A stretch of 64,000 nt of DNA from Selenomonas ruminantium subsp. lactilytica TAM6421 (GTDB lineage Bacteria > Bacillota > Negativicutes > Selenomonadales > Selenomonadaceae). The notes beneath the pieces are model-generated. The model did not search any database. It was not told the origin of the DNA and worked only from the letters and a program-made list of their open reading frames with translations. The position numbers were made by a program, and so were the translations under genes. Below are positions 1-64,000 of this stretch, one piece after another. Location of the stretch: NCBI RefSeq assembly GCF_000284095.1, contig NC_017068.1, forward strand, positions 2,728,001 to 2,792,000, given 5' to 3'. How positions within the stretch are numbered: the stretch's first letter is position 1; every line of letters begins with the position of its first letter.

Positions 1-352
1 AAGCCAGAGTGCCATCTGCGTTAATGCCCACGATATATATGGTTGCCCCCTCCATAACAGCAGGATCGGCGTTGATGATGGCGTTCTGCTCAGCATGGAC
101 AGCCACGCACAATTCGTAATTCTGCCCCTTGGGCACATGGAGCCGCTCGCGCTCGCAGATGCCGGTGTCGATGCAGTTAGCCTCCCCGCGGGGAGCACCG
201 TTATAGCCCGTGCTGATGATGATATGATCCTTGACGATGATTGCCCCATAGCGGCGGCGCAGGCAGGTAGCCCGGCGGCCTACGGCTTTGGCAATATCAA
301 GGAAATACTCCGTCCATTCCGGACGCTGCTGGGGTGTCTTGTTCTGCTCCAT
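1..352 (-). CDS. dCMP deaminase (ComEB-like), 3' end outside window
   Basis: Cytidine/deoxycytidylate deaminase family protein that would convert dCMP to dUMP for dTTP synthesis. The 117 visible residues start MEQNKTPQQRPEWTEYF. They contain the zinc site HAEQNAI (His plus catalytic Glu) and the substrate region GYNGAPRGEANC; the PCxxC half of the zinc site lies beyond the window edge. The start ATG at 352 follows a strong ribosome-binding stretch (GAGGAGAAGGAG) inside the end of the preceding gene, one base after its stop, so the two are probably co-transcribed. It is the last visible gene of the large minus-strand cluster. The family is clear; ComEB versus a generic dCMP deaminase cannot be settled without the C-terminus. 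Confidence 0.9.
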   Translation of the reverse strand, partial: MEQNKTPQQRPEWTEYFLDIAKAVGRRATCLRRRYGAIIVKDHIIISTGYNGAPRGEANCIDTGICERERLHVPKGQNYELCVAVHAEQNAIINADPAVMEGATIYIVGINADGTLA

Positions 353-353
353 A

Positions 354-761
354 TTAGCTCTCCTTCTCCTCTTGTTCCTTTAAAAATCTCCGGGCGAGAA
401 TCACCGCCACAAAATCATCCACAGGGACCGGCGGCACCTGCATGGTGACAGGCAGCAGCCGGCGCCACCCCTTCGGGGGATGTGCTTTCCAGTATTCCCC
501 CCTGGCCAGTTCCGTCGTGCGGTATTCGTCCCGGACGATAATCTCCAAATCCGGCACCTCATCAAGACGCTTATGGGCAATTTTGCTGGTGGTGCCGTTG
601 CCCATAAGGAGACGGCTAAAGCCGTATTCAGCTTTAGCCGCAGTCACTTCATTAATCAAGTTTTTTGTTTCGATAACCCGCTGACAGAGGATTTCACCGT
701 CCATATCCAGGACGGCGAAACCACATTTATCCCTGCCGGGGTCCAAGGCTGCTATGTTCAT
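354..761 (-). CDS. YqgF/RuvC-like RNase H-fold protein
   Basis: A 135-residue protein beginning MNIAALDPGRDKCGFAV. The LDPGRDKCG loop and the acidic residues of the N-terminal strand are those of the YqgF/RuvC RNase H fold, and PPVPVDDFVAVILA near the C-terminus supplies a further Asp pair. The sequence pattern (GNGTTSK, WKAHPPKGWRRLLP) recalls a YqgF-like family I associate with cyanobacteria more than canonical RuvX. The likely role is a nuclease, perhaps in rRNA or structured DNA processing; this is inference from the fold. Its ATG overlaps the stop of the upstream DUF3084 gene by 4 bp, indicating translational coupling. Confidence 0.75.
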   Translation of the reverse strand: MNIAALDPGRDKCGFAVLDMDGEILCQRVIETKNLINEVTAAKAEYGFSRLLMGNGTTSKIAHKRLDEVPDLEIIVRDEYRTTELARGEYWKAHPPKGWRRLLPVTMQVPPVPVDDFVAVILARRFLKEQEEKES

Positions 762-1972
762 TGTGTCACGTTCTTTTCCACATTTATCCTGAGCCTCAAA
801 GGACCAGAGGCATCCGTGTCCCCATTGGCGTAAGCCGAGAGGATCACGCGGCCGCGCTGCCCCTTGAGCTTGGCTACCACATCGTAGAACTGGGCTCCTT
901 CCATCACACCCACGGTTCCCCGCAGGGGATCGGGCAGGATGCCCTTGGTGGTGGCGGCAAAGTTGACATCCTTCAGGAAGTTCATCACCGTCTCTTCCGC
1001 CTCACTGTCATCCCCGGAAGTAAGTTCATAGGGACGGGCAATGATGAATTCGTTGTTCTTGAAGATGATGCTGTTGGGATAGAGCTCCAAATTGGTGCGG
1101 ACATCCTCGCCCCGCACCAGATTGCCTGCCGCCACAATGCGTACCACCATGTCCTGGGGGCTCTTGGCGATGGTTGCCACCGCTGCATCATGTTCGGGAC
1201 GGTAAATCCAGATATCCTGATCGGAACGGTCACTGCCAAAGCGGGCCGACACATTGCGGTTGGCCAGTGCTGCCAGGGATGCCAGGTCAGCAGCCACTTC
1301 CTCCTGGGGACGATTGCCACGGATTACGCCGCTGGCGATGATTTCCCCTGCCCGGAAGGCAATATCACCTTCCCGCATGGTGATGAGGCCATCCCGCAGA
1401 TCATTTGAACGTTTTTCCAGAGCCTTGTTATCCGCGGTCAAATTCTCATTCTTCGCCGTCAGTTCATCGTTGCGGCCACTAAGGGCACTGTTCTGACTGG
1501 CCAGTTCACTGTTCTGACCGGCCAGCCGGCTGTTATCCGCCAGCAAGGCCTCATTGCCGGCCTGCAGCCGCGCCGACTCTTCCTGCAGCTGTTTCTGCTG
1601 TTCATTGAGCTTGTCGATATCAGCCTTGGACTGCTGCAGGGCCGCGTCGGTCTTTTCCTGCTCGCTCTTGGCCGTCAGAAGGGCCGCCTCGGTATTTTGC
1701 AGGTTTTCCTTCGTTTCCCGCATATTGCGGTTAAGCTGCTCCATACCAAAAAGCGCTGTACGCACGTTCTGGGAGGCCGCCGCCATCACGCCGAAGGTCA
1801 GAGCCGTGATCACCACGCCTGTGAAGATCGTTATGACGATGGACGTGTGTCGGGGACGCAGGCCAAAAATCGACAGGCGTTTTTTGCCGATCTTCGTCCC
1901 CAGCCGGTCACCGATAAAGGCAATGGCCCCGCCGGCAATCACCAGCACTGTTATCAAGAGGATTCCATCCAA
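758..1972 (-). CDS. DUF3084 membrane-anchored coiled-coil protein
   Basis: 404 residues. Two N-terminal membrane segments (about residues 4-20 and 42-66) flank a short basic cytoplasmic loop containing RLGTKIGKKRLSIFGLRPRHTS, split here only by eye. A long coiled coil follows (about 75-195) with repeated NSELASQNSALSGRNDEL-type heptads, then a mixed alpha/beta C-terminal domain. This architecture is that of DUF3084 proteins, whose function is unknown. The long periplasmic coiled coil and the position after the LPS-export genes suggest an envelope role, but that is inference. It overlaps the YqgF-like gene by 4 bp. Confidence 0.8.
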   Translation of the reverse strand: MDGILLITVLVIAGGAIAFIGDRLGTKIGKKRLSIFGLRPRHTSIVITIFTGVVITALTFGVMAAASQNVRTALFGMEQLNRNMRETKENLQNTEAALLTAKSEQEKTDAALQQSKADIDKLNEQQKQLQEESARLQAGNEALLADNSRLAGQNSELASQNSALSGRNDELTAKNENLTADNKALEKRSNDLRDGLITMREGDIAFRAGEIIASGVIRGNRPQEEVAADLASLAALANRNVSARFGSDRSDQDIWIYRPEHDAAVATIAKSPQDMVVRIVAAGNLVRGEDVRTNLELYPNSIIFKNNEFIIARPYELTSGDDSEAEETVMNFLKDVNFAATTKGILPDPLRGTVGVMEGAQFYDVVAKLKGQRGRVILSAYANGDTDASGPLRLRINVEKNVTQ

Positions 1973-1999
1973 CTTGCATCCGTCCTTCCAAAGATAATG

Positions 2000-3100
2000 T
2001 TAACGGGAAGCCCGTCTTATGAGATATGCACCTGCCACGAGGCCAATGAGGTTGGGCAGCCAGACCGCCAGCATGGGATGAAGGGCCCCGCTGCGGGCCA
2101 GGGCATTGCCCATGGTCATCAGTGCATAATAGACAAAGATGATGATGACGCTGATGGCAAAACCTGCCGAGGAGGAATTACGGTTGGGCTGCAAACCTAA
2201 GGGCACGCCAACCAGGGCAAAGACCAGGCTGGCCATGGGCACGGTAATCCGCTGATAGAGCTCGGCCTCCAGCTTGTTGGTGTTGACGTACTGCGTCTTC
2301 ATGATGTCAATCTGGGCCCGCAGTTCCTTCATGGTCAGCTCTTCGGGATCCTTCTGTTCCCGGACGATCTGCTTGGGATTGGCGCTGATGGGCAGCACCT
2401 GTGTCTTGAAACGCACGGTATGCTCGCTCTTTCCATCCCCTTCGCTGATATCGTAGATCATGCCATTATGCATGGTCCAGATATTGCCATTCCATTCGGC
2501 ATAATCGGCATTCTCCACATGGGTGACCTTGCCGTCATCACCGAATTCCTGCAGGGTGATGCCCTGCAGCTGCTGACTCTCCGCGTCATACTGACGGGCA
2601 TAGGCCAGCCGCTGGATCTTGTCACCATGTATTTCCTTCAGGATGATATGCTCCTGAGATTTCATGCCGCTGTTGCCTTCGATTTCGTAGTAGACCACGT
2701 TCTTATAAGCCGTGTTGGCCCAGGGAACCACGTATTCATTGAAGGCAATGGCCATCAGGCTCACGATGAAGCCCATGACAATGGCCGGCATGGCAATACG
2801 GGAAAAGCTGATGCCGCAGGACTTCATGGCCGTGATCTCACTGTTGCTGGACAGGCGGCCAAAGGTCAAAAGCGTGGCCAGCAGCATGGACATGGGGAAT
2901 GTCCAGATGACCACCTTGGGCAGGCCGAAGATGAAGACCTTCACCACCGCCTGCAGGGAGGCTCCGTAATCGGTTATGTACTTGGCAATCTTGAAGAGGG
3001 TGCCGGAACCGATGAACACCGCGGAGAAAGCACAGATGCCAAAGACAAAGGCCAGCGTCACTTCGCGGAATATATATTTGTCTAAAATTCGCAAACGCAT
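2000..3100 (-). CDS. LptF/LptG family LPS-export permease
   Basis: 366 residues in the YjgP/YjgQ (LptF/LptG) family, the membrane component of the Lpt ABC transporter that extracts LPS from the inner membrane. It begins MRLRILDKYIFREVTLAFVF, with three N-terminal membrane segments, a periplasmic beta-rich domain (about 130-260, jellyroll in the family) and three C-terminal segments, including QPNRNSSSAGFAISVII. The start chosen is the ATG at 3100 because AAGGAG lies seven bases upstream; the TTG at 3106 is too close. It follows lptB by 11 bp. Only one permease is seen, whereas proteobacteria pair LptF with LptG; whether it homodimerises or a second copy lies elsewhere is unknown. Confidence 0.9.
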   Translation of the reverse strand: MRLRILDKYIFREVTLAFVFGICAFSAVFIGSGTLFKIAKYITDYGASLQAVVKVFIFGLPKVVIWTFPMSMLLATLLTFGRLSSNSEITAMKSCGISFSRIAMPAIVMGFIVSLMAIAFNEYVVPWANTAYKNVVYYEIEGNSGMKSQEHIILKEIHGDKIQRLAYARQYDAESQQLQGITLQEFGDDGKVTHVENADYAEWNGNIWTMHNGMIYDISEGDGKSEHTVRFKTQVLPISANPKQIVREQKDPEELTMKELRAQIDIMKTQYVNTNKLEAELYQRITVPMASLVFALVGVPLGLQPNRNSSSAGFAISVIIIFVYYALMTMGNALARSGALHPMLAVWLPNLIGLVAGAYLIRRASR

Positions 3101-3111
3101 CGTCAATCTCC

Positions 3112-3846
3112 TTACAGGGTGAAGTTCTCACCTAAATAGAATTTCCGGGCAATGGGGCTTTCTGCAATGGTCTGGCTGTCACCTTCCAACAGGATCTTGC
3201 CCTCACTCAGGATATAGGCCCGGTCTACGATCTGCAGGGTTTCCCGCACATTATGGTCGGTTATGAGAATCCCCATGCCCCGCTGCCGCAGGTACTGGAT
3301 GATTTCCTGGATGTCCGCCACGGCCAGAGGATCGACGCCGGCAAAGGGCTCGTCCAGCAGGATGAACTGCGGCTCCAGGGCCAGGCAGCGGGCGATTTCC
3401 ACCCGGCGGCGCTCACCGCCGGAAAGCTCCGTGCCCTTGCGTGTCCGCACATGGGTGATATGGAATTCATCCAGCAGTTCCTCAAACTTCGTGCGCTGTT
3501 CCGCCTTGGACAACCCCGTGGTCTCCAGAATGGCCATGATGTTCTCTTCCACCGTCAATTTGCGGAAGATGGAGGACTCCTGCGTCAGATAGCTGATGCC
3601 CAGTGACGCCCGCCGGTACATGGGCATTTTCGTGATATTCACATCGGAAAGGAACACTTCCCCGGATGTGGGCTGCTCCAAGCCCACTATCATGTAGAAA
3701 GAAGTGGTCTTGCCCGCACCGTTAGGCCCCAAAAGCCCTACGATTTCACCCTTTTCCACCCGCAGGGACACCCGGTCCACCGCTGTATGCTCTTTGAATC
3801 GTTTTACCAGATTTTTCGCCTCGATATGCAAGGTCCTGTCCTCCAT
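3112..3846 (-). CDS. lptB: LPS export ABC transporter ATPase LptB
   Basis: 244-residue ABC ATPase that powers LPS extraction and transport to the outer membrane. It has Walker [10 protein letters not shown] (residues 40-48), the Q-loop near [17 protein letters not shown], signature [13 protein letters not shown] (141 on), Walker [13 protein letters not shown] (162 on) and the H-loop [25 protein letters not shown] and the C-terminal [10 protein letters not shown] are characteristic of LptB. It lies between lptA and the LptF/G permease on the same strand with gaps under 12 bp. The ribosome-binding site is weak, consistent with translational coupling to lptA. Confidence 0.96.
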
Positions 3847-3852
3847 CTATTC

Positions 3853-4536
3853 TTACTTCACCTTAGCCCGGCCATTGGGATCAAGGTAAAGGGTAAGTTT
3901 GTTACTCTTCATGGTGTTGTTTTCCTGGACAGCCCAGGCATTGCCCGTGAGTACCACACGGCCTTCCTGTTTGCCCACATAGTCGGCATTATCGCCACCG
4001 GCTTCCATCTGACGGGAAGGGCTGACCACATGGACATTGCCCTTGCCGATGTAGTGTTCATCGTCGAGCCAGCCTTCCATATAGTTGGCGGTAAAGGTGC
4101 CATCCGCATTGGAGATGGTGCCGCCGCCGGGAATCTTCACGTATTTGTTCTGATTGGGATAGTAATCCACCTGCTCACCGGCAAAGGACTTATCCCCGTC
4201 CGTGCCCCGGACGCTGCCGGAAGCCTGCATATGGCTCTGGGCATCCAGGATGATCTTATTGCAGGTCACCCGCAGGGTATCGCGCACGGCGATGACACTG
4301 CCCTCGATGGTGGCCAGCTGCGTCTTGGAATTATAGGTGGCCTTGGCCCCCGTCACCTTGGCGGCGCCCTGTTTCAGCAGCACATCCCCTGTAGCCACAG
4401 CCTGTCCGCTCTGCATATCGTATTCCACAGTATCCGCGTTGAGTTCGGCAGGCTCGCCTGCTGCCGAGATATGGCCTAAGGGCAGGACCAGACTAAGTGC
4501 CACTCCCAACGCTACTTTCTTCATTCGACTTGTCAT
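3853..4536 (-). CDS. lptA: LptA/OstA-like periplasmic LPS transport protein
   Basis: 227 residues with a Sec signal peptide (MTSRMKKVALGVALSLVL, cleavage near GHISAAG) followed by repeated beta-strands of the OstA/LptA fold, such as ADTVEYDMQSGQAVATGDV and GAKATYNSKTQLATIEGSV. It would form the periplasmic bridge between LptC and the outer-membrane exit site. The ATG at 4536 is preferred because GGAGGAG sits just upstream; a longer reading adds 11 unlikely residues. It is separated from lptC by an unusual 118-bp inverted-repeat element, so it may not be strictly co-transcribed with lptC. LptD is not found in this window. Confidence 0.9.
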   Translation of the reverse strand: MTSRMKKVALGVALSLVLPLGHISAAGEPAELNADTVEYDMQSGQAVATGDVLLKQGAAKVTGAKATYNSKTQLATIEGSVIAVRDTLRVTCNKIILDAQSHMQASGSVRGTDGDKSFAGEQVDYYPNQNKYVKIPGGGTISNADGTFTANYMEGWLDDEHYIGKGNVHVVSPSRQMEAGGDNADYVGKQEGRVVLTGNAWAVQENNTMKSNKLTLYLDPNGRAKVK

Positions 4537-4572
4537 TTCGTTTCTCCTCCCTAAGGGACTATAGCTCATAAC

Positions 4573-4690
4573 CTAGACATCTTGCTGGTCTAAATCCGCA
4601 TGGATCTACGTCTTCGTCAGTCGGTATAGCTCGCTATGCCTCCTTCCTCATCCTTGACCACACGAATTTATCCTCAGCAATCTTGTCTAG
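4573..4690. repeat. Palindromic intergenic element between lptC and lptA
   Basis: 118 bp with imperfect inverted ends: CTAGACATCTTGCTG (4573-4587) and CAGCAATCTTGTCTAG (4675-4690). A central ATAGC-TC-GCTAT palindrome lies near 4625-4636, flanked by imperfectly complementary arms. It contains no ORF, almost fills the lptC-lptA gap and has the look of a MITE or REP-type element. No second copy is evident in this window, so family membership is unproven. Confidence 0.55.
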
Positions 4691-4699
4691 TTTATTTCG

Positions 4700-5245
4700 C
4701 TACAGTCCCTTGACCAGATGTGCCTTGCCGATGATCTTGATCTTGTTGAAGCCATCGGTGCTTTCGATGCGGTCGCCGGTGGCCAGCAGGTCATCCTTCA
4801 CCGCCTTGGCATTGCCGACGGCGGCCAGGATTTCCTTGGCGGCCTCCCAACGCAGTTCATCACTGGTCAGCTCAGCGCCGTCACTGTTCTTCACCGTCAC
4901 ATTGCCGGTGATGGCAATATCCTTGGCGGCAGCCGTATAAGTGCCCTTATCGGCCTTGACCTCCACCACCCGGCCATCTTCCATATAGAAATGGCCGGAC
5001 AGCTTTTCCAGAGCTGCATCCTTGGTGTCGATATTGACTTCGATATGCTCCGCCGTCAGATCCCAGATCTTGCGGCCGTTCCTTTCCTCGCTGATCTCAT
5101 TGCCGTCATAGCTCATGATCTTGCTGTCCGCCTGAGGCGTTTCCGGCGTATCCGGACGCTGCGGCACGGTGCTCACGGCCCAGACCACCAGCGCTGCAAA
5201 CAGGGCAAGCCCCGCTGCCACCAGCAGTTTCTGTTTTTTGTCCAT
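4700..5245 (-). CDS. lptC: LPS export periplasmic protein LptC
   Basis: 181 residues: a single N-terminal membrane anchor (KLLVAAGLALFAALVVWAV) and a periplasmic OstA-like beta-jellyroll containing MSYDGNEISEERNGRKIWDLTAEHIEV, quoted here in part only as the NGRKIWDLTAEHIEV strand typical of LptC. It links the LptB-F/G transporter to LptA. The start is the ATG at 5245, which overlaps the stop of the acyltransferase gene (TGATG), with GGAGG seven bases upstream; a TTG one codon earlier is less favoured. Family assignment is well supported by size, anchor and neighbours. Confidence 0.9.
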   Translation of the reverse strand: MDKKQKLLVAAGLALFAALVVWAVSTVPQRPDTPETPQADSKIMSYDGNEISEERNGRKIWDLTAEHIEVNIDTKDAALEKLSGHFYMEDGRVVEVKADKGTYTAAAKDIAITGNVTVKNSDGAELTSDELRWEAAKEILAAVGNAKAVKDDLLATGDRIESTDGFNKIKIIGKAHLVKGL

Positions 5246-6156
5246 CAAGCTTCCTCCTGTGCCTTAACCGTATGATGCTTGCCTACATTCTGCTTTTCCA
5301 CCGGTGTATTCCAGCGCTTCTGGAACCAAAGCCATTGTGTCGGATTCTCACGAATGATATCTTCGATGATCTTGGTCATCTTCACCGTAAAGTTATATAA
5401 ATCCCGATCTGTATCCCCGGTGTCCTCGTAGCGCATAACCTCGCCAATAACTACCTTGTGCTTACCATTGGGCTGGCGCAGGATAAAGGCTGGCAATACC
5501 GGCGCATTGAACTTGCAGGCAAAGACCGCCGGGCCCATGGGGGTTGCAGCCATCTTGCCAAAGAAGGGCAGGAAGGCGCCGTTGGGGCCGCCATCCTGAT
5601 CCGCCAGGAAACCTAAGATCTTGCCTTTTTTCAAGGCCTTGGCCGCAGCCAACAGCTCACTGGTCCCCCGGGAGAAGATCTCCACGTTGATGGTCTTCCT
5701 GAGATCGTTCAGGGCATTGGTATACTGCATATTGGGCTGGGGCTTGGCAATGGCTGTAACCGGCAGGCCGTTCATAGTAAAGGAAGCCGACAGCCACTCC
5801 CAGGTACCGATATGGCCTGTGAGCACCACCACCCCATGGCCTTCTGCCAAGGCATCTGTCATGCGCTCCAGATGGTCGATTTCGATGTACTTGTGAAAAT
5901 TATCCGGCTTGATCTTGGGCATATAGAGGATTTCCAGTACATTACGTGCCAGGTTCACAAAAGAAGCGCGAATGGTCCTGCGTGCTTCCGCCTCTGACAA
6001 ATTCAGAGAACGCTTGATCTGCGCTACGGCCAGCTCCCGCTGTTTCTTGATCAGCAGATAGTAAAGCTGCCCCAGCACCCAGCCTGCGGCCATCACAAGT
6101 TTGTAGGGGGTATGACACACCACCCAGCTCATGAACATCACGAATTTATACTGCAT
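5245..6156 (-). CDS. LpxL/HtrB-type lipid A acyltransferase, copy 1
   Basis: 303-residue inner-membrane lysophospholipid/lipid A late acyltransferase. The N-terminal hydrophobic stretch (about 8-35) and the catalytic HX4E motif VVLTGHIGTWEW (His115, Glu120) identify the LpxL/LpxM/HtrB superfamily. Downstream blocks such as GFLADQDGGPNGAFLPFFGK and ENPTQWLWFQKRWN, typical of LpxL, are present. It would add a secondary acyl chain to KDO-lipid A. It lies between kdsC and lptC on the same strand. A second, different member at 18342-19241 suggests two acylation steps; which chain each adds cannot be read from sequence. Confidence 0.92.
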   Translation of the reverse strand: MQYKFVMFMSWVVCHTPYKLVMAAGWVLGQLYYLLIKKQRELAVAQIKRSLNLSEAEARRTIRASFVNLARNVLEILYMPKIKPDNFHKYIEIDHLERMTDALAEGHGVVVLTGHIGTWEWLSASFTMNGLPVTAIAKPQPNMQYTNALNDLRKTINVEIFSRGTSELLAAAKALKKGKILGFLADQDGGPNGAFLPFFGKMAATPMGPAVFACKFNAPVLPAFILRQPNGKHKVVIGEVMRYEDTGDTDRDLYNFTVKMTKIIEDIIRENPTQWLWFQKRWNTPVEKQNVGKHHTVKAQEEA

Positions 6157-6192
6157 TAATCTTCTTCCCCCAAAATAATTTCTCGCAGGGAC

Positions 6193-6762
6193 TTACTGCA
6201 TAAGCCCCGCATTTTCCTCGAGTTTCACCGGTACCAGGAAGCTGGCCACCATATCCTCCCAGGTTCCCTGGGCCTTAAAGATGAATTCCAGCAGGTCACG
6301 GACAGCTCCATGACCACCCGTACAGTCGGAAATCACCAGCGAATGCATGCGTACAGTTGGCACCGCATCGGCTACCGCCATAGGCAGACCGACCTGCAGC
6401 ATGATGGGCAGGTCAATGAGGTCATCCCCAATATAGGCGATTTCCTCATCCCGGAAGCCCGTATGCTTCTTGAGTTCGTTATAGGCCTCCCGCTTATCCG
6501 AGTTGCCCTGAAACACCTCACTGATATTGAGTTCCCGGGCGCGATAAGCCACCTGCTTGGACTGACGGCCCGTAATGATGGCCGTCTTGAGACCCAGACG
6601 ATGTGCCAGGGTGATGCCTAAACCATCCCGGCAGTTAAAAGGCTTATAGAGCTCGCCCTTCTCACCGATATAGATACCGCCATCAGTCAGCACACCATCC
6701 ACATCGAGAATGATGAGCTTGATCTTTTTAGCCGCCCGCAGAGCATTGCTGTGAATTTCCAT
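6193..6762 (-). CDS. kdsC: KDO-8-phosphate phosphatase KdsC
   Basis: 189-residue HAD phosphatase of the compact C0 type that removes phosphate from KDO 8-phosphate. Motif I is DVDGVLTDG (nucleophile Asp20, Asp22), motif II lies around IITGRQS, Lys is near YNELKKHTG, and motif IV is YIGDDLIDLPIM (Asp113/Asp114). The length matches KdsC, which lacks a cap domain and works as a tetramer. Its ATG overlaps the stop of kdsD (TAATG), with AAGGAG upstream, so KdsD and KdsC are translationally coupled. Confidence 0.95.
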   Translation of the reverse strand: MEIHSNALRAAKKIKLIILDVDGVLTDGGIYIGEKGELYKPFNCRDGLGITLAHRLGLKTAIITGRQSKQVAYRARELNISEVFQGNSDKREAYNELKKHTGFRDEEIAYIGDDLIDLPIMLQVGLPMAVADAVPTVRMHSLVISDCTGGHGAVRDLLEFIFKAQGTWEDMVASFLVPVKLEENAGLMQ

Positions 6763-7739
6763 TATACCACTCCTTGCCGTAACAGGTCAGTCAGATGAAT
6801 GATGCCCACAGGAACATTATTATCGTCAATAACCGGCAGTACCGTAACCGGACGCGGTTTGTGTTTTTCCATGACCGACAATGCCGAAGAAGCCATGGCT
6901 TCCTGCTTGATGGTCAGCGGCGTGCCGAACATGATATTGCCCACAGCCTCATCCAGGAATTTGTAATCCTTGGCCAAAGCACGGCGGATGATACCATCGG
7001 TGATGATCCCCACCAGCTTGCCGCTGTCATCCACTACGGATGCAGCGCCCAAGCCCTTATCCGTCATGATGAAGAGGGCATCCTTGGCCGTCTTGTCCTT
7101 ATGCACAATGGGGTTTTCGTCCCCGGTATGCATGACATTCTTGACCGTAAGCAAAAGCTTCCGGCCCAAAGCCCCGCCCGGATGGAACAGGGCAAAGTCC
7201 TGGCTCGTGAAGTCCCGGACGCTCATCAGGGCAATGGCCATGGCATCCCCCATGGCCAGCGTTGCCGTGGTGCTGGCCGTAGGTGCCAAACCTAAAGGAC
7301 AGGCCTCCTTCTCCACGCCGATATCCACGAAGTAATCGCTGTTCTGCCCCAGTTGGGAATCCCGGCGGCCGCACATGGCGATGATCTTCGCACCAATGCG
7401 GTGGATGATGGGCAGGATGTTGACCACTTCCGTGGACTCGCCGCTGTTGGAGATGGCGATGACCACATCGTTTTCCGTGACCATGCCCAAATCCCCGTGG
7501 AAAGCCTCACCGGGATGCATAAAGAAGGAAGGCGTGCCCGTGCTGGCAAAGGTTGCGGCCATCTTGCGGCCGATGTGGCCGGACTTGCCCATGCCGGTCA
7601 CCACGACGCGGGCCTTGCAATCCAGGATGCACTGCACCGCCGCCACGAATTCCGCATCGATACGGGTTTTCAGTTTATCGACAGCTGCTGCCTCAATGGT
7701 CAGGGTATCCAGCGCTGCCTTTTTGATCTGTTCTACCAA
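6762..7739 (-). CDS. kdsD: Arabinose-5-phosphate isomerase KdsD (KpsF/GutQ family)
   Basis: 325-residue isomerase making arabinose 5-phosphate from ribulose 5-phosphate, the first committed KDO precursor. An N-terminal SIS domain contains VVTGMGKSGHIGRKMAATF and FFMHPGEAFHGDLGM, followed by two CBS domains (NPIVHKDKTAKDALFIMTDKG and the C-terminal RPVTVLPVIDDNNVPVGI region). I place the start at a TTG (7739) because GAGGGG lies six bases before it and the residues from VEQIKKAALDTL onward look like family sequence; upstream codons are unlikely. It follows kdsA by 34 bp and overlaps kdsC by one base. Confidence 0.94.
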   Translation of the reverse strand: MVEQIKKAALDTLTIEAAAVDKLKTRIDAEFVAAVQCILDCKARVVVTGMGKSGHIGRKMAATFASTGTPSFFMHPGEAFHGDLGMVTENDVVIAISNSGESTEVVNILPIIHRIGAKIIAMCGRRDSQLGQNSDYFVDIGVEKEACPLGLAPTASTTATLAMGDAMAIALMSVRDFTSQDFALFHPGGALGRKLLLTVKNVMHTGDENPIVHKDKTAKDALFIMTDKGLGAASVVDDSGKLVGIITDGIIRRALAKDYKFLDEAVGNIMFGTPLTIKQEAMASSALSVMEKHKPRPVTVLPVIDDNNVPVGIIHLTDLLRQGVV

Positions 7740-7773
7740 TCTTATCCCCTCATTACAACTCAGCCAATCGCAA

Positions 7774-8601
7774 TTATTTCGCCTTGTGGCGCACGATCTC
7801 ATGGATGGCCACGGCATCCTTCAGCAGGTCTTCCAGCTTGTCCAGGTAAACCATATTGGCCCCATCGGACAGTGCCTCTTCCGGATTGTCATGCACTTCC
7901 AGGAACAGGGCATCGATGCCCACACCCACAGCGGCCCGCACGAGATATTCCACATACTCACGGTTGCCCGCAGACGTCGTGCCATTGCCCCCCGGCAGCT
8001 GCACGGAATGCGTACCATCCATAACGACAGGATAGCCAAAGGAACGCATGATCGGCAGGGAACGCATATCCACCACGAGGTTATGATAACCAAAGGAGGC
8101 ACCGCGCTCCGTCAGCATGATCTGGTCACAGCCGCTTTCATGGAGCTTGTCCACCACATTGCGCATATCCTCCGGCGCCAGGAACTGTCCCTTCTTCACA
8201 TTGACCACCCGGCCCGTCTGGGCAGCGGCATGCAGAAGATCCGTCTGACGGCAGAGGAAAGCCGGAATCTGCAGGATATCCGCCACTTCCGCCACCGGCT
8301 TAGCCTGGGAAGTCTCATGAATATCCGTCACCACCGGCACGCCCAATTCCTCCTTGATGGTCTTGAGCATCTCCAGCCCCTTCTTGAGCCCCGGCCCACG
8401 GAAGCTATGATAGGAAGAACGATTGGCCTTGTCAAACGAAGCCTTGAATACATAGTTGATATCCAACCGCTCACAGATTTCCTTGATGGTACGGCCAATC
8501 AGCAGGCAACGATCCAGCCCCTCAAGCACACAAGGCCCGGCCAAAAGCGTCAGCTTTTCCCCGCCACCAATCACATAATTACCAACCTTAACCTGATTCA
8601 T
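7774..8601 (-). CDS. kdsA: KDO-8-phosphate synthase KdsA
   Basis: 275 residues; condenses phosphoenolpyruvate with arabinose 5-phosphate to form KDO 8-phosphate. Conserved family blocks are present: [10 protein letters not shown] near the start, [62 protein letters not shown] and SVQLPGG. The ATG at 8601 is chosen over the TTG at 8607 because AAAGGAG lies eight bases upstream. Upstream it is separated from kdsB by about 360 bp of repeats, so its promoter may lie in or beyond that repeat region; none is obvious. Confidence 0.96.
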
Positions 8602-8667
8602 ATTCAAGTCTCCTTTCGTACCCAGCTATTAACACAAATCCATAAAGGCGGGCTAGAGGCCCCCCTC

Positions 8668-8856
8668 ACCCAACGCCCCCAAAAAGCAGGCACCAGAAAA
8701 CGCTATATCGTTACCCAGCGCCCCCAAAAGCAGGCACCAGAAAACGCTATATCGTCACCCAACGCCCCAAAAAGCAGACACCAGAAAACACTATATCGTT
8801 ACCCAACGCCCCAAAAAGCAGGCACCAGAAAACGCTATATCGTTACCCGGCGCCCA
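8668..8856. repeat. 44-45 bp tandem repeat array between kdsB and kdsA
   Basis: Four consecutive near-identical units at 8668-8712 (45 bp), 8713-8756, 8757-8800 and 8801-8844 (44 bp each), plus a truncated fifth. Each carries GCAGGCACCAGAAAA (one base variant in unit 3) and CTATATCGTT. Units are directly abutting with no spacers, so this is a tandem repeat, not a CRISPR. The unit length is not a multiple of three and no coding use is apparent. It lies in the untranslated stretch between kdsB and kdsA. Confidence 0.9.
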
Positions 8857-8947
8857 AGGACGGGCGCAGGTGGCTTTAAATCCCGTGATGGGATTTTGAG
8901 CCACGTTTTCTTTTTGGTACTTTTTCTTTGCGCCAAAGAAAAAGTAC
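8850..8947. repeat. Triple-hairpin element downstream of kdsB
   Basis: Three strong hairpins in a row follow the tandem repeat. GCGCCC/GGGCGC pairs at 8850-8867. GTGGCT and AAATCCC pair with GGGATTT and AGCCAC at 8870-8904, with a symmetric TT/TG internal loop. A perfect 14-bp palindrome with a CGC loop is at 8917-8947 (arms GTACTTTTTCTTTG). The last lies 13 bp past the kdsB stop on the kdsB transcript. Its final arm on the minus strand ends in AAAGTAC rather than a U tract, so it is more like a REP/BIME mosaic or mRNA-stability element than a canonical terminator. Confidence 0.7.
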
Positions 8948-8960
8948 AGAAACAACGCAT

Positions 8961-9689
8961 TTACTTTAAAGAGTTATATATTTCGTTGACCTTCGCAAGG
9001 TCTTCCGCGGTATCTACGCCAACGAACTTAGCAGCAGTCTCTACCACCTTGATGCGATACCCGTTTTCCAGCGCCCTAAGCTGTTCCAGCGACTCGGACT
9101 GTTCCAGCGGCGTGGACTCCATCTTCGCATACTGCAGCAGGAAATCCCTCTTATAGGCATAAATACCAATATGCTTATAAACCGGACACCCTTCATTGCG
9201 CGGATAAGGCAGCACCGACCGGGAGAAATAAAGCGCATAACCCTCCTTATCGGTTACAACCTTCACATTGTTGGGATTCTCAATCTCCGCCCTGTCCGTC
9301 ATCAAGGTCTTGACCGTAGCCATCTTGAGCTCGCTGTCCGTCTCAAAGACCGCCGCCAGTTCATCGATCAGGGACGGCTCGATCAGCGGTTCATCCCCCT
9401 GCACATTGATGATCAGATCCACATCCGGGAAGGCCGCCGCCACTTCTGCCAGCCGGTCCGTCCCCGTGGGATGATCCTTCCGCGTCATCATGGCCTTGCC
9501 GCCACTTTTCTCCACCGCCGCCACAATGCGTTCATCATCGGTGGCCACAATGGTATCGGACACCAGTTTGGCCTGGGAAGCCCGATCGTAAACCCGGCAG
9601 ACCATGGGCTTGCCGGCAATATCCTTCAGCGGTTTGCCCGGCAGGCGCGTGGACGCGTAACGGGCGGGAATCACACAAAGTACCTTCAT
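8961..9689 (-). CDS. kdsB: CMP-KDO synthetase KdsB
   Basis: 242 residues; activates KDO with CTP to CMP-KDO. The nucleotide-binding N-terminus IPARYASTRLPGKPL, the TDDERI block, INVQGDEPLIEP and the KHIGIYAYKRDFL region are diagnostic of KdsB. Full length for the family. It follows the waaA-lpxK fusion by 13 bp and precedes the repeat-filled gap before kdsA. Confidence 0.96.
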   Translation of the reverse strand: MKVLCVIPARYASTRLPGKPLKDIAGKPMVCRVYDRASQAKLVSDTIVATDDERIVAAVEKSGGKAMMTRKDHPTGTDRLAEVAAAFPDVDLIINVQGDEPLIEPSLIDELAAVFETDSELKMATVKTLMTDRAEIENPNNVKVVTDKEGYALYFSRSVLPYPRNEGCPVYKHIGIYAYKRDFLLQYAKMESTPLEQSESLEQLRALENGYRIKVVETAAKFVGVDTAEDLAKVNEIYNSLK

Positions 9690-9702
9690 AAAACTACGCC
9701 TC

Positions 9703-12201
9703 TTATCTTTCTGCTCGTCTGCCCAGTTTGCTCTCCAAACGCTGGGCCAGCAGCTGCTGGAATTCTTCTTTGCCCTGCTGGAAGTTGACTTCCACGCAGA
9801 TCACATAGACGGGAACGCTGATACCGGCATGGATGACCTCCATGGGAATCTTCACCGCATCCTTTTCCGTGATGACGATGGCCTCGGCCCCCATGCGCTG
9901 TGCCTGATGGAGGATGTCTGCCATCTCCTGCATGCTGTAGTCGTGATGGTCCGGATAGCGCAGGCTTTCCAGGATCACCACGCCCAGATCCGACAAGGTC
10001 TGTTCAAAGGAAGCAGGGTTGCCGATGGCCGATACAGCCATGATCTTTTTGCCCCGCATCTGATTGACATCAATGCCGTCACCGGCAATATCCACATACC
10101 AGTCCGCCAGCGGGATAAAGCGGCGAGGAGCATGGATGCTTTCCACGATCTGGGCCGACTCGTTGTAGCGGTGTACCGTATCCCGGATATATTCCCGGGA
10201 ACCATCCGCCGCCTGATCCACCTTGGTCATCAGACACACATCAGCCCGGCTGATATGGGAGATGGGCTCGCGCAGGGTGCCTCTTGGCAGCATATAGCCA
10301 TTGCCAAAGACATTGACTGCATCCACCAGCAGGATATCCATATCGCGCTCCAGCTGCCAATGCTGGAAACCATCGTCCAGAATGGCCACTTCCGCCCCGA
10401 AATTCTCGATGGCATACTGCCCCGTAACAGAACGGTCCGCGCCGATCAGCACCGGCACTTCCGGCAGATGCTTGGCCAGCATGAAGGCCTCGTCGCCGGC
10501 ATCCGCCGCTGTCATATGCAAGCGCTCACCGTCGGATACGATGCCCACATTGCCATGCCATTTGGCCCGATAACCGCGGTTCAGGATCACAACCTTATAG
10601 CCCATATCCCGGATATCGCTGGCCAGCCTTTGAGCGGTAGGCGTCTTGCCCGTGCCGCCCACGGTGACATTGCCCAGACTGATGACAAAGCAGCCCAGCT
10701 GCTTGCGGCTGAAGACGCCATGGCGGTAGCCCCAGAGCTTGATATCCACGAGACAGGCATAGATCTTGGAGAACACATAGAGGATGGCGGTCAGGATATG
10801 CATCCCGAAGCCTTCCACTTCCTTTTGATGAACCAGATCGATAAAATAGGTCTGGAAATTGTCGATTTTTTGGGTAGAACGAGCCCGCTGCCGGTTTTCT
10901 GGCTTGCTTTCATAGTTTTCCAAGGTTTCCCGGAGAATCAGCGCGGACTTGCGGGAGGCCCCCTTGTTTTCTCCTACAATAGCCAGGGTTTCCCGCTCCA
11001 GCCGGTGACGGTGGTCGGCATCGTCAAAGAGCTTCACCGTTTCCTGAGCCAGCTCCTGCTCATTATTCACGGTGATGCAGGCATCCCGTTTCTTGAACAG
11101 AGCGTGGGTGTCCTTGAAGTTGAACATGTAATGCCCCACAATGATGGCCTTGCCATGGGCGGCAGGCTCCAGGATGTTGTGCCCGCCATGGGGAATCAGG
11201 CTGCCGCCTACATAGACCACATCGCCCACGCTGTAGACCTTGCCCAGCTCGCCAATGGTATCGAGAATCACAATATCCGCATCCTGGGGGCCATGCTCCT
11301 GCTGCTTCGTGCGGGTGGTCACCGTAAAGCCCGCCCGCTTGCAGAGATGAATGACCTCCTGTGTACGCAGCAGCTCACGGGGAGCGATGACCAACTTGGC
11401 CTTGGCGTGGTTTTCACGCACGGCCTTGAAGGCCTTGAGCACGAAATCCTCTTCCCCACGATGGGTAGAACCGGCCAGCAATATCCCTTCAGCCTTTTCC
11501 AAGCCCATCTCCCGCATGATAGCGGCCTTTTCCTCCAGACTTACATCAGTGTAGGTCTGGTCAAATTTCGTATTGCCCGTAACTGTTACCAGTTCCGGTG
11601 GCGCTCCCAATCGCTTGATATAGTCTGCGTCGATATCCGACTGCATGGCGAACTTAGTCACCGTGCCGATCATATCCGTCAGCAGACTGTTGAGATACTT
11701 GTACTGCTTGACGCTGCGATCGCTGATACGGCCATTGACCATCATGACGGGAATATGAAGCTGCCGGGCCGTCTTCAAGAAGTTCGGCCAAAGTTCCGTT
11801 TCCACGGGCAGGAATACCCGGGGATGGATTCGGCGCAACACCCGCCCGGAAAGGATGGGCAGGTCCAGCGGGAAGTAAATGATGGCATCAGCATCCTTGA
11901 TGATGCGGTTGGCCATCTCATAGCCGCTGGTGGTCACCACCGACACGAGAATCGGCGTCTGAGGGAACTCCCGATGGAATTCCTTGATCAATGGACTGGT
12001 AGCCACGATCTCACCCACCGAGGCCGCATGCACCCAGATGCAATGTTTCTTGGCCACCTTGTCCAGTGTATGCTCGGGGAAAATCCCCAGGCTCTGACGG
12101 ATGCGTTCCACAAAGCCCTTTTCCCGGACCGACCGGATCATGAACACCGGAATGATCAGAATGACGACGAGTATCGCCGCTAAATTGTAGAGGATCTGCA
12201 T
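9703..12201 (-). CDS. WaaA (KDO transferase)-LpxK (lipid A 4'-kinase) fusion
   Basis: 832 residues in one uninterrupted frame. Residues about 1-430 are WaaA/KdtA, the CMP-KDO:lipid A transferase. They comprise an N-terminal membrane anchor (LAAILVVILIIPVFMI), WVHAASVGEIVATSPLI, ETELWPNF and the GT-B C-terminal motif GGSLIPHGGHNILEPAA. After a linker, residues about 466-832 are LpxK, the tetraacyldisaccharide 4'-kinase. These carry their own N-terminal hydrophobic helix (HILTAILYVFSKIYACLV), the P-loop GNVTVGGTGKTP (510-521), NRGYRAKW, DDGFQHWQLERD and VITEKDAVKI. LpxK makes the substrate that WaaA glycosylates, so the fusion joins consecutive steps. The ATG at 12201 has GAAGGGG upstream and lies 4 bp after msbA. 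Confidence 0.94.
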   Translation of the reverse strand: MQILYNLAAILVVILIIPVFMIRSVREKGFVERIRQSLGIFPEHTLDKVAKKHCIWVHAASVGEIVATSPLIKEFHREFPQTPILVSVVTTSGYEMANRIIKDADAIIYFPLDLPILSGRVLRRIHPRVFLPVETELWPNFLKTARQLHIPVMMVNGRISDRSVKQYKYLNSLLTDMIGTVTKFAMQSDIDADYIKRLGAPPELVTVTGNTKFDQTYTDVSLEEKAAIMREMGLEKAEGILLAGSTHRGEEDFVLKAFKAVRENHAKAKLVIAPRELLRTQEVIHLCKRAGFTVTTRTKQQEHGPQDADIVILDTIGELGKVYSVGDVVYVGGSLIPHGGHNILEPAAHGKAIIVGHYMFNFKDTHALFKKRDACITVNNEQELAQETVKLFDDADHRHRLERETLAIVGENKGASRKSALILRETLENYESKPENRQRARSTQKIDNFQTYFIDLVHQKEVEGFGMHILTAILYVFSKIYACLVDIKLWGYRHGVFSRKQLGCFVISLGNVTVGGTGKTPTAQRLASDIRDMGYKVVILNRGYRAKWHGNVGIVSDGERLHMTAADAGDEAFMLAKHLPEVPVLIGADRSVTGQYAIENFGAEVAILDDGFQHWQLERDMDILLVDAVNVFGNGYMLPRGTLREPISHISRADVCLMTKVDQAADGSREYIRDTVHRYNESAQIVESIHAPRRFIPLADWYVDIAGDGIDVNQMRGKKIMAVSAIGNPASFEQTLSDLGVVILESLRYPDHHDYSMQEMADILHQAQRMGAEAIVITEKDAVKIPMEVIHAGISVPVYVICVEVNFQQGKEEFQQLLAQRLESKLGRRAER

Positions 12202-12205
12202 TATC

Positions 12206-13948
12206 TTATGCCCCTTCTGACACTGCACTCTTTTGGAACTGGATATTGTAGAGATAGCTGTAAAGGCCATTCTGCGCCAACAATTCCTCATGGGTGCCGT
12301 GTTCTTTTATCTTGCCGCCATCGATAACATAAATCTGATCGGCGTTGAATATCGTCGAAAGCCGGTGGGCAATCACAAAGGAAGTACGTCCCACCATCAG
12401 GCTGTCCAGAGCGGCCTGGACAATTTTCTCACTCTCCGTGTCCAGCGCTGAGGTCGCCTCATCAAGAATCAAAATTCGGGGATTCTTCAGGATAGCCCGG
12501 GCAATGGACATGCGCTGCCGCTGCCCACCGGACAGGTTCAAGCCTCTTTCCCCGATGGGCGTATCATAGCCCTGGGGCAGTTCCCGGATAAATGTGTCGG
12601 CATTAGCTGCCTTAGCCGCCTCAATAACCTCTTCGTCCGTAGCATCAAGACGCCCGTAACGAATATTTTCCATAACCGTAGTGGAAAACAGCATGGTTTC
12701 CTGGGGCACGATGCCAATCTGTTCACGCAGAGAAGAAACCGTTACATCCCGGATATCCTGACCGTCAATGGAAATGGAACCGCTATTGATTTCATAAAAA
12801 CGCGGAATCAGGTTGGCAATGGTTGACTTACCGGCACCACTGGGCCCCACAAAGGCAATCATCTGGCCTGGCTTGACCTCCAATGACACATCTTCCAGGG
12901 CATTTACGCCTTCTTTATAACCAAACGTGACATTCTTGACTTCCACATGTCCCTGAATTTTCGGCAGGGCCTTAGCCCCGTCCTTATCGGTAATGGTTTC
13001 CGGCATATCGATAACCGCAAATACACGATCTACGGCGGCCATAGCCCGCTGCAGATTGCCATAGACACGGGCCAGTCTTTTTACCGGATTGGCCAAATTC
13101 ACGGCATACGTCAGGAAGGCTACGAGAGCGCCGGCAGTCATATAGCCGTTAACCACTTCATAACCACCAAAACCCACAATGAAGGTCACGGACACCGCCG
13201 CCAAAAATTCTACCGTCGGGGTCAGCAGACTCGTAAGCTGCACATTCTTCATGACCGCTTGGAAGTTCAAGATGTTCTGGTTAATGAACCGCTTGATTTC
13301 ATAATCTTCCCGAACAAAGGATTTGACCACGCGGATGGAGGAAATGCTTTCCTGCAGCAGGGATGTGATGTCGGCAACCCGCTCCTGAATCACCGTGCCG
13401 TTGCGCTTGAGCTTGCGGCCAAAGATCTTCATGGCCTGCCCCACCAGCGGGATGACCACCAAAGTCAACAGAGACAGTTTCCAGTCCAGATAGAGCATCA
13501 TGGCAATGGAACCAATCAGGATGGAGCCTTCCGTGACCATCTCAATGAGCTGGTCAACCAGTGCCGACTGGATAGCCGCCACGTCATTGGTAATATAACT
13601 CATGGTCTCACCCGTCTGATGCTTGTCAAAATAGGCCATGGGCATGCGCTGGAACTTGCGGAACATCACTTCCCGCACATCGATGACCACTTTCTGCCCA
13701 ATATAGGACACCAGATAGGATTGACCGTAATAGAATACGCCACGAATCAGGAAAACGACCACGATGCTGACACAAATGAAATACAGCATCATCATATCTT
13801 TGTCAGCCAGAACCTTATCCACCATATCCTTAATTATCCATGGCAGATACAGATTACAGGCCGCTGCCACCACAATGCAGACAATAGCCAGTACCAGACG
13901 CTTGAGATATGGTCTTATATACTGCAAGAGCCGCTTATAATTCTTCAT
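12206..13948 (-). CDS. msbA: Lipid A flippase MsbA (ABC exporter)
   Basis: 580-residue half-transporter: six N-terminal membrane helices (to about residue 320) and a C-terminal ATPase with Walker A GPSGAGKSTIANLI, signature LSGGQRQRMSIARAI, Walker B ILILDEATSALD and switch His in VIAHRLSTI. Placement between lpxB and waaA-lpxK supports lipid A-core flipping rather than drug export. GAGGG lies just upstream of the ATG. Homodimer expected. Confidence 0.93.
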   Translation of the reverse strand: MKNYKRLLQYIRPYLKRLVLAIVCIVVAAACNLYLPWIIKDMVDKVLADKDMMMLYFICVSIVVVFLIRGVFYYGQSYLVSYIGQKVVIDVREVMFRKFQRMPMAYFDKHQTGETMSYITNDVAAIQSALVDQLIEMVTEGSILIGSIAMMLYLDWKLSLLTLVVIPLVGQAMKIFGRKLKRNGTVIQERVADITSLLQESISSIRVVKSFVREDYEIKRFINQNILNFQAVMKNVQLTSLLTPTVEFLAAVSVTFIVGFGGYEVVNGYMTAGALVAFLTYAVNLANPVKRLARVYGNLQRAMAAVDRVFAVIDMPETITDKDGAKALPKIQGHVEVKNVTFGYKEGVNALEDVSLEVKPGQMIAFVGPSGAGKSTIANLIPRFYEINSGSISIDGQDIRDVTVSSLREQIGIVPQETMLFSTTVMENIRYGRLDATDEEVIEAAKAANADTFIRELPQGYDTPIGERGLNLSGGQRQRMSIARAILKNPRILILDEATSALDTESEKIVQAALDSLMVGRTSFVIAHRLSTIFNADQIYVIDGGKIKEHGTHEELLAQNGLYSYLYNIQFQKSAVSEGA

Positions 13949-13963
13949 GTATTTCCCTCACTA

Positions 13964-15109
13964 TTAATTCCTTGCGGCAAATTCCCGGGCCGCATTCAAG
14001 ATTCTCTCCGCCACCCGGCCAGAGGCGCCAGGCGCACCCAATTTGCCACAGGCCAGCTTTAATTTCTCCGTAACCTCCTGCCGGTGCTGTTCACCGGGAT
14101 AGAGCCTTGCCACTTCCCGGGCAATATTGTCTGCCGTGACTTCATCCTGCAGGAGCTCCGTCTGGAAACTCTCCCCCAGCAGGATATTGGGCAGGCTGAA
14201 ATTGTCCACATGCACCAGCAGCTTGCCGATGGCATAGGACACAGGAGACAGTCGGTAGAGCACCACGCAGGGAAGCCCCAAAAGGGCCGCCTCCATAACT
14301 ACGGTGCCTGAAGTAGCCATGGCCGCATCGGCTGCCGCCATCAGGCTGTAACGACGCTCATCCGTCAGCGTGACCGGCACCCCCGCCGCAGCGATCATTT
14401 CCTCGATGCGCTCCCGGCTCACCGTATCCGCTACGGGCAGATAGAACACCGTCTCCGGGCGCTCTGCCAATAACTGCCTGGCCCCTGCCAGCATGGAGGG
14501 CAGCAGCAGTTCGATCTCCTGCTTACGGCTGCCCGGCAGCAGCAGGACAACAGTCTTATCCTCTGGCATCTTAAAGAAACGGCGGGCTCTTTCCCTTGGC
14601 AGCTCCGGTCTTACCGCATCCACCAGGGGATTGCCCACAAAGGAAATCTTCGCCCCGGCCGCCTCATAAACCGGCAGCTCATGGGGGAAAATGGCGATGA
14701 ATTCATCGGCAATCTTCGCGCAATCCCTCGCCCGTCCCTTGCGCCAGGCCCAGGCCGATGGCGGGATATAGGAAAATACAGGAATCCCCAGTGCCTTGGC
14801 CTTTTTCGCCAACCGCCAGTTGAAATCCGGATAGTCTATGAGCACCAGCATATCCGGCTTTTCTTCCTTCATGAACTCCGTCAGATCAGAAAGCAGCTTG
14901 AAGAGCCGGCGGATATTGATCAGGACTTCCCAAACGCCCATCACGCTGTAATCAGCAAAGTTTTGCCGCAGGCGCACGCCGGCATTTTCCATACGGCTGC
15001 CCCCAAAGCCGATCAGCTCGGTTTCCGGCGCCATGGAAAGGATGGCCCGGGCGATATTTTCGCCATGTACATCCCCTGACGCTTCGCCAGCGGAAAGCAT
15101 TATTTTCAT
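13964..15109 (-). CDS. lpxB: Lipid A disaccharide synthase LpxB
   Basis: 381 residues; GT19 glycosyltransferase joining UDP-diacylglucosamine and lipid X. N-terminal SAGEASGDVHGENIARA, the DYPDFNWRLAKKAKALGIPV block, YIPPSAWAWRKGRA and LLPGSRKQEI are all typical. The ATG at 15109 has AGGAGG seven bases upstream; a longer frame from 15127 lacks a ribosome-binding site. A stem-loop followed by a T-run lies 48 bp upstream, so part of its transcription may be uncoupled from lpxI. Confidence 0.95.
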   Translation of the reverse strand: MKIMLSAGEASGDVHGENIARAILSMAPETELIGFGGSRMENAGVRLRQNFADYSVMGVWEVLINIRRLFKLLSDLTEFMKEEKPDMLVLIDYPDFNWRLAKKAKALGIPVFSYIPPSAWAWRKGRARDCAKIADEFIAIFPHELPVYEAAGAKISFVGNPLVDAVRPELPRERARRFFKMPEDKTVVLLLPGSRKQEIELLLPSMLAGARQLLAERPETVFYLPVADTVSRERIEEMIAAAGVPVTLTDERRYSLMAAADAAMATSGTVVMEAALLGLPCVVLYRLSPVSYAIGKLLVHVDNFSLPNILLGESFQTELLQDEVTADNIAREVARLYPGEQHRQEVTEKLKLACGKLGAPGASGRVAERILNAAREFAARN

Positions 15110-15156
15110 GGGTTGTCCTCCTAACATTCAATACTAAGCCAATCTATATTGTAACA

Positions 15157-15200
15157 TAAAAACACGCCGAGCACACATTTTTTTGTATCCCCGACGTGTT
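15157..15200 (-). terminator. Intrinsic terminator or attenuator after lpxI
   Basis: On the minus strand AACACGTCGGG pairs with CTCGGCGTGTT (11 bp, two G-U pairs) around an A-rich loop and is followed by TTTTTA. It sits 8 bp after the lpxI stop and 48 bp before the lpxB start. No obvious promoter fits in the remaining gap, so partial read-through is likely. Confidence 0.6.
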
Positions 15201-15207
15201 AATTTCA

Positions 15208-16011
15208 TCACATAGCCATAATGGTAATGCCATTGGCTTCCGCCAAAGCGATGACTTCATCCTGTTCCACAAACAGGGTAGCTCCGGCTTCAATTACCAG
15301 TGCCCTGGCCTTGGTCTCCACCATCATCTGCATGGTTTTGAGCCCCACCGTGGGCACATCGAAACGGCTGTCCTGGGCAGGCTTGGCCACCTTGGCTACC
15401 ACGGCACCGCCGCCAGCCAGTTTGCCGCCCCGCAGGATACAGGCATCTGTCCCCTCGATGGCTTCGAGGGCCATAACCGCCATATCCTTGACCACCACGG
15501 TCTGCCCCACATCCATGCGGCCAATTTCCTTGGCCATCTGGAAGCCGAACTCCATATCCTTCAGTTCTTCGGCTGTGGGCTGGCGCTTCGTGAGCACGCC
15601 CTTGCCCGGCATGAGCTTGCGGATGAGTTCCGTCTGGTCAAAGACCTCCACATCGATTTTCTTGAGCTCATCGATGATGGCCAGCATGATGGTGTCGTCC
15701 TTGCGGTCCGGCACCCGCATGAGAATCTGCATGGCCTTGAGATCGGGCAAGGTCTTCTTGGCGAAGAGCACTTCCTTGGTGACCTTGCCGATCATGGTGA
15801 CCTTATGGATATCGCTTTTCTTCAGGTGCTTGAGAATCTTGCCCACCTTGAGCACGTTGATTTCCTGATAATCATCCGCATAATCCTTCAGACGGGCATC
15901 CGTATCCGGCAGGAGCGCTACCGCATAGACCTCATAGCCCAGTTCTTTTGCCGCCCGAGCAATCTCCACCGGCAGGGCGCCAATCCCCGCCAAAAGTCCA
16001 ATTCGCTCCAT
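15208..16011 (-). CDS. lpxI: UDP-2,3-diacylglucosamine pyrophosphatase LpxI
   Basis: 267 residues of the LpxI (former DUF1009) family, which cleaves UDP-2,3-diacylglucosamine to lipid X where LpxH is absent. Starts MERIGLLAGIGALPVEIARA; the HKVTMIGKVTKEVLF and TVVVKDMAVMALEAIEGTD blocks and the C-terminal LVIEAGATLFVEQDEVIALA are typical. GGAGG precedes the ATG by five bases. It sits between lpxA and lpxB, exactly where its reaction falls in the pathway. No LpxH is seen in the window. Confidence 0.94.
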   Translation of the reverse strand: MERIGLLAGIGALPVEIARAAKELGYEVYAVALLPDTDARLKDYADDYQEINVLKVGKILKHLKKSDIHKVTMIGKVTKEVLFAKKTLPDLKAMQILMRVPDRKDDTIMLAIIDELKKIDVEVFDQTELIRKLMPGKGVLTKRQPTAEELKDMEFGFQMAKEIGRMDVGQTVVVKDMAVMALEAIEGTDACILRGGKLAGGGAVVAKVAKPAQDSRFDVPTVGLKTMQMMVETKARALVIEAGATLFVEQDEVIALAEANGITIMAM

Positions 16012-16038
16012 AAAAACCTCCGCACCTCAATTTCTTGC

Positions 16039-16854
16039 TTATTTGTCGTCCCGGCGTTCCCGGCAGATGCCGCGCTCGGCATTGCGCAGGAAGCGCAGCA
16101 GGTGATCCACTTCTTCGCAGGCCGGCACTTCCTGTTCGATGATGCCGATGGCCTGCTGCAGGCTCAGCCCCGAACGATAGAGAATGCGATAAGCCTGTTT
16201 CAGGCTGCGGCGGGCTGCCGGCTCAATGCCTGCCCGGGCAATACCTACCGTATTGAGGCCTGCCACCTTGGCCGGCTGGCCGGCCACAATGGTGAAGGGC
16301 ACGACGTCCTGCACAAGACGGCTCATGCCGCCGATCATGGCATTGCGGCCGATCTTGACGAACTGATGGACACCGGTCATGCCGCCGATAACCGCCCGGT
16401 CTTCCACAATGGCATGCCCGGCCAGGCTGGCCACATTGGACATGATGACGCGGTTGCCGATCACGCAGTTATGGGCCACATGGGTGAGCGCCATCAGCAG
16501 ACAGTCATTGCCGATGCGGGTTTCCTCGCCTTCACCGGTAGCCCGGTGCACCGTGGCACCTTCGCGGATAACCGTGCGGTCGCCGATGGTGGTATAGCTC
16601 TTCTCACCCTTGAACTTCAGATCCTGCGGCTCTTCACCGATGGAAGCGCCCTGGAAGATATGGCAGTCCTTACCGATCTTGGTCCAGCCGGTAACAACCA
16701 CATGGGGGCCGATAATGGTGCCTTCGCCAATTTCCACGTTGGCTCCGATCACACTGTAAGGACCGATCTTGGCCCCGGCGGCGACTTTGGCTCCCTCTTC
16801 AATAATCGCCGTGGGATGTATCTGTGCTTCTGCACTAATATTTTCCACACTCAT
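16039..16854 (-). CDS. lpxA: UDP-GlcNAc acyltransferase LpxA
   Basis: 271 residues of left-handed beta-helix hexapeptide repeats (for example [20 protein letters not shown]) and a C-terminal helical domain. [13 protein letters not shown] carries the catalytic His of the family and [16 protein letters not shown] is the conserved acyl-pocket region. Catalyses the first, reversible lipid A step in the cytoplasm. AAGGAG is correctly spaced upstream. About 170 bp separate it from fabZ; that gap holds a small GC hairpin without a T-run and nothing else I recognise. Confidence 0.96.
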
Positions 16855-17026
16855 CTCTACAACTCCTTATAACGCCGCAAGGCTCACCCCTGCGGTAAAA
16901 CCATTCTCTTTGCTCTGTCTTTCCTATATACTCCCAAACTAACCTCTAATCCTCACAAATCATCTGACAGCAAATTCAGGCGTTATCCGAGTTGAACAAA
17001 GATTATCGTTCATTTTCACCGTCAAA

Positions 17027-17467
17027 TCACATATTTTCTTCTTTTCTCATGGCAAATTTAAAATCGGCAGAAGCCACGAGCTGATCATTCACATAGCCAT
17101 CGCAATGCAGCACACCGAAATCCCCACGGACCTTCACGATATGCGCCTTGGTCACGAGCTGGTCGCCGGGCACCACCGGACGCTTGAACTTGATGTTCTC
17201 CATGCCGCCGAACATGGCAATCTTGCCGCGATGTTCCTCGGGATAAAGCATAGCCACGCCGCCTACCTGAGCCATAGCCTCCAGAATCAATACGCCCGGC
17301 ATGATAGGATGACCGGGGAAGTGGCCGGCAAACTGGGGCTCATTCATGGTGATGTTCTTGACTCCCGTAGCAGACTTGAAGGGCTCGATTTCCAGAATGC
17401 GATCCACCAGCAGCATCGGCGGGCGATGGGGCAGAATTTTCATGATATCCGTAATTTCCAAAACCAT
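17027..17467 (-). CDS. fabZ: 3-hydroxyacyl-ACP dehydratase FabZ
   Basis: 146-residue hot-dog-fold dehydratase. The catalytic signature AGHFPGHPIMPGVLILEAMAQ, quoted only as FAGHFPGHPIMPGVL plus LEAMAQ, places His49 and Glu63 at family positions; LPHRPPMLLVDRI is the N-terminal signature. Fatty-acid elongation competes with lipid A synthesis for 3-hydroxyacyl-ACP, explaining its placement between lpxC and lpxA. GAGGG precedes the ATG. Confidence 0.96.
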   Translation of the reverse strand: MVLEITDIMKILPHRPPMLLVDRILEIEPFKSATGVKNITMNEPQFAGHFPGHPIMPGVLILEAMAQVGGVAMLYPEEHRGKIAMFGGMENIKFKRPVVPGDQLVTKAHIVKVRGDFGVLHCDGYVNDQLVASADFKFAMRKEENM

Positions 17468-17494
17468 TTTTTATTCCCTCTTCCTGTTAATTTC

Positions 17495-18322
17495 TCAACC
17501 TAAACTTTTCTGCAGCTCCTTGGCCAGAGCCGTATTCAAGGCATGACCGGAGGCCACCGCAATCACATGGCCGCGGATGGAGCCGGCCAGCCGCAGATCC
17601 CCGATGACATCCAGGATCTTATGGCGCACCAGCTCATCCTCAAAATGCAGGGGATTGAGCCAGCCCTCGTCATTGTAGACGATAACGCTTTCCAGTGTAC
17701 CGCCCAGACCTAAGCCCATGCTGCGCAAAGCCTCGATTTCCTTCTCATAGGCAATGGTACGGGCCGGCGCGATTTCCCGCTCATAAAGTTCCGGTGCAAT
17801 CTCAAAGTTCTCGTACTGAATGCCGATAAGCTTATGGGGATTCACCGAAGTGAAGCTCACCCGGAACCCGTCATAAGGCAGTACCATCACAAAGCGGTTC
17901 TTCTCCTCATCGTCAATGCGATAAACCTTGTCGATGACGATTTCCCGTCGCTCAGCAGCCAGTTCCTTGACACCGGCCTGCTTCATGGCCTGAAAGAAGG
18001 CCAGGGACGAACCATCGGCTACCGGGGGTTCTTCCGCATCGATTTCGATATAGCAGTTGTCGATGCCCATGGCATGGAAGGCACTCATCAGATGCTCAAT
18101 GGTGAACACCTTGCAGCCGTTTTCCTCCACAGTGGTTGCCCTCATGGTGGAGGTGACATTGGCCGCCGTGGCCCGGATGGTCGGTCTGTCTTCCAGATCC
18201 GTACGCACGAACACGAGGCCCGTATCAGCCGGTGCCGGCTTCAATGTCATATGCACTTCGCGGCCGGAATGAAGACCAATGCCGTTATAGATGGCCTCTG
18301 CCGCCAGTGTTGTCTGTTGCAA
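17495..18322 (-). CDS. lpxC: UDP-3-O-acyl-GlcNAc deacetylase LpxC
   Basis: 275-residue zinc deacetylase, the committed step of lipid A synthesis. Zinc ligands are expected in EHLMSAFHAMG and in HKILDVIGDL; the N-terminal LAAEAIYNGIGLHSG and the EEPPVADGSSLAF block are typical. The start is a TTG at 18322 (reading MQQTTLAAEA) because GGAGG lies six bases upstream and the preceding residues do not resemble LpxC. It starts 19 bp after the upstream acyltransferase stop. Confidence 0.95.
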   Translation of the reverse strand: MQQTTLAAEAIYNGIGLHSGREVHMTLKPAPADTGLVFVRTDLEDRPTIRATAANVTSTMRATTVEENGCKVFTIEHLMSAFHAMGIDNCYIEIDAEEPPVADGSSLAFFQAMKQAGVKELAAERREIVIDKVYRIDDEEKNRFVMVLPYDGFRVSFTSVNPHKLIGIQYENFEIAPELYEREIAPARTIAYEKEIEALRSMGLGLGGTLESVIVYNDEGWLNPLHFEDELVRHKILDVIGDLRLAGSIRGHVIAVASGHALNTALAKELQKSLG

Positions 18323-18341
18323 ATTGATTCCTCCTGCAAAT

Positions 18342-19241
18342 TCAGTCTTTTCTTGCCAATTCGATTTCCTGAGGGGAAAATTCATCCCGCACGGATTTCC
18401 AGCGATCATGGAGCCAAAACCATTCTTCCGGATACTTTCTCACATGACCTTCAATGATATCGTTGATTTTCTGAGTGGTACGCCGGATATCCCCCCGCTT
18501 GTCTGCAGTCTTTTCCACATAGAGAGGATCATGAACCACCAGTGTGTGATTTCCCTTCTCATCCCGGTGCATAAAACAGGGAAAGATGGGCACGCCCTGA
18601 AAACGGGCCATGGATGCCGCTCCCGGTGTACAGTTCGTGGGGCGGCCAAAGAAATCCAGGATGATGCCGTCATGACGGTTGGTATCCTGATCCATTATAA
18701 GGCCGATAACCCAGCCCTTTTTCAGCATATCAAACATCTCCCGCACCCCGGTCTTATAGGTGATATGCATACCGATCATGGTACGGTATTCGTTGATAAA
18801 CCGATCCGCAGCTGAATTCTTCTGCTTCATGGCTACTCCCACTAAAGGAATACCCGCCAAAGCAAAAGCGCCCCCCATCAGTTCCCAGTTGCCACTATGA
18901 GCAGCCGCAATGATAGCACCCTTGCCCTCTGCCAGCCCAGCATGTAATTTTTCCAGCCCTTCAATGCGGACATAATCCTCTGGCTTTTTCTTGATTACCG
19001 GAAAACGCAGCACCTCAAAGAGCATGGGACCAAAACGAACAGAACTTTCCCGGGCAATGCGCCTGGCTTCCTGCTCACTGACATCCAGGCACATCCGAAT
19101 CTGATCCATGGCCAGCTTCTTGCGCTTTTGAGGCACCACCAGCCAAGCAAAACATCCCAGTCCTCGACCGAGAATTTCACTGAGGCTGCGAGGTAGAGCA
19201 CAAACACAGAAGCTGATGGCTTTTAAAACATAGTATAACAA
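18342..19241 (-). CDS. LpxL/HtrB-type lipid A acyltransferase, copy 2
   Basis: 299 residues; second late-acyltransferase homologue. N-terminal hydrophobic region, AAAHSGNWELMGGAFALAG (HX4E motif HSGNWE), GLIMDQDTNRHDGIILDFFG and YPEEWFWLHDRWK identify the family. It diverges clearly from copy 1 at 5245-6156 and sits inside the early lipid A block between lpxD and lpxC. It starts 4 bp after lpxD with a poor ribosome-binding site, suggesting coupling. Acyl specificity cannot be inferred. Confidence 0.9.
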   Translation of the reverse strand: MLYYVLKAISFCVCALPRSLSEILGRGLGCFAWLVVPQKRKKLAMDQIRMCLDVSEQEARRIARESSVRFGPMLFEVLRFPVIKKKPEDYVRIEGLEKLHAGLAEGKGAIIAAAHSGNWELMGGAFALAGIPLVGVAMKQKNSAADRFINEYRTMIGMHITYKTGVREMFDMLKKGWVIGLIMDQDTNRHDGIILDFFGRPTNCTPGAASMARFQGVPIFPCFMHRDEKGNHTLVVHDPLYVEKTADKRGDIRRTTQKINDIIEGHVRKYPEEWFWLHDRWKSVRDEFSPQEIELARKD

Positions 19242-19245
19242 CTTC

Positions 19246-20262
19246 TTAGCCCTCGTATTTAGCTAATTTCTTTTCCAGCTGCTTCATTTTCTTCATCATT
19301 TCCGGCAACTTCTTCATAGCCGCCTGCATGCGCAGCCATTCCGTATGGCTCTGCACCGGGAAACCGGCACAGAAGACGCCTTCTGGCATATCGCCGATAA
19401 TGCCGGAGCGGGCTGCATAAACCGAATTGGCCCCAATATTGATATGGCCCACCGTGCCCACCTGACCGCCGAAGGTTACATTATGACCAACAGTTGTAGA
19501 ACCGGAAATGCCGGTCTGGGCCACAATCAGGCAGTTCTCACCGATCTTGCAGTTATGGCCGATATGCACGAGGTTATCGATTTTCGTGCCCTTGCCGATA
19601 ACCGTGGCCCCCATGGCTGCCCGATCGATGCCGTCATGAGCACCGATCTCCACATCATCTTCCAGCACCACGATACCCACCTGGGGAACCTTTGTATGCA
19701 CGCCGTCCTTCGTAGTAAAGCCAAAGCCATCGGAACCGATAACTGCGGAACTATGCACCACACACCGCTTACCTACACGGCAATGTTCACGAACCGTGGC
19801 ATTGGAGTAAATCACACTGTCCTCCCCAATTTCGGCATATTGGCCGATATAGGTATGGGGATAGAGCACCACATTGTCGCCGATCACCGCATGGTCATCC
19901 ACCATGGCAAAGGGCATGATCGTAACATTTTTGCCAATTTTTACGTCCTTGCCAATATGGGCCTTATCGCTGACTTCCACGGCACGTTCCAATTTCGGCG
20001 TGAATATCTCCAACAGCTTGGCAAAGGCTTCTCTGGGATTTTCCACATAGAGAGCCGTCTTCGGAAAGTCTTCTACACCTTCCGGCAGCATCACCGCTGC
20101 GGCCTTGCAGCTTTTTGCCTTCTCAATATGTGGTTCCACGGCAAAGGTCAGATCGTGCTCACCGGCACCGTCGATATTATCGAGACCCTCGATCTCCACA
20201 ACTGCCTCACCCACGATACGGCCGCCGACCAGTTCTGCGATTTCCTGTAATGTCTTTCTCAT
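19246..20262 (-). CDS. lpxD: UDP-3-O-acylglucosamine N-acyltransferase LpxD
   Basis: 338 residues: an N-terminal uridine-binding domain (to about 100), a left-handed beta-helix (for example [18 protein letters not shown]) and a C-terminal helix. [14 protein letters not shown] holds the catalytic His of the family. It adds the N-linked 3-hydroxyacyl chain after LpxC. GGGAG precedes the ATG. It directly follows the Skp-like genes, a bam-skp-lpxD-fabZ-lpxA order like that of proteobacteria. Confidence 0.96.
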
Positions 20263-20277
20263 GCTGGCACTCCCATC

Positions 20278-20727
20278 TCACTGCAACTGGGCGATAACTT
20301 CATCGGTCACATCCATGGCCCCGGTAATGGCCACTGGCTGGTCAGCACTGTTGTTGACCACCGCATCCAGTTTCTTTTCCTTGCTGACGGCTGCTAAAGC
20401 CACATCCATCTTCTGACGCAGCTGCAGGGAATATGACTGATTGAGCCCCTGAATCTTGCGCTGTGCATCCATCTGAGCCTTCTGCAGATCCTCCTGGCTC
20501 ATGTTGGGATTTTCCTGCATCTTCTTCTGCAGGTCTTCCCCAGCCTGGGTCTGAGCTTCCTGGATTTTCTGGTTGCCCTCTTCCACGAGGCTGCTGATCT
20601 GCGGAGCCTCTTTGGACACCCGCTCACCATCTATATAGCCAATCTTGGTCTGGCCGCAGCCACTGGCCAAAGTGGCACAGAGAAGGGCCATGATCATGGC
20701 CGCCGTTGTTTTCTTGCGTAATTTCAT
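20278..20727 (-). CDS. Skp/OmpH-like lipoprotein
   Basis: 149 residues with a lipoprotein signal: MKLRKKTTAAMIMALLCATL then lipobox LASGC (Cys about 24). The mature part is an alpha-helical coiled-coil hairpin (about 45-115, Gln/Glu/Lys-rich) with a C-terminal beta strand, AVVNNSADQPVAITGAMDVTDEVIAQL, here split by eye. This is the Skp/OmpH fold of periplasmic chaperones for outer-membrane proteins. Being lipidated distinguishes it from the soluble homologue at 21969. It lies 15 bp before lpxD in the same operon. Confidence 0.8.
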   Translation of the reverse strand: MKLRKKTTAAMIMALLCATLASGCGQTKIGYIDGERVSKEAPQISSLVEEGNQKIQEAQTQAGEDLQKKMQENPNMSQEDLQKAQMDAQRKIQGLNQSYSLQLRQKMDVALAAVSKEKKLDAVVNNSADQPVAITGAMDVTDEVIAQLQ

Positions 20728-20762
20728 GATAACTTCGCTTCTTTCTTTTCTATTTACTTACT

Positions 20763-21869
20763 TTATTCTTTTTGATTACTTTGCAGATCTTTCATTTCCT
20801 GCACGATCTCGTCCGTGACATCCTGTGTCGTAAGACCAATGGCAATGCTGTCCCGAGGAGCAATATCCATAACACCCTCCGTACGGGGCAGGAAGGATTG
20901 GATACTTTGGGGATGATGCACCAGGATCAAGGTGAAATGATGCAGAATGGCCACCTTGGCCGCCTTGCCCGCCACATCATTGAGGATATGAGCTTCCAAG
21001 GCGGAAAGTTCGCTTTTTTTCTCCGCCAGTTGCTGACGTTTTTGCAGCCGCTGCTGCACCTTCAGGGCCATTTCCTGCTGCTTCTGCAGTGCTTCAGCAT
21101 TGCGGGCCTCAGCCTCACTTTTTGTCTTCAAGGCCTCAGACATTTGCTGCTCTTTCAGCTGAGGCAGGCTCTGCTGCCATTTGGCCAGTTCCGGTCCCAG
21201 TTCCTTCTGCACATAAGCCTCAATCTCGGCCTTATAGGACTGCCAGAGCTCATACTGACGGCGTCCCCGCTCAGCCTGCAGGCGGCTGCGCTGTTGCAGC
21301 CAGTCCTCACGTTCGGCAGCGATGCTGTCCTTGGAATCCAGCGGATTGTGCATGGAAGCCTGATTGTCCAGCTTAATGTTGAGATTCAGGATGGCATTGA
21401 GATATTCCTCATCGATAGCCTGCCGCCGGGCATTGAATTCCGCCTCAGTCTTTTTCTTATAGGCCTCCCGCAGGCGCTGGGCCTTGCGTTCCAGTTCCGC
21501 CCGGCCGCCTATGACATCGGCCGCATTCTTCTGCCAGACGGACTCCTTGAAGGTTTCCGCCAGCAGCTCCGGCTTCTGTATGGACAGCAGGTCCCCCACA
21601 TCATTTGTCTCCAGGGACAGCAGCTCACATTCAGCCTGCAGGGCCTTGTACTTTTCGTAATCCGGATGCGCCGCCAGCACCTGCTGCCAATCGATAAGGC
21701 CTGTATCTGCTGCTGCAGCCGCCGGCGGCGGTGCTTCCCGGGGAATAATGAATTCTCGGGCCAGCCAGGCACCTAACAAGACAAAAGCGAGAGCCACCAC
21801 TGCTCCCACAAAGATATGGCGGCCCCGCTGCCTCTGCTCTTTTTCTTCATCCTTGCCGGATTCTGCCAT
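20763..21869 (-). CDS. Membrane-anchored long coiled-coil, Skp-related protein
   Basis: 368 residues: a charged cytoplasmic tail, one membrane segment (HIFVGAVVALAFVLLGAWLA, about 18-37) and a periplasmic domain. The N-terminal motif LIDWQQVLAAHPDYEKYKAL resembles the VDYSQIMSQHPKVQDA start of the soluble Skp-like protein. The C-terminal end IGLTTQDVTDEIVQEM matches the other two paralogues. Between them lies a long coiled coil (about 100-290). I read it as an anchored Skp/OmpH relative with an enlarged helical arm; function otherwise unknown. Confidence 0.65.
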   Translation of the reverse strand: MAESGKDEEKEQRQRGRHIFVGAVVALAFVLLGAWLAREFIIPREAPPPAAAAADTGLIDWQQVLAAHPDYEKYKALQAECELLSLETNDVGDLLSIQKPELLAETFKESVWQKNAADVIGGRAELERKAQRLREAYKKKTEAEFNARRQAIDEEYLNAILNLNIKLDNQASMHNPLDSKDSIAAEREDWLQQRSRLQAERGRRQYELWQSYKAEIEAYVQKELGPELAKWQQSLPQLKEQQMSEALKTKSEAEARNAEALQKQQEMALKVQQRLQKRQQLAEKKSELSALEAHILNDVAGKAAKVAILHHFTLILVHHPQSIQSFLPRTEGVMDIAPRDSIAIGLTTQDVTDEIVQEMKDLQSNQKE

Positions 21870-21894
21870 GGTGACACCCCGCCTTCTTCACTGT

Positions 21895-21921
21895 TAAAAA
21901 AGCCTCCCCCTTAGGGGGAGG
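21895..21921 (-). terminator. Strong intrinsic terminator after skp
   Basis: Minus-strand stem CCTCCCCC with a TAA loop and GGGGGAGG, followed by CTTTTTT. It sits between the soluble Skp-like gene (stop 21969) and the coiled-coil gene (start 21869). Upstream on the same RNA, AAAAGCCT and CCCCTGGGGG could pair with terminator sequences, so alternative folding is possible. This would split the cluster transcript or set stoichiometry. Confidence 0.75.
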
Positions 21922-21968
21922 GGAAAACATGTATTCCTTCCCCCAGGGGCAGGCTTTTCTGATTCAGA

Positions 21969-22433
21969 TTATTTGCTGACCTGCTTCAGGACATCCTGGG
22001 TGATGTCCACGCCACCGTAAACCACAGCGCCCTTGTCCAGCACTACGGACAAGCCCTTCTGCTCAGCAACCTTCTTCACAGATTCTTCCACGCTCTTGGT
22101 GATGGGTTCCATGAGCTCCTGGTTCTTCTGCTGCAGACGCTGCTGGGTCTGGGTATAATAATCACGCTTTTCATTATCATTCATGTTAGCGGATTTAGTC
22201 TCAAATTCCTTCTGGGCAGCCGTAACAGCTTCCTGCATTTCCTTGGAAGCGTCCTGCACCTTCGGATGCTGGCTCATGATCTGGCTGTAATCCACCACGC
22301 CCACATTGGAGCTGGCAGCGCTGGCCATGTTCGGACCAAACTGCGTCAGAGCCATAGCCACGACGGAACCTACAAAAGCCAGGGCAATGAGAATGCTAAC
22401 AATCTTAACCTGTTTTTTCTGCAATTTAACCAT
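21969..22433 (-). CDS. Skp/OmpH-like periplasmic chaperone
   Basis: 154 residues. N-terminal membrane/signal segment (VKIVSILIALAFVGSVVAMAL), VGVVDYSQIMSQHPKVQDA, a helical hairpin (about 55-115) and a C-terminal strand ending GGVDITQDVLKQVSK. It matches the Skp/OmpH family, which holds unfolded outer-membrane proteins in the periplasm for BamA. AAGGAG precedes the ATG, and it has its own strong promoter at 22500-22528, so it can be expressed independently of bamA. Confidence 0.85.
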   Translation of the reverse strand: MVKLQKKQVKIVSILIALAFVGSVVAMALTQFGPNMASAASSNVGVVDYSQIMSQHPKVQDASKEMQEAVTAAQKEFETKSANMNDNEKRDYYTQTQQRLQQKNQELMEPITKSVEESVKKVAEQKGLSVVLDKGAVVYGGVDITQDVLKQVSK

Positions 22434-22499
22434 TTCAAAATCTCCTTTTCCCCTGAGGGGATTTTCGTTGAATTTCTACAAATGCCGTATACGATAGAC

Positions 22500-22528
22500 A
22501 TTATAACTCTATGCAACAAATTTTGCAA
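22500..22528 (-). promoter_or_regulatory. Sigma-70-type promoter for the skp gene
   Basis: Minus strand: -35 TTGCAA (22523-22528) and -10 TATAAT (22500-22505) with a 17-bp spacer. It gives a leader of roughly 60 nt that contains a small CCCCT/AGGGG hairpin before the skp ribosome-binding site. Confidence 0.75.
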
Positions 22529-22552
22529 TGACAAAATCTGTCTGTAAAACTT

Positions 22553-23842
22553 CTAAAAGTTGCCGATAAGCCGCAGCCAGTTCTGCTCATTATCCACCAC
22601 ATACTCCAGTCCCATGAAATCATGGAGCTGATAGCGCAGTGCCGCTTCCCCGATGCTTTCCGCCCCGCGATATTCATAGCGCAGCAACCAGCGGGGCCCC
22701 AGTTTCTGGGCTGCGTCGTAGATAAAGCCGTGGTTGTGCATATCATAGCGCAGTCCCAGCCTCCGGCCGCCAGGCAGATCATGGCGCCAGCCCAGCTGCC
22801 AGCCCCAGCGCACTTCCTCAGGCCGGAAATCCGTCTGGGCAAAGAGCTCATCCCGCCGCCCCAGCATCTGTCCGCCATGGAGGCGGAACAGCAGGTTTTT
22901 GTCGGAATCATGGCCGCCCTTTGACCTGCGGCCTGCATCCAGCCAGCCGGTGATCCGCAGGCGGTAACGGCTGCTGTCCGAACGGCTCATGACGTGGCTG
23001 CGCTCTGCCGGCTCGATATCCACCCGGGTGTGCATCTTCAGCAACCGGAAATCATGGCTGTTATCCAAAGTACGGGCAAACTGTGCTGCCAGTTCTTGCT
23101 GATGGCGCTGCACGAACCCCACCGGTACCCCCACGATATCATTGACCTGATCCTGCATCAGTTCTCGGTGTGTCAACAGGGATACACTTGGAATCGTCTG
23201 GGAACGCATGGACAGGTCCACCGTCCGCACCACCGGCAGCCGCGGATAAACCGTCAATCGGATTTTGGCATGCGGTTCCGGTGTAAGCTCGAAATCCCCT
23301 CGGAATTCCGGCAGATGTTCCTGCAGATAAGCATTTAGGTGCTGTTTCATAATGCCATTGGTCCAATCCGCAGCGGCGGTGGGCAGCCCCGTCAGGGCAT
23401 CCTGAAAGACCTGCTCCACACCGGTAAGGTCTGCCCGCACCAGCTTTTCAATCCGTAGCGGCATCCCCTCCACGGTGGTTTCTACCTCCACCTTCTGGAT
23501 GGTTTCCGACCAGGGCAGGAGCTCTACCTGCACCGCCGTCTGCGCTCCCGGCGTAAGCTGTACGCGGCTGACCGTGTAGCCCACCAGCACCTTGTCAAAG
23601 ACCTCATGAATCAGGCTTTCATAAGTCACCTGCTGGCTGCGGACGGCCGCGATATCCTTGCCTTCCAGCAGCTGGCCTGCAATGGCCGCTACACTGCGGT
23701 TCATGCGCTCTGCCACCAAGGGGGGCAGATTGCTGCGGGCGCAGGTAACAGCTGTCACCTGTTCCACCCGTGCTGCGGCCTGCCCGCTTCCGCAGTCGAT
23801 GATCAGCAAAGCAACCAGCAAGGCCACAAAGAGGCGCTTCAT
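22553..23842 (-). CDS. Uncharacterised predicted outer-membrane beta-barrel protein
   Basis: 429 residues, not recognised. It has a Sec signal peptide (MKRLFVALLVALLIIDCGSG, cut near QAAA). A first half of alternating helix/strand (about 30-260) has a loose POTRA-like or BON-like rhythm. From about 285 there are amphipathic strands rich in Arg/Tyr/Trp (RYRLRITGWLDAG, NLLFRLHGGQML, WGWQLGWRHDL, RRLGLRYDMHNHGF, RWLLRYEYRG), and it ends in LIGNF with the terminal Phe favoured by BamA substrates. Its stop is one base from the bamA-gene start region downstream boundary at 23843, and it lies between bamA and skp on the same strand. I infer an outer-membrane protein with a periplasmic domain, possibly in assembly or lipid transport. 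Confidence 0.6.
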   Translation of the reverse strand: MKRLFVALLVALLIIDCGSGQAAARVEQVTAVTCARSNLPPLVAERMNRSVAAIAGQLLEGKDIAAVRSQQVTYESLIHEVFDKVLVGYTVSRVQLTPGAQTAVQVELLPWSETIQKVEVETTVEGMPLRIEKLVRADLTGVEQVFQDALTGLPTAAADWTNGIMKQHLNAYLQEHLPEFRGDFELTPEPHAKIRLTVYPRLPVVRTVDLSMRSQTIPSVSLLTHRELMQDQVNDIVGVPVGFVQRHQQELAAQFARTLDNSHDFRLLKMHTRVDIEPAERSHVMSRSDSSRYRLRITGWLDAGRRSKGGHDSDKNLLFRLHGGQMLGRRDELFAQTDFRPEEVRWGWQLGWRHDLPGGRRLGLRYDMHNHGFIYDAAQKLGPRWLLRYEYRGAESIGEAALRYQLHDFMGLEYVVDNEQNWLRLIGNF

Positions 23843-25879
23843 TTAGAACGTGCCGCCCACGGAGAAGTGGACGCGGCCGCCTTTGTCGCCCCGGCCGTAA
23901 TCAAGACGCAGCGGCCCGATTGGGGTATTGAGGGACAAGCCTACACCAATACTGCCATGAATGTCGTCGCTCTTCGGCATGAAATCCTTGCTCCAGGCTG
24001 CGCCCCAGTCCGTGAAGATGGCCCCCTGTACCTTGGTGACAATGGGGAAACGGTATTCCAACGTTGCCAGCCCCATGCGGGTGCCGCGGTACTGATCCTC
24101 TCGATAACCACGCAAGCTGTTCTGACCGCCCACCTTGTACTGGTTGAATTCGGAGATATGACCGCGCCCCAGACCGTACTGACCACGCAGGGCAATGACC
24201 TGAGCATGACCTACCTTGAAATAGCGCTGGTCTTCAATGGTAGCCTTCTGGAAGTCAAAGTCCCCACCTAAACCGGCTACCTCGGCGGACAGGCTTACCT
24301 TGCCACCTTCCGTCGGATTATAGATATTATCCCGATTATCCGTAACATGTTCCAACGTCACACTTCGGGTGGTGCCAAAATTGTATTTACGCCAGGCAGC
24401 GCCAGCTGCACCACTGCGGTCACCTGCATTACCATTCTCCGTATGACGCTTATAGCTGTCCTTTCGGTTCTTCAGCGTGATATAGTTGGTGGAATACTCG
24501 CTGACCGGACGTCCCAAAGTGATCTCGCCGCCAGCATACTTGCGCATATAGCTTTCCTTTAGCTTGCCATTGGTATCATAATCATCATATTCATAAGTGC
24601 GGTTGTAAACACGCAGAGTACCCACCGTTTCTTTTTTATCGATATAAGGATGGCGCCAGGAGAAGGAATAGCCCTGGGCATCGGTCTCGTCACCGCTCTT
24701 TTCATAGGTGATGCTGACCGCATCGCCCGTGCCGCGGAAGTTAGTATCGCCGATGCTGACCATTCCCAGCACGCCGTCGGCCGTGCTGTAACCGGCACCG
24801 ATACCGAAGGAACCCGTACGCTTTTCCTTCACATCCAGTTCCATGACCACCGCATTGGGTTCCACACCGGGATTCATCTTGATGTTGACATCTTCAAAGA
24901 AGCCCAGGTTGTAGACACGCTGCATGGAGCGACGGGCCTGCTTGGAGTTGAAGGGTTCGCCCGGCTTCTGACGCATCTCACGCAAAATGACATAATCCTT
25001 GGTCTTTTTATTGCCCTTGACCTTGAAGCCTTCCAGCTTGCCTTCGTTGATCTTCAGCGTCAGATTGCCTTCCTTATCGATATTCATATCCGTAACCTTG
25101 GCCAGGATGTAGCCGTCCTTACGGTACATTTCCTTGATGGCCTGGATATTCTGCTGCAGATTGCGGCTGTTCAGGATCTCACCGGGCTTCACCGTAACGC
25201 AGGAAGCCAGAAGTTCCGTCTTGATGACCGTATTGCCCGTGATGTTCACGCTCTTGAGCACGGGGTTTTCCAGCACGTGATAGGTGACGACCACGCCCTC
25301 CGGCACCTTCTGGAAGGTGGGGAACAGGTCGTAGAAATAACCCGTATTATAGATGGCCTCCCGGTCCGTATTCAAGCCCTTCACCGTGAACATATCGCCG
25401 GTCTTCATGGCGATAGCGGCCTTGGCGGTGTTCTCCGTCAGCGGCGTCGTGCCTTCAAAGACGGTATCCACGATGGTCTGACCTTCGTACTCCTTGCTGT
25501 ATTTCTCGATGACATCTTCCTGGGGACGATTCTTGGCCCATTCGCTGGTCCGGGGATCCACATTGGCATCCTCCGCTTTTTTGTCTGCGTCTGCTGCCTG
25601 AGCCTCCTTATCTGCCGCTGCTGCAGGCTGGGTGCCTACCGCCTCGCTGGCCACGCTGCTTTCAGCAGCCTTCGTCTCCGCCGGCTTATCCGCAGCCGCA
25701 GCAGCCGTATCTGCCTGGGGAGCTGCCACAGCATCAGCCTGGGCCGTTGCTGCCGGTGCAGCCGCTGCCACTTCCTCAGCCGGTGCTGCCTGTGCCATCC
25801 CCGGCACCACCGCAAAGCTGGTGGCCATGGCCACAGCATAGGCTAAAAATCGTCTGTTCTTCTGTTTGGAATCGTACAA
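23843..25879 (-). CDS. bamA: Outer-membrane protein assembly factor BamA
   Basis: 678 residues. Signal peptide (about 1-31, ending GMAQAAP), then a low-complexity Ala/Asp/Glu/Lys stretch (about 32-112) before the folded part. POTRA domains occupy about 130-350 (IVDTVFEGTTPLTENTAKAA, LKSVNITGNTVIKTELLAS, LEGFKVKGNKKTKDYVILRE). A C-terminal 16-strand-type barrel contains the LRGYRED motif (VRGF/Y of BamA) and ends FSVGGTF. It has fewer POTRAs than the five of E. coli. Translation starts at a TTG (25879) with GGGAGG eight bases upstream. Confidence 0.95.
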   Translation of the reverse strand: MYDSKQKNRRFLAYAVAMATSFAVVPGMAQAAPAEEVAAAAPAATAQADAVAAPQADTAAAAADKPAETKAAESSVASEAVGTQPAAAADKEAQAADADKKAEDANVDPRTSEWAKNRPQEDVIEKYSKEYEGQTIVDTVFEGTTPLTENTAKAAIAMKTGDMFTVKGLNTDREAIYNTGYFYDLFPTFQKVPEGVVVTYHVLENPVLKSVNITGNTVIKTELLASCVTVKPGEILNSRNLQQNIQAIKEMYRKDGYILAKVTDMNIDKEGNLTLKINEGKLEGFKVKGNKKTKDYVILREMRQKPGEPFNSKQARRSMQRVYNLGFFEDVNIKMNPGVEPNAVVMELDVKEKRTGSFGIGAGYSTADGVLGMVSIGDTNFRGTGDAVSITYEKSGDETDAQGYSFSWRHPYIDKKETVGTLRVYNRTYEYDDYDTNGKLKESYMRKYAGGEITLGRPVSEYSTNYITLKNRKDSYKRHTENGNAGDRSGAAGAAWRKYNFGTTRSVTLEHVTDNRDNIYNPTEGGKVSLSAEVAGLGGDFDFQKATIEDQRYFKVGHAQVIALRGQYGLGRGHISEFNQYKVGGQNSLRGYREDQYRGTRMGLATLEYRFPIVTKVQGAIFTDWGAAWSKDFMPKSDDIHGSIGVGLSLNTPIGPLRLDYGRGDKGGRVHFSVGGTF

Positions 25880-25907
25880 AGGTCAAACCTCCCAAAATCG
25901 TTTTCTT

Positions 25908-26453
25908 TCATTGACGCAGGATCTTGCCTGCAGATTGCATGAGTTGTTGTTTTTCCATATCCGGCGGCTGGGGTGCAGTCTTCGGTACAGGCAGGCTCTC
26001 GGTATCTGCCACTGCCCGCCTGGGGGACTCGGACACCGCCGGCTTTTCTGCCTGCTTTTCCGGCTCCGTCCTGACAGAGGGCGGTTCCGGGGCAGCGGGC
26101 TGAGCCGGTGGCTCTGCCGCTGCCGGTACATCTTCTGCCGGCGGTGCGGGACTTACAGATGCCCCCGTCTGGTTCAGGACCTGCCTGTTTTCTTCCACCG
26201 GCATGAAGGGGGGGACGCCTTTCCACAAAACGCCCCCTGCCAGGGCTAAAGCCAGCAATAAAGCCGCGCCCCGTCTTCCCCACAAGAACAAGGTACGGCT
26301 GCGTGGGCTTTGCCCCACATGGGCCAACTCCGCCCTGGCCAGCATCAGCTTCAGATCTCCCTGCACATCATTTTCCTGTGCCAGGGAATCTTCCGCCCTG
26401 CCCAGCCAGTCTCGGGCTGCCCGAATATGATTCTGCTGTGAACGCCTGTCCAT
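25908..26453 (-). CDS. Uncharacterised single-pass protein with Pro/Ala/Glu-rich periplasmic tail
   Basis: 181 residues, family not recognised. A cytoplasmic helical N-terminus (IRAARDWLGRAEDSLAQEND, Arg-rich after it) precedes one membrane segment (RRGAALLLALALAGGVLW, about 59-76), then a disordered tail dominated by Pro, Ala and Glu. The overall shape recalls TonB-like or TPR-less envelope linkers, but no TonB motif is visible. GGAGG precedes the ATG. It lies 28 bp upstream of bamA, so it is probably translated from the same mRNA. A competing frame (25843-26283) lacks a plausible start and is rejected. Confidence 0.65.
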   Translation of the reverse strand: MDRRSQQNHIRAARDWLGRAEDSLAQENDVQGDLKLMLARAELAHVGQSPRSRTLFLWGRRGAALLLALALAGGVLWKGVPPFMPVEENRQVLNQTGASVSPAPPAEDVPAAAEPPAQPAAPEPPSVRTEPEKQAEKPAVSESPRRAVADTESLPVPKTAPQPPDMEKQQLMQSAGKILRQ

Positions 26454-26626
26454 CCGCGCCCCTCCGTCCTAGGAATCCTTAAAACTTCTCTATTCCTAAT
26501 AATCGTCAGAGCAGAACAGTCATTCACACAGCATATAGCACCATATAACAGGATAATATAACGCTAGCACCATTTTTCAGCGTTTTTCAGGGTATTTTTA
26601 CTTGTTTTTGCTTATTTGCAAATAAT
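26454..26626 (-). promoter_or_regulatory. AT-rich leader before the bamA block, possible promoter
   Basis: This 173-bp gap between the sigma-factor gene and the single-pass gene is AT-rich, unlike the surrounding DNA. On the minus strand it contains TTATATTATCC near 26560-26570 as a -10-like element, without a convincing -35. It is a plausible site for sigma-dependent initiation, but I cannot define the promoter. Confidence 0.3.
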
Positions 26627-27259
26627 TTACCAATTTTGCATGAAGCGGGAAAGCATCCCGCGAATCCGGCGGATTCCCGTCTGCTGCAGGCGATAAACAT
26701 GGCCGGTACTCAGGTCCATATCCTCTGCCACCGCCGCCACATCCCGGCTAGCTAGAAAGACATTTTCCAGCACGGCCTTTTCCTTGGCCGGCAGGCGCTC
26801 CATGGCCGTACGCAGGCGCCCCACCATCTCATTGGTTTCCGCCTGCTCCGCCACCGTAGGTGCGGTATCCATCAGATTCTCCTTGTAGGTTACCCCCCCT
26901 TCATCCTGCAGGGCATCCATACAGGGACTGTCGGACTGCCCCTCCTTCTGCAGGAAATCCAGCATCCGTCCCCGGATGCGATGGATGGCATAGAGGCTGA
27001 AGGCCACGCCCCGTTCCGGCTCATACCGTTCCACGGCTTCAATGAGGCCGACGGTCCCTTCCTGCACCACATCCATGACATTCTGCAGGCTGCGATAGGG
27101 CAGGGCCTGTTTGAACACCAGGGGCTGATAAGCTTCAATCAGCCTTTGGCGGGCAGCTTCGTCCCCCTCATGCTTGCAGGCCTGCCACAGGGCAGCCTCC
27201 GTTTCCCGGTCCAGCGGTTTCACCTTCTGTAATTCTGCTACATATTGTGCGAAGCGCAT
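26627..27259 (-). CDS. Sigma-70-family RNA polymerase sigma factor
   Basis: 210 residues with region 2 (YQPLVFKQALPYRSLQNVMD, VVQEGTVGLIEAVERYEPER, FSLYAIHRIRGRMLDFLQKE) and a C-terminal region 4 helix-turn-helix (RLPAKEKAVLENVF, VAAVAEDMDLSTGHVYRL). It resembles the sporulation/flagellar-type alternative sigma group more than ECF factors, though region 3 is short. The ATG at 27259 has GGAGG eight bases upstream; the longer reading from 27286 is unlikely. It lies between tamB and bamA on the same strand, so it may control envelope genes; that is inference. Confidence 0.88.
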   Translation of the reverse strand: MRFAQYVAELQKVKPLDRETEAALWQACKHEGDEAARQRLIEAYQPLVFKQALPYRSLQNVMDVVQEGTVGLIEAVERYEPERGVAFSLYAIHRIRGRMLDFLQKEGQSDSPCMDALQDEGGVTYKENLMDTAPTVAEQAETNEMVGRLRTAMERLPAKEKAVLENVFLASRDVAAVAEDMDLSTGHVYRLQQTGIRRIRGMLSRFMQNW

Positions 27260-27295
27260 GGCCTTCACCTCCTTTCCTCTCAGCATGAGCCCGGC

Positions 27296-30200
27296 TCAGA
27301 ACGTCACCCGGGCTTCCACGCCAAAGATATACTTGTTGGACTCCCGCTCGACGGTCACGCCCCAACGGTCATTGATGTCATATTGGACACCATAGCGGTT
27401 GATATTATCCCCGCCAAAGCCATGGGTGTATCTGAGCATGACCTTGTCTGTTATATATTTTCCCATAGAAACATTAAAATCATATTTGTTTTCGCGATTT
27501 TCTTTTTCTGCCGCATGATTGTCAAAAGCCGAACCACTGCCCCGGGAGATGGAGAATTTATCCAGATAGAGATACTGGCGCATGATACCCTCCACTTCCG
27601 ACAGGAAACTCATCTGCAGCCCTACTGCCAACAAATCTCCCATATCCATGGTACTCTGGCCATTTTTATAGGCATCACGCAAGGTCAACAGCTGTATGAT
27701 CTGCGTCTGACTCATCTCAGGATTAGAGGTGAGCTTCATTTCCGCCGCCCCCAATGGCCCCTTCACTGACAGAAAGACCTTAGCCTGACTGAGTTTCGTA
27801 TCGGCAAAGAAGTAGATGCTGGGCATGAAGGATGCCACCTGATTGAAAGTCGCCTTGCCTTCCCGGATCTTAAACTCGGTCTTCAGATAGTTGATAGTCC
27901 CGCCTCGCTTCACCTGCAGACTGCCACTCATCTTGGGATGGCTCATGATGCCCCCCACATGGAAACCACCGGTAAGATAGAGGTCGTAGAGATAGGGACT
28001 GTAGAAATGCACCTTATCCCCCGCATTGACCTGCACATCAAAGACCATCTCCGGCATGGTACCGTCACTATCCGGAATCGTAGGCACGGAAACCTTGCAT
28101 TTATTGAAATCAATCTGACCAGAAAGTTTCGGCAGATGCTGCCCATAAAACTCCGTATCGGCCAGATGCAGCTCACCATTCAAGGGGCCTTCAAAAAACT
28201 TGCTCTTAAGCCCCAGATTGACCACATACAAGGAAAAATCATAATGCTCCGGTTCCAATCCATTCAGCGTCAGCTTACCATTGGCATTATAGTAACCACC
28301 GCCCATTTTACCAGAAAATTCCTCGACTGTCACTTGATTGCCATTGAATTTCAGCCGGGCAGTCATATCGGTAACTGGATCCTTCAATTCCTTGATTTTC
28401 ACTGCGCCATCAGGAATAACCACCGTACCATCCAGGAAAGGATGCGCCAATGTCCCATGGATCTTCAGCTCGCCTTCCGTGGCCCCCAGCGCCCAATCGA
28501 TTTCCTTGGAAACGGTGGGCAGCAGGGATAAATCCGCATCCTGCAGTCCAATGGTCAGCTGGATCTGCTCATAATCATCCAGCCATTCATCCTTGCCTGC
28601 TGTCAGCGCCCTGAGGGGCACAATGCCCTTGGCCGTGGCGGCACAGGTCTTCGTTCCCACGGCTTTTTCCACCCGCAATTCCGTCAGGTCCACCAGACCG
28701 TTCTTCAGATGGGCTTCACCGGTCAGGGTATCAAAACCAGCCCCCTGGATACCTCCGTCGACTGCCTTGACCTTGACGTCGGCAGCCGGATTATAGGTAT
28801 AGCCTCCCAGCACGGCCTCAATATCCGCCGTCCCGGTCACGCCCCGGGCCTTGATCCCGGCCAGACCGGTAAACATGCCAAAGTCCAGCTGGCTGGCATT
28901 AAACTTGACATTGATGGGCCCGCCGATTTCTACGGAACCATTGGCGGCAAAGGTGCCGGCCGTTCCCTGGCTCCCCTGCAGCTTGTTGATATAAACCACA
29001 TGGTTCAGCATATTAAGATCCAGTTCTACGCCATGCACATCATAGCCACCGGCCTGACCGCTGGCAATCATGCCATTGACCTTAGCGCTGGGATTTTTAA
29101 GCGTGCCCCCCAGGCTGGCAGTGAGATCCGCCTTCCCGCTTATAAGCTCCGTCTTCTGATTCAGCAAAGCTGCCACAGCGGCAATATCCGCATTCTGCAT
29201 CACCACAGCCCCACGGATTGCATTCGTTTCCGTGTCATAGGACAGTTCCATATCATAAGTACCGCCATTCTGCTCAAAGCCAAAATGATCGATATCAAAG
29301 CTATGCCCCCGGAACTTAACCATACCTCGCAGATTATTTATGGTCTGGCCGTTCATGACGATTTCCGGCGCATCGAGAACACCATGGAAGACCGGCGCAT
29401 TGATAGTGCCGTCAATCTTGCCCTTGAAGGTGCCATGGCCGCTGACCTCATAGGGCAGTTTGTGTTCCACCCGCTTGAGGTTGATATCCTTGGCCACCAC
29501 TTCCATATCCAAATCCTGGTTGTCCGTGGTGATTGTACCATTGAGCACCATGTCGATCATCGGAGAATACGCATGGAAATCCTGCAGGCGCAGCTTGCCA
29601 TTCTCGAGGAAATAGTCACCATCCATACCGGACAGCAAAACCCCATGGTAACTGCCACGATAGAAATGGATATACCCCGTTGCCTGAGGATTATCCAGCG
29701 TACCTGTTACCTTGATGATATTGTCCACATTACCGGTCAATGGCTGATCCGGTGCAATGAGCGCCACGATATCTTCCATGCGGGCCCCCATGGTATCCAG
29801 CTGCAGATTGACCTTCTTCTCGCCGGTGAAACCCACCGAGCCGGCCGCCCGCCAGACCTCCTTGCCATCCTTTTCCATCAGGAAATCATCGATGCCGATG
29901 CCGTCCAGACTGCCGCTGGCGGCAAATTTCAGGCTGTCAAAGGGCTGCTTGAAGATCTTGCCCTTGAGGCCGGAGAATTTGATTTCCACCTGGGGATTGG
30001 ATTTGTCGCCATGAATCGTGCCCTTGAAATCCGACAGGCCCGACATGTCGATGCGGCTGTCCAGAGCCTGCAACAGGGACAGGTCAAAATGGCCACCATA
30101 ATAGGCCAGATCCAGCTGGGCTGCGCCCCGCATATCCCGGATGGAACCCTCCAATCCCAGGCTGCTGTGATTGGGCATCTTGACGCTCAGATAATCGATG

Positions 30201-31639
30201 ATAAGATCATCGTCAGCCAGATAGAAGGAAGTGCTGACCTTGTCGGCTTTGATGCCATGATAAGCGGCATTGACCACCTTGGCACTGCCATAAAGCTGCA
30301 GGGTGCTGACATCCGTCCCCACACCATTGCCGCCCAGATCCGCAAACACCGCACCGGTAAGGCCGTCAAGCTGTGGCAGGAAGGAACTGCCCTGGGCTGC
30401 ATCGATATTTTCCAGCTTCATATGAGCCGTATAGCCCAAATTTTCCGTGGACAGTACCGCTTCGCCGCTGACCTTGCCGCCAAAGACATTGGCTGAAAAG
30501 CCCCGCACAAAGAGGTTCTTGTCCTGATAGCGCACATCGGCCTGAGCTCCCGTAAAGGGAATATCCATGGCCTGTCCGGCTGCCACCTGCACCCTGCCAT
30601 CCACGCTGGGATTGCTGATGGCCCCGGTCACCTTGACATCGAAACTTGCGGCTCCCTGATAGGGAATATTGGTAAGAATTTTAGACGGATCAAAGGAATC
30701 CGAGCTGGCTTCCAGTTCCAGATACGGCGTGGTATTCAGATTCCGGATCCTGCCGTGGGCACGGACCTTCTGGGCCGCCGCCTCCGCATTGACATCCAGC
30801 AGCACCTCCGCATTGGTGAAGGAAGCGTGGCCGGCGATATTTTCGATCTCCGTGCCTTCCACCTGCACCCTGCCATCCTTGAGGTCGGCTTCACCGCTGA
30901 AGGACAGGTCCCCGTCCCGGCGATAGGCATGGAGGTCTGCCGACTCGATCCGGCCCCCTTCAACCTTTACATTGTCCGGGATAAGGCCTGCCGGCACAAA
31001 GGCCAGGTATTTTTCCACATCCAGCCCCTGCACCCGGGCATTGACGATCTGCCGCATATCGGAAAGCGTCGCCGTGCCCGTCACAGCCGTGCCCTGATTC
31101 TGCGCCGCAAACTCAGCCTTGTATACCGGGTAGTCCGCAAAATCCACACTGCCATGCACATCATCCAACGATAATTCCTGTCCCTGCCGGCGCACCTGCA
31201 CATGGGCATCGGTGACGCTGACCTTGCCATGGAATTCCTGGGAAGTCTTTTCCTTGCTCAGCAGATCCTCCACGTTCCAGCTGCCATCTGCCCGCTCAGC
31301 AAGGACTGCCTCCACGCCGCTGACCTGCACTTCCCCTACGGCATTGGCCGGATCCGAAAACGCCGCAAGCAGGCGGCAGCTAACCCGGGCCGTATCGGCA
31401 CGGGCAATCAGCTCCGCCTGCTTGTCATAGACAGCTACGTTATGCAGTTCCAGATCGCGCAGGGATCTTACCTGGATCTCCCCGATTTCCACCTCTGTCC
31501 CCAGGGCCTGGGTGGCCAGAGAAGAGACTTCTTCCCCGGCCCTTTCCATGAAGTTATGCGTTTGTACATAGTACCAGAGACTGGTGATGGCGATCAGCGC
31601 CATCACCACCCCCCCGATTATCCATGTTTTCCCCTTCAT
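27296..31639 (-). CDS. tamB: TamB-like inter-membrane lipid transport protein
   Basis: 1447 residues: an N-terminal membrane anchor (TWIIGGVVMALIAITSLWYY), then AsmA-like sequence and a very long series of beta strands (repeated patterns such as GNVDNIIKVTGTLDNPQATG and IHGTLAHPFLDGTVVIPDG). The C-terminal DUF490/TamB domain includes GPLGAAEMKLTSNPEMSQTQ and ends FGVEARVTF. The family forms a beta-taco groove spanning the periplasm and moves phospholipids to the outer membrane. No TamA is seen nearby; BamA downstream may be its partner, as proposed in bacteria lacking TamA. The gene is the largest in the window. Confidence 0.92.
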   Translation of the reverse strand: MKGKTWIIGGVVMALIAITSLWYYVQTHNFMERAGEEVSSLATQALGTEVEIGEIQVRSLRDLELHNVAVYDKQAELIARADTARVSCRLLAAFSDPANAVGEVQVSGVEAVLAERADGSWNVEDLLSKEKTSQEFHGKVSVTDAHVQVRRQGQELSLDDVHGSVDFADYPVYKAEFAAQNQGTAVTGTATLSDMRQIVNARVQGLDVEKYLAFVPAGLIPDNVKVEGGRIESADLHAYRRDGDLSFSGEADLKDGRVQVEGTEIENIAGHASFTNAEVLLDVNAEAAAQKVRAHGRIRNLNTTPYLELEASSDSFDPSKILTNIPYQGAASFDVKVTGAISNPSVDGRVQVAAGQAMDIPFTGAQADVRYQDKNLFVRGFSANVFGGKVSGEAVLSTENLGYTAHMKLENIDAAQGSSFLPQLDGLTGAVFADLGGNGVGTDVSTLQLYGSAKVVNAAYHGIKADKVSTSFYLADDDLIIDYLSVKMPNHSSLGLEGSIRDMRGAAQLDLAYYGGHFDLSLLQALDSRIDMSGLSDFKGTIHGDKSNPQVEIKFSGLKGKIFKQPFDSLKFAASGSLDGIGIDDFLMEKDGKEVWRAAGSVGFTGEKKVNLQLDTMGARMEDIVALIAPDQPLTGNVDNIIKVTGTLDNPQATGYIHFYRGSYHGVLLSGMDGDYFLENGKLRLQDFHAYSPMIDMVLNGTITTDNQDLDMEVVAKDINLKRVEHKLPYEVSGHGTFKGKIDGTINAPVFHGVLDAPEIVMNGQTINNLRGMVKFRGHSFDIDHFGFEQNGGTYDMELSYDTETNAIRGAVVMQNADIAAVAALLNQKTELISGKADLTASLGGTLKNPSAKVNGMIASGQAGGYDVHGVELDLNMLNHVVYINKLQGSQGTAGTFAANGSVEIGGPINVKFNASQLDFGMFTGLAGIKARGVTGTADIEAVLGGYTYNPAADVKVKAVDGGIQGAGFDTLTGEAHLKNGLVDLTELRVEKAVGTKTCAATAKGIVPLRALTAGKDEWLDDYEQIQLTIGLQDADLSLLPTVSKEIDWALGATEGELKIHGTLAHPFLDGTVVIPDGAVKIKELKDPVTDMTARLKFNGNQVTVEEFSGKMGGGYYNANGKLTLNGLEPEHYDFSLYVVNLGLKSKFFEGPLNGELHLADTEFYGQHLPKLSGQIDFNKCKVSVPTIPDSDGTMPEMVFDVQVNAGDKVHFYSPYLYDLYLTGGFHVGGIMSHPKMSGSLQVKRGGTINYLKTEFKIREGKATFNQVASFMPSIYFFADTKLSQAKVFLSVKGPLGAAEMKLTSNPEMSQTQIIQLLTLRDAYKNGQSTMDMGDLLAVGLQMSFLSEVEGIMRQYLYLDKFSISRGSGSAFDNHAAEKENRENKYDFNVSMGKYITDKVMLRYTHGFGGDNINRYGVQYDINDRWGVTVERESNKYIFGVEARVTF

Positions 31640-31685
31640 TTGACTCTCCCCGTGGGCCCTTCATGGGCAATGAATTGCAATCCCT

Positions 31686-33287
31686 TTATTGGGCCATCTC
31701 ACTGGCTACCGCCTCGGTGCTGGCAGCAGTTTCCGTGGCCACAGGTGCCGTCGCTGCGGCACTCTTTTCTTCATTCACAGTTTTTGCTTCTTTATCTTTG
31801 CGTCTGCTTTCTTTGGCGGCCTTGCGGGCTTCCCGCTCTGCCTTGCGCATAGCCTTCATCTCATCCTTGGATGCCTTCTTGGCTTCCGGCGAAAGTTCCA
31901 GTACCGGATTTTCCGTGACCTTGGCATCTTCCCGGACCTTCTTCACCTTGTTGCCTTCCATCTGGGAAGCCTTGTACTTGGCCACATCGATGTCCACGGG
32001 AATGCCCATGGCCTTATCGAGAGCTGCCTTGGACAGATTATAGGTATAGAGCGCATTGTTGTAGTTGGTGCGGGCGGCCGTCATCTTCTCCGTGGCGTCC
32101 ATCACATCGAGGTTCGTGCCCACGCCGGCAGAATAGCGGACATTGGCGATCTTGAGATCCTCTTCCGCCTGCTTCACAGCCGTTTCCGTGGTGCCGATAT
32201 TCTTCTCTGCGGCCTGCAGGTTCAGGAAGGCCGTGCGCACATCCAGCTGGATGGTCTCATCCTGGGCATGCATGGCTTCCTGGGCCTTGGCCAGGGATGC
32301 TTCTGCACTGTGCACGCTGGCTGAAGTTGCCCCATTGTCAAAGATATTCCAATTGGCCGTGGCACCGATGGTCCAGGTATTGCCATGATCGGTCTTGAAT
32401 TCGTTCTTGCCTTCGATGGCCTTGGTTGCCGAAGCCGTCACCGTAGGATACCAGCCGGCCTTGGCCTGATTGATGCCTGCTTCTGCCTGCTTCACGGCGT
32501 AATAGGCAGCCGCCCCGTCTGCCCGGTTGTTCAGGGCATAGCTGGTGCAATCCTCCAGCTTCAGGTCATAGCTGGGATGTTTCAGCTGATCATCTATTTC
32601 CAGCACCGTATCCGTGGGCAGCCCCAATACGTTATTCAAGGTAGCCACGGCGATATCATAGTTGTTCTGAGCCGTGGTCAGGGCCTGCTGGGCATTGGCC
32701 AGATTCACCTGGGACGAAAGCACATCGGATTTGGCCACCGTGCCCACCCGGTACTGGGCGTTTACATTGTCCAGATGTTCCTGATAGGCCCTGACCGTAT
32801 CTTCCTGCACCTTGATGAGATTCTTGTAGTTCAGGATATTGTAATAATCAGCCGTAGCCTGATAGCGAATGAACTGTTTGGTGTTCTCCAGCGTCACATC
32901 AGCAGAGTTCAGGGCATAGCCTGCCGCCTCAATGCCACTGCGCAGGGAAAAATTGTAAAGGGGAATCGCTGCCGTAGCGCTGTTGGTATAATAAGAATTG
33001 TCCCCTTGGTGTGAAGCCCTTGCCAACGTATCATTTACCCGATTTGCCCCACTGGACAGGGACAATGTCACACCGGTCTGACGGCGGTAATTGGACAGAT
33101 TCCAACGTGCCGAATCCACATCGGCCAGGGCACTCTTGATGCTGCGGTTATTTTCCAGCGCCATCTGCACGGCATCCTGCAGGTTGAGCTGCACCGTATT
33201 CGCTGCGGAAGCGGAACCAAAGGTAAAGGTCATGAGACCGCCCAAGACCAGAGCCGTCAATTTTTTATGGAAACGTTGCTTTTTCAA
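31686..33287 (-). CDS. tolC: TolC-family outer-membrane efflux protein
   Basis: 533 residues with signal peptide (KLTALVLGGLMTFTFGSASA) and two TolC-type repeats of helical hairpins and strands (for example YQEHLDNVNAQYRVGTVAKS and EEDLKIANVRYSAGVGTNLD). The barrel/tunnel part ends near residue 440. The remaining 90 residues are a charged, Lys/Glu then Ala/Thr-rich extension, unusual for TolC. Starts at TTG (33287) with GGAGG seven bases upstream. It lies between mlaD and tamB and would serve as the outer-membrane duct for efflux or secretion. Confidence 0.92.
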   Translation of the reverse strand: MKKQRFHKKLTALVLGGLMTFTFGSASAANTVQLNLQDAVQMALENNRSIKSALADVDSARWNLSNYRRQTGVTLSLSSGANRVNDTLARASHQGDNSYYTNSATAAIPLYNFSLRSGIEAAGYALNSADVTLENTKQFIRYQATADYYNILNYKNLIKVQEDTVRAYQEHLDNVNAQYRVGTVAKSDVLSSQVNLANAQQALTTAQNNYDIAVATLNNVLGLPTDTVLEIDDQLKHPSYDLKLEDCTSYALNNRADGAAAYYAVKQAEAGINQAKAGWYPTVTASATKAIEGKNEFKTDHGNTWTIGATANWNIFDNGATSASVHSAEASLAKAQEAMHAQDETIQLDVRTAFLNLQAAEKNIGTTETAVKQAEEDLKIANVRYSAGVGTNLDVMDATEKMTAARTNYNNALYTYNLSKAALDKAMGIPVDIDVAKYKASQMEGNKVKKVREDAKVTENPVLELSPEAKKASKDEMKAMRKAEREARKAAKESRRKDKEAKTVNEEKSAAATAPVATETAASTEAVASEMAQ

Positions 33288-33354
33288 TGTAATTCCTCCT
33301 CATAAAAAGGTCGTATTTATGTGATAGCCGCTTTCCGCGGCTGGGATTATCGCA

Positions 33355-34638
33355 TCAAAAGGCCTGTTTCAGCCCCACATAGGCAGCCCGGCGGTCCTTG
33401 TCGTTGACATTCTGCCACTGCCCCATCAGCCAGGTATTGTCCTTCAGACGCAGCTGGGCGCCAAGGCGCACCGCCGTATCATCGAAGTCATAAGCCTCTG
33501 CCGAGAATTTGAAATTCTTGCCTGCATAGGCATCAAGCCCCACGCCGGCATCGCCATGGATGGCCCCCACTCGGGCAGCCAGATTGCCCTTGCGCTTGCC
33601 CACCTGGAAGTTCACGCGATTGGCTTCCCCCATATCCTCCAGTCCAAAGGTCAGGAAGGGGCCTTTATCCAGCGCCGCCGTAAAATTCCAGTTGGTATCC
33701 CAGTCATGGGCACTGCCGCTGTACAGAGTGGACAGCTCGCCGGAGGTCTTGATGGCTTCCAGCTTCTCCTTGCCCCGTTTGGCCTTTTCCGTCAGTTCCC
33801 GGGCATTATGGATTGTCTTTTTCACATCCTCCACGGTCTTTTCGTCGCCGGCCACCTTGGCCAGGCCCTCGGACACAACACGTATCTTCTCGCTGGTCTG
33901 GGCGATATTATCCAGGGTAAGGCGCAGGTTCTCCGCCGTCTGGGGATCAGCTCCCACCGTGGCCAGATTGGCCATCATGGCCTCCACATTGTTCATGGTG
34001 CGGTTGAGACTGCCGGTTATCATATTCATATTGGTGAGGATCTGATTAATATTGCCCTGATTGGCATTGATGGTGGCTTCCAAAGCCGCCATCATGCCGT
34101 TAATATGGGCCGTCGTATCCCGCATATTCACCACCATCTGCACGATGGAAGTCTGGAACGCCTCATTACCCACGATGTTGTTCATGCTGGACAGCAGCTC
34201 CTGGGCCTCAGTGATGACCTTGCTGGCGGTCTGCAGCATCTCATCCATGCTGGCCTCATCCTGTCCAGTAAGATAATCACCATCGCTGAGATAGCCCGCA
34301 GAACTTTCACCTGGAGTGATATTGATAAACTTATCACTCATAATGCCCGACGAACCGATGGACACCTGAGAGCCCTTGGGAATCTGCACCCCGTCATTAA
34401 TCTGCAGGGTGACGGTGACGCCCCGGCCATCATTGGCCACGGATTTCACCTTACCCACCGGCACGCCGGACAGGCGCACTGCCGACTGGGGTTCCACCCC
34501 CACCACCTGCTTGAAGCCGGCATACAGGGTATAGCCCTTGTCGCCGCCCAACCGGAAACCGCTCAGCATGATGACCACGCCGGCTAACAGTGCCAATCCC
34601 GCCAGGGTAAAGGCTCCTACCTTTGCTTCTACACTCAT
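33355..34638 (-). CDS. mlaD: MlaD-like MCE protein with C-terminal outer-membrane barrel
   Basis: 427 residues. N-terminal membrane helix (AFTLAGLALLAGVVIMLSGF), a single MCE domain (YTLYAGFKQVVGVEPQSAVR, GVPVGKVKSV, to about 115), then a long helical region (about 130-300, with many Met/Asn heptads). A C-terminal beta-rich part (RVNFQVGKRKGNLAARVGA, KFSAEAYDFDD, AAYVGLKQAF) ends in Phe. This matches the transenvelope MlaD bridge reported for Veillonella parvula, where helices span the periplasm and a barrel sits in the outer membrane. Overlaps mlaF by 4 bp. Confidence 0.9.
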   Translation of the reverse strand: MSVEAKVGAFTLAGLALLAGVVIMLSGFRLGGDKGYTLYAGFKQVVGVEPQSAVRLSGVPVGKVKSVANDGRGVTVTLQINDGVQIPKGSQVSIGSSGIMSDKFINITPGESSAGYLSDGDYLTGQDEASMDEMLQTASKVITEAQELLSSMNNIVGNEAFQTSIVQMVVNMRDTTAHINGMMAALEATINANQGNINQILTNMNMITGSLNRTMNNVEAMMANLATVGADPQTAENLRLTLDNIAQTSEKIRVVSEGLAKVAGDEKTVEDVKKTIHNARELTEKAKRGKEKLEAIKTSGELSTLYSGSAHDWDTNWNFTAALDKGPFLTFGLEDMGEANRVNFQVGKRKGNLAARVGAIHGDAGVGLDAYAGKNFKFSAEAYDFDDTAVRLGAQLRLKDNTWLMGQWQNVNDKDRRAAYVGLKQAF

Positions 34639-35393
34639 GCTTGCAGTTCCTCCTTTTTATCCTTCTGCAGATGCAGCGTCCGGAAAAAGGCCTGCACCCG
34701 TTCATCCTGTATCTGCTGGAAGCGCTCCACCGTATCCACGGCGATCAGCTCCCCTTCGTAAACCATGGCAATCCTGTCGGCAATGCGGCAGGCACTGGCC
34801 ATGTCATGGGTGACCACCACCGAGGTGACCCCCAATTTCTTCTGCATATCCACGATCAGCTCATCGATCTTCGCCGTGGTCAGGGGATCAAGCCCCGAAC
34901 TCGGCTCATCGTAAAAGATGATTTCCGGCTCGATGGCAATGGCCCGGGCCAGGCTCACGCGCTTCTTCATGCCGCCGGACAGTTCTCCGGGCAGCTTTTC
35001 TTCCACCCCCGGCAGACCTACCAGCGCCAGCTTTTCCCTGACAATACGCTGGATCTCCGCCTCCGGCAGGTTGCGGTGTTCCCGCAGCCCAAAGGCCACA
35101 TTCTCTCCTACCGTCATGGAGTCAAACAGCGCCGAATACTGGAAGACCATGCCCATGTTCAGCCGCACCTTATCCATTTCTTTCTCGGAAATATGAGAAA
35201 TCTCCTGCCCGCTGATATAGATCTCACCCGCATCGGGCCGGATCAGCCCCACCAGCAGCTGCAGCAGGGTACTCTTGCCGGAACCGGAACCGCCGATCAC
35301 CGCCAGCGTTTCCCCGTCCCGGATCTCCAGATTGATATCCTGGAGAGCGTATTCACCATCATAGATTTTGCTTACATGGGAAAGTTTAATCAT
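34635..35393 (-). CDS. mlaF: Mla phospholipid transporter ATPase MlaF
   Basis: 252-residue ABC ATPase with Walker A GGSGSGKSTLLQLLVG, signature LSGGMKKRVSLARAIA, Walker B IIFYDEPSSGLDP and H-loop VVTHDMASA. The SGGMKKRV signature is characteristic of MlaF/Ttg2A-type lipid importers. It follows mlaE by 9 bp and overlaps mlaD by 4 bp. It energises phospholipid movement by the MlaE-MlaD complex. Confidence 0.94.
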   Translation of the reverse strand: MIKLSHVSKIYDGEYALQDINLEIRDGETLAVIGGSGSGKSTLLQLLVGLIRPDAGEIYISGQEISHISEKEMDKVRLNMGMVFQYSALFDSMTVGENVAFGLREHRNLPEAEIQRIVREKLALVGLPGVEEKLPGELSGGMKKRVSLARAIAIEPEIIFYDEPSSGLDPLTTAKIDELIVDMQKKLGVTSVVVTHDMASACRIADRIAMVYEGELIAVDTVERFQQIQDERVQAFFRTLHLQKDKKEELQA

Positions 35394-35402
35394 AAGTACA
35401 CC

Positions 35403-36167
35403 TTAGTACAGAATAAAGGTCAAAAGCGCGTTGAGGATAAAGATGACGATGATCGAAGTCACCACGGTACGGGTGGTGGCCTTACCGACGCCCTCAGCCC
35501 CGGCAGGACTGTGCAGGCCGTAGTAGCAGCCAAGCACCGCAATGACATTGCCGAAGAAGATGGCCTTGATCATGCCGCCGGTCAGGTCAAAGACCACGGC
35601 GAAATTATGGATGGAATTGATATAGCTGTAGGAACTGATGCCGGCGTAATACACCGCCACCAGATAGCCCCCCAGAACGCCGATGACATCACCGAACACC
35701 GTGAGCAGCGGCACCACCATCATGCAGGCCAGCATCCGCGGCACGATCAGGTAATTGACAGGATTCACCGCCATCACCCGCAGCGCATCGATCTGCTCGG
35801 TAACTTTCATGGTGGAAATCTCCGCCGTAATGGCAGCTCCCACCCGTCCGGCGCAGACCACCCCCACCAGCACCGGTCCCAACTCGCGGCCAATGGCAAT
35901 GGCAATGATGCCGCCAATGGTGCCCTGGGCTCCAAAACGAATCAATATATCCGCCGTCTGCAAGGCAAACACCGCCCCGGTAAAGAGCAGTGTCAGACTC
36001 ACAATCAGCAGGGAATCCACCCCCAGATGCGACATCTGGGCCAGGATATGCTTAGGGCGCGGCCTTCTGAACAGCTCCTGCACCGTATCACGATAAAGAA
36101 GCACGATGGTGCCAAATTCCGCCAGCCGCGCCAAAACCCAGGCGCCAACAGCCTCCAAAACCCGCAT
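35403..36167 (-). CDS. mlaE: Mla phospholipid transporter permease MlaE
   Basis: 254-residue MlaE/YrbE permease: an N-terminal amphipathic helix plus five membrane segments, with GRVGAAITAEISTMKVTEQI (family hallmark, shown at 20 residues) and IDALRVMAVNPVNYLIVPR. AAAGGAGG lies eight bases before the ATG. First gene of the minus-strand cluster, with a promoter at 36242-36270. MlaA, MlaB and MlaC are absent nearby, consistent with the minimal MlaEFD system of Negativicutes. Confidence 0.94.
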   Translation of the reverse strand: MRVLEAVGAWVLARLAEFGTIVLLYRDTVQELFRRPRPKHILAQMSHLGVDSLLIVSLTLLFTGAVFALQTADILIRFGAQGTIGGIIAIAIGRELGPVLVGVVCAGRVGAAITAEISTMKVTEQIDALRVMAVNPVNYLIVPRMLACMMVVPLLTVFGDVIGVLGGYLVAVYYAGISSYSYINSIHNFAVVFDLTGGMIKAIFFGNVIAVLGCYYGLHSPAGAEGVGKATTRTVVTSIIVIFILNALLTFILY

Positions 36168-36241
36168 CCAACGTGCCTCCTTTCACTCACATTTCACTAA
36201 TTTTTACCACCCTTTGATTGTAACAGGCAAAAGGCAATTAG

Positions 36242-36270
36242 TAAATATAAGTGTACTATTTTTTTGTCAA
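36242..36270 (-). promoter_or_regulatory. Sigma-70-type promoter for the mla/outer-membrane cluster
   Basis: Minus strand: consensus -35 TTGACA (36265-36270), 17-bp spacer, -10 TATTTA (36242-36247). It is the only good promoter upstream of mlaE and therefore the likely head promoter of the 36-kb run. The -10 is imperfect. Confidence 0.6.
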
Positions 36271-36360
36271 AATTTCAAGTTATTTCCCTCAAACATCCAC
36301 ACAGATAAATTGCAGTTTGTCAATGCGAGCCTGAACGCTTTTGTTACAGAGCAGTGGGGC

Positions 36361-36549
36361 GGCGGTGGGAATACTTTTCCGCCGCTGCACTAAATGACCC
36401 GCCAGCAGAAGTACGCATCTTCCAGTAACCTGCGCCGGGCAAGTCCGGCGGCGCGTCCATCAACGAAGCATCCAGCACATGCTGTTTGCGGGCCAGCCTT
36501 CACTTCGTTCAGGCAGTCGTTCCGCCGGCGAAAAAGCATCCCCACCGCC
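36361..36549 (-). repeat. MITE-like element, copy 1 (inverted relative to copy 2)
   Basis: 189 bp bounded by imperfect inverted ends GGCGGTGGGAATACTTTTCC and its counterpart at 36525-36549. Read on the minus strand it aligns with the element at 38388-38568: shared CGACTGCCTGA, GAAGGC-GGCCCG and a hairpin block GACGCGCCGCCGG-CTTGCCCGGCGC with one variable base. No ORF of note. It directly abuts the left side of the IS element. Confidence 0.65.
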
Positions 36550-36601
36550 ACCCGAGGCCACTGAAAAACTATCCATTTCATACGACTGGCAAGTTATCCA
36601 C

Positions 36602-36652
36602 AAAAAAAATCGTCGCAGAATGATATTTTTATCATCATTCTGCGACGATTTT
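36602..36652 (-). terminator. Terminator of the IS1182-family transposase
   Basis: Perfect 19-bp stem (36606-36624 with 36634-36652; arms start AAAATCGTCGCAG) followed on the minus strand by eight T. It sits 25 bp after the transposase stop, within the IS. Confidence 0.85.
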
Positions 36653-36677
36653 GTATATCTCCCCCGTTATTAGGGCT

Positions 36678-38153
36678 TTATTTCTCCATCATTTTCACAA
36701 TTCGTTTCATATTTGTTACAAAAAGCGTTAGGGCTCCTTGTAATTCCATACCAATCAGGCCTGCGGATGACGCTATGTCATACCCATGCCTGTGTTTAAT
36801 CTCACTATTTTTAGCTTCTATCATATAACGCTTTCTAGCCTGTTCCTTAAAATATTCTGTTTCCTGAAACTCCTGTTGTTTCTTGTGTAAATCGCATTTT
36901 ATCGTAACGGAATAAATCTTGCTTTTGGCACCTTCTTTATAACAGGTTCCACAATGTGGGCATTGCTTACATTTCTCAATGTCAAAATAATAGCTCATTC
37001 TTTGATTTGTTCTATTGTTTTTGCGTCCAGTTCTTGCTTTGCGGATGGCCATATGCCCTTCAGGGCATACGAACATTCCCGCATCCTTGTTGAAAGAAAA
37101 ACCATTGCTGCCTTCAACACGGGAGCCGTTGGATATAACAGGATTCAATTTGGCAATCAGTTCAAAGGATTTTTCTGGCGCATCTTTCGATTCAGCAAAT
37201 TTAAGATTTTCTTTGCCGGAGTATGCGGTATCACCGATGACACTCTGCACTTCCAGTCCGGCTGCTCTGGTTTTTTCAACTAATGTTCTTAATTGTTCCC
37301 CGTCACTGCGCTCGCCACTGGTTACTACTGCAGCTGTAATCAGCCGTTCATCGGTCATGGCAATATGTGTCTTATAGCCAAAGAAGGATGTATCTGCTGT
37401 TTTATGCCCGATTCGGGCGTCCTCATCTTTGGAAGTGGCCAAATGTTCTGCATGGTCTTCGACCGTTTCTTTGAGCAAGTTCAGCCTCTCCTGTATGGCA
37501 GGCATTTCTGCCATCTGGCTGTCATTTTCTATTGTATTGATTAACTGTCGGCAATATTCCAGCGCATCCACCAGTGAGCCATTTTCTACTTTCTTGGGAA
37601 ACCTTTCTTTCTTTTGGGGAGAATCTGTCTGGTAAACCGTCTTGCGCAATAGCTTGGCTTGTTCCAACAACCGCTCATAGGCAGATTTCTGGTTATAGCG
37701 AGCCTTAGTATGCGTAGCATCTACAATAATTCGTTTGCTCTTGATTACTTTGTTCTCCAAAGCAATTTGGATACTTTTCTTGAGTAACAAATCCAGAATA
37801 TTCTCATCTTGTAAGCGGAGTTTACGAAATTTGGTTAAGGTAGAAGGGTGGATTACTTCATCTTCAGGGCGGAGTCCCAGAAAATATTTAAATGACATAT
37901 CATATCGGCTACGTTCAACTAAATCGGAATCCGACATATTGTAGATAACCTTTAACAGCAGATATTTGAACAGCATTATGGGAGAAAGAGCATTACGGCC
38001 ATTATCCAGGCAATATTTATGCTCCAGTTCATCTTGAATGAAAGAAAAATCTACAAGCGTATTAAATTTTCGCAGAAAATGATTTTTGGGAATGAGACGA
38101 TCATAGATGGCTGTAAATTCACTAAGCTTGAGTTGCTGGCTATTCCGTAACAT
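36678..38153 (-). CDS. IS1182-family DDE transposase
   Basis: 491 residues, full length and without frameshift. N-terminal DUF772-type domain (LDNGRNALSPIMLFKYLLLK, MSFKYFLGLRPEDEVIHPST), then the DDE domain: RIIVDATHT (first Asp), SVIGDTAYSG (second Asp) and RYMIEAKNSEIKHRHGY (Glu). A Cys cluster CKQCPHCGTCYK lies in the family's zinc-ribbon-like insertion. GGAGG is six bases before the ATG. It drives transposition of the surrounding element. Confidence 0.95.
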   Translation of the reverse strand: MLRNSQQLKLSEFTAIYDRLIPKNHFLRKFNTLVDFSFIQDELEHKYCLDNGRNALSPIMLFKYLLLKVIYNMSDSDLVERSRYDMSFKYFLGLRPEDEVIHPSTLTKFRKLRLQDENILDLLLKKSIQIALENKVIKSKRIIVDATHTKARYNQKSAYERLLEQAKLLRKTVYQTDSPQKKERFPKKVENGSLVDALEYCRQLINTIENDSQMAEMPAIQERLNLLKETVEDHAEHLATSKDEDARIGHKTADTSFFGYKTHIAMTDERLITAAVVTSGERSDGEQLRTLVEKTRAAGLEVQSVIGDTAYSGKENLKFAESKDAPEKSFELIAKLNPVISNGSRVEGSNGFSFNKDAGMFVCPEGHMAIRKARTGRKNNRTNQRMSYYFDIEKCKQCPHCGTCYKEGAKSKIYSVTIKCDLHKKQQEFQETEYFKEQARKRYMIEAKNSEIKHRHGYDIASSAGLIGMELQGALTLFVTNMKRIVKMMEK

Positions 38154-38180
38154 GTTGAACCTCCAAGTGTTGATGGCTCC

Positions 38181-38210
38181 ATTATACTAGAAACCGTGGA
38201 TGAATGCGAA
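38181..38210 (-). promoter_or_regulatory. Transposase promoter inside the IS
   Basis: Minus strand: -10 TATAAT (38181-38186) and -35-like TTCGCA (38205-38210), 18-bp spacer. The -35 lies in the loop region of the subterminal hairpin (about 38192-38232), which would form only in RNA reading in from outside. Confidence 0.5.
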
Positions 38211-38387
38211 TTTCATCACATCCATCCACGGTTATCGTTATATATAGACTTTTTCAGTGGCCTCCCGCCACCCAGAGTTACGTTTGTCAATGCTGCTATG
38301 TTTCGGCTGGAGGATACAAGCACATCGATGTTCTTGTTACAGGAGAAACGGTTCGTGCCGATTGCCAAAAACGTGGCTGGGGCGAAC

Positions 38388-38568
38388 GGGGGAGTGCTTT
38401 TTCTGTGGGAGCGACTGCCTGAGCGCCAGCGAAGGCCGGCCCGAGGCAGGCAGTTACCAGAAAGCACGCTGAAAGACGCGCCGCCGGTCTTGCCCGGCGC
38501 CATCTGGCTAAACAGCTCTAAAATTGCCGAGAGGGTCGTTTTAGCGGAAACAGAAAAAGTACTCCCCC
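38388..38568 (+). repeat. MITE-like element, copy 2, with 19-bp terminal inverted repeats
   Basis: 181 bp with ends GGGGGAGTGCTTTTTCTGT (38388-38406) and ACAGAAAAAGTACTCCCCC (38550-38568), complementary except one base. Internally it has hairpin blocks CTGCCTG/CAGGCAG and GCGCCG/CGGCGC. No convincing ORF. It is homologous to 36361-36549 in the opposite orientation. A 12-bp direct repeat GTTTGTCAATGC also occurs outside both copies (36315-36326 and 38282-38293). Confidence 0.7.
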
Positions 38569-38627
38569 GTGAACCCCGGACTGCACATGAACGGGATAAT
38601 ATTCAGTACGTACTGACCAATAAACTT

Positions 38628-38678
38628 TATATACAGAAACGTCCGTTGACAAAATGCCAACGGACGTTTCTGTATATA
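38628..38678. terminator. Perfect 21-bp hairpin downstream of panB
   Basis: Arms 38628-38648 and 38658-38678 are perfectly complementary (TATATACAGAAACGTCCG...), loop ACAAAATGC. It lies 22 bp beyond the panB stop. On the minus strand the stem is followed by AAGTTTATT rather than a clean U tract, so it may act as a terminator or a 3' stabiliser. A 12-bp palindrome CAGTACGTACTG lies just beyond it (about 38604-38615). Confidence 0.55.
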
Positions 38679-38699
38679 TGAAAATTTTTCACAAACGGC

Positions 38700-39527
38700 T
38701 CAATAGAGCTTATTCAGCACATCCTCATCCATCTTGAAGGTATGTTCCGGCGCGGGGAATGTTCCCTCCTGCACCTCCTTGACATAAGCGGCAAACGCTT
38801 CCTTCATCTGGGCGCCGAGTTCGGCGAAATGCTTGGCGAATTTCGGTGTGTAGTCGGAGAACAGCCCCAGCATATCCTGATACACGAGAATCTGCCCGTC
38901 ACAGCCGGCCCCGGCCCCAATGCCGATAGTCGGAATGGAAAGCTTATCCGTGATCAGCTGGGCCAGCGGCGCCGGAATGCACTCCAGCGTCAGCGCAAAA
39001 GCCCCGGCCTTTTCAATGGCCAGCGCATCCTCAATGAGCTTCTTGGCCGCTTCCTCGCTCTTGCCCTGAATGCGGTTGCCCCCCAAGGCATTGACCGACT
39101 GCGGCGTCAGCCCCAAATGCGCCACCACGGGAATCCCGGCATCAGTGATGGCCTTGATCTGCGGGCAGACAGCGGCACCGCCCTCCAGCTTCACCGCATT
39201 GGCCCGGCCTTCCTTCATGAGACGGCCCGCATTCATCACGGCCTGCTCCACAGAAACCTGATAGGACATAAAGGGCATATCGATGACCACCATGGTATTA
39301 TGGCAGGCTCGGGCCACGGAACGGCCATAGGTGATCATATCCTCCATGGTCACCGACAGGGTATCCGGCAGCCCCAGCATCACATTGCCCAGGGAATCAC
39401 CAACCAGGATGGCATTGATACCTGCGGCCTCCTCCAATTTTGCCGTGGAATAATCATAGCAGGTCAGCATGGAGATCTTCTCTCCATTGGCTTTCATCTT
39501 GGCAAAGGTTGCTACTGTGTTTTTCAT
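38700..39527 (-). CDS. panB: 3-methyl-2-oxobutanoate hydroxymethyltransferase PanB
   Basis: 275 residues; makes ketopantoate from ketoisovalerate for pantothenate/CoA. Family blocks [30 protein letters not shown] (metal site), [18 protein letters not shown]-type [12 protein letters not shown] and [20 protein letters not shown] are present. It overlaps the upstream DUF2520 gene by 4 bp. No panC or panD follows in the window; instead there is a hairpin, the MITE-like repeat and the IS. Confidence 0.96.
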
Positions 39528-40393
39528 GCAAATCTTCCTTTCAAGTCAGCTGATTGTATATACTCCTTGATGGAAGAGTAATCCCGTGCCGGATGCTTGC
39601 TTTGGGCTGTCATGAGCAGTTCCTGCGCCAACAGGCTGTAGAGCTTTGCCTGCGAAGGGGAAAGGCAGGCCAGATGCTTCCGGATCGTGCCCAGATCCCC
39701 CCGCTCCACCGGGCCGGTCAATGCTGCCACCATACCATCATGCATGATATGGCCGGCATTGCCGCCGAAAAGCGGTTTCAAGGCCCGTTCTGCCTCGTCT
39801 GCGGCAAAGCCGCATTCCATCAGCAGCTTTTGGCTCAGGGAAAGCAGGGCAATCACATAATTGCTGGCCAGCGCTGCGGCGCAGTGGTATTTGACCTTGG
39901 TTTCCGGCTTGATGACCTTGACCTTGAGATCCAGACTGCGCAGCCACGTTTCCATAAAGGCAAGCTTCTCCCCCGAGCCTTCCAGCGCAAAAAAAACATC
40001 CGCCAGTTCCTCGTAAGCATGATACTTATCGCTTACGGCGAACAGCGGATGAACGGAAAAGCCGGTGGCTCCATATTGCTCGATATCGGGGAACGCCGCC
40101 TCGGTGGTCAGCGCGCCACTGCAATGACAAAAAATCTTATTTTGAATCTTCTCGGAACGGAGCTTCTCATAACAAGTACGAATCGCCCCGTCCGGCAGCG
40201 TGAGAAAAAGCGCATCGCTTGCGGATAGCAGGTCGCGTTCGTTTGCAAAGACACGCGCCTGTGTAAAATCTGCTGCTTCTTTTGCCGATTGAATGCTGCG
40301 GCTGTAATAGCCTGTAACTTCAACACCATGCATGCGGAAATATTTTCCCAGCGTAAAGCCGACCTTGCCGGCTCCAATAAAACCAATCTTCAT
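39524..40393 (-). CDS. Rossmann-fold DUF2520 protein, possible ketopantoate reductase
   Basis: 289 residues: N-terminal NAD(P)-binding [16 protein letters not shown], then [31 protein letters not shown] and the helical DUF2520 C-terminal domain ([38 protein letters not shown]). The general fold is that of 6-phosphogluconate/ketopantoate reductases. Its 4-bp overlap with panB makes a role in reducing ketopantoate plausible, but this is inference from context. GAGGTG precedes the ATG. Confidence 0.8.
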
Positions 40394-40477
40394 CGCATCA
40401 CCTCATTTAGAAGATGCGCTTTCCGATTCAAAAAAGATAAGTACAGTTTCCTCACGGAATACCGTCCATCGAAAATT

Positions 40478-40506
40478 ATTGTAGCACAAGAAAGGACTCT
40501 CTGCAA
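40478..40506 (-). promoter_or_regulatory. Promoter for the DUF2520-panB operon
   Basis: Minus strand: -35 TTGCAG (40501-40506), 17-bp spacer, -10 TACAAT (40478-40483). It overlaps the alr terminator hairpin, so transcription from alr and from this promoter may interfere. Confidence 0.55.
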
Positions 40507-40517
40507 TGCGAGAGTCC
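40488..40517 (-). terminator. Intrinsic terminator after alr
   Basis: Minus-strand stem GGACTCTC / GAGAGTCC with an 8-nt loop, followed by TTTCTTGT; 17 bp past the alr stop. Confidence 0.7.
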
Positions 40518-40533
40518 ATATCTGTCCTGTATC

Positions 40534-41646
40534 TTATTTATAAACGCGCGGTATGCGCGGCCCAATCAGGCAGGGCACTTCATAATTGATGGTCTGTCCC
40601 CAGCCGGCCACTTCATCGATGGTCAGTTCCGGCGTGCCAAAGAGGATGGCTTCATCGCCGATTTTCACATCGGGGATATCCGTCACATCCACCATCATCT
40701 GGTCCATGCAGCCGCCCCCCACAAAGGGAGCTTTCGCGCCGTGGATCATGACATGGCCATACTTGGTGTAGAGCCGCAGATAACCGTCGGCATAGCCCAG
40801 AGGCAGCGTGGCAATGCGGCTTTCCCGTGCCGCCGTGAACTTGCGGCCATAGCCGATGCTCTCCCCCACCTGCAAGGTCTTCACCCAGGTGATCTTAGCC
40901 TTCAAGGTCATCACCGGCTGCAGGTCGATGGGATGGGTAACCTCCTCCGAGGGCCAGAGGCCGTATTGGATAATGCCTGCCCGCACCATATCAAAATGGG
41001 CTTCGGGAATTTCCAGAATGGCCGCCGACTCAGCGATATGGCGGAGAGAGAGCTTCACGCCCTGTGCTTCCACAGCGGCAACGGCTTCCTTGAAGGCCGC
41101 CAGCTGCTGTTTCGTATAAGTCTTATCCTTGAGGTCAGCCGTAGCAAAATGGGAGAACATGCCCTCGATAACCAGCCCCGGCAGCTGCTTGATCTCTGCG
41201 GCCAAAGCGCCGATTTCCTCCTTGCGCACGCCGATGCGCCCCATGCCCGTGTCCACCTTCAGATGGACCTTGACCTGCTTGCCCTGAGCCTGTGCCGCTG
41301 CCGAGAGGGCCTTGGCCAATCCCAGCTCACAAACCACCTGGGTGATATCATAGTCCACCACTTCGCCCGCATCCTTGGGATCGATCAGTCCCAAAACGAG
41401 AATAGGCGTGGTAAACCCGGCCTGCCGCAGTTCGATGGCCTCGGAAAGAGCCGCCACGGCGAAGTATTCTGCCCCTTCTTCCAGAGCCACGCGGGCTGCC
41501 ACTGTCGCCCCATGACCATAGGCATTAGCCTTGATGACGGCGCACATCTTGACGCCCTCCGCCAGCTGTTTTTTGATCTCTCTATAGTTATGACGCAACG
41601 CCTGTAAATTGATTTCGGCCCAGGCCGGACGATTCGGCATGTTCAT
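40534..41646 (-). CDS. alr: Alanine racemase Alr
   Basis: 370-residue PLP enzyme supplying D-alanine for peptidoglycan. PLP lysine in CAVIKANAYGHG, catalytic Tyr near SIGYGRKF, and C-terminal GGGCMDQMMVDVTDIPDV are diagnostic. Two ATGs (41646 and 41640) are possible; the second has better spacing to GGAAG. It has a good promoter (41689-41717) shared as divergent region with the NusG-II gene and a terminator downstream, so it is likely monocistronic. Confidence 0.96.
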   Translation of the reverse strand: MNMPNRPAWAEINLQALRHNYREIKKQLAEGVKMCAVIKANAYGHGATVAARVALEEGAEYFAVAALSEAIELRQAGFTTPILVLGLIDPKDAGEVVDYDITQVVCELGLAKALSAAAQAQGKQVKVHLKVDTGMGRIGVRKEEIGALAAEIKQLPGLVIEGMFSHFATADLKDKTYTKQQLAAFKEAVAAVEAQGVKLSLRHIAESAAILEIPEAHFDMVRAGIIQYGLWPSEEVTHPIDLQPVMTLKAKITWVKTLQVGESIGYGRKFTAARESRIATLPLGYADGYLRLYTKYGHVMIHGAKAPFVGGGCMDQMMVDVTDIPDVKIGDEAILFGTPELTIDEVAGWGQTINYEVPCLIGPRIPRVYK

Positions 41647-41688
41647 CGCTTCCTTCTTCTCTTACATATATTGTCAAATTGCCTTTTA

Positions 41689-41717
41689 AGTATAGCAAAA
41701 GCGTTATATAATGTAAA
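41689..41717 (-). promoter_or_regulatory. Promoter of alr
   Basis: Minus strand: -35 TTTACA (41712-41717), 17-bp spacer, -10 TATACT (41689-41694). The divergent NusG-II gene begins at 41719, so its promoter must overlap. Confidence 0.7.
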
Positions 41718-41718
41718 C

Positions 41719-42087
41719 ATGAAGAAAATGCTGAAAAAAGCGGATATTGTGCTGATTGCCCTGCTTATCCTGCTGTCCCTGCTGCCTCTGCTGACCTTTG
41801 GCCGGCCGACGGCGGCAGTCTATGCCGAAATCCGACAGGACGGTAAGATCCTGGAACAGATTCCCCTGACCGGTCATATTGGCAGCCGGGAGATTCCCGT
41901 GACCTTTCCCCATGATGGCCGGGAGGAACACAATCTCATCCGCGTCGAGAATGAAAAAATCGCCATCATCGAAGCCGACTGCCCTGACAAAATCTGCGTG
42001 CAGACAGGCGCCATCAGCCGCCCTGGGGAGACAATCGCCTGCCTGCCCCATAAACTCATAATCGAAATCAAGGAATACAACAAGTGA
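41719..42087 (+). CDS. NusG domain II-containing membrane-anchored protein
   Basis: 122 residues: membrane anchor (ADIVLIALLILLSLLPLLTF) and an extracytoplasmic NusG-II-like domain with CPDKICVQTGAISRPGETIACLPHKL, noted here by its pieces DCPDKICVQTGAI and GETIACLPHKLII, which hold three conserved Cys. The ATG at 41719 is chosen because the anchor follows it; no good ribosome-binding site is visible. It is coupled to the next gene (TGATG). Such genes accompany Gx transporters in Firmicutes; function is unknown, possibly redox or flavin related. Confidence 0.85.
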   Translation: MKKMLKKADIVLIALLILLSLLPLLTFGRPTAAVYAEIRQDGKILEQIPLTGHIGSREIPVTFPHDGREEHNLIRVENEKIAIIEADCPDKICVQTGAISRPGETIACLPHKLIIEIKEYNK

Positions 42088-42584
42088 TGAACCTGCGTGA
42101 ACAACTCCATCTGGCCCTGCTTACAGCCATCTCCCTCGTGCTGTTTCTGGTGGAGGGCCTGATTCCCCTGCCCTTTATCGCCCCGGGCGCCAAATTAGGC
42201 CTGGCCAATATCGTCACGGTCTACGCCCTCTACACCCTGCCCCGGACGCGCGATACCCTTCTGCTGATCTACCTGCGCACCTTGCTGGCTGCTTTTTTCG
42301 GCGGCGGGCCGGCCATCTTCCTCTTCAGTATCGCGGGCGGGCTGCTGAGCCTCCTCTGCATGTGGCTGCTGAAACGGACCGGCCGGTTCTCCCTTCTGGG
42401 TGTCAGTGCCGCCGGCGGCTTTGCCCATCATCTGGGACAGCTATTCATGGCAGCCTATGCGGCCGACTCCCTGAATATCTTCCGCTATCTGCCTGTGCTG
42501 GGCCCCTGCGGGATTGTGACGGGGCTCATCATCGGCTGGCTGGCGGCAAAAATCTGCCATTTGGCTCCTGATAAGCATAGCTAA
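42084..42584 (+). CDS. Gx transporter family membrane protein
   Basis: 166 residues with five hydrophobic segments. FIAPGAKLGLANIVTVYALY and AAFFGGGPAIFLFSIAGGLL are hallmarks of the family often mislabelled heptaprenyl diphosphate synthase component I. It resembles ECF-type substrate-binding membrane proteins. Start may be GTG 42084 or ATG 42087; both overlap the previous stop. Its substrate is unknown. Confidence 0.85.
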   Translation: MMNLREQLHLALLTAISLVLFLVEGLIPLPFIAPGAKLGLANIVTVYALYTLPRTRDTLLLIYLRTLLAAFFGGGPAIFLFSIAGGLLSLLCMWLLKRTGRFSLLGVSAAGGFAHHLGQLFMAAYAADSLNIFRYLPVLGPCGIVTGLIIGWLAAKICHLAPDKHS

Positions 42585-42620
42585 AAAACCTTCCCTATGT
42601 TATACTAGAGAAGGTTTTCT
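42585..42620 (+). terminator. Intrinsic terminator after the Gx transporter gene
   Basis: AAAACCTTC (from about 42586) pairs with GAAGGTTTT (42609-42617), followed by CTATT. Short U tract, moderate strength. Confidence 0.6.
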
Positions 42621-42649
42621 ATTACTTATTTAGATTGGAGTTATGAAGT

Positions 42650-42979
42650 ATGGCTAAACAATACAAGAAACTGCAGAACAAACTGCATCCCAAGGCAACG
42701 AAAAAGGAAGAACCAAAATATAAGGAAGGCAAGGATTACCTGCTGCTGATCATGATCGGCATCACCTTTATCCTGACCTTCGTGGGCTGGGAAAACTTCC
42801 AGAACTATCAGCGGGCCATGTATTTCCTGCTGACCTTATCCCTGACGCTGACCTATCTCTACCGCCATGCCAATTTCAGCGAAAAGGTCAAAGCTTATAT
42901 CAACGCCGCCAGCCTGGGTTCCATCGGCATGGCTGTAGCGCTCTTCCTGCTCAACCTGTACTATGAATTCTTCGGCTGA
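42650..42979 (+). CDS. Small membrane protein of unknown function
   Basis: 109 residues: a basic N-terminus (KKLQNKLHPKATKKEEPKYK) and three predicted membrane helices (LLLIMIGITFILTFVGW, AMYFLLTLSLTLTYLY, LGSIGMAVALFLLNLYY). GGAG lies upstream of the ATG. Not recognised. Its last 19 bp overlap the 3' end of the convergent DUF951 gene. Confidence 0.75.
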   Translation: MAKQYKKLQNKLHPKATKKEEPKYKEGKDYLLLIMIGITFILTFVGWENFQNYQRAMYFLLTLSLTLTYLYRHANFSEKVKAYINAASLGSIGMAVALFLLNLYYEFFG

Positions 42980-43161
42980 TTCACCTTTCCCTTGACCATC
43001 TTCTCGAACTTGGTCCGGGGAATCAGAATAAGATGTCCGCATCCCTGGCATTTGAGCCGGAAATCCATGCCCGTCCGCAGGATTTCCCACTCAAAGCTGC
43101 CACAGGGGTGCTTCTTTTTCAGGCGGACAATGTCCCCCAGTTCGTAGGTTATTTTTTCCAT
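42961..43161 (-). CDS. DUF951 zinc-ribbon-like protein
   Basis: 66 residues: YELGDIVRLKKKHPCGSFEW, RTGMDFRLKCQGCGHLILIP. The pattern D-V-KKxHPCGxxxW followed by CxxC is the DUF951 family of Firmicutes, probably nucleic-acid binding. The ATG at 43161 is eight bases after AAAGGA; a longer start at 43167 adds two residues. It converges with and overlaps the small membrane protein gene. Confidence 0.9.
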   Translation of the reverse strand: MEKITYELGDIVRLKKKHPCGSFEWEILRTGMDFRLKCQGCGHLILIPRTKFEKMVKGKVNQPKNS

Positions 43162-43196
43162 GAACATATTCCTTTCTGCGAAACAATGAGGTGCTT

Positions 43197-43991
43197 ATGA
43201 AGGTTGCAGTGATCCAGATGCAGGTGGCTTTAGGCGAGCCGGAGCGAAATATCGCCACCCTCTACCGTCTGGCGGCAAAAGCCATGCAGCAGCGCCCTGA
43301 TGTGCTGCTGCTGCCGGAACTTTGGCGGCTGGGCTTCTATCCCAAACCTGTCCTTGACTACGCCGATGCCGATGGCCGGGAAACCCGCAAGGTGCTGGCC
43401 ACGATCTCCCAGAAATATCAGGTCAATGTGGTGGGCGGCACTGTGGCCAATGCCATTGGCGACAAGGTCTTCAACACCAGCTATATCTTCGACCGCACAG
43501 GACACATGACAGCCACCTATCATAAGACGCATCTGTTCTCCCCCAGCGGCGAGCACGAGGATTTCACCCCCGGCGACAGCCTTGTGACCTTCACCCTGGA
43601 CGGCATCAGATGCGGCATTCTGGTCTGCTATGACATCCGCTTCCCGGAAGCCGCCCGCAAGCTGGCGTTGGCGGGAATCCAGCTCCTGTTTCTCCCGGCG
43701 GCCTGGCCCCAAAAGCGGCTGATTCACTGGCAGACGCTCATCCGCGCCCGGGCCATCGAAAATCAGATCTTCGTGCTGGCCTGCAACGGCGCGGGGATTG
43801 ACGGCAGCGACCAGCAACTGGCCGGCCACTCCGCTATCATCGATCCCTGGGGCGAGATCCTGGCCGAAGCCGGCGAAGACGAGGAAATCCTGCAGGGCAA
43901 CCTGCGGCTGCTGATCCAGAATCAGATCAAAGATTCCATGGGTGTCTTCGGTGACAGACGTCCTGAACTTTACAAAAAAACTCCCAATTAA
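43197..43991 (+). CDS. Nitrilase-superfamily carbon-nitrogen hydrolase
   Basis: 264 residues. Catalytic triad: Glu in LLLPELWRLG, Lys in ATYHKTHLFSPSGE, Cys in GILVCYDIRFPEAARKL; WPQKRLIHWQTLIRARAIEN is conserved. Closest in pattern to the omega-amidase/2-oxosuccinamate amidase or YafV group. GAGG five bases before the ATG fixes the start. Divergent from DUF951 and ended by a bidirectional terminator shared with ychF. Confidence 0.9.
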   Translation: MKVAVIQMQVALGEPERNIATLYRLAAKAMQQRPDVLLLPELWRLGFYPKPVLDYADADGRETRKVLATISQKYQVNVVGGTVANAIGDKVFNTSYIFDRTGHMTATYHKTHLFSPSGEHEDFTPGDSLVTFTLDGIRCGILVCYDIRFPEAARKLALAGIQLLFLPAAWPQKRLIHWQTLIRARAIENQIFVLACNGAGIDGSDQQLAGHSAIIDPWGEILAEAGEDEEILQGNLRLLIQNQIKDSMGVFGDRRPELYKKTPN

Positions 43992-44002
43992 GGGAGTTTT
44001 TT
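43975..44002. terminator. Bidirectional terminator between hydrolase and ychF
   Basis: AAAAAACTCCC / GGGAGTTTTTT with a 6-nt loop. T-runs on both strands; it overlaps the hydrolase stop region and lies 9 bp past the ychF stop. Confidence 0.8.
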
Positions 44003-44010
44003 ATTATGTC

Positions 44011-45117
44011 TTATACATTGAAGCGGAAGTTGACTACATCGCCATCCTGCATCACATAATCCTTGCCTTCCACGCGGACCTGGCCTTTTTCGCGGGCAGC
44101 GGCTACGCTGCCATTGGCCACCAGGTCATCGTAGTTGACGATTTCGGCGCGGATAAAGCCACGCTCGAAGTCCGTATGGATCTTGCCGGCAGCTTTCGGT
44201 GCCGTAGTGCCCTTGGTAATCGTCCAGGCACGGCATTCATCCGGGCCAGCCGTCAGGAATGTTTGCAGGCCTAAGAGGTCAAAGGCTGCCTTGATGAGGC
44301 GGTCGAGGCCGCTTTCCGTTTCGCCCAGATCTTCGAGGAATGCCTTTGCTTCTTCCGCATCGAGTTCGGCGATTTCGGCTTCTACCTTGGCGGAGATGGC
44401 CACCACTTCGGCATTTTCGGCCTTGGCGAATTCCTTGACCTTCTGGACATAGGGATTCTCGTCATAGGCCGTAGCCACTTCATCCTCAGCCACGTTGGTG
44501 ACATACAGTGTCGGTTTCAGCGTCAGCAGGTTGATGTCCTTGATCATTTCCAGATCGTCCGCAGACAGTTCCACCTGACGGGCCGGCTTGCCATTGTCGA
44601 GGCTGTCCTTGATGCGGCGCAGGATCTCATCCTCCACCTTGGCTTCCTTATTGCCGGACTTGGCAATCTTAGCCAGACGCATGATGCGCTTCTCCACCAC
44701 TTCGAGGTCAGCCAGGCACAACTCGGTTTGGATAATGTCGATATCACGCAGAGGATCTACGCCGCCCTCCACATGGGTGATATTGGCATCGTCAAAGCAG
44801 CGCACCACATGGGCCACAGCATCCACCTGACGGATATGTTCCAGGAACTTGTTGCCCAGGCCTTCGCCGTTGGCTGCGCCCTTCACGAGGCCGGCGATAT
44901 CCACGAAACGGACGGAAGCCGGCGTGGTCTTCTTGGAATCATACATCTCATGCAGGACATTCAGGCGTTCATCGGGAACGGCCACGACACCTACATTGGG
45001 TTCGATGGTGCAGAACGGGAAGTTCGCCGCCTCTGCGCCAGCCTTGGTGATGGCATTGAACAGCGTGCTCTTGCCCACATTGGGCAGGCCTACAATACCT
45101 ACTTCTAAATTACTCAA
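44011..45117 (-). CDS. ychF: YchF/Obg-like nucleotide-binding ATPase
   Basis: 368 residues. P-loop GIVGLPNVGKSTLFNAIT, NFPFCTIEPNVGVV, DIAGLVKGAANGEGLGNKFL, and NVAEDE in place of the usual NKxD, which is typical of YchF and linked to ATP rather than GTP use. C-terminal TGS domain ends YVMQDGDVVNFRFNV. Start is TTG at 45117 with AAGGTGG upstream. Follows upp by 23 bp. Confidence 0.96.
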   Translation of the reverse strand: MSNLEVGIVGLPNVGKSTLFNAITKAGAEAANFPFCTIEPNVGVVAVPDERLNVLHEMYDSKKTTPASVRFVDIAGLVKGAANGEGLGNKFLEHIRQVDAVAHVVRCFDDANITHVEGGVDPLRDIDIIQTELCLADLEVVEKRIMRLAKIAKSGNKEAKVEDEILRRIKDSLDNGKPARQVELSADDLEMIKDINLLTLKPTLYVTNVAEDEVATAYDENPYVQKVKEFAKAENAEVVAISAKVEAEIAELDAEEAKAFLEDLGETESGLDRLIKAAFDLLGLQTFLTAGPDECRAWTITKGTTAPKAAGKIHTDFERGFIRAEIVNYDDLVANGSVAAAREKGQVRVEGKDYVMQDGDVVNFRFNV

Positions 45118-45140
45118 TTTCTTTCCACCTTACAAAATTA

Positions 45141-45779
45141 TTACAGTGTGCCGAAAATGCGGTCGCCGGCATCGCCCAGGCCCGGTACGATATAGCCTTT
45201 TTCGTTGAGCTTTTCGTCAACAGCAGCCACATAGAGGGGCACATCGGGATGATCTTCGTTGATGACCTTGATGCCTTCCGGAGCGGCCACGAGGCACATG
45301 AGGATCAGGGACGTTGCGCCCTTTTCCTTCAGCAGGGACAGGGCTGCGGAAGCGCTGCCGCCGGTAGCCAGCATGGGATCTACCACGATCAGCGTACGTT
45401 CTTCCACATCACCGGGCAGCTTGCAGTAATATTCCACCGGCTTCAGCGTCTTGGGATCGCGGTACATGCCCACATGGCCGACGCGGGCGGCGGGAATCAT
45501 GTTGACCACACCGTTGAGCATGCCCAGACCGGCACGCAGGATGGGCACTACGCCCACTTTCTTACCGGAGAGAACCTTGGCCGTACATTTGGCCACCGGC
45601 GTTTCAATCTCGATGTCCTTCAGCGGGAAATCACGGGTGATCTCATAGGTCATGAGCATGGCGATTTCTTCTAAGAGCTCGCGAAAGTCCTTCGTGCCCG
45701 TGTCCTTCTGGCGCATCATGGTGAGTTTATGCTGAATCAGGGGATGATCGATTACCGTTACATTAAGCTTTTCCGACAT
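45141..45779 (-). CDS. upp: Uracil phosphoribosyltransferase Upp
   Basis: 212 residues; salvages uracil with PRPP to [37 protein letters not shown], the PRPP loop [16 protein letters not shown] and C-terminal [16 protein letters not shown] are diagnostic. ATG at 45779 has AAGGAG seven bases upstream; the longer frame into glyA is rejected. It lies 14 bp after glyA. Confidence 0.96.
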
Positions 45780-45793
45780 TTTCTTTCTCCTTC

Positions 45794-47047
45794 TTACATA
45801 CCTGCATAAAGCGGGTATTTCTCGCACAGGGCCGCTACACGGCGCCGTGCTTCTGCTTTCTTTTCCTCATTTTCCACATCGCTCAGCACAAGAGCGATGA
45901 TCTTGCCGACCTCCTGCAGGTCGGCTTCTTTGAAGCCACGGGTGGTGAGAGCAGGAGTTCCCAGGCGCAGGCCGCTGGTCACAAAGGGAGACAGCGGTTC
46001 GAAGGGGATGGTGTTGCGGTTGGCGGTGATGTTGACCTCATCGAGGACCGTCTGGGCCACCTTGCCCGTAATGCCCTTGTTGGTGAGATCCACCAGCATC
46101 AGATGGTTGTCCGTGCCGCCGGACACGATGCGGAAACCTTCCTCCTGCAAGGTCTTGGCCAGCACAGCTGCATTCTTGACCACCTGTTTGGCGTATTCCT
46201 TGAATTCCGGTTTCAGTGCTTCGCCCAAGGCCACAGCCTTAGCTGCAATGACATGCATCAGCGGGCCGCCCTGGATGCCAGGGAACACGGCCTTGTTGAA
46301 CTGCTTGCCGAATTCGGCGTCCTTGCAGAGGATCATGCCACCACGGGGGCCCCGCAGTGTCTTATGGGTGGTCGTCGTAACCACATCTGCATAGGGCACC
46401 GGGCTGGGATGCTCCCCGGCAGCCACAAGGCCGGCGATATGGGCGATATCCACCATCAGGTATGCACCGACACCATGAGCGATTTCCGAAAGTCTCGGGA
46501 AATCAAGCGTGCGGGCATAGGCAGATGCACCAGCCACAATCAGTTTCGGTTTGCATTCCTTGGCCTTTGCTTCCAGCGCATCATAGTCGATGGTTTCCGT
46601 TTCCTTGTCCACGCCGTAAGCGACGATATTGAAGTACTTGCCGGACATATTGACCGGGGAACCATGGGTGAGATGGCCGCCATCGTTGAGGTTCATGCCC
46701 ATGACCGTATCACCGGGCTGCAAGAGGGCAAAGAACACCGCCATATTGGCCTGGGCACCGGAATGGGGCTGCACATTGGCATACTCTGCCCCAAAGAGCT
46801 TCTTGGCCCGTTCGATGGCCAGCGTCTCCACTTCATCCACGAATTCGCAGCCGCCATAATAACGCTTGCCGGGATAACCTTCGGCGTACTTGTTGGTGAG
46901 CACGCTGCCCTGGGCAGCGAGAACTGCCGGGCTGACAATGTTTTCCGAAGCGATCAGCTCCAGTTTCTCCCGCTGACGCCCCAGTTCGCTGTTTACGTGC
47001 TTTGCTACTTCCGGATCAGACTGCTGCAGAACTTCCATAAGATTCAT
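45794..47047 (-). CDS. glyA: Serine hydroxymethyltransferase GlyA
   Basis: 417-residue PLP enzyme converting serine to glycine and 5,10-methylene-THF. [51 protein letters not shown] and the PLP-lysine motif [14 protein letters not shown] are present. AAAGGAGG seven bases before the ATG at 47047. Part of a minus-strand run rpiB-glyA-upp-ychF. Confidence 0.97.
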
Positions 47048-47133
47048 GTGGTTGCCTCCTTTGGGCCCCTCGGCCCAGACCAAAAAACTCTACCTGACTT
47101 TCACTACCTAACTTGCTTCAAACTTACTTTAAA

Positions 47134-47577
47134 TTACTTATTTTCCAGTGCCATGATTTTGTTGACACGGCGCTCATGACGGCCGCCTTCGAACTTGCCT
47201 TCCACGAAAGCCCGGACGATTTCGCCGGCAGGGCCGAAGCCTAACACCCGGCCGCCCATGGCCAGCACATTGGCATCGTTGTGCTGACGGCTCATCTTGG
47301 CCGAGAACACATCGTTGCAGAGTGCGCAGCGGATGCCCTTGATCTTGTTGGCGGCAATGGAAATGCCCAAGCCCGTGCCACAGAGCACGATGCCCCGGTC
47401 AGCCTTGCCACTCGTCACATCGGCGCAGACCTTCTCGGCAATATCCGGATAGTCCACCGAATCCGTGCCAAAAGTGCCCACATCCGTCACTTCGATGTCG
47501 CCGTATTCCTTCAGCACCATCTTCACTTCTTCTTTCAACTGCACAGCACCATGATCGCTGCCAATCGTTATTTTCAT
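47134..47577 (-). CDS. rpiB: Ribose-5-phosphate isomerase B RpiB
   Basis: 147 residues of the RpiB/LacAB family. GSDHGAVQLKEEVKMVL, VLCGTGLGISIAANK with the catalytic Cys, RCALCNDVFSAKMSRQHNDANVL in pieces, and GGRVLG are present. Interconverts ribulose and ribose 5-phosphate; ribulose 5-phosphate is also the KdsD substrate. The glyA gap of 86 bp holds no recognised signal. Confidence 0.94.
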   Translation of the reverse strand: MKITIGSDHGAVQLKEEVKMVLKEYGDIEVTDVGTFGTDSVDYPDIAEKVCADVTSGKADRGIVLCGTGLGISIAANKIKGIRCALCNDVFSAKMSRQHNDANVLAMGGRVLGFGPAGEIVRAFVEGKFEGGRHERRVNKIMALENK

Positions 47578-47624
47578 GCAGATTCCCGCCTTTCTTACAT
47601 ACTAAATTACATTTTAACACAAAC

Positions 47625-49121
47625 TTACTTGTTCGGCCAGCCCATAACGCGGGAAACTGCTTCCTGCCAGCCGTCGTAGAGAGCAGCTCTGCCCCGCTCG
47701 CTCATAGCCGGCTTGAAGCGCATCCCTTCCCGCCAGAGTTTCTTCAGTTCGTCCACGCTTTCCCAGACGCCCGTAGCCAGGCCGGCCATAAAGGCAGCCC
47801 CCAGCGCCGTGGTTTCTGCAATGTAAGGACGGATCACCGGGATATTCAAAAGATCCGCCTGGAACTGCATCAGGGCATGATTCTGGCTGGCACCGCCATC
47901 CACATGGAGGCTCTTGATTTCCAGCCCTGTATCGGACACCACGGATTCATAGACATCCCGCACCTGATAAGCCAAAGCCTCCAAAGCGGCCCGCACGATA
48001 TGGGCCCGCTGGGTGTCCTCATTGATGCCGATGATCATGCCCGTGGTTTCCGTGTCCCAATAGGGCGCAGATAATCCGCGGAAGGCCGGCACGAAATACA
48101 CACCGTCCGAATCCGGCACCTGCTTGGCCAGCCATTCGGAATCGGACATGGAATCGATAAGCCCCAGACCTTCCTTCACCCACTTCAGGGTGGCGCCGGA
48201 CACAAAGACACTGCCCTCCAGCGCATAGGTGATTTCCTTGCCGATGCCCCAGGCGATTGTAGTAATCAGACCATTCTGGGAGCTATGGTATTTCTTGCCC
48301 GCATTCATCAGGAAGAAAGAGCCTTCCCCATAGGTATTCTTGGCCATGCCCTTCTTAAAGCAGGCCTCACCGAAAAGATCCGCCTGCTGATTGCCGAGAC
48401 AGCCCGCAATGGGAATGCGAGAACCAATCATAGCCGCATCTGTTTCGCCAAACACATGGCTGGAAGGACAGACCTCCGGCAGCATCCTGCGGGGAATGCC
48501 CAGATGTTCGAGTATCTCGGCATCCCATTCCAGCTTGCGCAGATTGAACATCATGGTGCGGGAAGCATTGGAATAATCCGTGGCAAAGATCTCGCCGCCG
48601 CTGAGCTTCCACATGAGCCAGGTGTCCACGGTGCCAAACAGCAGTTCGCCCTTTTCCGCCATCTCCCGTGCCCCCAGCACATTTTCCAGGATCCAGCAGA
48701 GTTTCGTGGCGGAAAAATAGGGGTTTATTATTAAGGAAGTCTTTTGCCGGATTTCCTCCTGCAGCCCCTGCTCTACCAACCGCTTGCAGATGCCTTCCGT
48801 CTGCTGGGATTCCCAACTGATGGCCGGATAAACGGGACGCCCCGTGTTCTTGTTCCAGACGATGGTGGTTTCCCGCTGATTGGTCACCCCAATGCCTGCA
48901 ATGTCCCGATGGGAGATATTCGCCAGCTGGATGGCTTCCTTGGCCGTCCATATCTGGGTGCTCCAGATCTCATCCGGATCCTGCTCCACCCATCCCTTGT
49001 GGGGCTTGTTCACACTGATTTTCTTCTCCGCATAGGAAACCATTTCTCCCTTAGAGTTGAAAATAACGGCGCGGTTCTTGATCGTCCCTGAATCCAGCGC
49101 CAAAACATACTTTTCGCTCAT
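47625..49121 (-). CDS. glpK: Glycerol kinase GlpK with divergent phosphate loop
   Basis: 498-residue FGGY kinase. IGVTNQRETTIVWN, PAISWESQQT, FGTVDTWLMWKLSGG, YALEGSVFVSGATLKWVKEG and the C-terminal LHVDGGASQNHALMQFQADL match glycerol kinase. The N-terminal loop is odd: LALDSGTIKNRAVIF (Asp10-Arg17) instead of the usual DQGTTSSR. ATG at 49121 with AAGGAAGGG upstream; promoter at 49159-49187. No glpF or glpD nearby. Confidence 0.92.
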   Translation of the reverse strand: MSEKYVLALDSGTIKNRAVIFNSKGEMVSYAEKKISVNKPHKGWVEQDPDEIWSTQIWTAKEAIQLANISHRDIAGIGVTNQRETTIVWNKNTGRPVYPAISWESQQTEGICKRLVEQGLQEEIRQKTSLIINPYFSATKLCWILENVLGAREMAEKGELLFGTVDTWLMWKLSGGEIFATDYSNASRTMMFNLRKLEWDAEILEHLGIPRRMLPEVCPSSHVFGETDAAMIGSRIPIAGCLGNQQADLFGEACFKKGMAKNTYGEGSFFLMNAGKKYHSSQNGLITTIAWGIGKEITYALEGSVFVSGATLKWVKEGLGLIDSMSDSEWLAKQVPDSDGVYFVPAFRGLSAPYWDTETTGMIIGINEDTQRAHIVRAALEALAYQVRDVYESVVSDTGLEIKSLHVDGGASQNHALMQFQADLLNIPVIRPYIAETTALGAAFMAGLATGVWESVDELKKLWREGMRFKPAMSERGRAALYDGWQEAVSRVMGWPNK

Positions 49122-49158
49122 AGAGAACCCTTCCTTTACTACAAAATTCGCTAAAATT

Positions 49159-49187
49159 AGTATATAATAAGAAGTTTCTTTACGCAA
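49159..49187 (-). promoter_or_regulatory. Promoter of glpK
   Basis: Minus strand: -35 TTGCGT (49182-49187), 17-bp spacer, -10 TATACT (49159-49164), about 30 nt from transcription start to ATG. Confidence 0.7.
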
Positions 49188-49189
49188 TA

Positions 49190-49214
49190 GAAAAGCCCCC
49201 GGAAAGCCGAGGGC
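49190..49214 (-). terminator. Minus-strand terminator upstream of glpK
   Basis: GCCC-t-CGG / CCG-g-GGGC hairpin followed by TTTTCTATT on the minus strand. It would stop any antisense transcript crossing the toxin-like locus before glpK. Confidence 0.55.
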
Positions 49215-49217
49215 AAA

Positions 49218-49246
49218 TTGACAAGCACGGAATATTCCCTTATAAT
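49218..49246 (+). promoter_or_regulatory. Full-consensus promoter of the small toxin-like gene
   Basis: TTGACA (49218-49223), 17-bp spacer, TATAAT (49241-49246): a perfect sigma-70 consensus, the strongest promoter in the window. The transcript would have a leader of about 95 nt before the short ORF, beginning near the GACCACC block. Confidence 0.85.
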
Positions 49247-49346
49247 GTCCACAGTGCACAACTTGTGTACCGACCACCAATTCGGTAGGCGGCTTGTTTT
49301 CCTCGCAGAAAGGATCGAAATCCTCATCAGAAAGCGAGGTCTTGCT

Positions 49347-49412
49347 ATGAATGATATGTCTTTCCAGCTTTTGATGCTGTTGCTTATCATCATTGTCCTG
49401 AAACAAAAATAA
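49347..49412 (+). CDS. Putative holin-like type I toxin peptide
   Basis: 21 residues, MNDMSFQLLMLLLIIIVLKQ plus Lys: one hydrophobic helix with a basic C-terminus, like type I toxin and putative holin-like toxin peptides of Firmicutes. GAGG lies seven bases before the ATG. It has a consensus promoter upstream and a bidirectional terminator directly overlapping the stop. The longer in-frame reading from 49218 would begin inside the promoter and is rejected. Inferred to depolarise membranes if overproduced. Confidence 0.65.
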   Translation: MNDMSFQLLMLLLIIIVLKQK

Positions 49413-49512
49413 CCGCCCAAGGGTCCAAGCTTGACGGTTATTTCTGTTTCTTATTAAGCTATTAACCATCGAGCGTGGAAACTAGCCGTCTATCGGTGGT
49501 CTTTTTTTATCT
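49405..49512 (-). ncRNA. Predicted antisense RNA to the toxin-like gene
   Basis: A minus-strand promoter at 49519-49547 points toward the toxin gene. A transcript from about 49512 would run through GACCACCGATAGACGGC and stop at the hairpin at 49407-49443, giving about 105 nt. It is complementary to the 3' part of the toxin mRNA. GACCACC...CGGC near its 5' end is similar in sense to the toxin leader (about 49273-49293), so the toxin mRNA's 3' and 5' ends could pair. Confidence 0.5.
49407..49443. terminator. Bidirectional terminator shared by toxin mRNA and antisense RNA
   Basis: AAATAACCG (49407-49415) pairs with CGGTTATTT (49435-49443), with an inner CAAG/CTTG. T-rich on both strands (TTATTTCTG on plus, TTATTTTTG on minus). 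Confidence 0.75.
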
Positions 49513-49518
49513 ATGTTC

Positions 49519-49547
49519 ATTCTACTACAAATCCCTGCTTATTGCAA
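49519..49547 (-). promoter_or_regulatory. Promoter of the predicted antisense RNA
   Basis: Minus strand: -35 TTGCAA (49542-49547), 17-bp spacer, -10 TAGAAT (49519-49524). Confidence 0.55.
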
Positions 49548-49577
49548 GAAAAGACCTCCGCCACAACGGAGGTCTTT
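49545..49577 (-). terminator. Terminator of the SLH porin gene
   Basis: AAAGACCTCCG / CGGAGGTCTTT stem (49550-49560 with 49567-49577), T-run TTTTCTTG on the minus strand; 32 bp past the porin stop. Confidence 0.85.
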
Positions 49578-49608
49578 GTTATTTGCGTATAATCTGCTAA
49601 TCTCAGGA

Positions 49609-50907
49609 TTAGAAGAAGAACTGAACGCGACCGAAGAAATTCTGGTCCTTAACGTTGGAGTTGCTGATATCCTTCTGGTTGCCATAACGGAGAGTCGTTA
49701 CAACGTTCTTGAAGAGCGTGTAGTTACCGCCAACTTCCCAACCTTTGTAGCCCGTATTGATAACATCGTACGTGTTGTTGATGATTGCGGCGTTACCAAG
49801 GCGACGGTATGCAACCCAAGCACCCCAAGTACCCTTGTTTTCCTGCTGAGCGCCCTTATAGTCTACTTCGAGGCTAGCGGACTTATCCTGATAATTCTTG
49901 GTATCAACATCAAAGTTCTGAGTATAGAAACCATTTACGCTGACATTCTTGCTAAAGGTGTAGCTGCCTTTTACTGCACCGATATTAGCTTCATCCGTCG
50001 TACCTTTCTTATAATCGAAACCTGCTGCGTTCAGGTGATGCCAGTACAGGCCACCGCTCAGCTTGCTCTTGTTGAGTTCGAGACCAGCATACTGATAGTT
50101 TGCAGTTCTATCATCGTGACGACCAGCAACCATCCAATTACGAACATTCTGGATGTCTACATTCTTCTTAAATGCACTAGCATCCCAAAGGTTCAGACGA
50201 CCAGCAGCAGCAATGACTTTAACATCCTTGCCGTAGGAAACTTCAGCACCGGAGAACGGCGTATCAGCAAAGGTATCGTCGTTCAGGGAAGCAAACTTAC
50301 CGAGTTTAACCGTCAGTTTGCCATATTCACCCTGAGCCCATACACGTTTCAGCTTAACGCTGCTGCTATCTTCACCCTGGTCAGATTTCAGGTTGGAGTT
50401 AGCATCGAGACGAGCCTTTACATGCCAATGGCTGTTAACTTCAGCGGAGGGCTCGAGACGGAACAGTACATTGTCGTCGCCATGATTCGTCGTCTTTTTG
50501 CCATTTTTTTCATGACGCTGACGCGTGAAGGTGTACTCAGCAACGCCATTCCATTTAACCATGTCAGCATTGCGTTCGAGGTTGCTTACGCGAACACCGA
50601 GGTTGTTGAGTTCTTCTGCGAATTCAGCAGCCAGTTTGTCAACCAGAGCCTTGTCCGTGCCGGAAGTGTTCTTAGCCATAGCTTTAGCAACCATCTGAGC
50701 CATTTCGTAACGAGTGATGTTACGGTTGCCCTTGAAGGTGCTGTCGCCATAACCTTCAACAACGCCGTCAGCAGCCAGCTGAGCTACAGCGTCATAAGCC
50801 CAATGATCAGCAGGAACATCGGAGAACGGGTTGCTAGCAGCAAACGTCGTGCTAGCTGCACCAACAACCAGAGCGGTCGTCAGAGCGGATACGAGAGTCT
50901 TCTTCAT
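49609..50907 (-). CDS. OmpM-type SLH-domain porin
   Basis: 432 residues: signal peptide (KKTLVSALTTALVVGAASTT, cleaved near FAAS), one SLH domain (NPFSDVPADHWAYDAVAQLA, GVVEGYGDSTFKG, ITRYEMAQMVAKAM), a coiled-coil linker (about 90-118, VDKLAAEFAEELNNLGVRVS), then a porin-like barrel ending GRVQFFF. In Negativicutes the SLH domain binds polyamine-modified peptidoglycan and tethers the outer membrane. GGAGGAG precedes the ATG; a promoter and long leader lie upstream. A regular, Lys/Asn-rich composition suggests high expression. Confidence 0.93.
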   Translation of the reverse strand: MKKTLVSALTTALVVGAASTTFAASNPFSDVPADHWAYDAVAQLAADGVVEGYGDSTFKGNRNITRYEMAQMVAKAMAKNTSGTDKALVDKLAAEFAEELNNLGVRVSNLERNADMVKWNGVAEYTFTRQRHEKNGKKTTNHGDDNVLFRLEPSAEVNSHWHVKARLDANSNLKSDQGEDSSSVKLKRVWAQGEYGKLTVKLGKFASLNDDTFADTPFSGAEVSYGKDVKVIAAAGRLNLWDASAFKKNVDIQNVRNWMVAGRHDDRTANYQYAGLELNKSKLSGGLYWHHLNAAGFDYKKGTTDEANIGAVKGSYTFSKNVSVNGFYTQNFDVDTKNYQDKSASLEVDYKGAQQENKGTWGAWVAYRRLGNAAIINNTYDVINTGYKGWEVGGNYTLFKNVVTTLRYGNQKDISNSNVKDQNFFGRVQFFF

Positions 50908-51021
50908 AAGAAACTCCTCCTTCAATAAATAGTGTTAGTACTCGTCTTGAAGGCGGATTATTCTTTCCATGAGTGTCCATGTTTCCTCAGCAAATCCTAA
51001 TCCATTTCCAAGACAACGCTA

Positions 51022-51050
51022 ATTTTATCATAGATAATAGCAATTTGCAA
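51022..51050 (-). promoter_or_regulatory. Promoter of the SLH porin gene
   Basis: Minus strand: -35 TTGCAA (51045-51050), 17-bp spacer, -10 TAAAAT (51022-51027). A second overlapping pair, TTGTCA and TATTAT with 16-bp spacing, lies just upstream. The leader is about 105 nt. Confidence 0.65.
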
Positions 51051-51081
51051 GTGTCTGACAACTTTTATTTGACTTTGAGTC

Positions 51082-51900
51082 TCATTGTTCATCTGGCAAC
51101 AAATGTTTTACTTCATTTGCATGATAACATGTTTCTTCTATAAAATCCTGCAAATACTCTGAGAAAATCCCTTCCTGTTTGCACAGTTGTTGCAGCCGCA
51201 TTATATTATCCGCCCGCTGCACGTCATACTCGATCCGATGGAGAATCCGCGCCAGTTCCTTACGTACTTCCGGAGTGTATAGGCTCTTGAGATTAGCAAC
51301 GCTGGCAGTGCTGACAGCAGCCCGGAACAGATATCGGCTGACAGCCAGTTCATGCTGGATATTCACATACCCCTGCTGTTCCCAGCTGCGGGCAATTTGT
51401 TCATCATCGTCCAGGGCGCCGGGCACAAAATCGATTTCCTTAAACAGGGTATCATCCAGCAGCCGCACCATTTCGCTCTTGGCATAAAGATGTTTTTCCC
51501 GCACAGGAAATTCCCCGTTTTGCAACGCCTCCAATACGCCGGTATAGCGCACATTGAGGAAATCGCCGTACAACACCCCCACATCCGTGAGCTTGCGGCT
51601 GATATCCATCAGGACCTCATAGGGCTCATAGGCTCTGGTCAGCAGCCCTTCAGCCAACGCTGCATCAAAGCTATGCTCAGGAAATGGCAGCCTGTCCTGA
51701 CGGCAGTCCTGGAACACCCACTTGATATCCAGCCTGTCAAACTCTGGCAGGCTGGCGGCCTCCTGGATTTCCGTCACCACCGTGAAGCTTGCCTGTGGGT
51801 AAAGGTCAGCCAAACGTGCAATATAGGTCAGGCTCTCCAGCAGCAGCCAGCGCATAGGCGCCGGGCCGCCGGTGAGAAAACAGGTCAAATCCTGCTTCAT
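51082..51900 (-). CDS. Methyltransferase-like protein paired with a GT41 glycosyltransferase
   Basis: 272 residues. The N-terminal half looks like a degenerate class I SAM-methyltransferase: FLTGGPAPMRWLLLESLTYI, FTVVTEIQEA (acidic residue at the ribose position), RLPFPEHSFDAALAEGLLTR and DISRKLTDVGVLYGDF follow the order of motifs I, II and IV-V. The GxGxG loop is poor, so activity is uncertain. The C-terminal part is helical. Overlaps the GT41 gene by 4 bp, so both products likely act on the same target. Confidence 0.55.
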   Translation of the reverse strand: MKQDLTCFLTGGPAPMRWLLLESLTYIARLADLYPQASFTVVTEIQEAASLPEFDRLDIKWVFQDCRQDRLPFPEHSFDAALAEGLLTRAYEPYEVLMDISRKLTDVGVLYGDFLNVRYTGVLEALQNGEFPVREKHLYAKSEMVRLLDDTLFKEIDFVPGALDDDEQIARSWEQQGYVNIQHELAVSRYLFRAAVSTASVANLKSLYTPEVRKELARILHRIEYDVQRADNIMRLQQLCKQEGIFSEYLQDFIEETCYHANEVKHLLPDEQ

Positions 51901-53342
51901 AAAGCAAAATCCCCCTTACGCCCCCAAAGGTCAATACACACCCGCCAAAACTCCGCGCCATAACGCCTGCTGTCACAAAGCGGCGAATGCTCCACCTCCC
52001 AGCGCAGATTTTTCTGGGTGGCGGTCAAAAAGGCTTGGTCAGCGGCCAATTGCAGGGCAATCTTCACATAATCCCCGAGCGTATCCGCAATCCATTCCCC
52101 ATAACCTGCCGCCGTCAACAGGCTGGCGCCAAAACGGGCACTATGATGATCCCCCCGCAGCGTCACCACCGGCACGCCCATGTAGAGGGATGTCGCCGTC
52201 ATGCCCCCGCCATTATAAGGAAAAGTATCCAGCATGATGTCGATTTCCTGATAATCAGCCAGATAATTATCCGTGCCCGAACGCACCTCCACCCGTTCCA
52301 TGGGCAGACCGGCTTTTTCCAGGCGCCTTTCCAGCGCCAATCGCCGCTCGGGAAGTCTTGTGGTATCCTGACAGATCAATCTTGCATCACTGCAAATTTC
52401 CATGATTTCCCGCCAAAGGGCCAATGCCTCATTGTTGAGCTTCATGCCATTCTGGAAGGCCCCCAAAGTCAATGGCCGCTTCAGGCGGGGCCGCCGCTTC
52501 ACTCTGACCATTGCCGGACTCGGAGTAAAACAAAAAGCCTGTGGCAGATACAGTAGTCCTTCACTGAAAAATGATTGGTCATTTTCTGACGGGTCAAGGA
52601 TGGCATCCGTCAGCAGCCCGTCAACTGCCTCCAGCCCCGTGGTGTCAAAGTAACCAATGGCAGTGATCTGCACAGGTGCGGGCTTTTGAGCCAGCACCAT
52701 CAAGGTCAGCCCCCCCGCCGTATGTCCGGACAGATCCACCAATATATCGATCTCGTCCCAACGAACAGCCTCGGCCATTTCCCGCAGATTTTTCCCCGCC
52801 AGGCAACGATAGACAAGCCCTCCGCCCTGCAGTCGATGGGTGAAGGAATCTTCCTCATCCTCCAGCGCATAGAGGTATGTATCCGCATAACGCACATCCA
52901 GCCCCGTTACCAAGGCCTCATAAAAGCGGGCCGCCGCACTGTCACAGAAATCATTGGCCATAAAACCAATGCGCAGCCGGCTATGGGGTGCAATCCGCCG
53001 GGGCGGCAGCATCTCTTCATCCCGATAAAGCTGCTGATAGAATTTATGCTGTTCCCATAAATCCGCCCCATGCAACCCCGGCAGATAGTGCAGGGCAAAG
53101 AGATAATTGGAATAGTGCTGGCGCTGGCTGCGCAAAAACCTGTCACATTGGGCCGCATTGCTGTAAGCCGCCGCCACGCCTTCCGCATCCGCCAGATCAT
53201 GGAACACTGCCCCATAGAGTTCATGGAGCCGCCATTCCTCCTCCGGGGGAACCTGTCCCCGCAAGCCATCCAGCTTTGCCCGGGCAGCATGGGTCCTGCC
53301 CCGCTGCAAAAGATCGATGATTGCCTGCCACTGCTCCTCCAT
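51897..53342 (-). CDS. SPINDLY/OGT-type O-linked glycosyltransferase (GT41)
   Basis: 481 residues. A helical, TPR-like N-terminal part (about 1-115), then the GT41 catalytic domain: RLRIGFMANDFCDSAAARFY, IDILVDLSGHTAGGLTLMVL, QITAIGYFDTTGL, GAFQNGMKLNNEALALW, EIDIMLDTFPYNGGGMTATS and LYMGVPVVTLRGDHHSARFG. Bacterial members O-glycosylate surface proteins or flagellins. A short TPR region suggests narrow substrate range. It precedes the methyltransferase-like gene and the SLH porin on the same strand; the target is unknown. Confidence 0.88.
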   Translation of the reverse strand: MEEQWQAIIDLLQRGRTHAARAKLDGLRGQVPPEEEWRLHELYGAVFHDLADAEGVAAAYSNAAQCDRFLRSQRQHYSNYLFALHYLPGLHGADLWEQHKFYQQLYRDEEMLPPRRIAPHSRLRIGFMANDFCDSAAARFYEALVTGLDVRYADTYLYALEDEEDSFTHRLQGGGLVYRCLAGKNLREMAEAVRWDEIDILVDLSGHTAGGLTLMVLAQKPAPVQITAIGYFDTTGLEAVDGLLTDAILDPSENDQSFFSEGLLYLPQAFCFTPSPAMVRVKRRPRLKRPLTLGAFQNGMKLNNEALALWREIMEICSDARLICQDTTRLPERRLALERRLEKAGLPMERVEVRSGTDNYLADYQEIDIMLDTFPYNGGGMTATSLYMGVPVVTLRGDHHSARFGASLLTAAGYGEWIADTLGDYVKIALQLAADQAFLTATQKNLRWEVEHSPLCDSRRYGAEFWRVCIDLWGRKGDFAL

Positions 53343-53385
53343 GACCTCACCTCATTTCCCTTTTCCTGTTTTCCGCCTTACCGGC

Positions 53386-54306
53386 CTATCCCTTGAGCCG
53401 GAAATAGGCAATCTCCGGCGGACAGCCAATGCGCATCGGCAGCCAGCTGCCATTGCCGCAATGGACATAGCCCACAGAATCGCCAATCTTCACCATGCCC
53501 CGGTTGTATTTATAGACCGGCAGCAAGGGCAGGCCAAAAATGCCGAACTGCGTCCCATGGGAATGACCTGTAAGCGTCAGCGGAATGCCTGCTTCCGCTC
53601 CATTATCGATGAATTCCGGATGATGAGCCAATAGAATCGTCTGCTTCAGTTCCTCCGCCGGGATATTTTTTATAGCTTTCTGCATCAGGTCCGCCTTTTC
53701 CTGCATGAAACTTTCATCATCCCGGGCCCAGGGGAATTCCGCCCCCGCCAGCCAAAGATCCGTGCCTGTCACCTTTTCCGCCCGCCCGATCAGCATATGC
53801 ACCCGGGTATTTTTCAGCAGCTTCGCCGTACGTCCCCAATTGCGGTACTGCTCATGATTGCCAATACAGAAATATATCCCCTTTGGAAAATAATCCACGG
53901 CTTCATCCAGAATCTTCACAGCCTCCGGATTCATCGCCACATCATCAAACAAATCCCCCGTAACCACCAGAATATCCGGCTCATCTGCCGCCACCAGCCG
54001 CAGGAGATTGCGAAAATCCTCCAGCAAAAAGAATTTTCCCAAGTGTACATCACTGATCTGAGCCACAGAAAGCCCCGCTCCCGCCGGCAGTGTGATATCA
54101 TAATACCGCTTCACCTGCAGCTTGCGCTCATAACCATACCCATAAGCGCTCCCACCAACCAGAGCCGCCGGATAAAGCGCCGCTCCTTTCAAAAACCGCC
54201 GCCTGCTCTGATCCACCGGAATCCGACGGTAAACAAAAAAAGTCAGCCCTGCCGGCAACAAAATCAGCACTGCAAATAAAACAATAAAAACCGACATCCA
54301 AAACAA
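53386..54306 (-). CDS. Membrane-anchored metallophosphoesterase
   Basis: 306 residues. One N-terminal membrane segment (MSVFIVLFAVLILLPAGLTF) and a twin-Arg-like RRRFLKGAALYPAALVGG stretch precede the calcineurin-like domain: ISDVHLGKFF (D-x-H), VVTGDLFDD (GD), CIGNHEQYRNWG (GNHE), LLAHHPEF and LTGHSHGTQFG. It resembles YkuE/YaeI-type phosphodiesterases, some acting on UDP-lipids. Start is TTG at 54306, seven bases after GGAGG; the next ATG (54297) is too far. Confidence 0.88.
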   Translation of the reverse strand: MFWMSVFIVLFAVLILLPAGLTFFVYRRIPVDQSRRRFLKGAALYPAALVGGSAYGYGYERKLQVKRYYDITLPAGAGLSVAQISDVHLGKFFLLEDFRNLLRLVAADEPDILVVTGDLFDDVAMNPEAVKILDEAVDYFPKGIYFCIGNHEQYRNWGRTAKLLKNTRVHMLIGRAEKVTGTDLWLAGAEFPWARDDESFMQEKADLMQKAIKNIPAEELKQTILLAHHPEFIDNGAEAGIPLTLTGHSHGTQFGIFGLPLLPVYKYNRGMVKIGDSVGYVHCGNGSWLPMRIGCPPEIAYFRLKG

Positions 54307-54319
54307 AATAGTTCCTCCA

Positions 54320-54349
54320 GAAAAAAAAGAGAACCGGCAACGCCGATTC
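54320..54349 (-). terminator. Terminator abutting the metallophosphoesterase ribosome-binding site
   Basis: GAATCGGC / GCCGGTTC stem (one G-U), followed by TCTTTTTTTTC, then directly the GGAGG of the next gene. It ends the small upstream gene at 54407. A weak promoter-like TATACT (54352-54357) would start inside the hairpin and bypass it. Confidence 0.65.
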
Positions 54350-54406
54350 TTAGTATACGAACGATAAGAGCATAATAAAATTTTGCGATAAAAATTTATA
54401 AATCCA

Positions 54407-54646
54407 TTATGCCAAACCACGCAGGTGAGCGTTCTCCGCCTGTCTTTCCCTGTAATACCAGCGGATAGAATTGCCAATGGCGCAACGAATAGCATCCAGC
54501 TCCCCAGCCAATGCCAGTTTACGCAATTTCGTCACATCGAAGCCATTGACTGACAAGTAACTTGCAGAAAGGAAACCTCCTCGTTTTAATTGTTTGCGAA
54601 AAATCGCGCTGTCACGACGGTCCATCTCTATGTTCTTGATAGCCAT
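54407..54646 (-). CDS. Small uncharacterised protein
   Basis: 79 residues, MAIKNIEMDRRDSAIFRKQL..., basic and predicted helical, with FLSASYLSVNGFDVTKLRKL suggesting a helix-turn-helix-like arrangement, not recognised. The ATG at 54646 has GGGGGG eight bases upstream and lies about 55 nt after the predicted transcription start, whereas a GTG at 54703 would be upstream of it. Confidence 0.6.
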   Translation of the reverse strand: MAIKNIEMDRRDSAIFRKQLKRGGFLSASYLSVNGFDVTKLRKLALAGELDAIRCAIGNSIRWYYRERQAENAHLRGLA

Positions 54647-54707
54647 ATAAACAACCCCCCATAATCCCCTATGAAGTATATTTACATGCTCTCTGCGTTG
54701 CACCTAT

Positions 54708-54736
54708 ATTATACCATTTTTTTGTAAACTTGTACA
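54708..54736 (-). promoter_or_regulatory. Extended -10 promoter of the small gene at 54407
   Basis: Minus strand: TGGTATAAT extended -10 (-10 hexamer 54708-54713) with a weak -35 TGTACA (54731-54736), 17-bp spacer. Divergent from the hydrogenase promoter 27 bp away. Confidence 0.6.
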
Positions 54737-54762
54737 CCATTTTGTTTCTTTTTTCACAATTC

Positions 54763-54791
54763 TTGTAAGTGTGGTGAATTTTTGTTATTAT
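54763..54791 (+). promoter_or_regulatory. Promoter of the hydrogenase operon
   Basis: -35 TTGTAA (54763-54768), 17-bp spacer, -10 TATTAT (54786-54791), about 30 nt of leader. A clear Rex or FNR operator is not visible. Confidence 0.55.
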
Positions 54792-54829
54792 TACTTTGAT
54801 GTGATTATTATTTATTAGGAGGTCTTTCG

Positions 54830-55336
54830 ATGCTAACAGCACAAACTAAAGAGTATCCACTATCAGCGGAATTACAGGCTAAGATTGACTTAGTTTTGGA
54901 ATCCCATGACAATGATCCTACGCAAATCGTGGGCATACTGCTGGAAGTGCAGGATTTGAATGAACGCCATTATGTGCCGGAACCCACCGCGTACTATCTG
55001 GCTGACCGGCTGGGCATTCCGGTGACCAATGTCTTTGACTGCCTGAGCTTTTACAGTGAGCTGTCGGCAACGCCCCGGGCCAAGTATCCGATCCAGGTCT
55101 GCTCCTCACCAGCCTGCCGGGTAAACCGCATCGATACGGAAAGACTTCTGAATACGCTGCAGAATCTCTTGGATATCAAGATCGGCGAGATCACCTACGA
55201 TGGCCGCTTCACGCTGGAGCGTACCACCTGTTATGGTGCCTGTGACCGGGCTCCTTCCGTACGCATCAACGGCCATGTCTACGACCATCTGGACAGCATC
55301 GAGAAAATCGAAGCCCTGCTGCGGTCGCTGAAGTGA
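54830..55336 (+). CDS. Hydrogenase NuoE-like [2Fe-2S] subunit
   Basis: 168-residue thioredoxin-like ferredoxin (HndA/HydC/NuoE family). Four Cys ligands: CSSPACRVN and TTCYGACDRAP. It would relay electrons between the NuoF-like flavoprotein and the hydrogenase. AGGAGG precedes the ATG. First gene of a three-gene operon, 12 bp from the next. Confidence 0.93.
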   Translation: MLTAQTKEYPLSAELQAKIDLVLESHDNDPTQIVGILLEVQDLNERHYVPEPTAYYLADRLGIPVTNVFDCLSFYSELSATPRAKYPIQVCSSPACRVNRIDTERLLNTLQNLLDIKIGEITYDGRFTLERTTCYGACDRAPSVRINGHVYDHLDSIEKIEALLRSLK

Positions 55337-55348
55337 GGAGGGAAATGT

Positions 55349-56599
55349 ATGAGCACACAAGTAAGATTCCTGACGAAAAACTTCGGCGCCTATGACGTAA
55401 GCTCCATCGGCGCCTATATGAATATCGGCGGCTTCAAGGCCCTGCGCAAGGCCGTCACCATGGATCCCGAAGATATCTGCACCATGCTCTCTGACGCCAA
55501 GATCCGCGGCCGCGGCGGTGCTGAATACCCGCTGGGGCGCAAGTGGAGCCAGGCCCGGGCTGTGAAAGGTGAGAACAAGGTCATCATCTGCAACGCCGAC
55601 GAAGGGGAAACCACCACCTTCAAAGACCGGGAACTCATCAAAAACGATCCCTTCAACCTCATCGAAGCCATGATCATCGCCGGTTTTGTCTGCGGCGCCA
55701 CCGATGGTTACATCTACATGCGGGCAGAGTACGCCTGCTATCGCCCCATCCTGCTCAATGCCATCCGCCAGGCCAAGAACTATGGCTTCCTGGGCGAAAA
55801 CATCTTAGGCAAGGGCTTTGACTTCAATATCCACCTCTATTCCGGCGGTGGTGCCTATGTCTGCGGCGAAGGCACGGCGCTGATCCGCTCCATCGAGGGC
55901 AAGGCGGGCCGTCCCCGCATGAAACCGCCCTTTATCAAGGTCAGCGGCGTCTTTGCCCGCCCCACCTGCCTTAACAACGTGGAAAGCCTGTCGCTCGTTC
56001 CCCATCTGCTGTTGGACAAGGACACCTATATGAACTGCGGCATGGGCGAGTCCATCGGCACGAAGCTGGTCAGCGTGGCCGGCAATGTCAACAATCCCGG
56101 CGTCTTCGAGATCCCCTTCGGCACCACCGTGCGGGATATCATCTATAATTTGGCCGGCGGCCTCCAGCATGACCGGGAAATCCAGCTGATCCAGTTCGGC
56201 GGCGCCTCGGGCAAGGTCTCCGATGCCAGCATTTTGGACACCCCCTATACCTATGATGATCTGCGGGCAGCAGGCGTTATGGTAGGCTCCGGCGGCATGC
56301 TGGTCATCGACAAGCGCACCAGCGTATTGGATTTTCTGCGCATGAATCAGGAATTCTTCTCTGAGGAGAGCTGCGGCCAGTGCACGCCCTGCCGCGAAGG
56401 CAACCTCCATATCAAGATCATTTTGGACAAACTGGCCAAGGGCGAAGCCACGGAACAGGACATCAAGACCATGGGCACCATTGCCAAGGTCATGAGCATG
56501 TCCTCTCTCTGCGGACTGGGGGAAACGGCCCAGAACACCCTGCAGTCAGCCATGAAGAAATTCCCGGAAGTATTTGATCTCGGAGGTACCCAAGCATGA
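55349..56599 (+). CDS. Hydrogenase NuoF-like NAD(P)/FMN flavoprotein subunit
   Basis: 416 residues of the NuoF/HndC/HydB family, lacking the extra N-terminal [2Fe-2S] and C-terminal 2[4Fe-4S] domains of long HydB proteins. FMN/NAD region, SLBB domain (about 240-320) and a [4Fe-4S] site SCGQCTPCREGN with a further Cys in SSLCGLGE. Several normally invariant motifs are altered: GRGGAEYPLGRKW (usual GRGGAGFPTG), CNADEGETTTFKDR (usual ExEPGTxKDR) and CGEGTALIRSIEGK (usual CGEETAL). This may shift nucleotide choice. Overlaps hydA by 4 bp. Confidence 0.92.
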   Translation: MSTQVRFLTKNFGAYDVSSIGAYMNIGGFKALRKAVTMDPEDICTMLSDAKIRGRGGAEYPLGRKWSQARAVKGENKVIICNADEGETTTFKDRELIKNDPFNLIEAMIIAGFVCGATDGYIYMRAEYACYRPILLNAIRQAKNYGFLGENILGKGFDFNIHLYSGGGAYVCGEGTALIRSIEGKAGRPRMKPPFIKVSGVFARPTCLNNVESLSLVPHLLLDKDTYMNCGMGESIGTKLVSVAGNVNNPGVFEIPFGTTVRDIIYNLAGGLQHDREIQLIQFGGASGKVSDASILDTPYTYDDLRAAGVMVGSGGMLVIDKRTSVLDFLRMNQEFFSEESCGQCTPCREGNLHIKIILDKLAKGEATEQDIKTMGTIAKVMSMSSLCGLGETAQNTLQSAMKKFPEVFDLGGTQA

Positions 56600-58353
56600 G
56601 CGAAATGAACGAAAGCCAGGAAATGGTGAAACTCACCATCAACAATATCCCCATCGAAGTGCCCAAAGGCACGAAAATCATGCAGGCCGCGCAGACGATT
56701 GGCATCGATATCCCGCACCTGTGCTACCATGAAGACCAGCGCATCAAGGCCCATTGCCGTCTCTGCTCCGTGGAGGTCACGGGCAAGAAGCGCCTGCTGG
56801 CTGCCTGCTCCACAGAAGTCTGGGAGGGCATGGATGTCCATACGGACACCCAGATTGTCCGCGACACCCAGGTGTCCATCCTCCAGCTCATGCTGGCCAA
56901 TCACCATAAGGACTGCCTGAGCTGCCCCCGCAACCAGAACTGCGACCTGCAGCGCCTCTGCAGCCGCTTCAACATATTGGAATCCCACCTGCCCAGCGTG
57001 GTCAAGGAAGAGCCGCGGATTGAAACCAATCCGTCCATCGTCCGCGATCCCTCCAAGTGCATCCGCTGCGGCCGCTGCATCCGTGCCTGCAAGGACGTGC
57101 AGGGCATTGCTGCGCTGACCTACGCCGGACGCAGCAGCGACATCGTGGTGACCACAGCCTTCAACAAACCCATGGAAGCCACCGACTGCATCCTCTGCGG
57201 CCAATGCAGCCTCGTCTGCCCCACTGGCGCCATCGTGGAAAAGGACGATACCCAGAAGGTGCTCGATGCCCTGCAGGATAACACGAAACATGTGATTGTC
57301 CAGGTCGCCCCCTCTGTCCGCGTGGCTTTGGGCGATGCCTTCGGCCTCGAACCCGGCGCCATCGTCACGGGCCAGATGGTCACCGCCTTGAAGCTTTTGG
57401 GCTTTGACAAGGTCTTTGACACGAACTTCGGCGCTGACCTGACCATCATGGAAGAAGGCCATGAATTCCTGCACCGCCTCAATAACGACGGCGTGCTGCC
57501 CATGATGACATCCTGCAGCCCGGGCTGGGTGAACTATATGGAGAAGCACTTCCCCTCCTGCATCGACCACCTGTCCTCAGCAAAATCCCCCATGAGCATG
57601 TTCGGGGCCATTGCCAAGACCTATTACGCCCAGCAGGCCGGACTCAAGCCACAGGAAATCGTCACGGTATCCATCATGCCCTGCACGGCGAAGAAATTCG
57701 AAGCCGCCCGCCCGGAAATGGGGCGCGATGGGTATCAGGATGTCGATATCGTGCTGACCACCAGAGAGCTGATCAAGCTTATCAAATACGTAGGTCTGTC
57801 CATCGGCAAGCTGCCTGAAAACGACTTTGACAGCCCCCTGGGCCTGGCCTCCGGTGCCGGTGCCATCTTCGGCGCTACCGGCGGCGTAATGGAAGCAGCC
57901 CTCAGAACCGTCTACGAAAAAGTCACAGGCAAGACCTTAGAGAAAGTGGAATTCATGGATGTGCGCGGCTTTGACGGCATCAAGGAAGCCACCATCCATC
58001 TGCCGGGCCGGGACGTGCGCATCGCGGTCGCCCATACCCTCAAGAACGCCCGCAAGATCATGGAACAGGTCAAGAAGGGCACGAGCCCCTATGATTTCAT
58101 CGAGATCATGGCCTGCCCCGGCGGCTGCATCGGCGGCGGCGGCCAGCCCATCGGCACCACCAACGCCATCCGCAAGCAGCGCATTGCGGCCCTCTATGAG
58201 ATCGACAGGACCCTGCCCATCCGTAAATCCCACGAAAATCCGGACATTCAGACACTCTACCAGGATTTCCTGGGCGAGCCCTTGAGCGAAAGAGCCCATG
58301 AACTGCTGCATACCCACTACCATAAAGTAGATAAACCTTATCAGTTCGACTAA
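56596..58353 (+). CDS. hydA: [FeFe] hydrogenase catalytic subunit (group A, HndD/HydA)
   Basis: 585 residues with the M3 layout. An N-terminal plant-type [2Fe-2S] domain (CYHEDQRIKAHCRLCSVEV) is followed by a His-ligated cluster HHKDCLSCPRNQNC, two [4Fe-4S] sites (CIRCGRCIRACKD, CILCGQCSLVCP) and the H-cluster domain: TSCSPGW (Cys near 306), MPCTAKKFEA (near 361), MACPGGCIGGGGQP (near 505-510). With the NuoE- and NuoF-like subunits it forms a soluble trimeric hydrogenase coupled to NAD(P)H and possibly ferredoxin. Bifurcation cannot be judged from sequence. No hyd maturases in the window. Confidence 0.97.
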   Translation: MSEMNESQEMVKLTINNIPIEVPKGTKIMQAAQTIGIDIPHLCYHEDQRIKAHCRLCSVEVTGKKRLLAACSTEVWEGMDVHTDTQIVRDTQVSILQLMLANHHKDCLSCPRNQNCDLQRLCSRFNILESHLPSVVKEEPRIETNPSIVRDPSKCIRCGRCIRACKDVQGIAALTYAGRSSDIVVTTAFNKPMEATDCILCGQCSLVCPTGAIVEKDDTQKVLDALQDNTKHVIVQVAPSVRVALGDAFGLEPGAIVTGQMVTALKLLGFDKVFDTNFGADLTIMEEGHEFLHRLNNDGVLPMMTSCSPGWVNYMEKHFPSCIDHLSSAKSPMSMFGAIAKTYYAQQAGLKPQEIVTVSIMPCTAKKFEAARPEMGRDGYQDVDIVLTTRELIKLIKYVGLSIGKLPENDFDSPLGLASGAGAIFGATGGVMEAALRTVYEKVTGKTLEKVEFMDVRGFDGIKEATIHLPGRDVRIAVAHTLKNARKIMEQVKKGTSPYDFIEIMACPGGCIGGGGQPIGTTNAIRKQRIAALYEIDRTLPIRKSHENPDIQTLYQDFLGEPLSERAHELLHTHYHKVDKPYQFD

Positions 58354-58357
58354 AAAA

Positions 58358-58388
58358 CAGGCGCTGAAATTTCAGCGCCTGCTTTTTT
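58358..58388. terminator. Bidirectional terminator between hydA and the HAD gene
   Basis: Perfect palindrome CAGGCGCTGAAA/TTTCAGCGCCTG (58358-58381) with CTTTTTT on plus and TTTTTTAG on minus. Ends both convergent operons. Confidence 0.9.
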
Positions 58389-58390
58389 AT

Positions 58391-59032
58391 TTATAGCTTG
58401 ATATCCGCAAAACTATCCACGATTTCATCCGCCAAGGTCAGATCCTGCTCGCCGGAATTCGGATTCCGATAGGCCACGCAGTACATGCCCGCCGCCTTGG
58501 CCGCCCGTATGCCGTTGGTGGTGTCTTCCACCACCATGCAGTCCTCCGGCTTGACGCCCAAACGCTGGGCACTGATCAAATAGATGGCCGGATGGGGCTT
58601 GCTTTCCGGCAGCTCTCCTCCAGAAAGAATGGATGTAAAAAACTTCCGGATCCCGAAATTATCCAGCACCGCATTCATGGCCCGCACATTGGAAGATGTG
58701 GCCAAGGCCAAGGGAACGCCGGCCTCATGCAGCCTTTGGATAAACTCCACACAGCCTGCCACCGGTTCAATGGCCCCACTTTCCAACACTTCCAGATAAT
58801 GCTCATGCTTGTAAGCGGCCATATCAGACGCCGTCACATCCGTACGCCCATGCTTTGCCAGCGTCTCGCCGAAAATCACCCGGCTCGTGCGCCCCATATA
58901 GTGAATCAAATCCGCCTCGTCAAAGGGCAGGCCGAAATGAGCAAAGGTATCCATTTTCACCCGGCTGTGAATGGGTTCACTGTCGATGATGACACCATCC
59001 ATATCAAAGATAACCGCTTTTTTACTCAGCAA
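58391..59032 (-). CDS. HAD-superfamily phosphatase (beta-phosphoglucomutase-like)
   Basis: 213 residues. Motif I FDMDGVIIDSEPIH, a helical cap, motif II LATSSNVRA, motif III Lys in ESKPHPAIYL, motif IV VVEDTTNGIRAAKAAGM. Resembles phosphoglucomutase/phosphatase (PgmB, YcjU) proteins; substrate unknown. Start TTG (59032) eight bases after GAGGAG, overlapping the end of the EAL gene by 11 bp. Confidence 0.88.
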   Translation of the reverse strand: MLSKKAVIFDMDGVIIDSEPIHSRVKMDTFAHFGLPFDEADLIHYMGRTSRVIFGETLAKHGRTDVTASDMAAYKHEHYLEVLESGAIEPVAGCVEFIQRLHEAGVPLALATSSNVRAMNAVLDNFGIRKFFTSILSGGELPESKPHPAIYLISAQRLGVKPEDCMVVEDTTNGIRAAKAAGMYCVAYRNPNSGEQDLTLADEIVDSFADIKL

Positions 59033-60728
59033 TATTCCTACTCCTCTTAACCAGCCCCTTGAAGCTTTCCACATCCATGGGTTTGGCAAAATAATAGCCC
59101 TGAACCTCCCGGCAGCCGATGCGCTCCAGGAAATCCAACTGTTCCTTGGTTTCCACACCTTCCACCACGACATTCATATGCAGCCGCTGGCCCAATTCCA
59201 CAACGGTCTCCATAATGGCTCCCGCCCGGCTGGACTTATCCACTTCCTGCACAAAGGCCATATCGATCTTGAGCACATCCACTGGCAGATCCTTCAGCAT
59301 GGACAAGGAAGAAAAACCACTGCCGAAATCATCCATCATCACAGGGAAACCATTGCCACGGAAAGCCCGGACCATGGCCATAAGCTGATGGGGATTCTCC
59401 ACATAGGCACTTTCCGTGATCTCCAGCTTCAACAGATTAGGTTGTAAATCGTATTTTTTCACCAACCCCTGCAGGAATTCCAGCAGATCATGACTGAAGA
59501 AATTAAGCCGGGAAACATTGACGGAAATCGGCACCGGCTCTACGCCTTCATCCAGCTGGGAGCGCAGCACCTTGCAGGCCTCTTCCCACACATAGCGATC
59601 CAGTCGCACGATAAAGCCATTTTTCTCAAAGATCGGAATGAATTTGCCAGGCATAATCATCCCTTTGGGATAATTCCAGCGCACCAGCGCCTCTGCCCCA
59701 ATGACCTGTTTTTCCTGCAGGCCATAGACCGGCTGCAGCTTGATCACGAACTGCCGCTCCTGCAGCGCATACTCCATATTGCGAACGATCATCTGCTCTT
59801 CAATCATCTGATCCCGCATAGCCTTATCATAGAAGGCATACCGGGGCATATACTTCCCCTTGACACGATTGAGAGCCATATGGGCGCGGTCACACATCTG
59901 ATCCACTGGCAAGAAGGCATTCTCCACCGGATAGACTCCCGCATAGAAAAGCACATTGTGGCTGATTCCCAGAGACTGGATGGTGCTATCCAATCCGGCA
60001 ATCACAGTATCCATATCCAATTTATCCGTAGGCATGCACAAGGCAAAATGATCCGCCTCAATACGGGCACAGATGCCATCTTCCCCCGCCAGCACATCCA
60101 GATAATACGCTGCAGTCTTCAGAACCAGATTTCCCGTCTCAATGCGGAACAGGTCATTGACCACCTTAAAGCAGCTGATATCCATATAGACAATGCTATA
60201 AGGGGTCTGATAATGCGCCTGCATGCGCTCTGAAGCCCGCCGGTAAAAAGCCTCCCGATTGAAGATTCCCGTCAGAGGATCCCGCTCGGCAAATTGATGC
60301 ATTTCCGCCAATTGACGGTTCTGGGCCACTTGCGCCGCCCGGCGCCATTCATTCTCCTCTCTGGCCATAACGTTCCGAATGCGGCAACGCACAATGGTGG
60401 GATTATAGGGTTTGGTGATGAAATCCGCTGCCCCCATCTCCATGGCCCTGGCCTCACTGTCCCCATCATTGTTAGCCGTCATGACCACCACAGGGATACC
60501 CATATACTGGTCATCCTGTTTCATAAAAGCCAGCACCTGGAAACCATCCATGATCGGCATAACCAAATCCACCAGCACAATGCTCACATTATGCTCGGTA
60601 AGAGCCTGCAGAGCCTCCTGGCCATTCTCTGCTTCTATGATCGCATAATCTTCCTGGAAAAACTGGGTAAGCACCACCCGATTGATTTCCACATCATCTA
60701 CGATTAACATCACAGGTTTGTCGTCCAC
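59022..60728 (-). CDS. Response regulator with degenerate GGDEF and intact EAL domains
   Basis: 568 residues. REC domain (IVDDVEINR, phosphoacceptor Asp54 in VLVDLVMP, Lys106 in ITKPYNP), a GGDEF-like domain about 150-305 whose active motif is ARIEADHFAL rather than RxGGDEF, and an EAL domain (about 325-565) with GAEALVRWN, SVNVSRLNF, LEITES, MMDDFGSGFSS, LKIDMAF and VVEGVET. It is predicted to degrade c-di-GMP, with the dead GGDEF possibly sensing GTP. No histidine kinase adjacent. GTG start. Confidence 0.9.
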   Translation of the reverse strand: MDDKPVMLIVDDVEINRVVLTQFFQEDYAIIEAENGQEALQALTEHNVSIVLVDLVMPIMDGFQVLAFMKQDDQYMGIPVVVMTANNDGDSEARAMEMGAADFITKPYNPTIVRCRIRNVMAREENEWRRAAQVAQNRQLAEMHQFAERDPLTGIFNREAFYRRASERMQAHYQTPYSIVYMDISCFKVVNDLFRIETGNLVLKTAAYYLDVLAGEDGICARIEADHFALCMPTDKLDMDTVIAGLDSTIQSLGISHNVLFYAGVYPVENAFLPVDQMCDRAHMALNRVKGKYMPRYAFYDKAMRDQMIEEQMIVRNMEYALQERQFVIKLQPVYGLQEKQVIGAEALVRWNYPKGMIMPGKFIPIFEKNGFIVRLDRYVWEEACKVLRSQLDEGVEPVPISVNVSRLNFFSHDLLEFLQGLVKKYDLQPNLLKLEITESAYVENPHQLMAMVRAFRGNGFPVMMDDFGSGFSSLSMLKDLPVDVLKIDMAFVQEVDKSSRAGAIMETVVELGQRLHMNVVVEGVETKEQLDFLERIGCREVQGYYFAKPMDVESFKGLVKRSRNIAE

Positions 60729-60849
60729 AATATCGCCTTCTTTACTGTGTGAGTTTTTATCTCGCCCATAGGTATACTGTTTTTATTATACTACATAAAG
60801 CAGAAAAAATCCTGCTATCTGTAAGGAAAAACTCCCCGCTTCCTCATGG

Positions 60850-60894
60850 CGAAAGGCGCAACCTTGTCTTGCAGGAACAAAGTTGCGCCTTTCG
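60850..60894 (-). terminator. Long hairpin after the NCS2 permease gene
   Basis: CGAAAGGCGCAAC / GTTGCGCCTTTCG (13 bp) extended by TTGT/ACAA with one mismatch, 20 bp past the permease stop. There is no U tract on either strand, so it is a poor canonical terminator, perhaps a 3' stabiliser. The rest of 60729-60914 contains only weak promoter-like AT stretches. Confidence 0.45.
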
Positions 60895-60914
60895 TCAAAA
60901 GCTTTATGTAAATT

Positions 60915-62195
60915 CTAGAACCTTGCCTGGAAAACAAGATTCAAGAGGAAAAGAAAGCCCAGGATATAGCTGAGCGCATGAACCTCGCGCCCATTGCCAT
61001 TCAGACATTTCAATAGGGGATAGGCGGCGAAGCCAAATGCCAGGCCAGTTGAGATACTGCCCGACAGAGGAATCAGCACCACCACCAAAAATGCTGGGAA
61101 CCATTCAGAAAAATCATCAAAAGTCATATATTTAAGCTGCTGCATCATCATGGCTCCCGTAATGATGATCACCGGGGCAATAGCTGCCGCCGGCACATAT
61201 GCAAGCAGGGGAATGAAGAACAAAGAGAGAATAAACAGGATAGACGCCGTAAGCGCCATCAGTCCCGTACGGCCGCCGCTGGCAATGCCGGCTGCACTCT
61301 CCGCTGCCGCCACTGTCGGGCTGGTGCCCATCACGCTGGAAAGAATCGTCGTGATGGCCGACCCCTTGAAGGTCCTGGCAAACTTGGCCTGATTGGGCAG
61401 GATGCCCTCCAAAAGCCCCATGGTCTCGAAGACCATGATCATGGACATGGAAAAGACTGCCAATAAAAACGGAATACTCAACAACCGGGAAAAATCAGCC
61501 TGCATGAACAGCTGCGGATAATCACCGACCGTGGCCAGATTGACACTGACCGGATTTGCCTCCCTGATTCCCAGGAAATACCCCAGAACGCTGGTCACCA
61601 CAATGGCAATGAAGAAACTTCCCATCACCTTCCGCAGGTAAAGCCCCAAACTCAGGATCAGACCAAAGATTGCCAGCAGCGCCGCAGGATCAGTCAGCGA
61701 CCCCAGTTCGATGATGGTATTCGTGCCCCGGCGAATCAGCTGAGCTTTCTCCAGACCAATCTCCACCAGGAACAGCCCTATGCCTACGGTAATGGCACAT
61801 TTCAGCGAAGGCGGTACTGCCCGGCTGAGCTTGCCCGCCAGCCGCGTACAGGCCACCAGCGCAAAAATCACACCGGATAACAGCGAAATCGCCAAAGCCT
61901 CATGCCAGCTGAGCCCCATCTGTACGCAAATCGTGTAAGTAAAGAAGGCATTAATCCCCATGCCCGGGGTGAGCACGATGGGAGCATTGGCCACGAAAGC
62001 CATCAGCAGGCAGCCAATCACCGATGAGAAGATCGTGGCAAAAACAGACAACTCCACCGGAATACCCGCATCAGCCAAAATCAGGGGATTGACAATTATG
62101 ATATAAGAGATTGCGAAAAATGCCGTAATCCCGGCCACAATCTCCCGCTGCCAGACCTTAGGATGACTCAGGGCATGACCAAACAAATTCCGCAT
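60915..62195 (-). CDS. NCS2-family purine-type permease (AzgA/PbuG-like)
   Basis: 426 residues with about 12-14 membrane helices. Hallmarks: REIVAGITAFFAISYIIIVN, VLTPGMGINAFFTYT, FETMGLLEG, GTSPTVAAAESAAGIASGGR and PLLAYVPAAAIAPVIIITGAMM. AzgA/PbuG members carry hypoxanthine, guanine or adenine. GGGAGAG precedes the ATG at 62195. No purine riboswitch is seen upstream. Confidence 0.92.
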   Translation of the reverse strand: MRNLFGHALSHPKVWQREIVAGITAFFAISYIIIVNPLILADAGIPVELSVFATIFSSVIGCLLMAFVANAPIVLTPGMGINAFFTYTICVQMGLSWHEALAISLLSGVIFALVACTRLAGKLSRAVPPSLKCAITVGIGLFLVEIGLEKAQLIRRGTNTIIELGSLTDPAALLAIFGLILSLGLYLRKVMGSFFIAIVVTSVLGYFLGIREANPVSVNLATVGDYPQLFMQADFSRLLSIPFLLAVFSMSMIMVFETMGLLEGILPNQAKFARTFKGSAITTILSSVMGTSPTVAAAESAAGIASGGRTGLMALTASILFILSLFFIPLLAYVPAAAIAPVIIITGAMMMQQLKYMTFDDFSEWFPAFLVVVLIPLSGSISTGLAFGFAAYPLLKCLNGNGREVHALSYILGFLFLLNLVFQARF

Positions 62196-62254
62196 GCTTC
62201 GCACTCTCCCTTCATTGTTTATCATTTCATAAACATTGTACCCATTTGCCCGCT

Positions 62255-62293
62255 AAAAAAAAAGGACATTCGTCCAAAATATGTCCTTTTTTT
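62255..62293. terminator. Terminator-like hairpin between divergent permease and Crp genes
   Basis: AAAAAAAGGACAT / ATGTCCTTTTTTT (13 bp), T-runs on both strands (nine on minus). It lies between divergently transcribed genes, where a terminator is unexpected; it could attenuate a permease leader or insulate promoters. Confidence 0.6.
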
Positions 62294-62358
62294 CCGCAAA
62301 GAAATGCTTTATAATAAATGGATACATTTTCCCATTCACGACAGAAAGGATTTCGACT

Positions 62359-63009
62359 ATGGAATTAGACTTCATCCTGGCCCATATGCCAGAAGAAATA
62401 CGGCGGCAGACCACCCACAAGACCTATATGAGCGGCGAAACCATCGTGCGCAAGGGCGAAGATGCCAAGCATGTCTACCTCATAACCAAGGGCAGCACCC
62501 GCGTCAGCAACGAATTCGCCAGCGGCCAGCGCTACACCTTCGCCGCCTTAGGCGAAGCCGACATCATCGGCGATCTGGATGTATTGGCTGGCAAAAGCGT
62601 CTACGCCGCCACCAATGAAGCAGACAGCACCTGCGAAGTCATCGCCATGCGGGCCGAAACCTTCATCCAATGGATGCATCTGGATAACGAATTTGCCGTG
62701 GCCGTAGCCCGCATGCTGGCCGCAAAAATGTATCCCACCTCCAACGAAGCCGGCCGCATCAAATTCCTGCCCAGCCTCGAACGCCTCCATAGCTACCTCT
62801 TGAAGCGTCTTGGTGATATCGAAACCGACCTCTTCATCCTGCACACCAGCCGCCAGCAGATTGCCGACGACATCGGCACCAGCGTAAAAACCGTCAACCG
62901 CGGCGTGCTGAAACTGAAAGAAGCCGGCCTCATCACCCTGTTCCACGGCAAGATCACCATCAACAAAGAACAGCAACAGGCCCTGAAAGACGCCCAGGTC
63001 GAAGAATAA
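62359..63009 (+). CDS. Crp/Fnr-family transcriptional regulator
   Basis: 216 residues: cyclic-nucleotide-binding-like beta-barrel (YMSGETIVRKGEDAKHVYLI, GEADIIGDLDVLAGKSVYAA), dimer helix and C-terminal winged helix (TSRQQIADDIGTSVKTVNRG, LKEAGLITLFHGKITI). It has no N-terminal Cys cluster, so it is not a canonical Fnr oxygen sensor; the ligand is unknown. AAAGGA eight bases before the ATG; -10-like TATAAT at 62310-62315. Confidence 0.9.
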   Translation: MELDFILAHMPEEIRRQTTHKTYMSGETIVRKGEDAKHVYLITKGSTRVSNEFASGQRYTFAALGEADIIGDLDVLAGKSVYAATNEADSTCEVIAMRAETFIQWMHLDNEFAVAVARMLAAKMYPTSNEAGRIKFLPSLERLHSYLLKRLGDIETDLFILHTSRQQIADDIGTSVKTVNRGVLKLKEAGLITLFHGKITINKEQQQALKDAQVEE

Positions 63010-63015
63010 AGCACA

Positions 63016-63051
63016 CAAAAAACGGGAACCTTTCCGAAGAAAGGTTCCCGT
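63016..63051 (-). terminator. Terminator of the tRNA-Val operon
   Basis: ACGGGAACCTTTC / GAAAGGTTCCCGT (13 bp, CGAA/TTCG loop) followed by TTTTTTG on the minus strand, 13 bp beyond the last tRNA. Confidence 0.85.
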
Positions 63052-63064
63052 AAACTATGCAATC

Positions 63065-63141
63065 TGGTGCTCGCCGAGGGATTCGAACCCCCGACCCCCT
63101 CCATGTGACGGAGATGCTCTAGCCAACTGAGCTAGGCGAGC
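63065..63141 (-). tRNA. tRNA-Val (anticodon CAC)
   Basis: 77 nt with encoded CCA. Acceptor GCTCGCC/GGCGAGC, D stem GCTC/GAGC, anticodon stem TCTCC/GGAGG with loop GTCACAT (U33, anticodon CAC), T stem GGGGG/CCCTC with loop TTCGAAT. Follows tRNA-Val(GAC) by 4 bp. Confidence 0.93.
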
Positions 63142-63145
63142 AACA

Positions 63146-63222
63146 TGGTGGGGTTAACAGAATTCGAATCTGTGACCTCCTCGATGTCAACGAGACACTC
63201 TAACCAACTGAGCTATAACCCC
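63146..63222 (-). tRNA. tRNA-Val (anticodon GAC)
   Basis: 77 nt with encoded CCA. Acceptor GGGGTTA/TAACCCC, anticodon stem TCTCG/CGAGG with loop TTGACAT (anticodon GAC), T stem ACAGA/TCTGT with TTCGAAT. First in a two-tRNA operon. Confidence 0.93.
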
Positions 63223-63248
63223 ATGTCATATATCTAACGACAGGACTT

Positions 63249-63277
63249 AGTATAACACAATGAGTGCCTCGTTGCAA
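63249..63277 (-). promoter_or_regulatory. Promoter of the tRNA-Val operon
   Basis: Minus strand: -35 TTGCAA (63272-63277), 17-bp spacer, -10 TATACT (63249-63254); start about 20 nt before the first tRNA. Confidence 0.75.
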
Positions 63278-63282
63278 TAGGG

Positions 63283-63527
63283 AAGGTCTTAATTTCTTAA
63301 AAATTATTGCCAGTCCCATCAGACATAGCGAATAAATGCCGCTGTCTATGCCATTCTCATTGCAATCCCGAAGCATTTTCCACCAACGTGGTCTTCCCCG
63401 TAGCGCTCTGTCCGCGAATAACGGTCACATCAAGCCGGATTTTAAACTGCAATCGTCGGCTGTTTATCACAAGATCATAGCTGCCACGCAAATCTCTCAC
63501 CCAATCTTGTACAGCGTAAGAATCTTC
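63283..63527 (-). pseudogene. Remnant of a P-loop ATPase N-terminus
   Basis: Read on the minus strand, 63527-63357 encodes an ATPase-like segment: WVRDLRGSYDLVINSRRLQF, LDVTVIRGQSATGKTTLVEN, with the Walker A GQSATGKTT at about 63388-63414. The frame stops at TGA (63357-63359). In another frame the following codons read NENGIDSGIYSL, which looks like the continuation after a frameshift, and then the similarity ends at the tRNA promoter. No proper start is visible. It is likely a decayed mobile-element gene. Confidence 0.5.
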
Positions 63528-63529
63528 AT

Positions 63530-63934
63530 TTACAAATCATTTATAGAACTGCCATATAATTTTTTTATACTCTTTTCCATTTTTTGAAACTCCGGTATAT
63601 ATCTATTCATGATAACATACACTAATTCATTTGCCTTTTTTCCATCATATATATGCGTTAAATCATTTCTTTGATCCAACATTTCCAACCATATATCTTC
63701 ATCAAAAAAATCATAGATTTTATAGGCCTCTTTTATAATAGTCCTGGGCGAACCAGATGCTGCAATAGGACGACCTTCATATTTGATCAATTCCTTAATC
63801 AACTTCCAGCCCAACTCAAACTGCACAAAAAACTTATCAATGATTCCACTAATTATAAATTCATTTTGCAAATCTTGCTCTGATGCTTTTGATAATATAT
63901 GCAAATTACTACAAAAATTATCATACTTTTTCAT
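63530..63934 (-). CDS. HEPN-domain protein (HI0074-like, nucleotidyltransferase partner)
   Basis: 134 residues, all-helical: KFFVQFELGWKLIKELIKYE, SPRTIIKEAYKIYDFFDEDI and RNDLTHIYD, whose R-x4-H motif is the HEPN RNase signature. The family pairs with a minimal nucleotidyltransferase (MNT) in HEPN/MNT toxin-antitoxin modules. It overlaps the MNT-like gene upstream by 14 bp. AT-rich, unlike the rest of the window, suggesting horizontal transfer. Confidence 0.85.
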   Translation of the reverse strand: MKKYDNFCSNLHILSKASEQDLQNEFIISGIIDKFFVQFELGWKLIKELIKYEGRPIAASGSPRTIIKEAYKIYDFFDEDIWLEMLDQRNDLTHIYDGKKANELVYVIMNRYIPEFQKMEKSIKKLYGSSINDL

Positions 63935-64000
63935 ATATAATAACTCCGTCTCTTTTTATTTCGCTTTTTAATTCATCCGATACCTTTTCATCCATATCAA
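63921..64000 (-). CDS. C-terminus of a minimal nucleotidyltransferase (MNT), 5' part outside window
   Basis: The last 25 codons of a minus-strand frame read DMDEKVSDELKSEIKRDGVI followed by IYEKV and TGA (63921-63923). The EIKRDGVIIYE ending is typical of MNT proteins that accompany HEPN partners. The catalytic GSxxR...DxD part is beyond the window edge. The 14-bp overlap with the HEPN gene indicates coupling. Confidence 0.7.
   Translation of the reverse strand, partial: DMDEKVSDELKSEIKRDGVIIYEKV

Follow-up and report, generated by a model that had tools for sequence, protein, structure and literature searches.

Gene order and features of the locus

We analysed a 64,000-nucleotide stretch of the genome of Selenomonas ruminantium subsp. 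lactilytica TAM6421 (the window), which carries a cluster of outer-membrane genes. Between bamA and skp, exactly where the earlier note had called it, lies an open reading frame for a protein of 429 amino acids (Table 1). In the window sequence the ATG of this gene comes straight after the bamA stop codon TAA, with zero bases between them, a spacing that suggests translational coupling. Downstream are skp-type genes and lpxD (the latter identified by reading), while tamB lies upstream and mlaD further up. The gene has a single match in its own genome (3.63 Mb; the window lies in contig C1).

Table 1. The gene between bamA and skp, the parts of its product and neighbouring genes, in window positions
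Feature	Positions	Strand	Basis
Gene for three predicted POTRA-fold domains and a predicted 10-stranded barrel, 429 aa	22553..23842	-	ORF call, conserved family, model
Signal peptide, residues 1-24, cleavage near AAA/RV by eye	23771..23842	-	Sequence and model helix 2-15
Predicted POTRA-fold domain 1, residues 28-110	23513..23761	-	Beta-alpha-alpha-beta-beta in models; related to domain 2 by hhalign
Predicted POTRA-fold domain 2, residues 117-200	23243..23494	-	As for domain 1; slightly the most conserved of the domains
Predicted POTRA-fold domain 3, residues 207-290, adjoining the membrane	22973..23224	-	Models; match to H. influenzae BamA POTRA4
Predicted 10-stranded outer-membrane barrel, residues 293-429	22556..22966	-	Model; OpcA and TMB10_163 matches
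bamA, directly upstream	23843..25879	-	PF01103, PF07244 (three POTRA stretches), TIGR03303
skp (OmpH family), downstream neighbour	21969..22433	-	PF03938, E 8.8e-21
tamB	27296..31639	-	PF04357
mlaD	33355..34638	-	PF02470

The cluster has several other features. Between two skp genes the window encodes a 368-aa protein (20763-21869, minus strand) that has, by reading, an N-terminal membrane anchor and the look of a coiled coil; it matches no Pfam family above the cut-off and its position is kept in many relatives. Upstream of bamA is a 181-aa ORF (25908-26453, minus strand), by reading membrane-anchored and proline-rich, with no Pfam match. An IS1182-family transposase (36678-38153, minus strand) is found within the outer-membrane gene cluster, and a waaA-lpxK fusion is encoded as one 862-aa ORF (9703-12291, minus strand) that combines the Kdo-transferase N-terminal domain PF04413 with LpxK PF02606.

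Sequence family

The protein has no match in Pfam or NCBIfam at E values up to 1, and a PHROGs search returned nothing. The profile of its family gave one irrelevant match among PDB sequences (E 0.5). When 32 and 37 family members were scanned, the matches were weak and scattered (best E 0.0091 in Pfam and 0.01 in NCBIfam); among the 32, DUF760 was hit by four members (best E 0.0091) and TamB by two (best E 0.069), and the Pfam POTRA domain was absent from the 32 or 37 members scanned. With respect to Pfam, NCBIfam and PDB sequences, the gene is thus as unrecognised as it had first appeared.

The 92 distinct family members are 407-445 aa long (median 431). A terminal Phe, pointed out earlier in the window protein, is the rule across the family (74 of 92), with Leu in 16 members and Ile in two. 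The window protein lacks a lipobox, of which a loose pattern occurs in three of the 92 members, and we therefore rule out that it is a lipoprotein.

Predicted structure

The full-length AlphaFold2 model (pLDDT 87.9, pTM 0.71), built from 32 relatives of one family with a method that may favour closed barrels, consists of an N-terminal helix, three units of the order strand-helix-(short helix)-helix-strand-strand (bounds in Table 1) and ten strands between residues 293 and 428. POTRA domains have this same beta-alpha-alpha-beta-beta order. The signal peptide, the periplasmic alpha/beta half and the barrel half described in the earlier note are all borne out by this model, the signal peptide also by reading.

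Folded alone, the periplasmic part reaches a pLDDT of 90.9. Its three units are repeats of one another by hhalign (second to first, E 8e-8; second to third, 5e-7; first to third, 1.3e-4 one way and 0.011 the other). Foldseek searches with the full-length model returned only TamA, BAM/Omp85 or TOC chains among the best 50 of 938 matches, with TamA first (E 5.7e-12). The same three groups account for all of the best 50 of 366 matches of the periplasmic part, where TamA was found at E 1.5e-7 and POTRA1-3 of Anabaena Omp85 at E 4.9e-7 among the matches listed. The superpositions are loose, the best rows having a TM score of 0.23 and an rmsd of 21.6 Å for the full length and 0.30 and 12.6 Å for the periplasmic part, perhaps owing to bending of POTRA arrays. 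Comparison of the whole array with VIA gave a best Z of 7.2 at 18.2 Å, below the tool's caution line of 8. The cleanest single-domain match, again with VIA, was to POTRA4 of H. influenzae BamA (Z 6.0, 3.5 Å over 77 residues). We detected no sequence similarity to the POTRA domains of the BamA encoded next to it, for which hhalign gave at best E 0.012 across 17 columns; the POTRA label is therefore a statement about fold. In sum, structure prediction and fold search, the checks proposed for this gene, predict three tandem POTRA-fold domains in the periplasmic half and a barrel behind them.

The C-terminal part is predicted to form a closed barrel of 10 transmembrane strands. It aligns with OpcA (Z 13.3, 2.7 Å, 129 residues) and with the designed barrel TMB10_163 (Z 13.3, 2.8 Å, 130 residues) in VIA, a match of shape that implies no kinship. 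VIA rows obtained with the full model cover mainly this barrel, and the absence of POTRA chains among them is uninformative. Against the barrel profile of the neighbouring BamA, hhalign found nothing (E 0.06). The barrel does resemble part of the C-terminal barrel of MlaD over 58 columns (E 4.7e-5, probability 68%) and, over 51 columns, the C-terminal strands of TamB (E 8.5e-5, probability 60%), which in turn resemble each other (2.4e-5); reversed-profile controls gave 0.027 or worse. This likeness suggests that three proteins of the cluster may share one type of outer-membrane hairpin. The alternation of hydrophobic residues noted earlier in the barrel strands is significant, being reached by 5 of 5000 shuffles of the window protein and by 0 of 5000 for the family mean. 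It is not specific to the barrel, because the POTRA strands show it too (matched by 0 of 5000 shuffles).

We also looked for the two outcomes named beforehand as counter-evidence, a confident prediction with no barrel and strong homology to a known family with another function, and neither occurred.

Distribution and linkage to bamA

Within the family Selenomonadaceae we identified a match in 102 of 121 genomes, and within the class Negativicutes in 164 of 200 genomes (73 of 81 genera); these samples overlap and include a few partial or doubled matches. Conservation across the Negativicutes, a further check proposed at the outset, is thus far from chance. The closest relatives among named loci are from Selenomonas ruminantium strains (best locus 83% identity); proteins from beyond the family are about 25-37% identical in the rows listed and keep a length near 430 aa. 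In a sample of the phylum the gene occurs in 17 of 299 genomes, nine of which are outside the class and belong to six families. An Omp85 domain is found in 76 of the 299 genomes, and all 17 carriers are among these 76 (hypergeometric 1.8e-11, a statistic that ignores relatedness).

Linkage was counted over 105 distinct loci, which are a non-random sample. Of the 102 that include sequence upstream of the gene, 100 have bamA no more than 300 bases away on that side. In 84 of 100 loci the next gene recognised is skp, the other 16 having none recognised that close. In some Selenomonadaceae (L052, L059) the gene and skp are about 1.7-2.2 kb apart, with other DNA between them.

No match was found in 36 of the 200 class genomes. 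In 13 of 18 such genomes inspected, bamA is followed directly by skp, and one of the 13 belongs to the window's own genus (G043, L124); in the remaining five, from two genera, neither skp nor the gene was recognised behind bamA. Two of the 30 best Omp85 loci in the phylum sample belong to carriers, and in the other 28 skp comes after bamA (in L191 about 530 bases later). skp genes are likewise reported immediately downstream of bamA in V. parvula (PMC5491611). A search of 23 no-match genomes for a hidden divergent copy (profile A2) returned two short stretches at E 0.05; both are inside reading frames of 673 and 1455 aa, and we rejected them. In G018 and G012, bamA is followed by ORFs of the same size that by reading look unrelated. 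The fixed position claimed by the earlier note therefore holds where the gene is present, and some lineages, one of them within Selenomonas, do without the gene.

Trees of the protein and of BamA over 38 loci agree in outline by eye, though not in every branch, and rows from outside the class are set apart in both (support 100/100 and 100/99). We conclude that the gene is old, has been inherited together with bamA and is dispensable in some lineages; loss would be a more parsimonious account than several gains at a single site. Over 49 loci, the distances of the protein correlate with those of BamA (r 0.846; partial r 0.475) and of LpxD (r 0.867; partial r 0.521), and do not single out BamA over LpxD as a partner.

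This lack of a coevolution signal specific to BamA, together with the several lineages that lack the gene and leave bamA and skp in place, would suit a stand-alone outer-membrane protein that uses its POTRA-fold domains otherwise (for secretion of one client, envelope bracing or sensing) and has its place in the operon for co-expression only. We consider this unlikely, since adjacency to bamA is kept across the class and outside it, the phylum sample has the gene only in Omp85-bearing genomes, and no client gene is evident by reading beside it in the window.

Relationship to Omp85 proteins and TamA

The Omp85 superfamily is defined by at least one POTRA domain (PMC11116518), which this protein has by fold and not by sequence. 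Its barrel has 10 strands in the model rather than the 16 of Omp85 proteins, and it has no Pfam match, PF01103 included, at E up to 1. A VRGF/Y-type motif in loop 6 is a further mark of Omp85 proteins (PMC12611786); the pattern [VIL]RG[FYW] occurs in none of 92 family members (last 145 residues) and in 87 of 90 BamA sequences (last 320 residues). Barrel and motif both rule out membership of Omp85. The genome itself contains three more ORFs with an Omp85 domain (560-591 aa, G000:C9 and C10; partial, weaker matches, E 1.5e-12 to 3e-11), which means that it has other Omp85-domain proteins than BamA.

The protein shares tandem POTRA fold with BamA, cyanobacterial Omp85 and Toc75 but differs from them in barrel and sequence, and no profile similarity was detected to the BamA encoded beside it. 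It comes closest to TamA, the best Foldseek match among the matches listed, in combining three POTRA-fold domains with an outer-membrane barrel at the C terminus. It is TamA's plan without two defining Omp85 features, as the barrel is one of 10 strands, not 16, and both the Omp85 domain and the VRGF-type motif are missing. Its gene also sits behind bamA, unlike tamA of E. coli, which is in one operon with tamB (PMC11014939). MlaD is encoded in the same cluster, has a 10-stranded C-terminal barrel in V. parvula (PMC10665443) and shows the weak profile similarity described above, but it carries an MCE domain and an inner-membrane anchor where this protein has POTRA domains.

The open-licence literature searched yielded no description of the family or of POTRA domains on a small barrel. 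A 2016 study singled out three cluster genes of unclear function as present in all Negativicutes (PMC5007114), and the COG descriptions given there do not fit this protein. What is new here is a predicted POTRA-fold arm on an outer-membrane barrel of a type for which that literature offered no precedent.

The main rival to the role proposed below is that the protein is an analogue of TamA, with POTRA-fold domains that dock TamB instead of BamA and a small barrel at which a TamB bridge, carrying phospholipids or proteins that are hard to fold, would end in the outer membrane. Several observations favour it: TamA is the best structural match among the matches listed, tamB is in the same cluster, and the barrel resembles the C-terminal strands of TamB and the barrel of MlaD. 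In addition, POTRA1 of TamA binds TamB (PMC11014939), and a published account of the Negativicutes describes one BamA with TamB and no TamA (PMC5007114). However, the tight linkage is to bamA, from which tamB is separated by a sigma-factor-like ORF (by reading) and further DNA in the window as in most long loci. TamB-like ORFs, identified by reading, also persist upstream of bamA in genomes that lack the gene (L128, L130-L132). Moreover, pairing of BamA with TamB in the absence of TamA has been proposed in Borrelia (PMC13382580), and the further Omp85-domain ORFs may mean that a true TamA is encoded elsewhere in the genome. Overall, we hold this reading to be rather improbable, yet somewhat better placed than a stand-alone protein.

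LptD and lipopolysaccharide delivery

The earlier note had also considered delivery of LPS or lipid, observing that the cluster has no LptD. This is true of the window, and a search of the whole genome gave no match to the LptD domain PF04453, a search that among 14 controls finds LptD in E. coli and Caulobacter only. About 21 kb beyond the end of the window, however, we identified an LptD-like candidate (L119:5065-6594) of 509 aa with a signal peptide, located by reading beside heptose-type genes and having a sub-threshold match to LptD_N (E 0.28, and 0.54 in another search). lptD is reported to lie outside the cluster and to be conserved among Negativicutes (PMC5491611). Given this candidate and the reported gene elsewhere, the lack of an LptD in the window does not argue for an LPS role. 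A small LptA/LptC-like (OstA) protein of 178 aa is also encoded outside the cluster (L118:6351-6887, minus strand).

The protein itself has no match to PF04453 or OstA (PF03968). The lack of PF04453 in the genome is what would speak for a substitute for LptD/LptE, but the model contains no OstA/jelly-roll half and its barrel has 10 strands. LptD is present in V. parvula, where skp comes right after bamA, apparently without this gene, and a complete Lpt system is nonetheless reported (PMC5491611). We therefore abandon LPS delivery, which we regard as highly improbable, and find no support for lipid delivery as drawn from the missing LptD.

Proposed role in outer-membrane assembly

Given its predicted POTRA fold and barrel and its linkage to bamA, our best guess is that the protein has a dedicated role in outer-membrane assembly, as the earlier note had proposed from position. 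The product of bamA is its likely functional partner on the basis of gene linkage. More specifically, we suggest that it is a BamA-bound accessory outer-membrane protein standing in for the missing BamB-E lipoproteins, a reading to which we give an even chance. We favour an accessory BAM subunit on several grounds: the gene is linked to bamA; BAM and TAM use their POTRA arms for docking and for handling substrate (PMC11014939); a search of diderm Firmicutes is reported to have found no BamB-E (PMC5007114); and BamG of Flavobacterium is a precedent for an integral-barrel BAM subunit (PMC12611786).

The protein would probably be made in step with BamA, secreted, and inserted by BamA itself, and would most likely be an accessory subunit at BamA's side in the outer membrane. 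Its POTRA arm, aligned with that of BamA, could take substrate strands borne by Skp or guided by TamB through beta-augmentation, and the small barrel would serve as an anchor only. In this way an integral barrel protein may cover part of the job done by BamB-E in Proteobacteria.

The comparison with known accessories is one of function. BamG works in a similar way, as an integral barrel protein of a BAM complex, but it has a FadL-type 14-stranded barrel, and the accessible text of that report makes no mention of a POTRA array (PMC12611786). With the BamB-E lipoproteins the protein would share a role as BamA accessory in the periplasm, and it differs from them in having no lipobox. The folds of BamB-E are unrelated to its own.

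Several points weigh against an accessory subunit. The structural superpositions are loose, sequence likeness to the POTRA domains of the neighbouring BamA was looked for and not detected, and the distance correlations favour BamA no more than LpxD. Barrel-anchored BAM accessories have been considered awkward, as they need BamA for their own folding (review PMC11784454), and the protein is dispensable in evolution, as seen in the class genomes that have no match (36/200).

Implications

How BamA functions in bacteria without BamB-E lipoproteins is a stated open question (PMC11784454). The family described here is a concrete candidate for an answer, with a testable partner, and the argument made in the same review against barrel-anchored accessories makes its case sharper. 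Lineages that have bamA and skp but lack the gene offer natural controls. As a tentative proposal, which we rate somewhat below the accessory role itself, diderm Bacillota may possess a BAM subunit of their own, a second POTRA-bearing outer-membrane protein that is not an Omp85 protein and is translationally coupled to BamA, forming a double POTRA array. Such a subunit would be a non-lipoprotein answer to a BamA without BamB-E that predates the divergence of the Negativicutes and was lost several times. If POTRA folds do occur on a barrel other than the 16-stranded one of Omp85, the POTRA domain would be a module that can be recombined, which bears on the evolution of both BAM and TAM.
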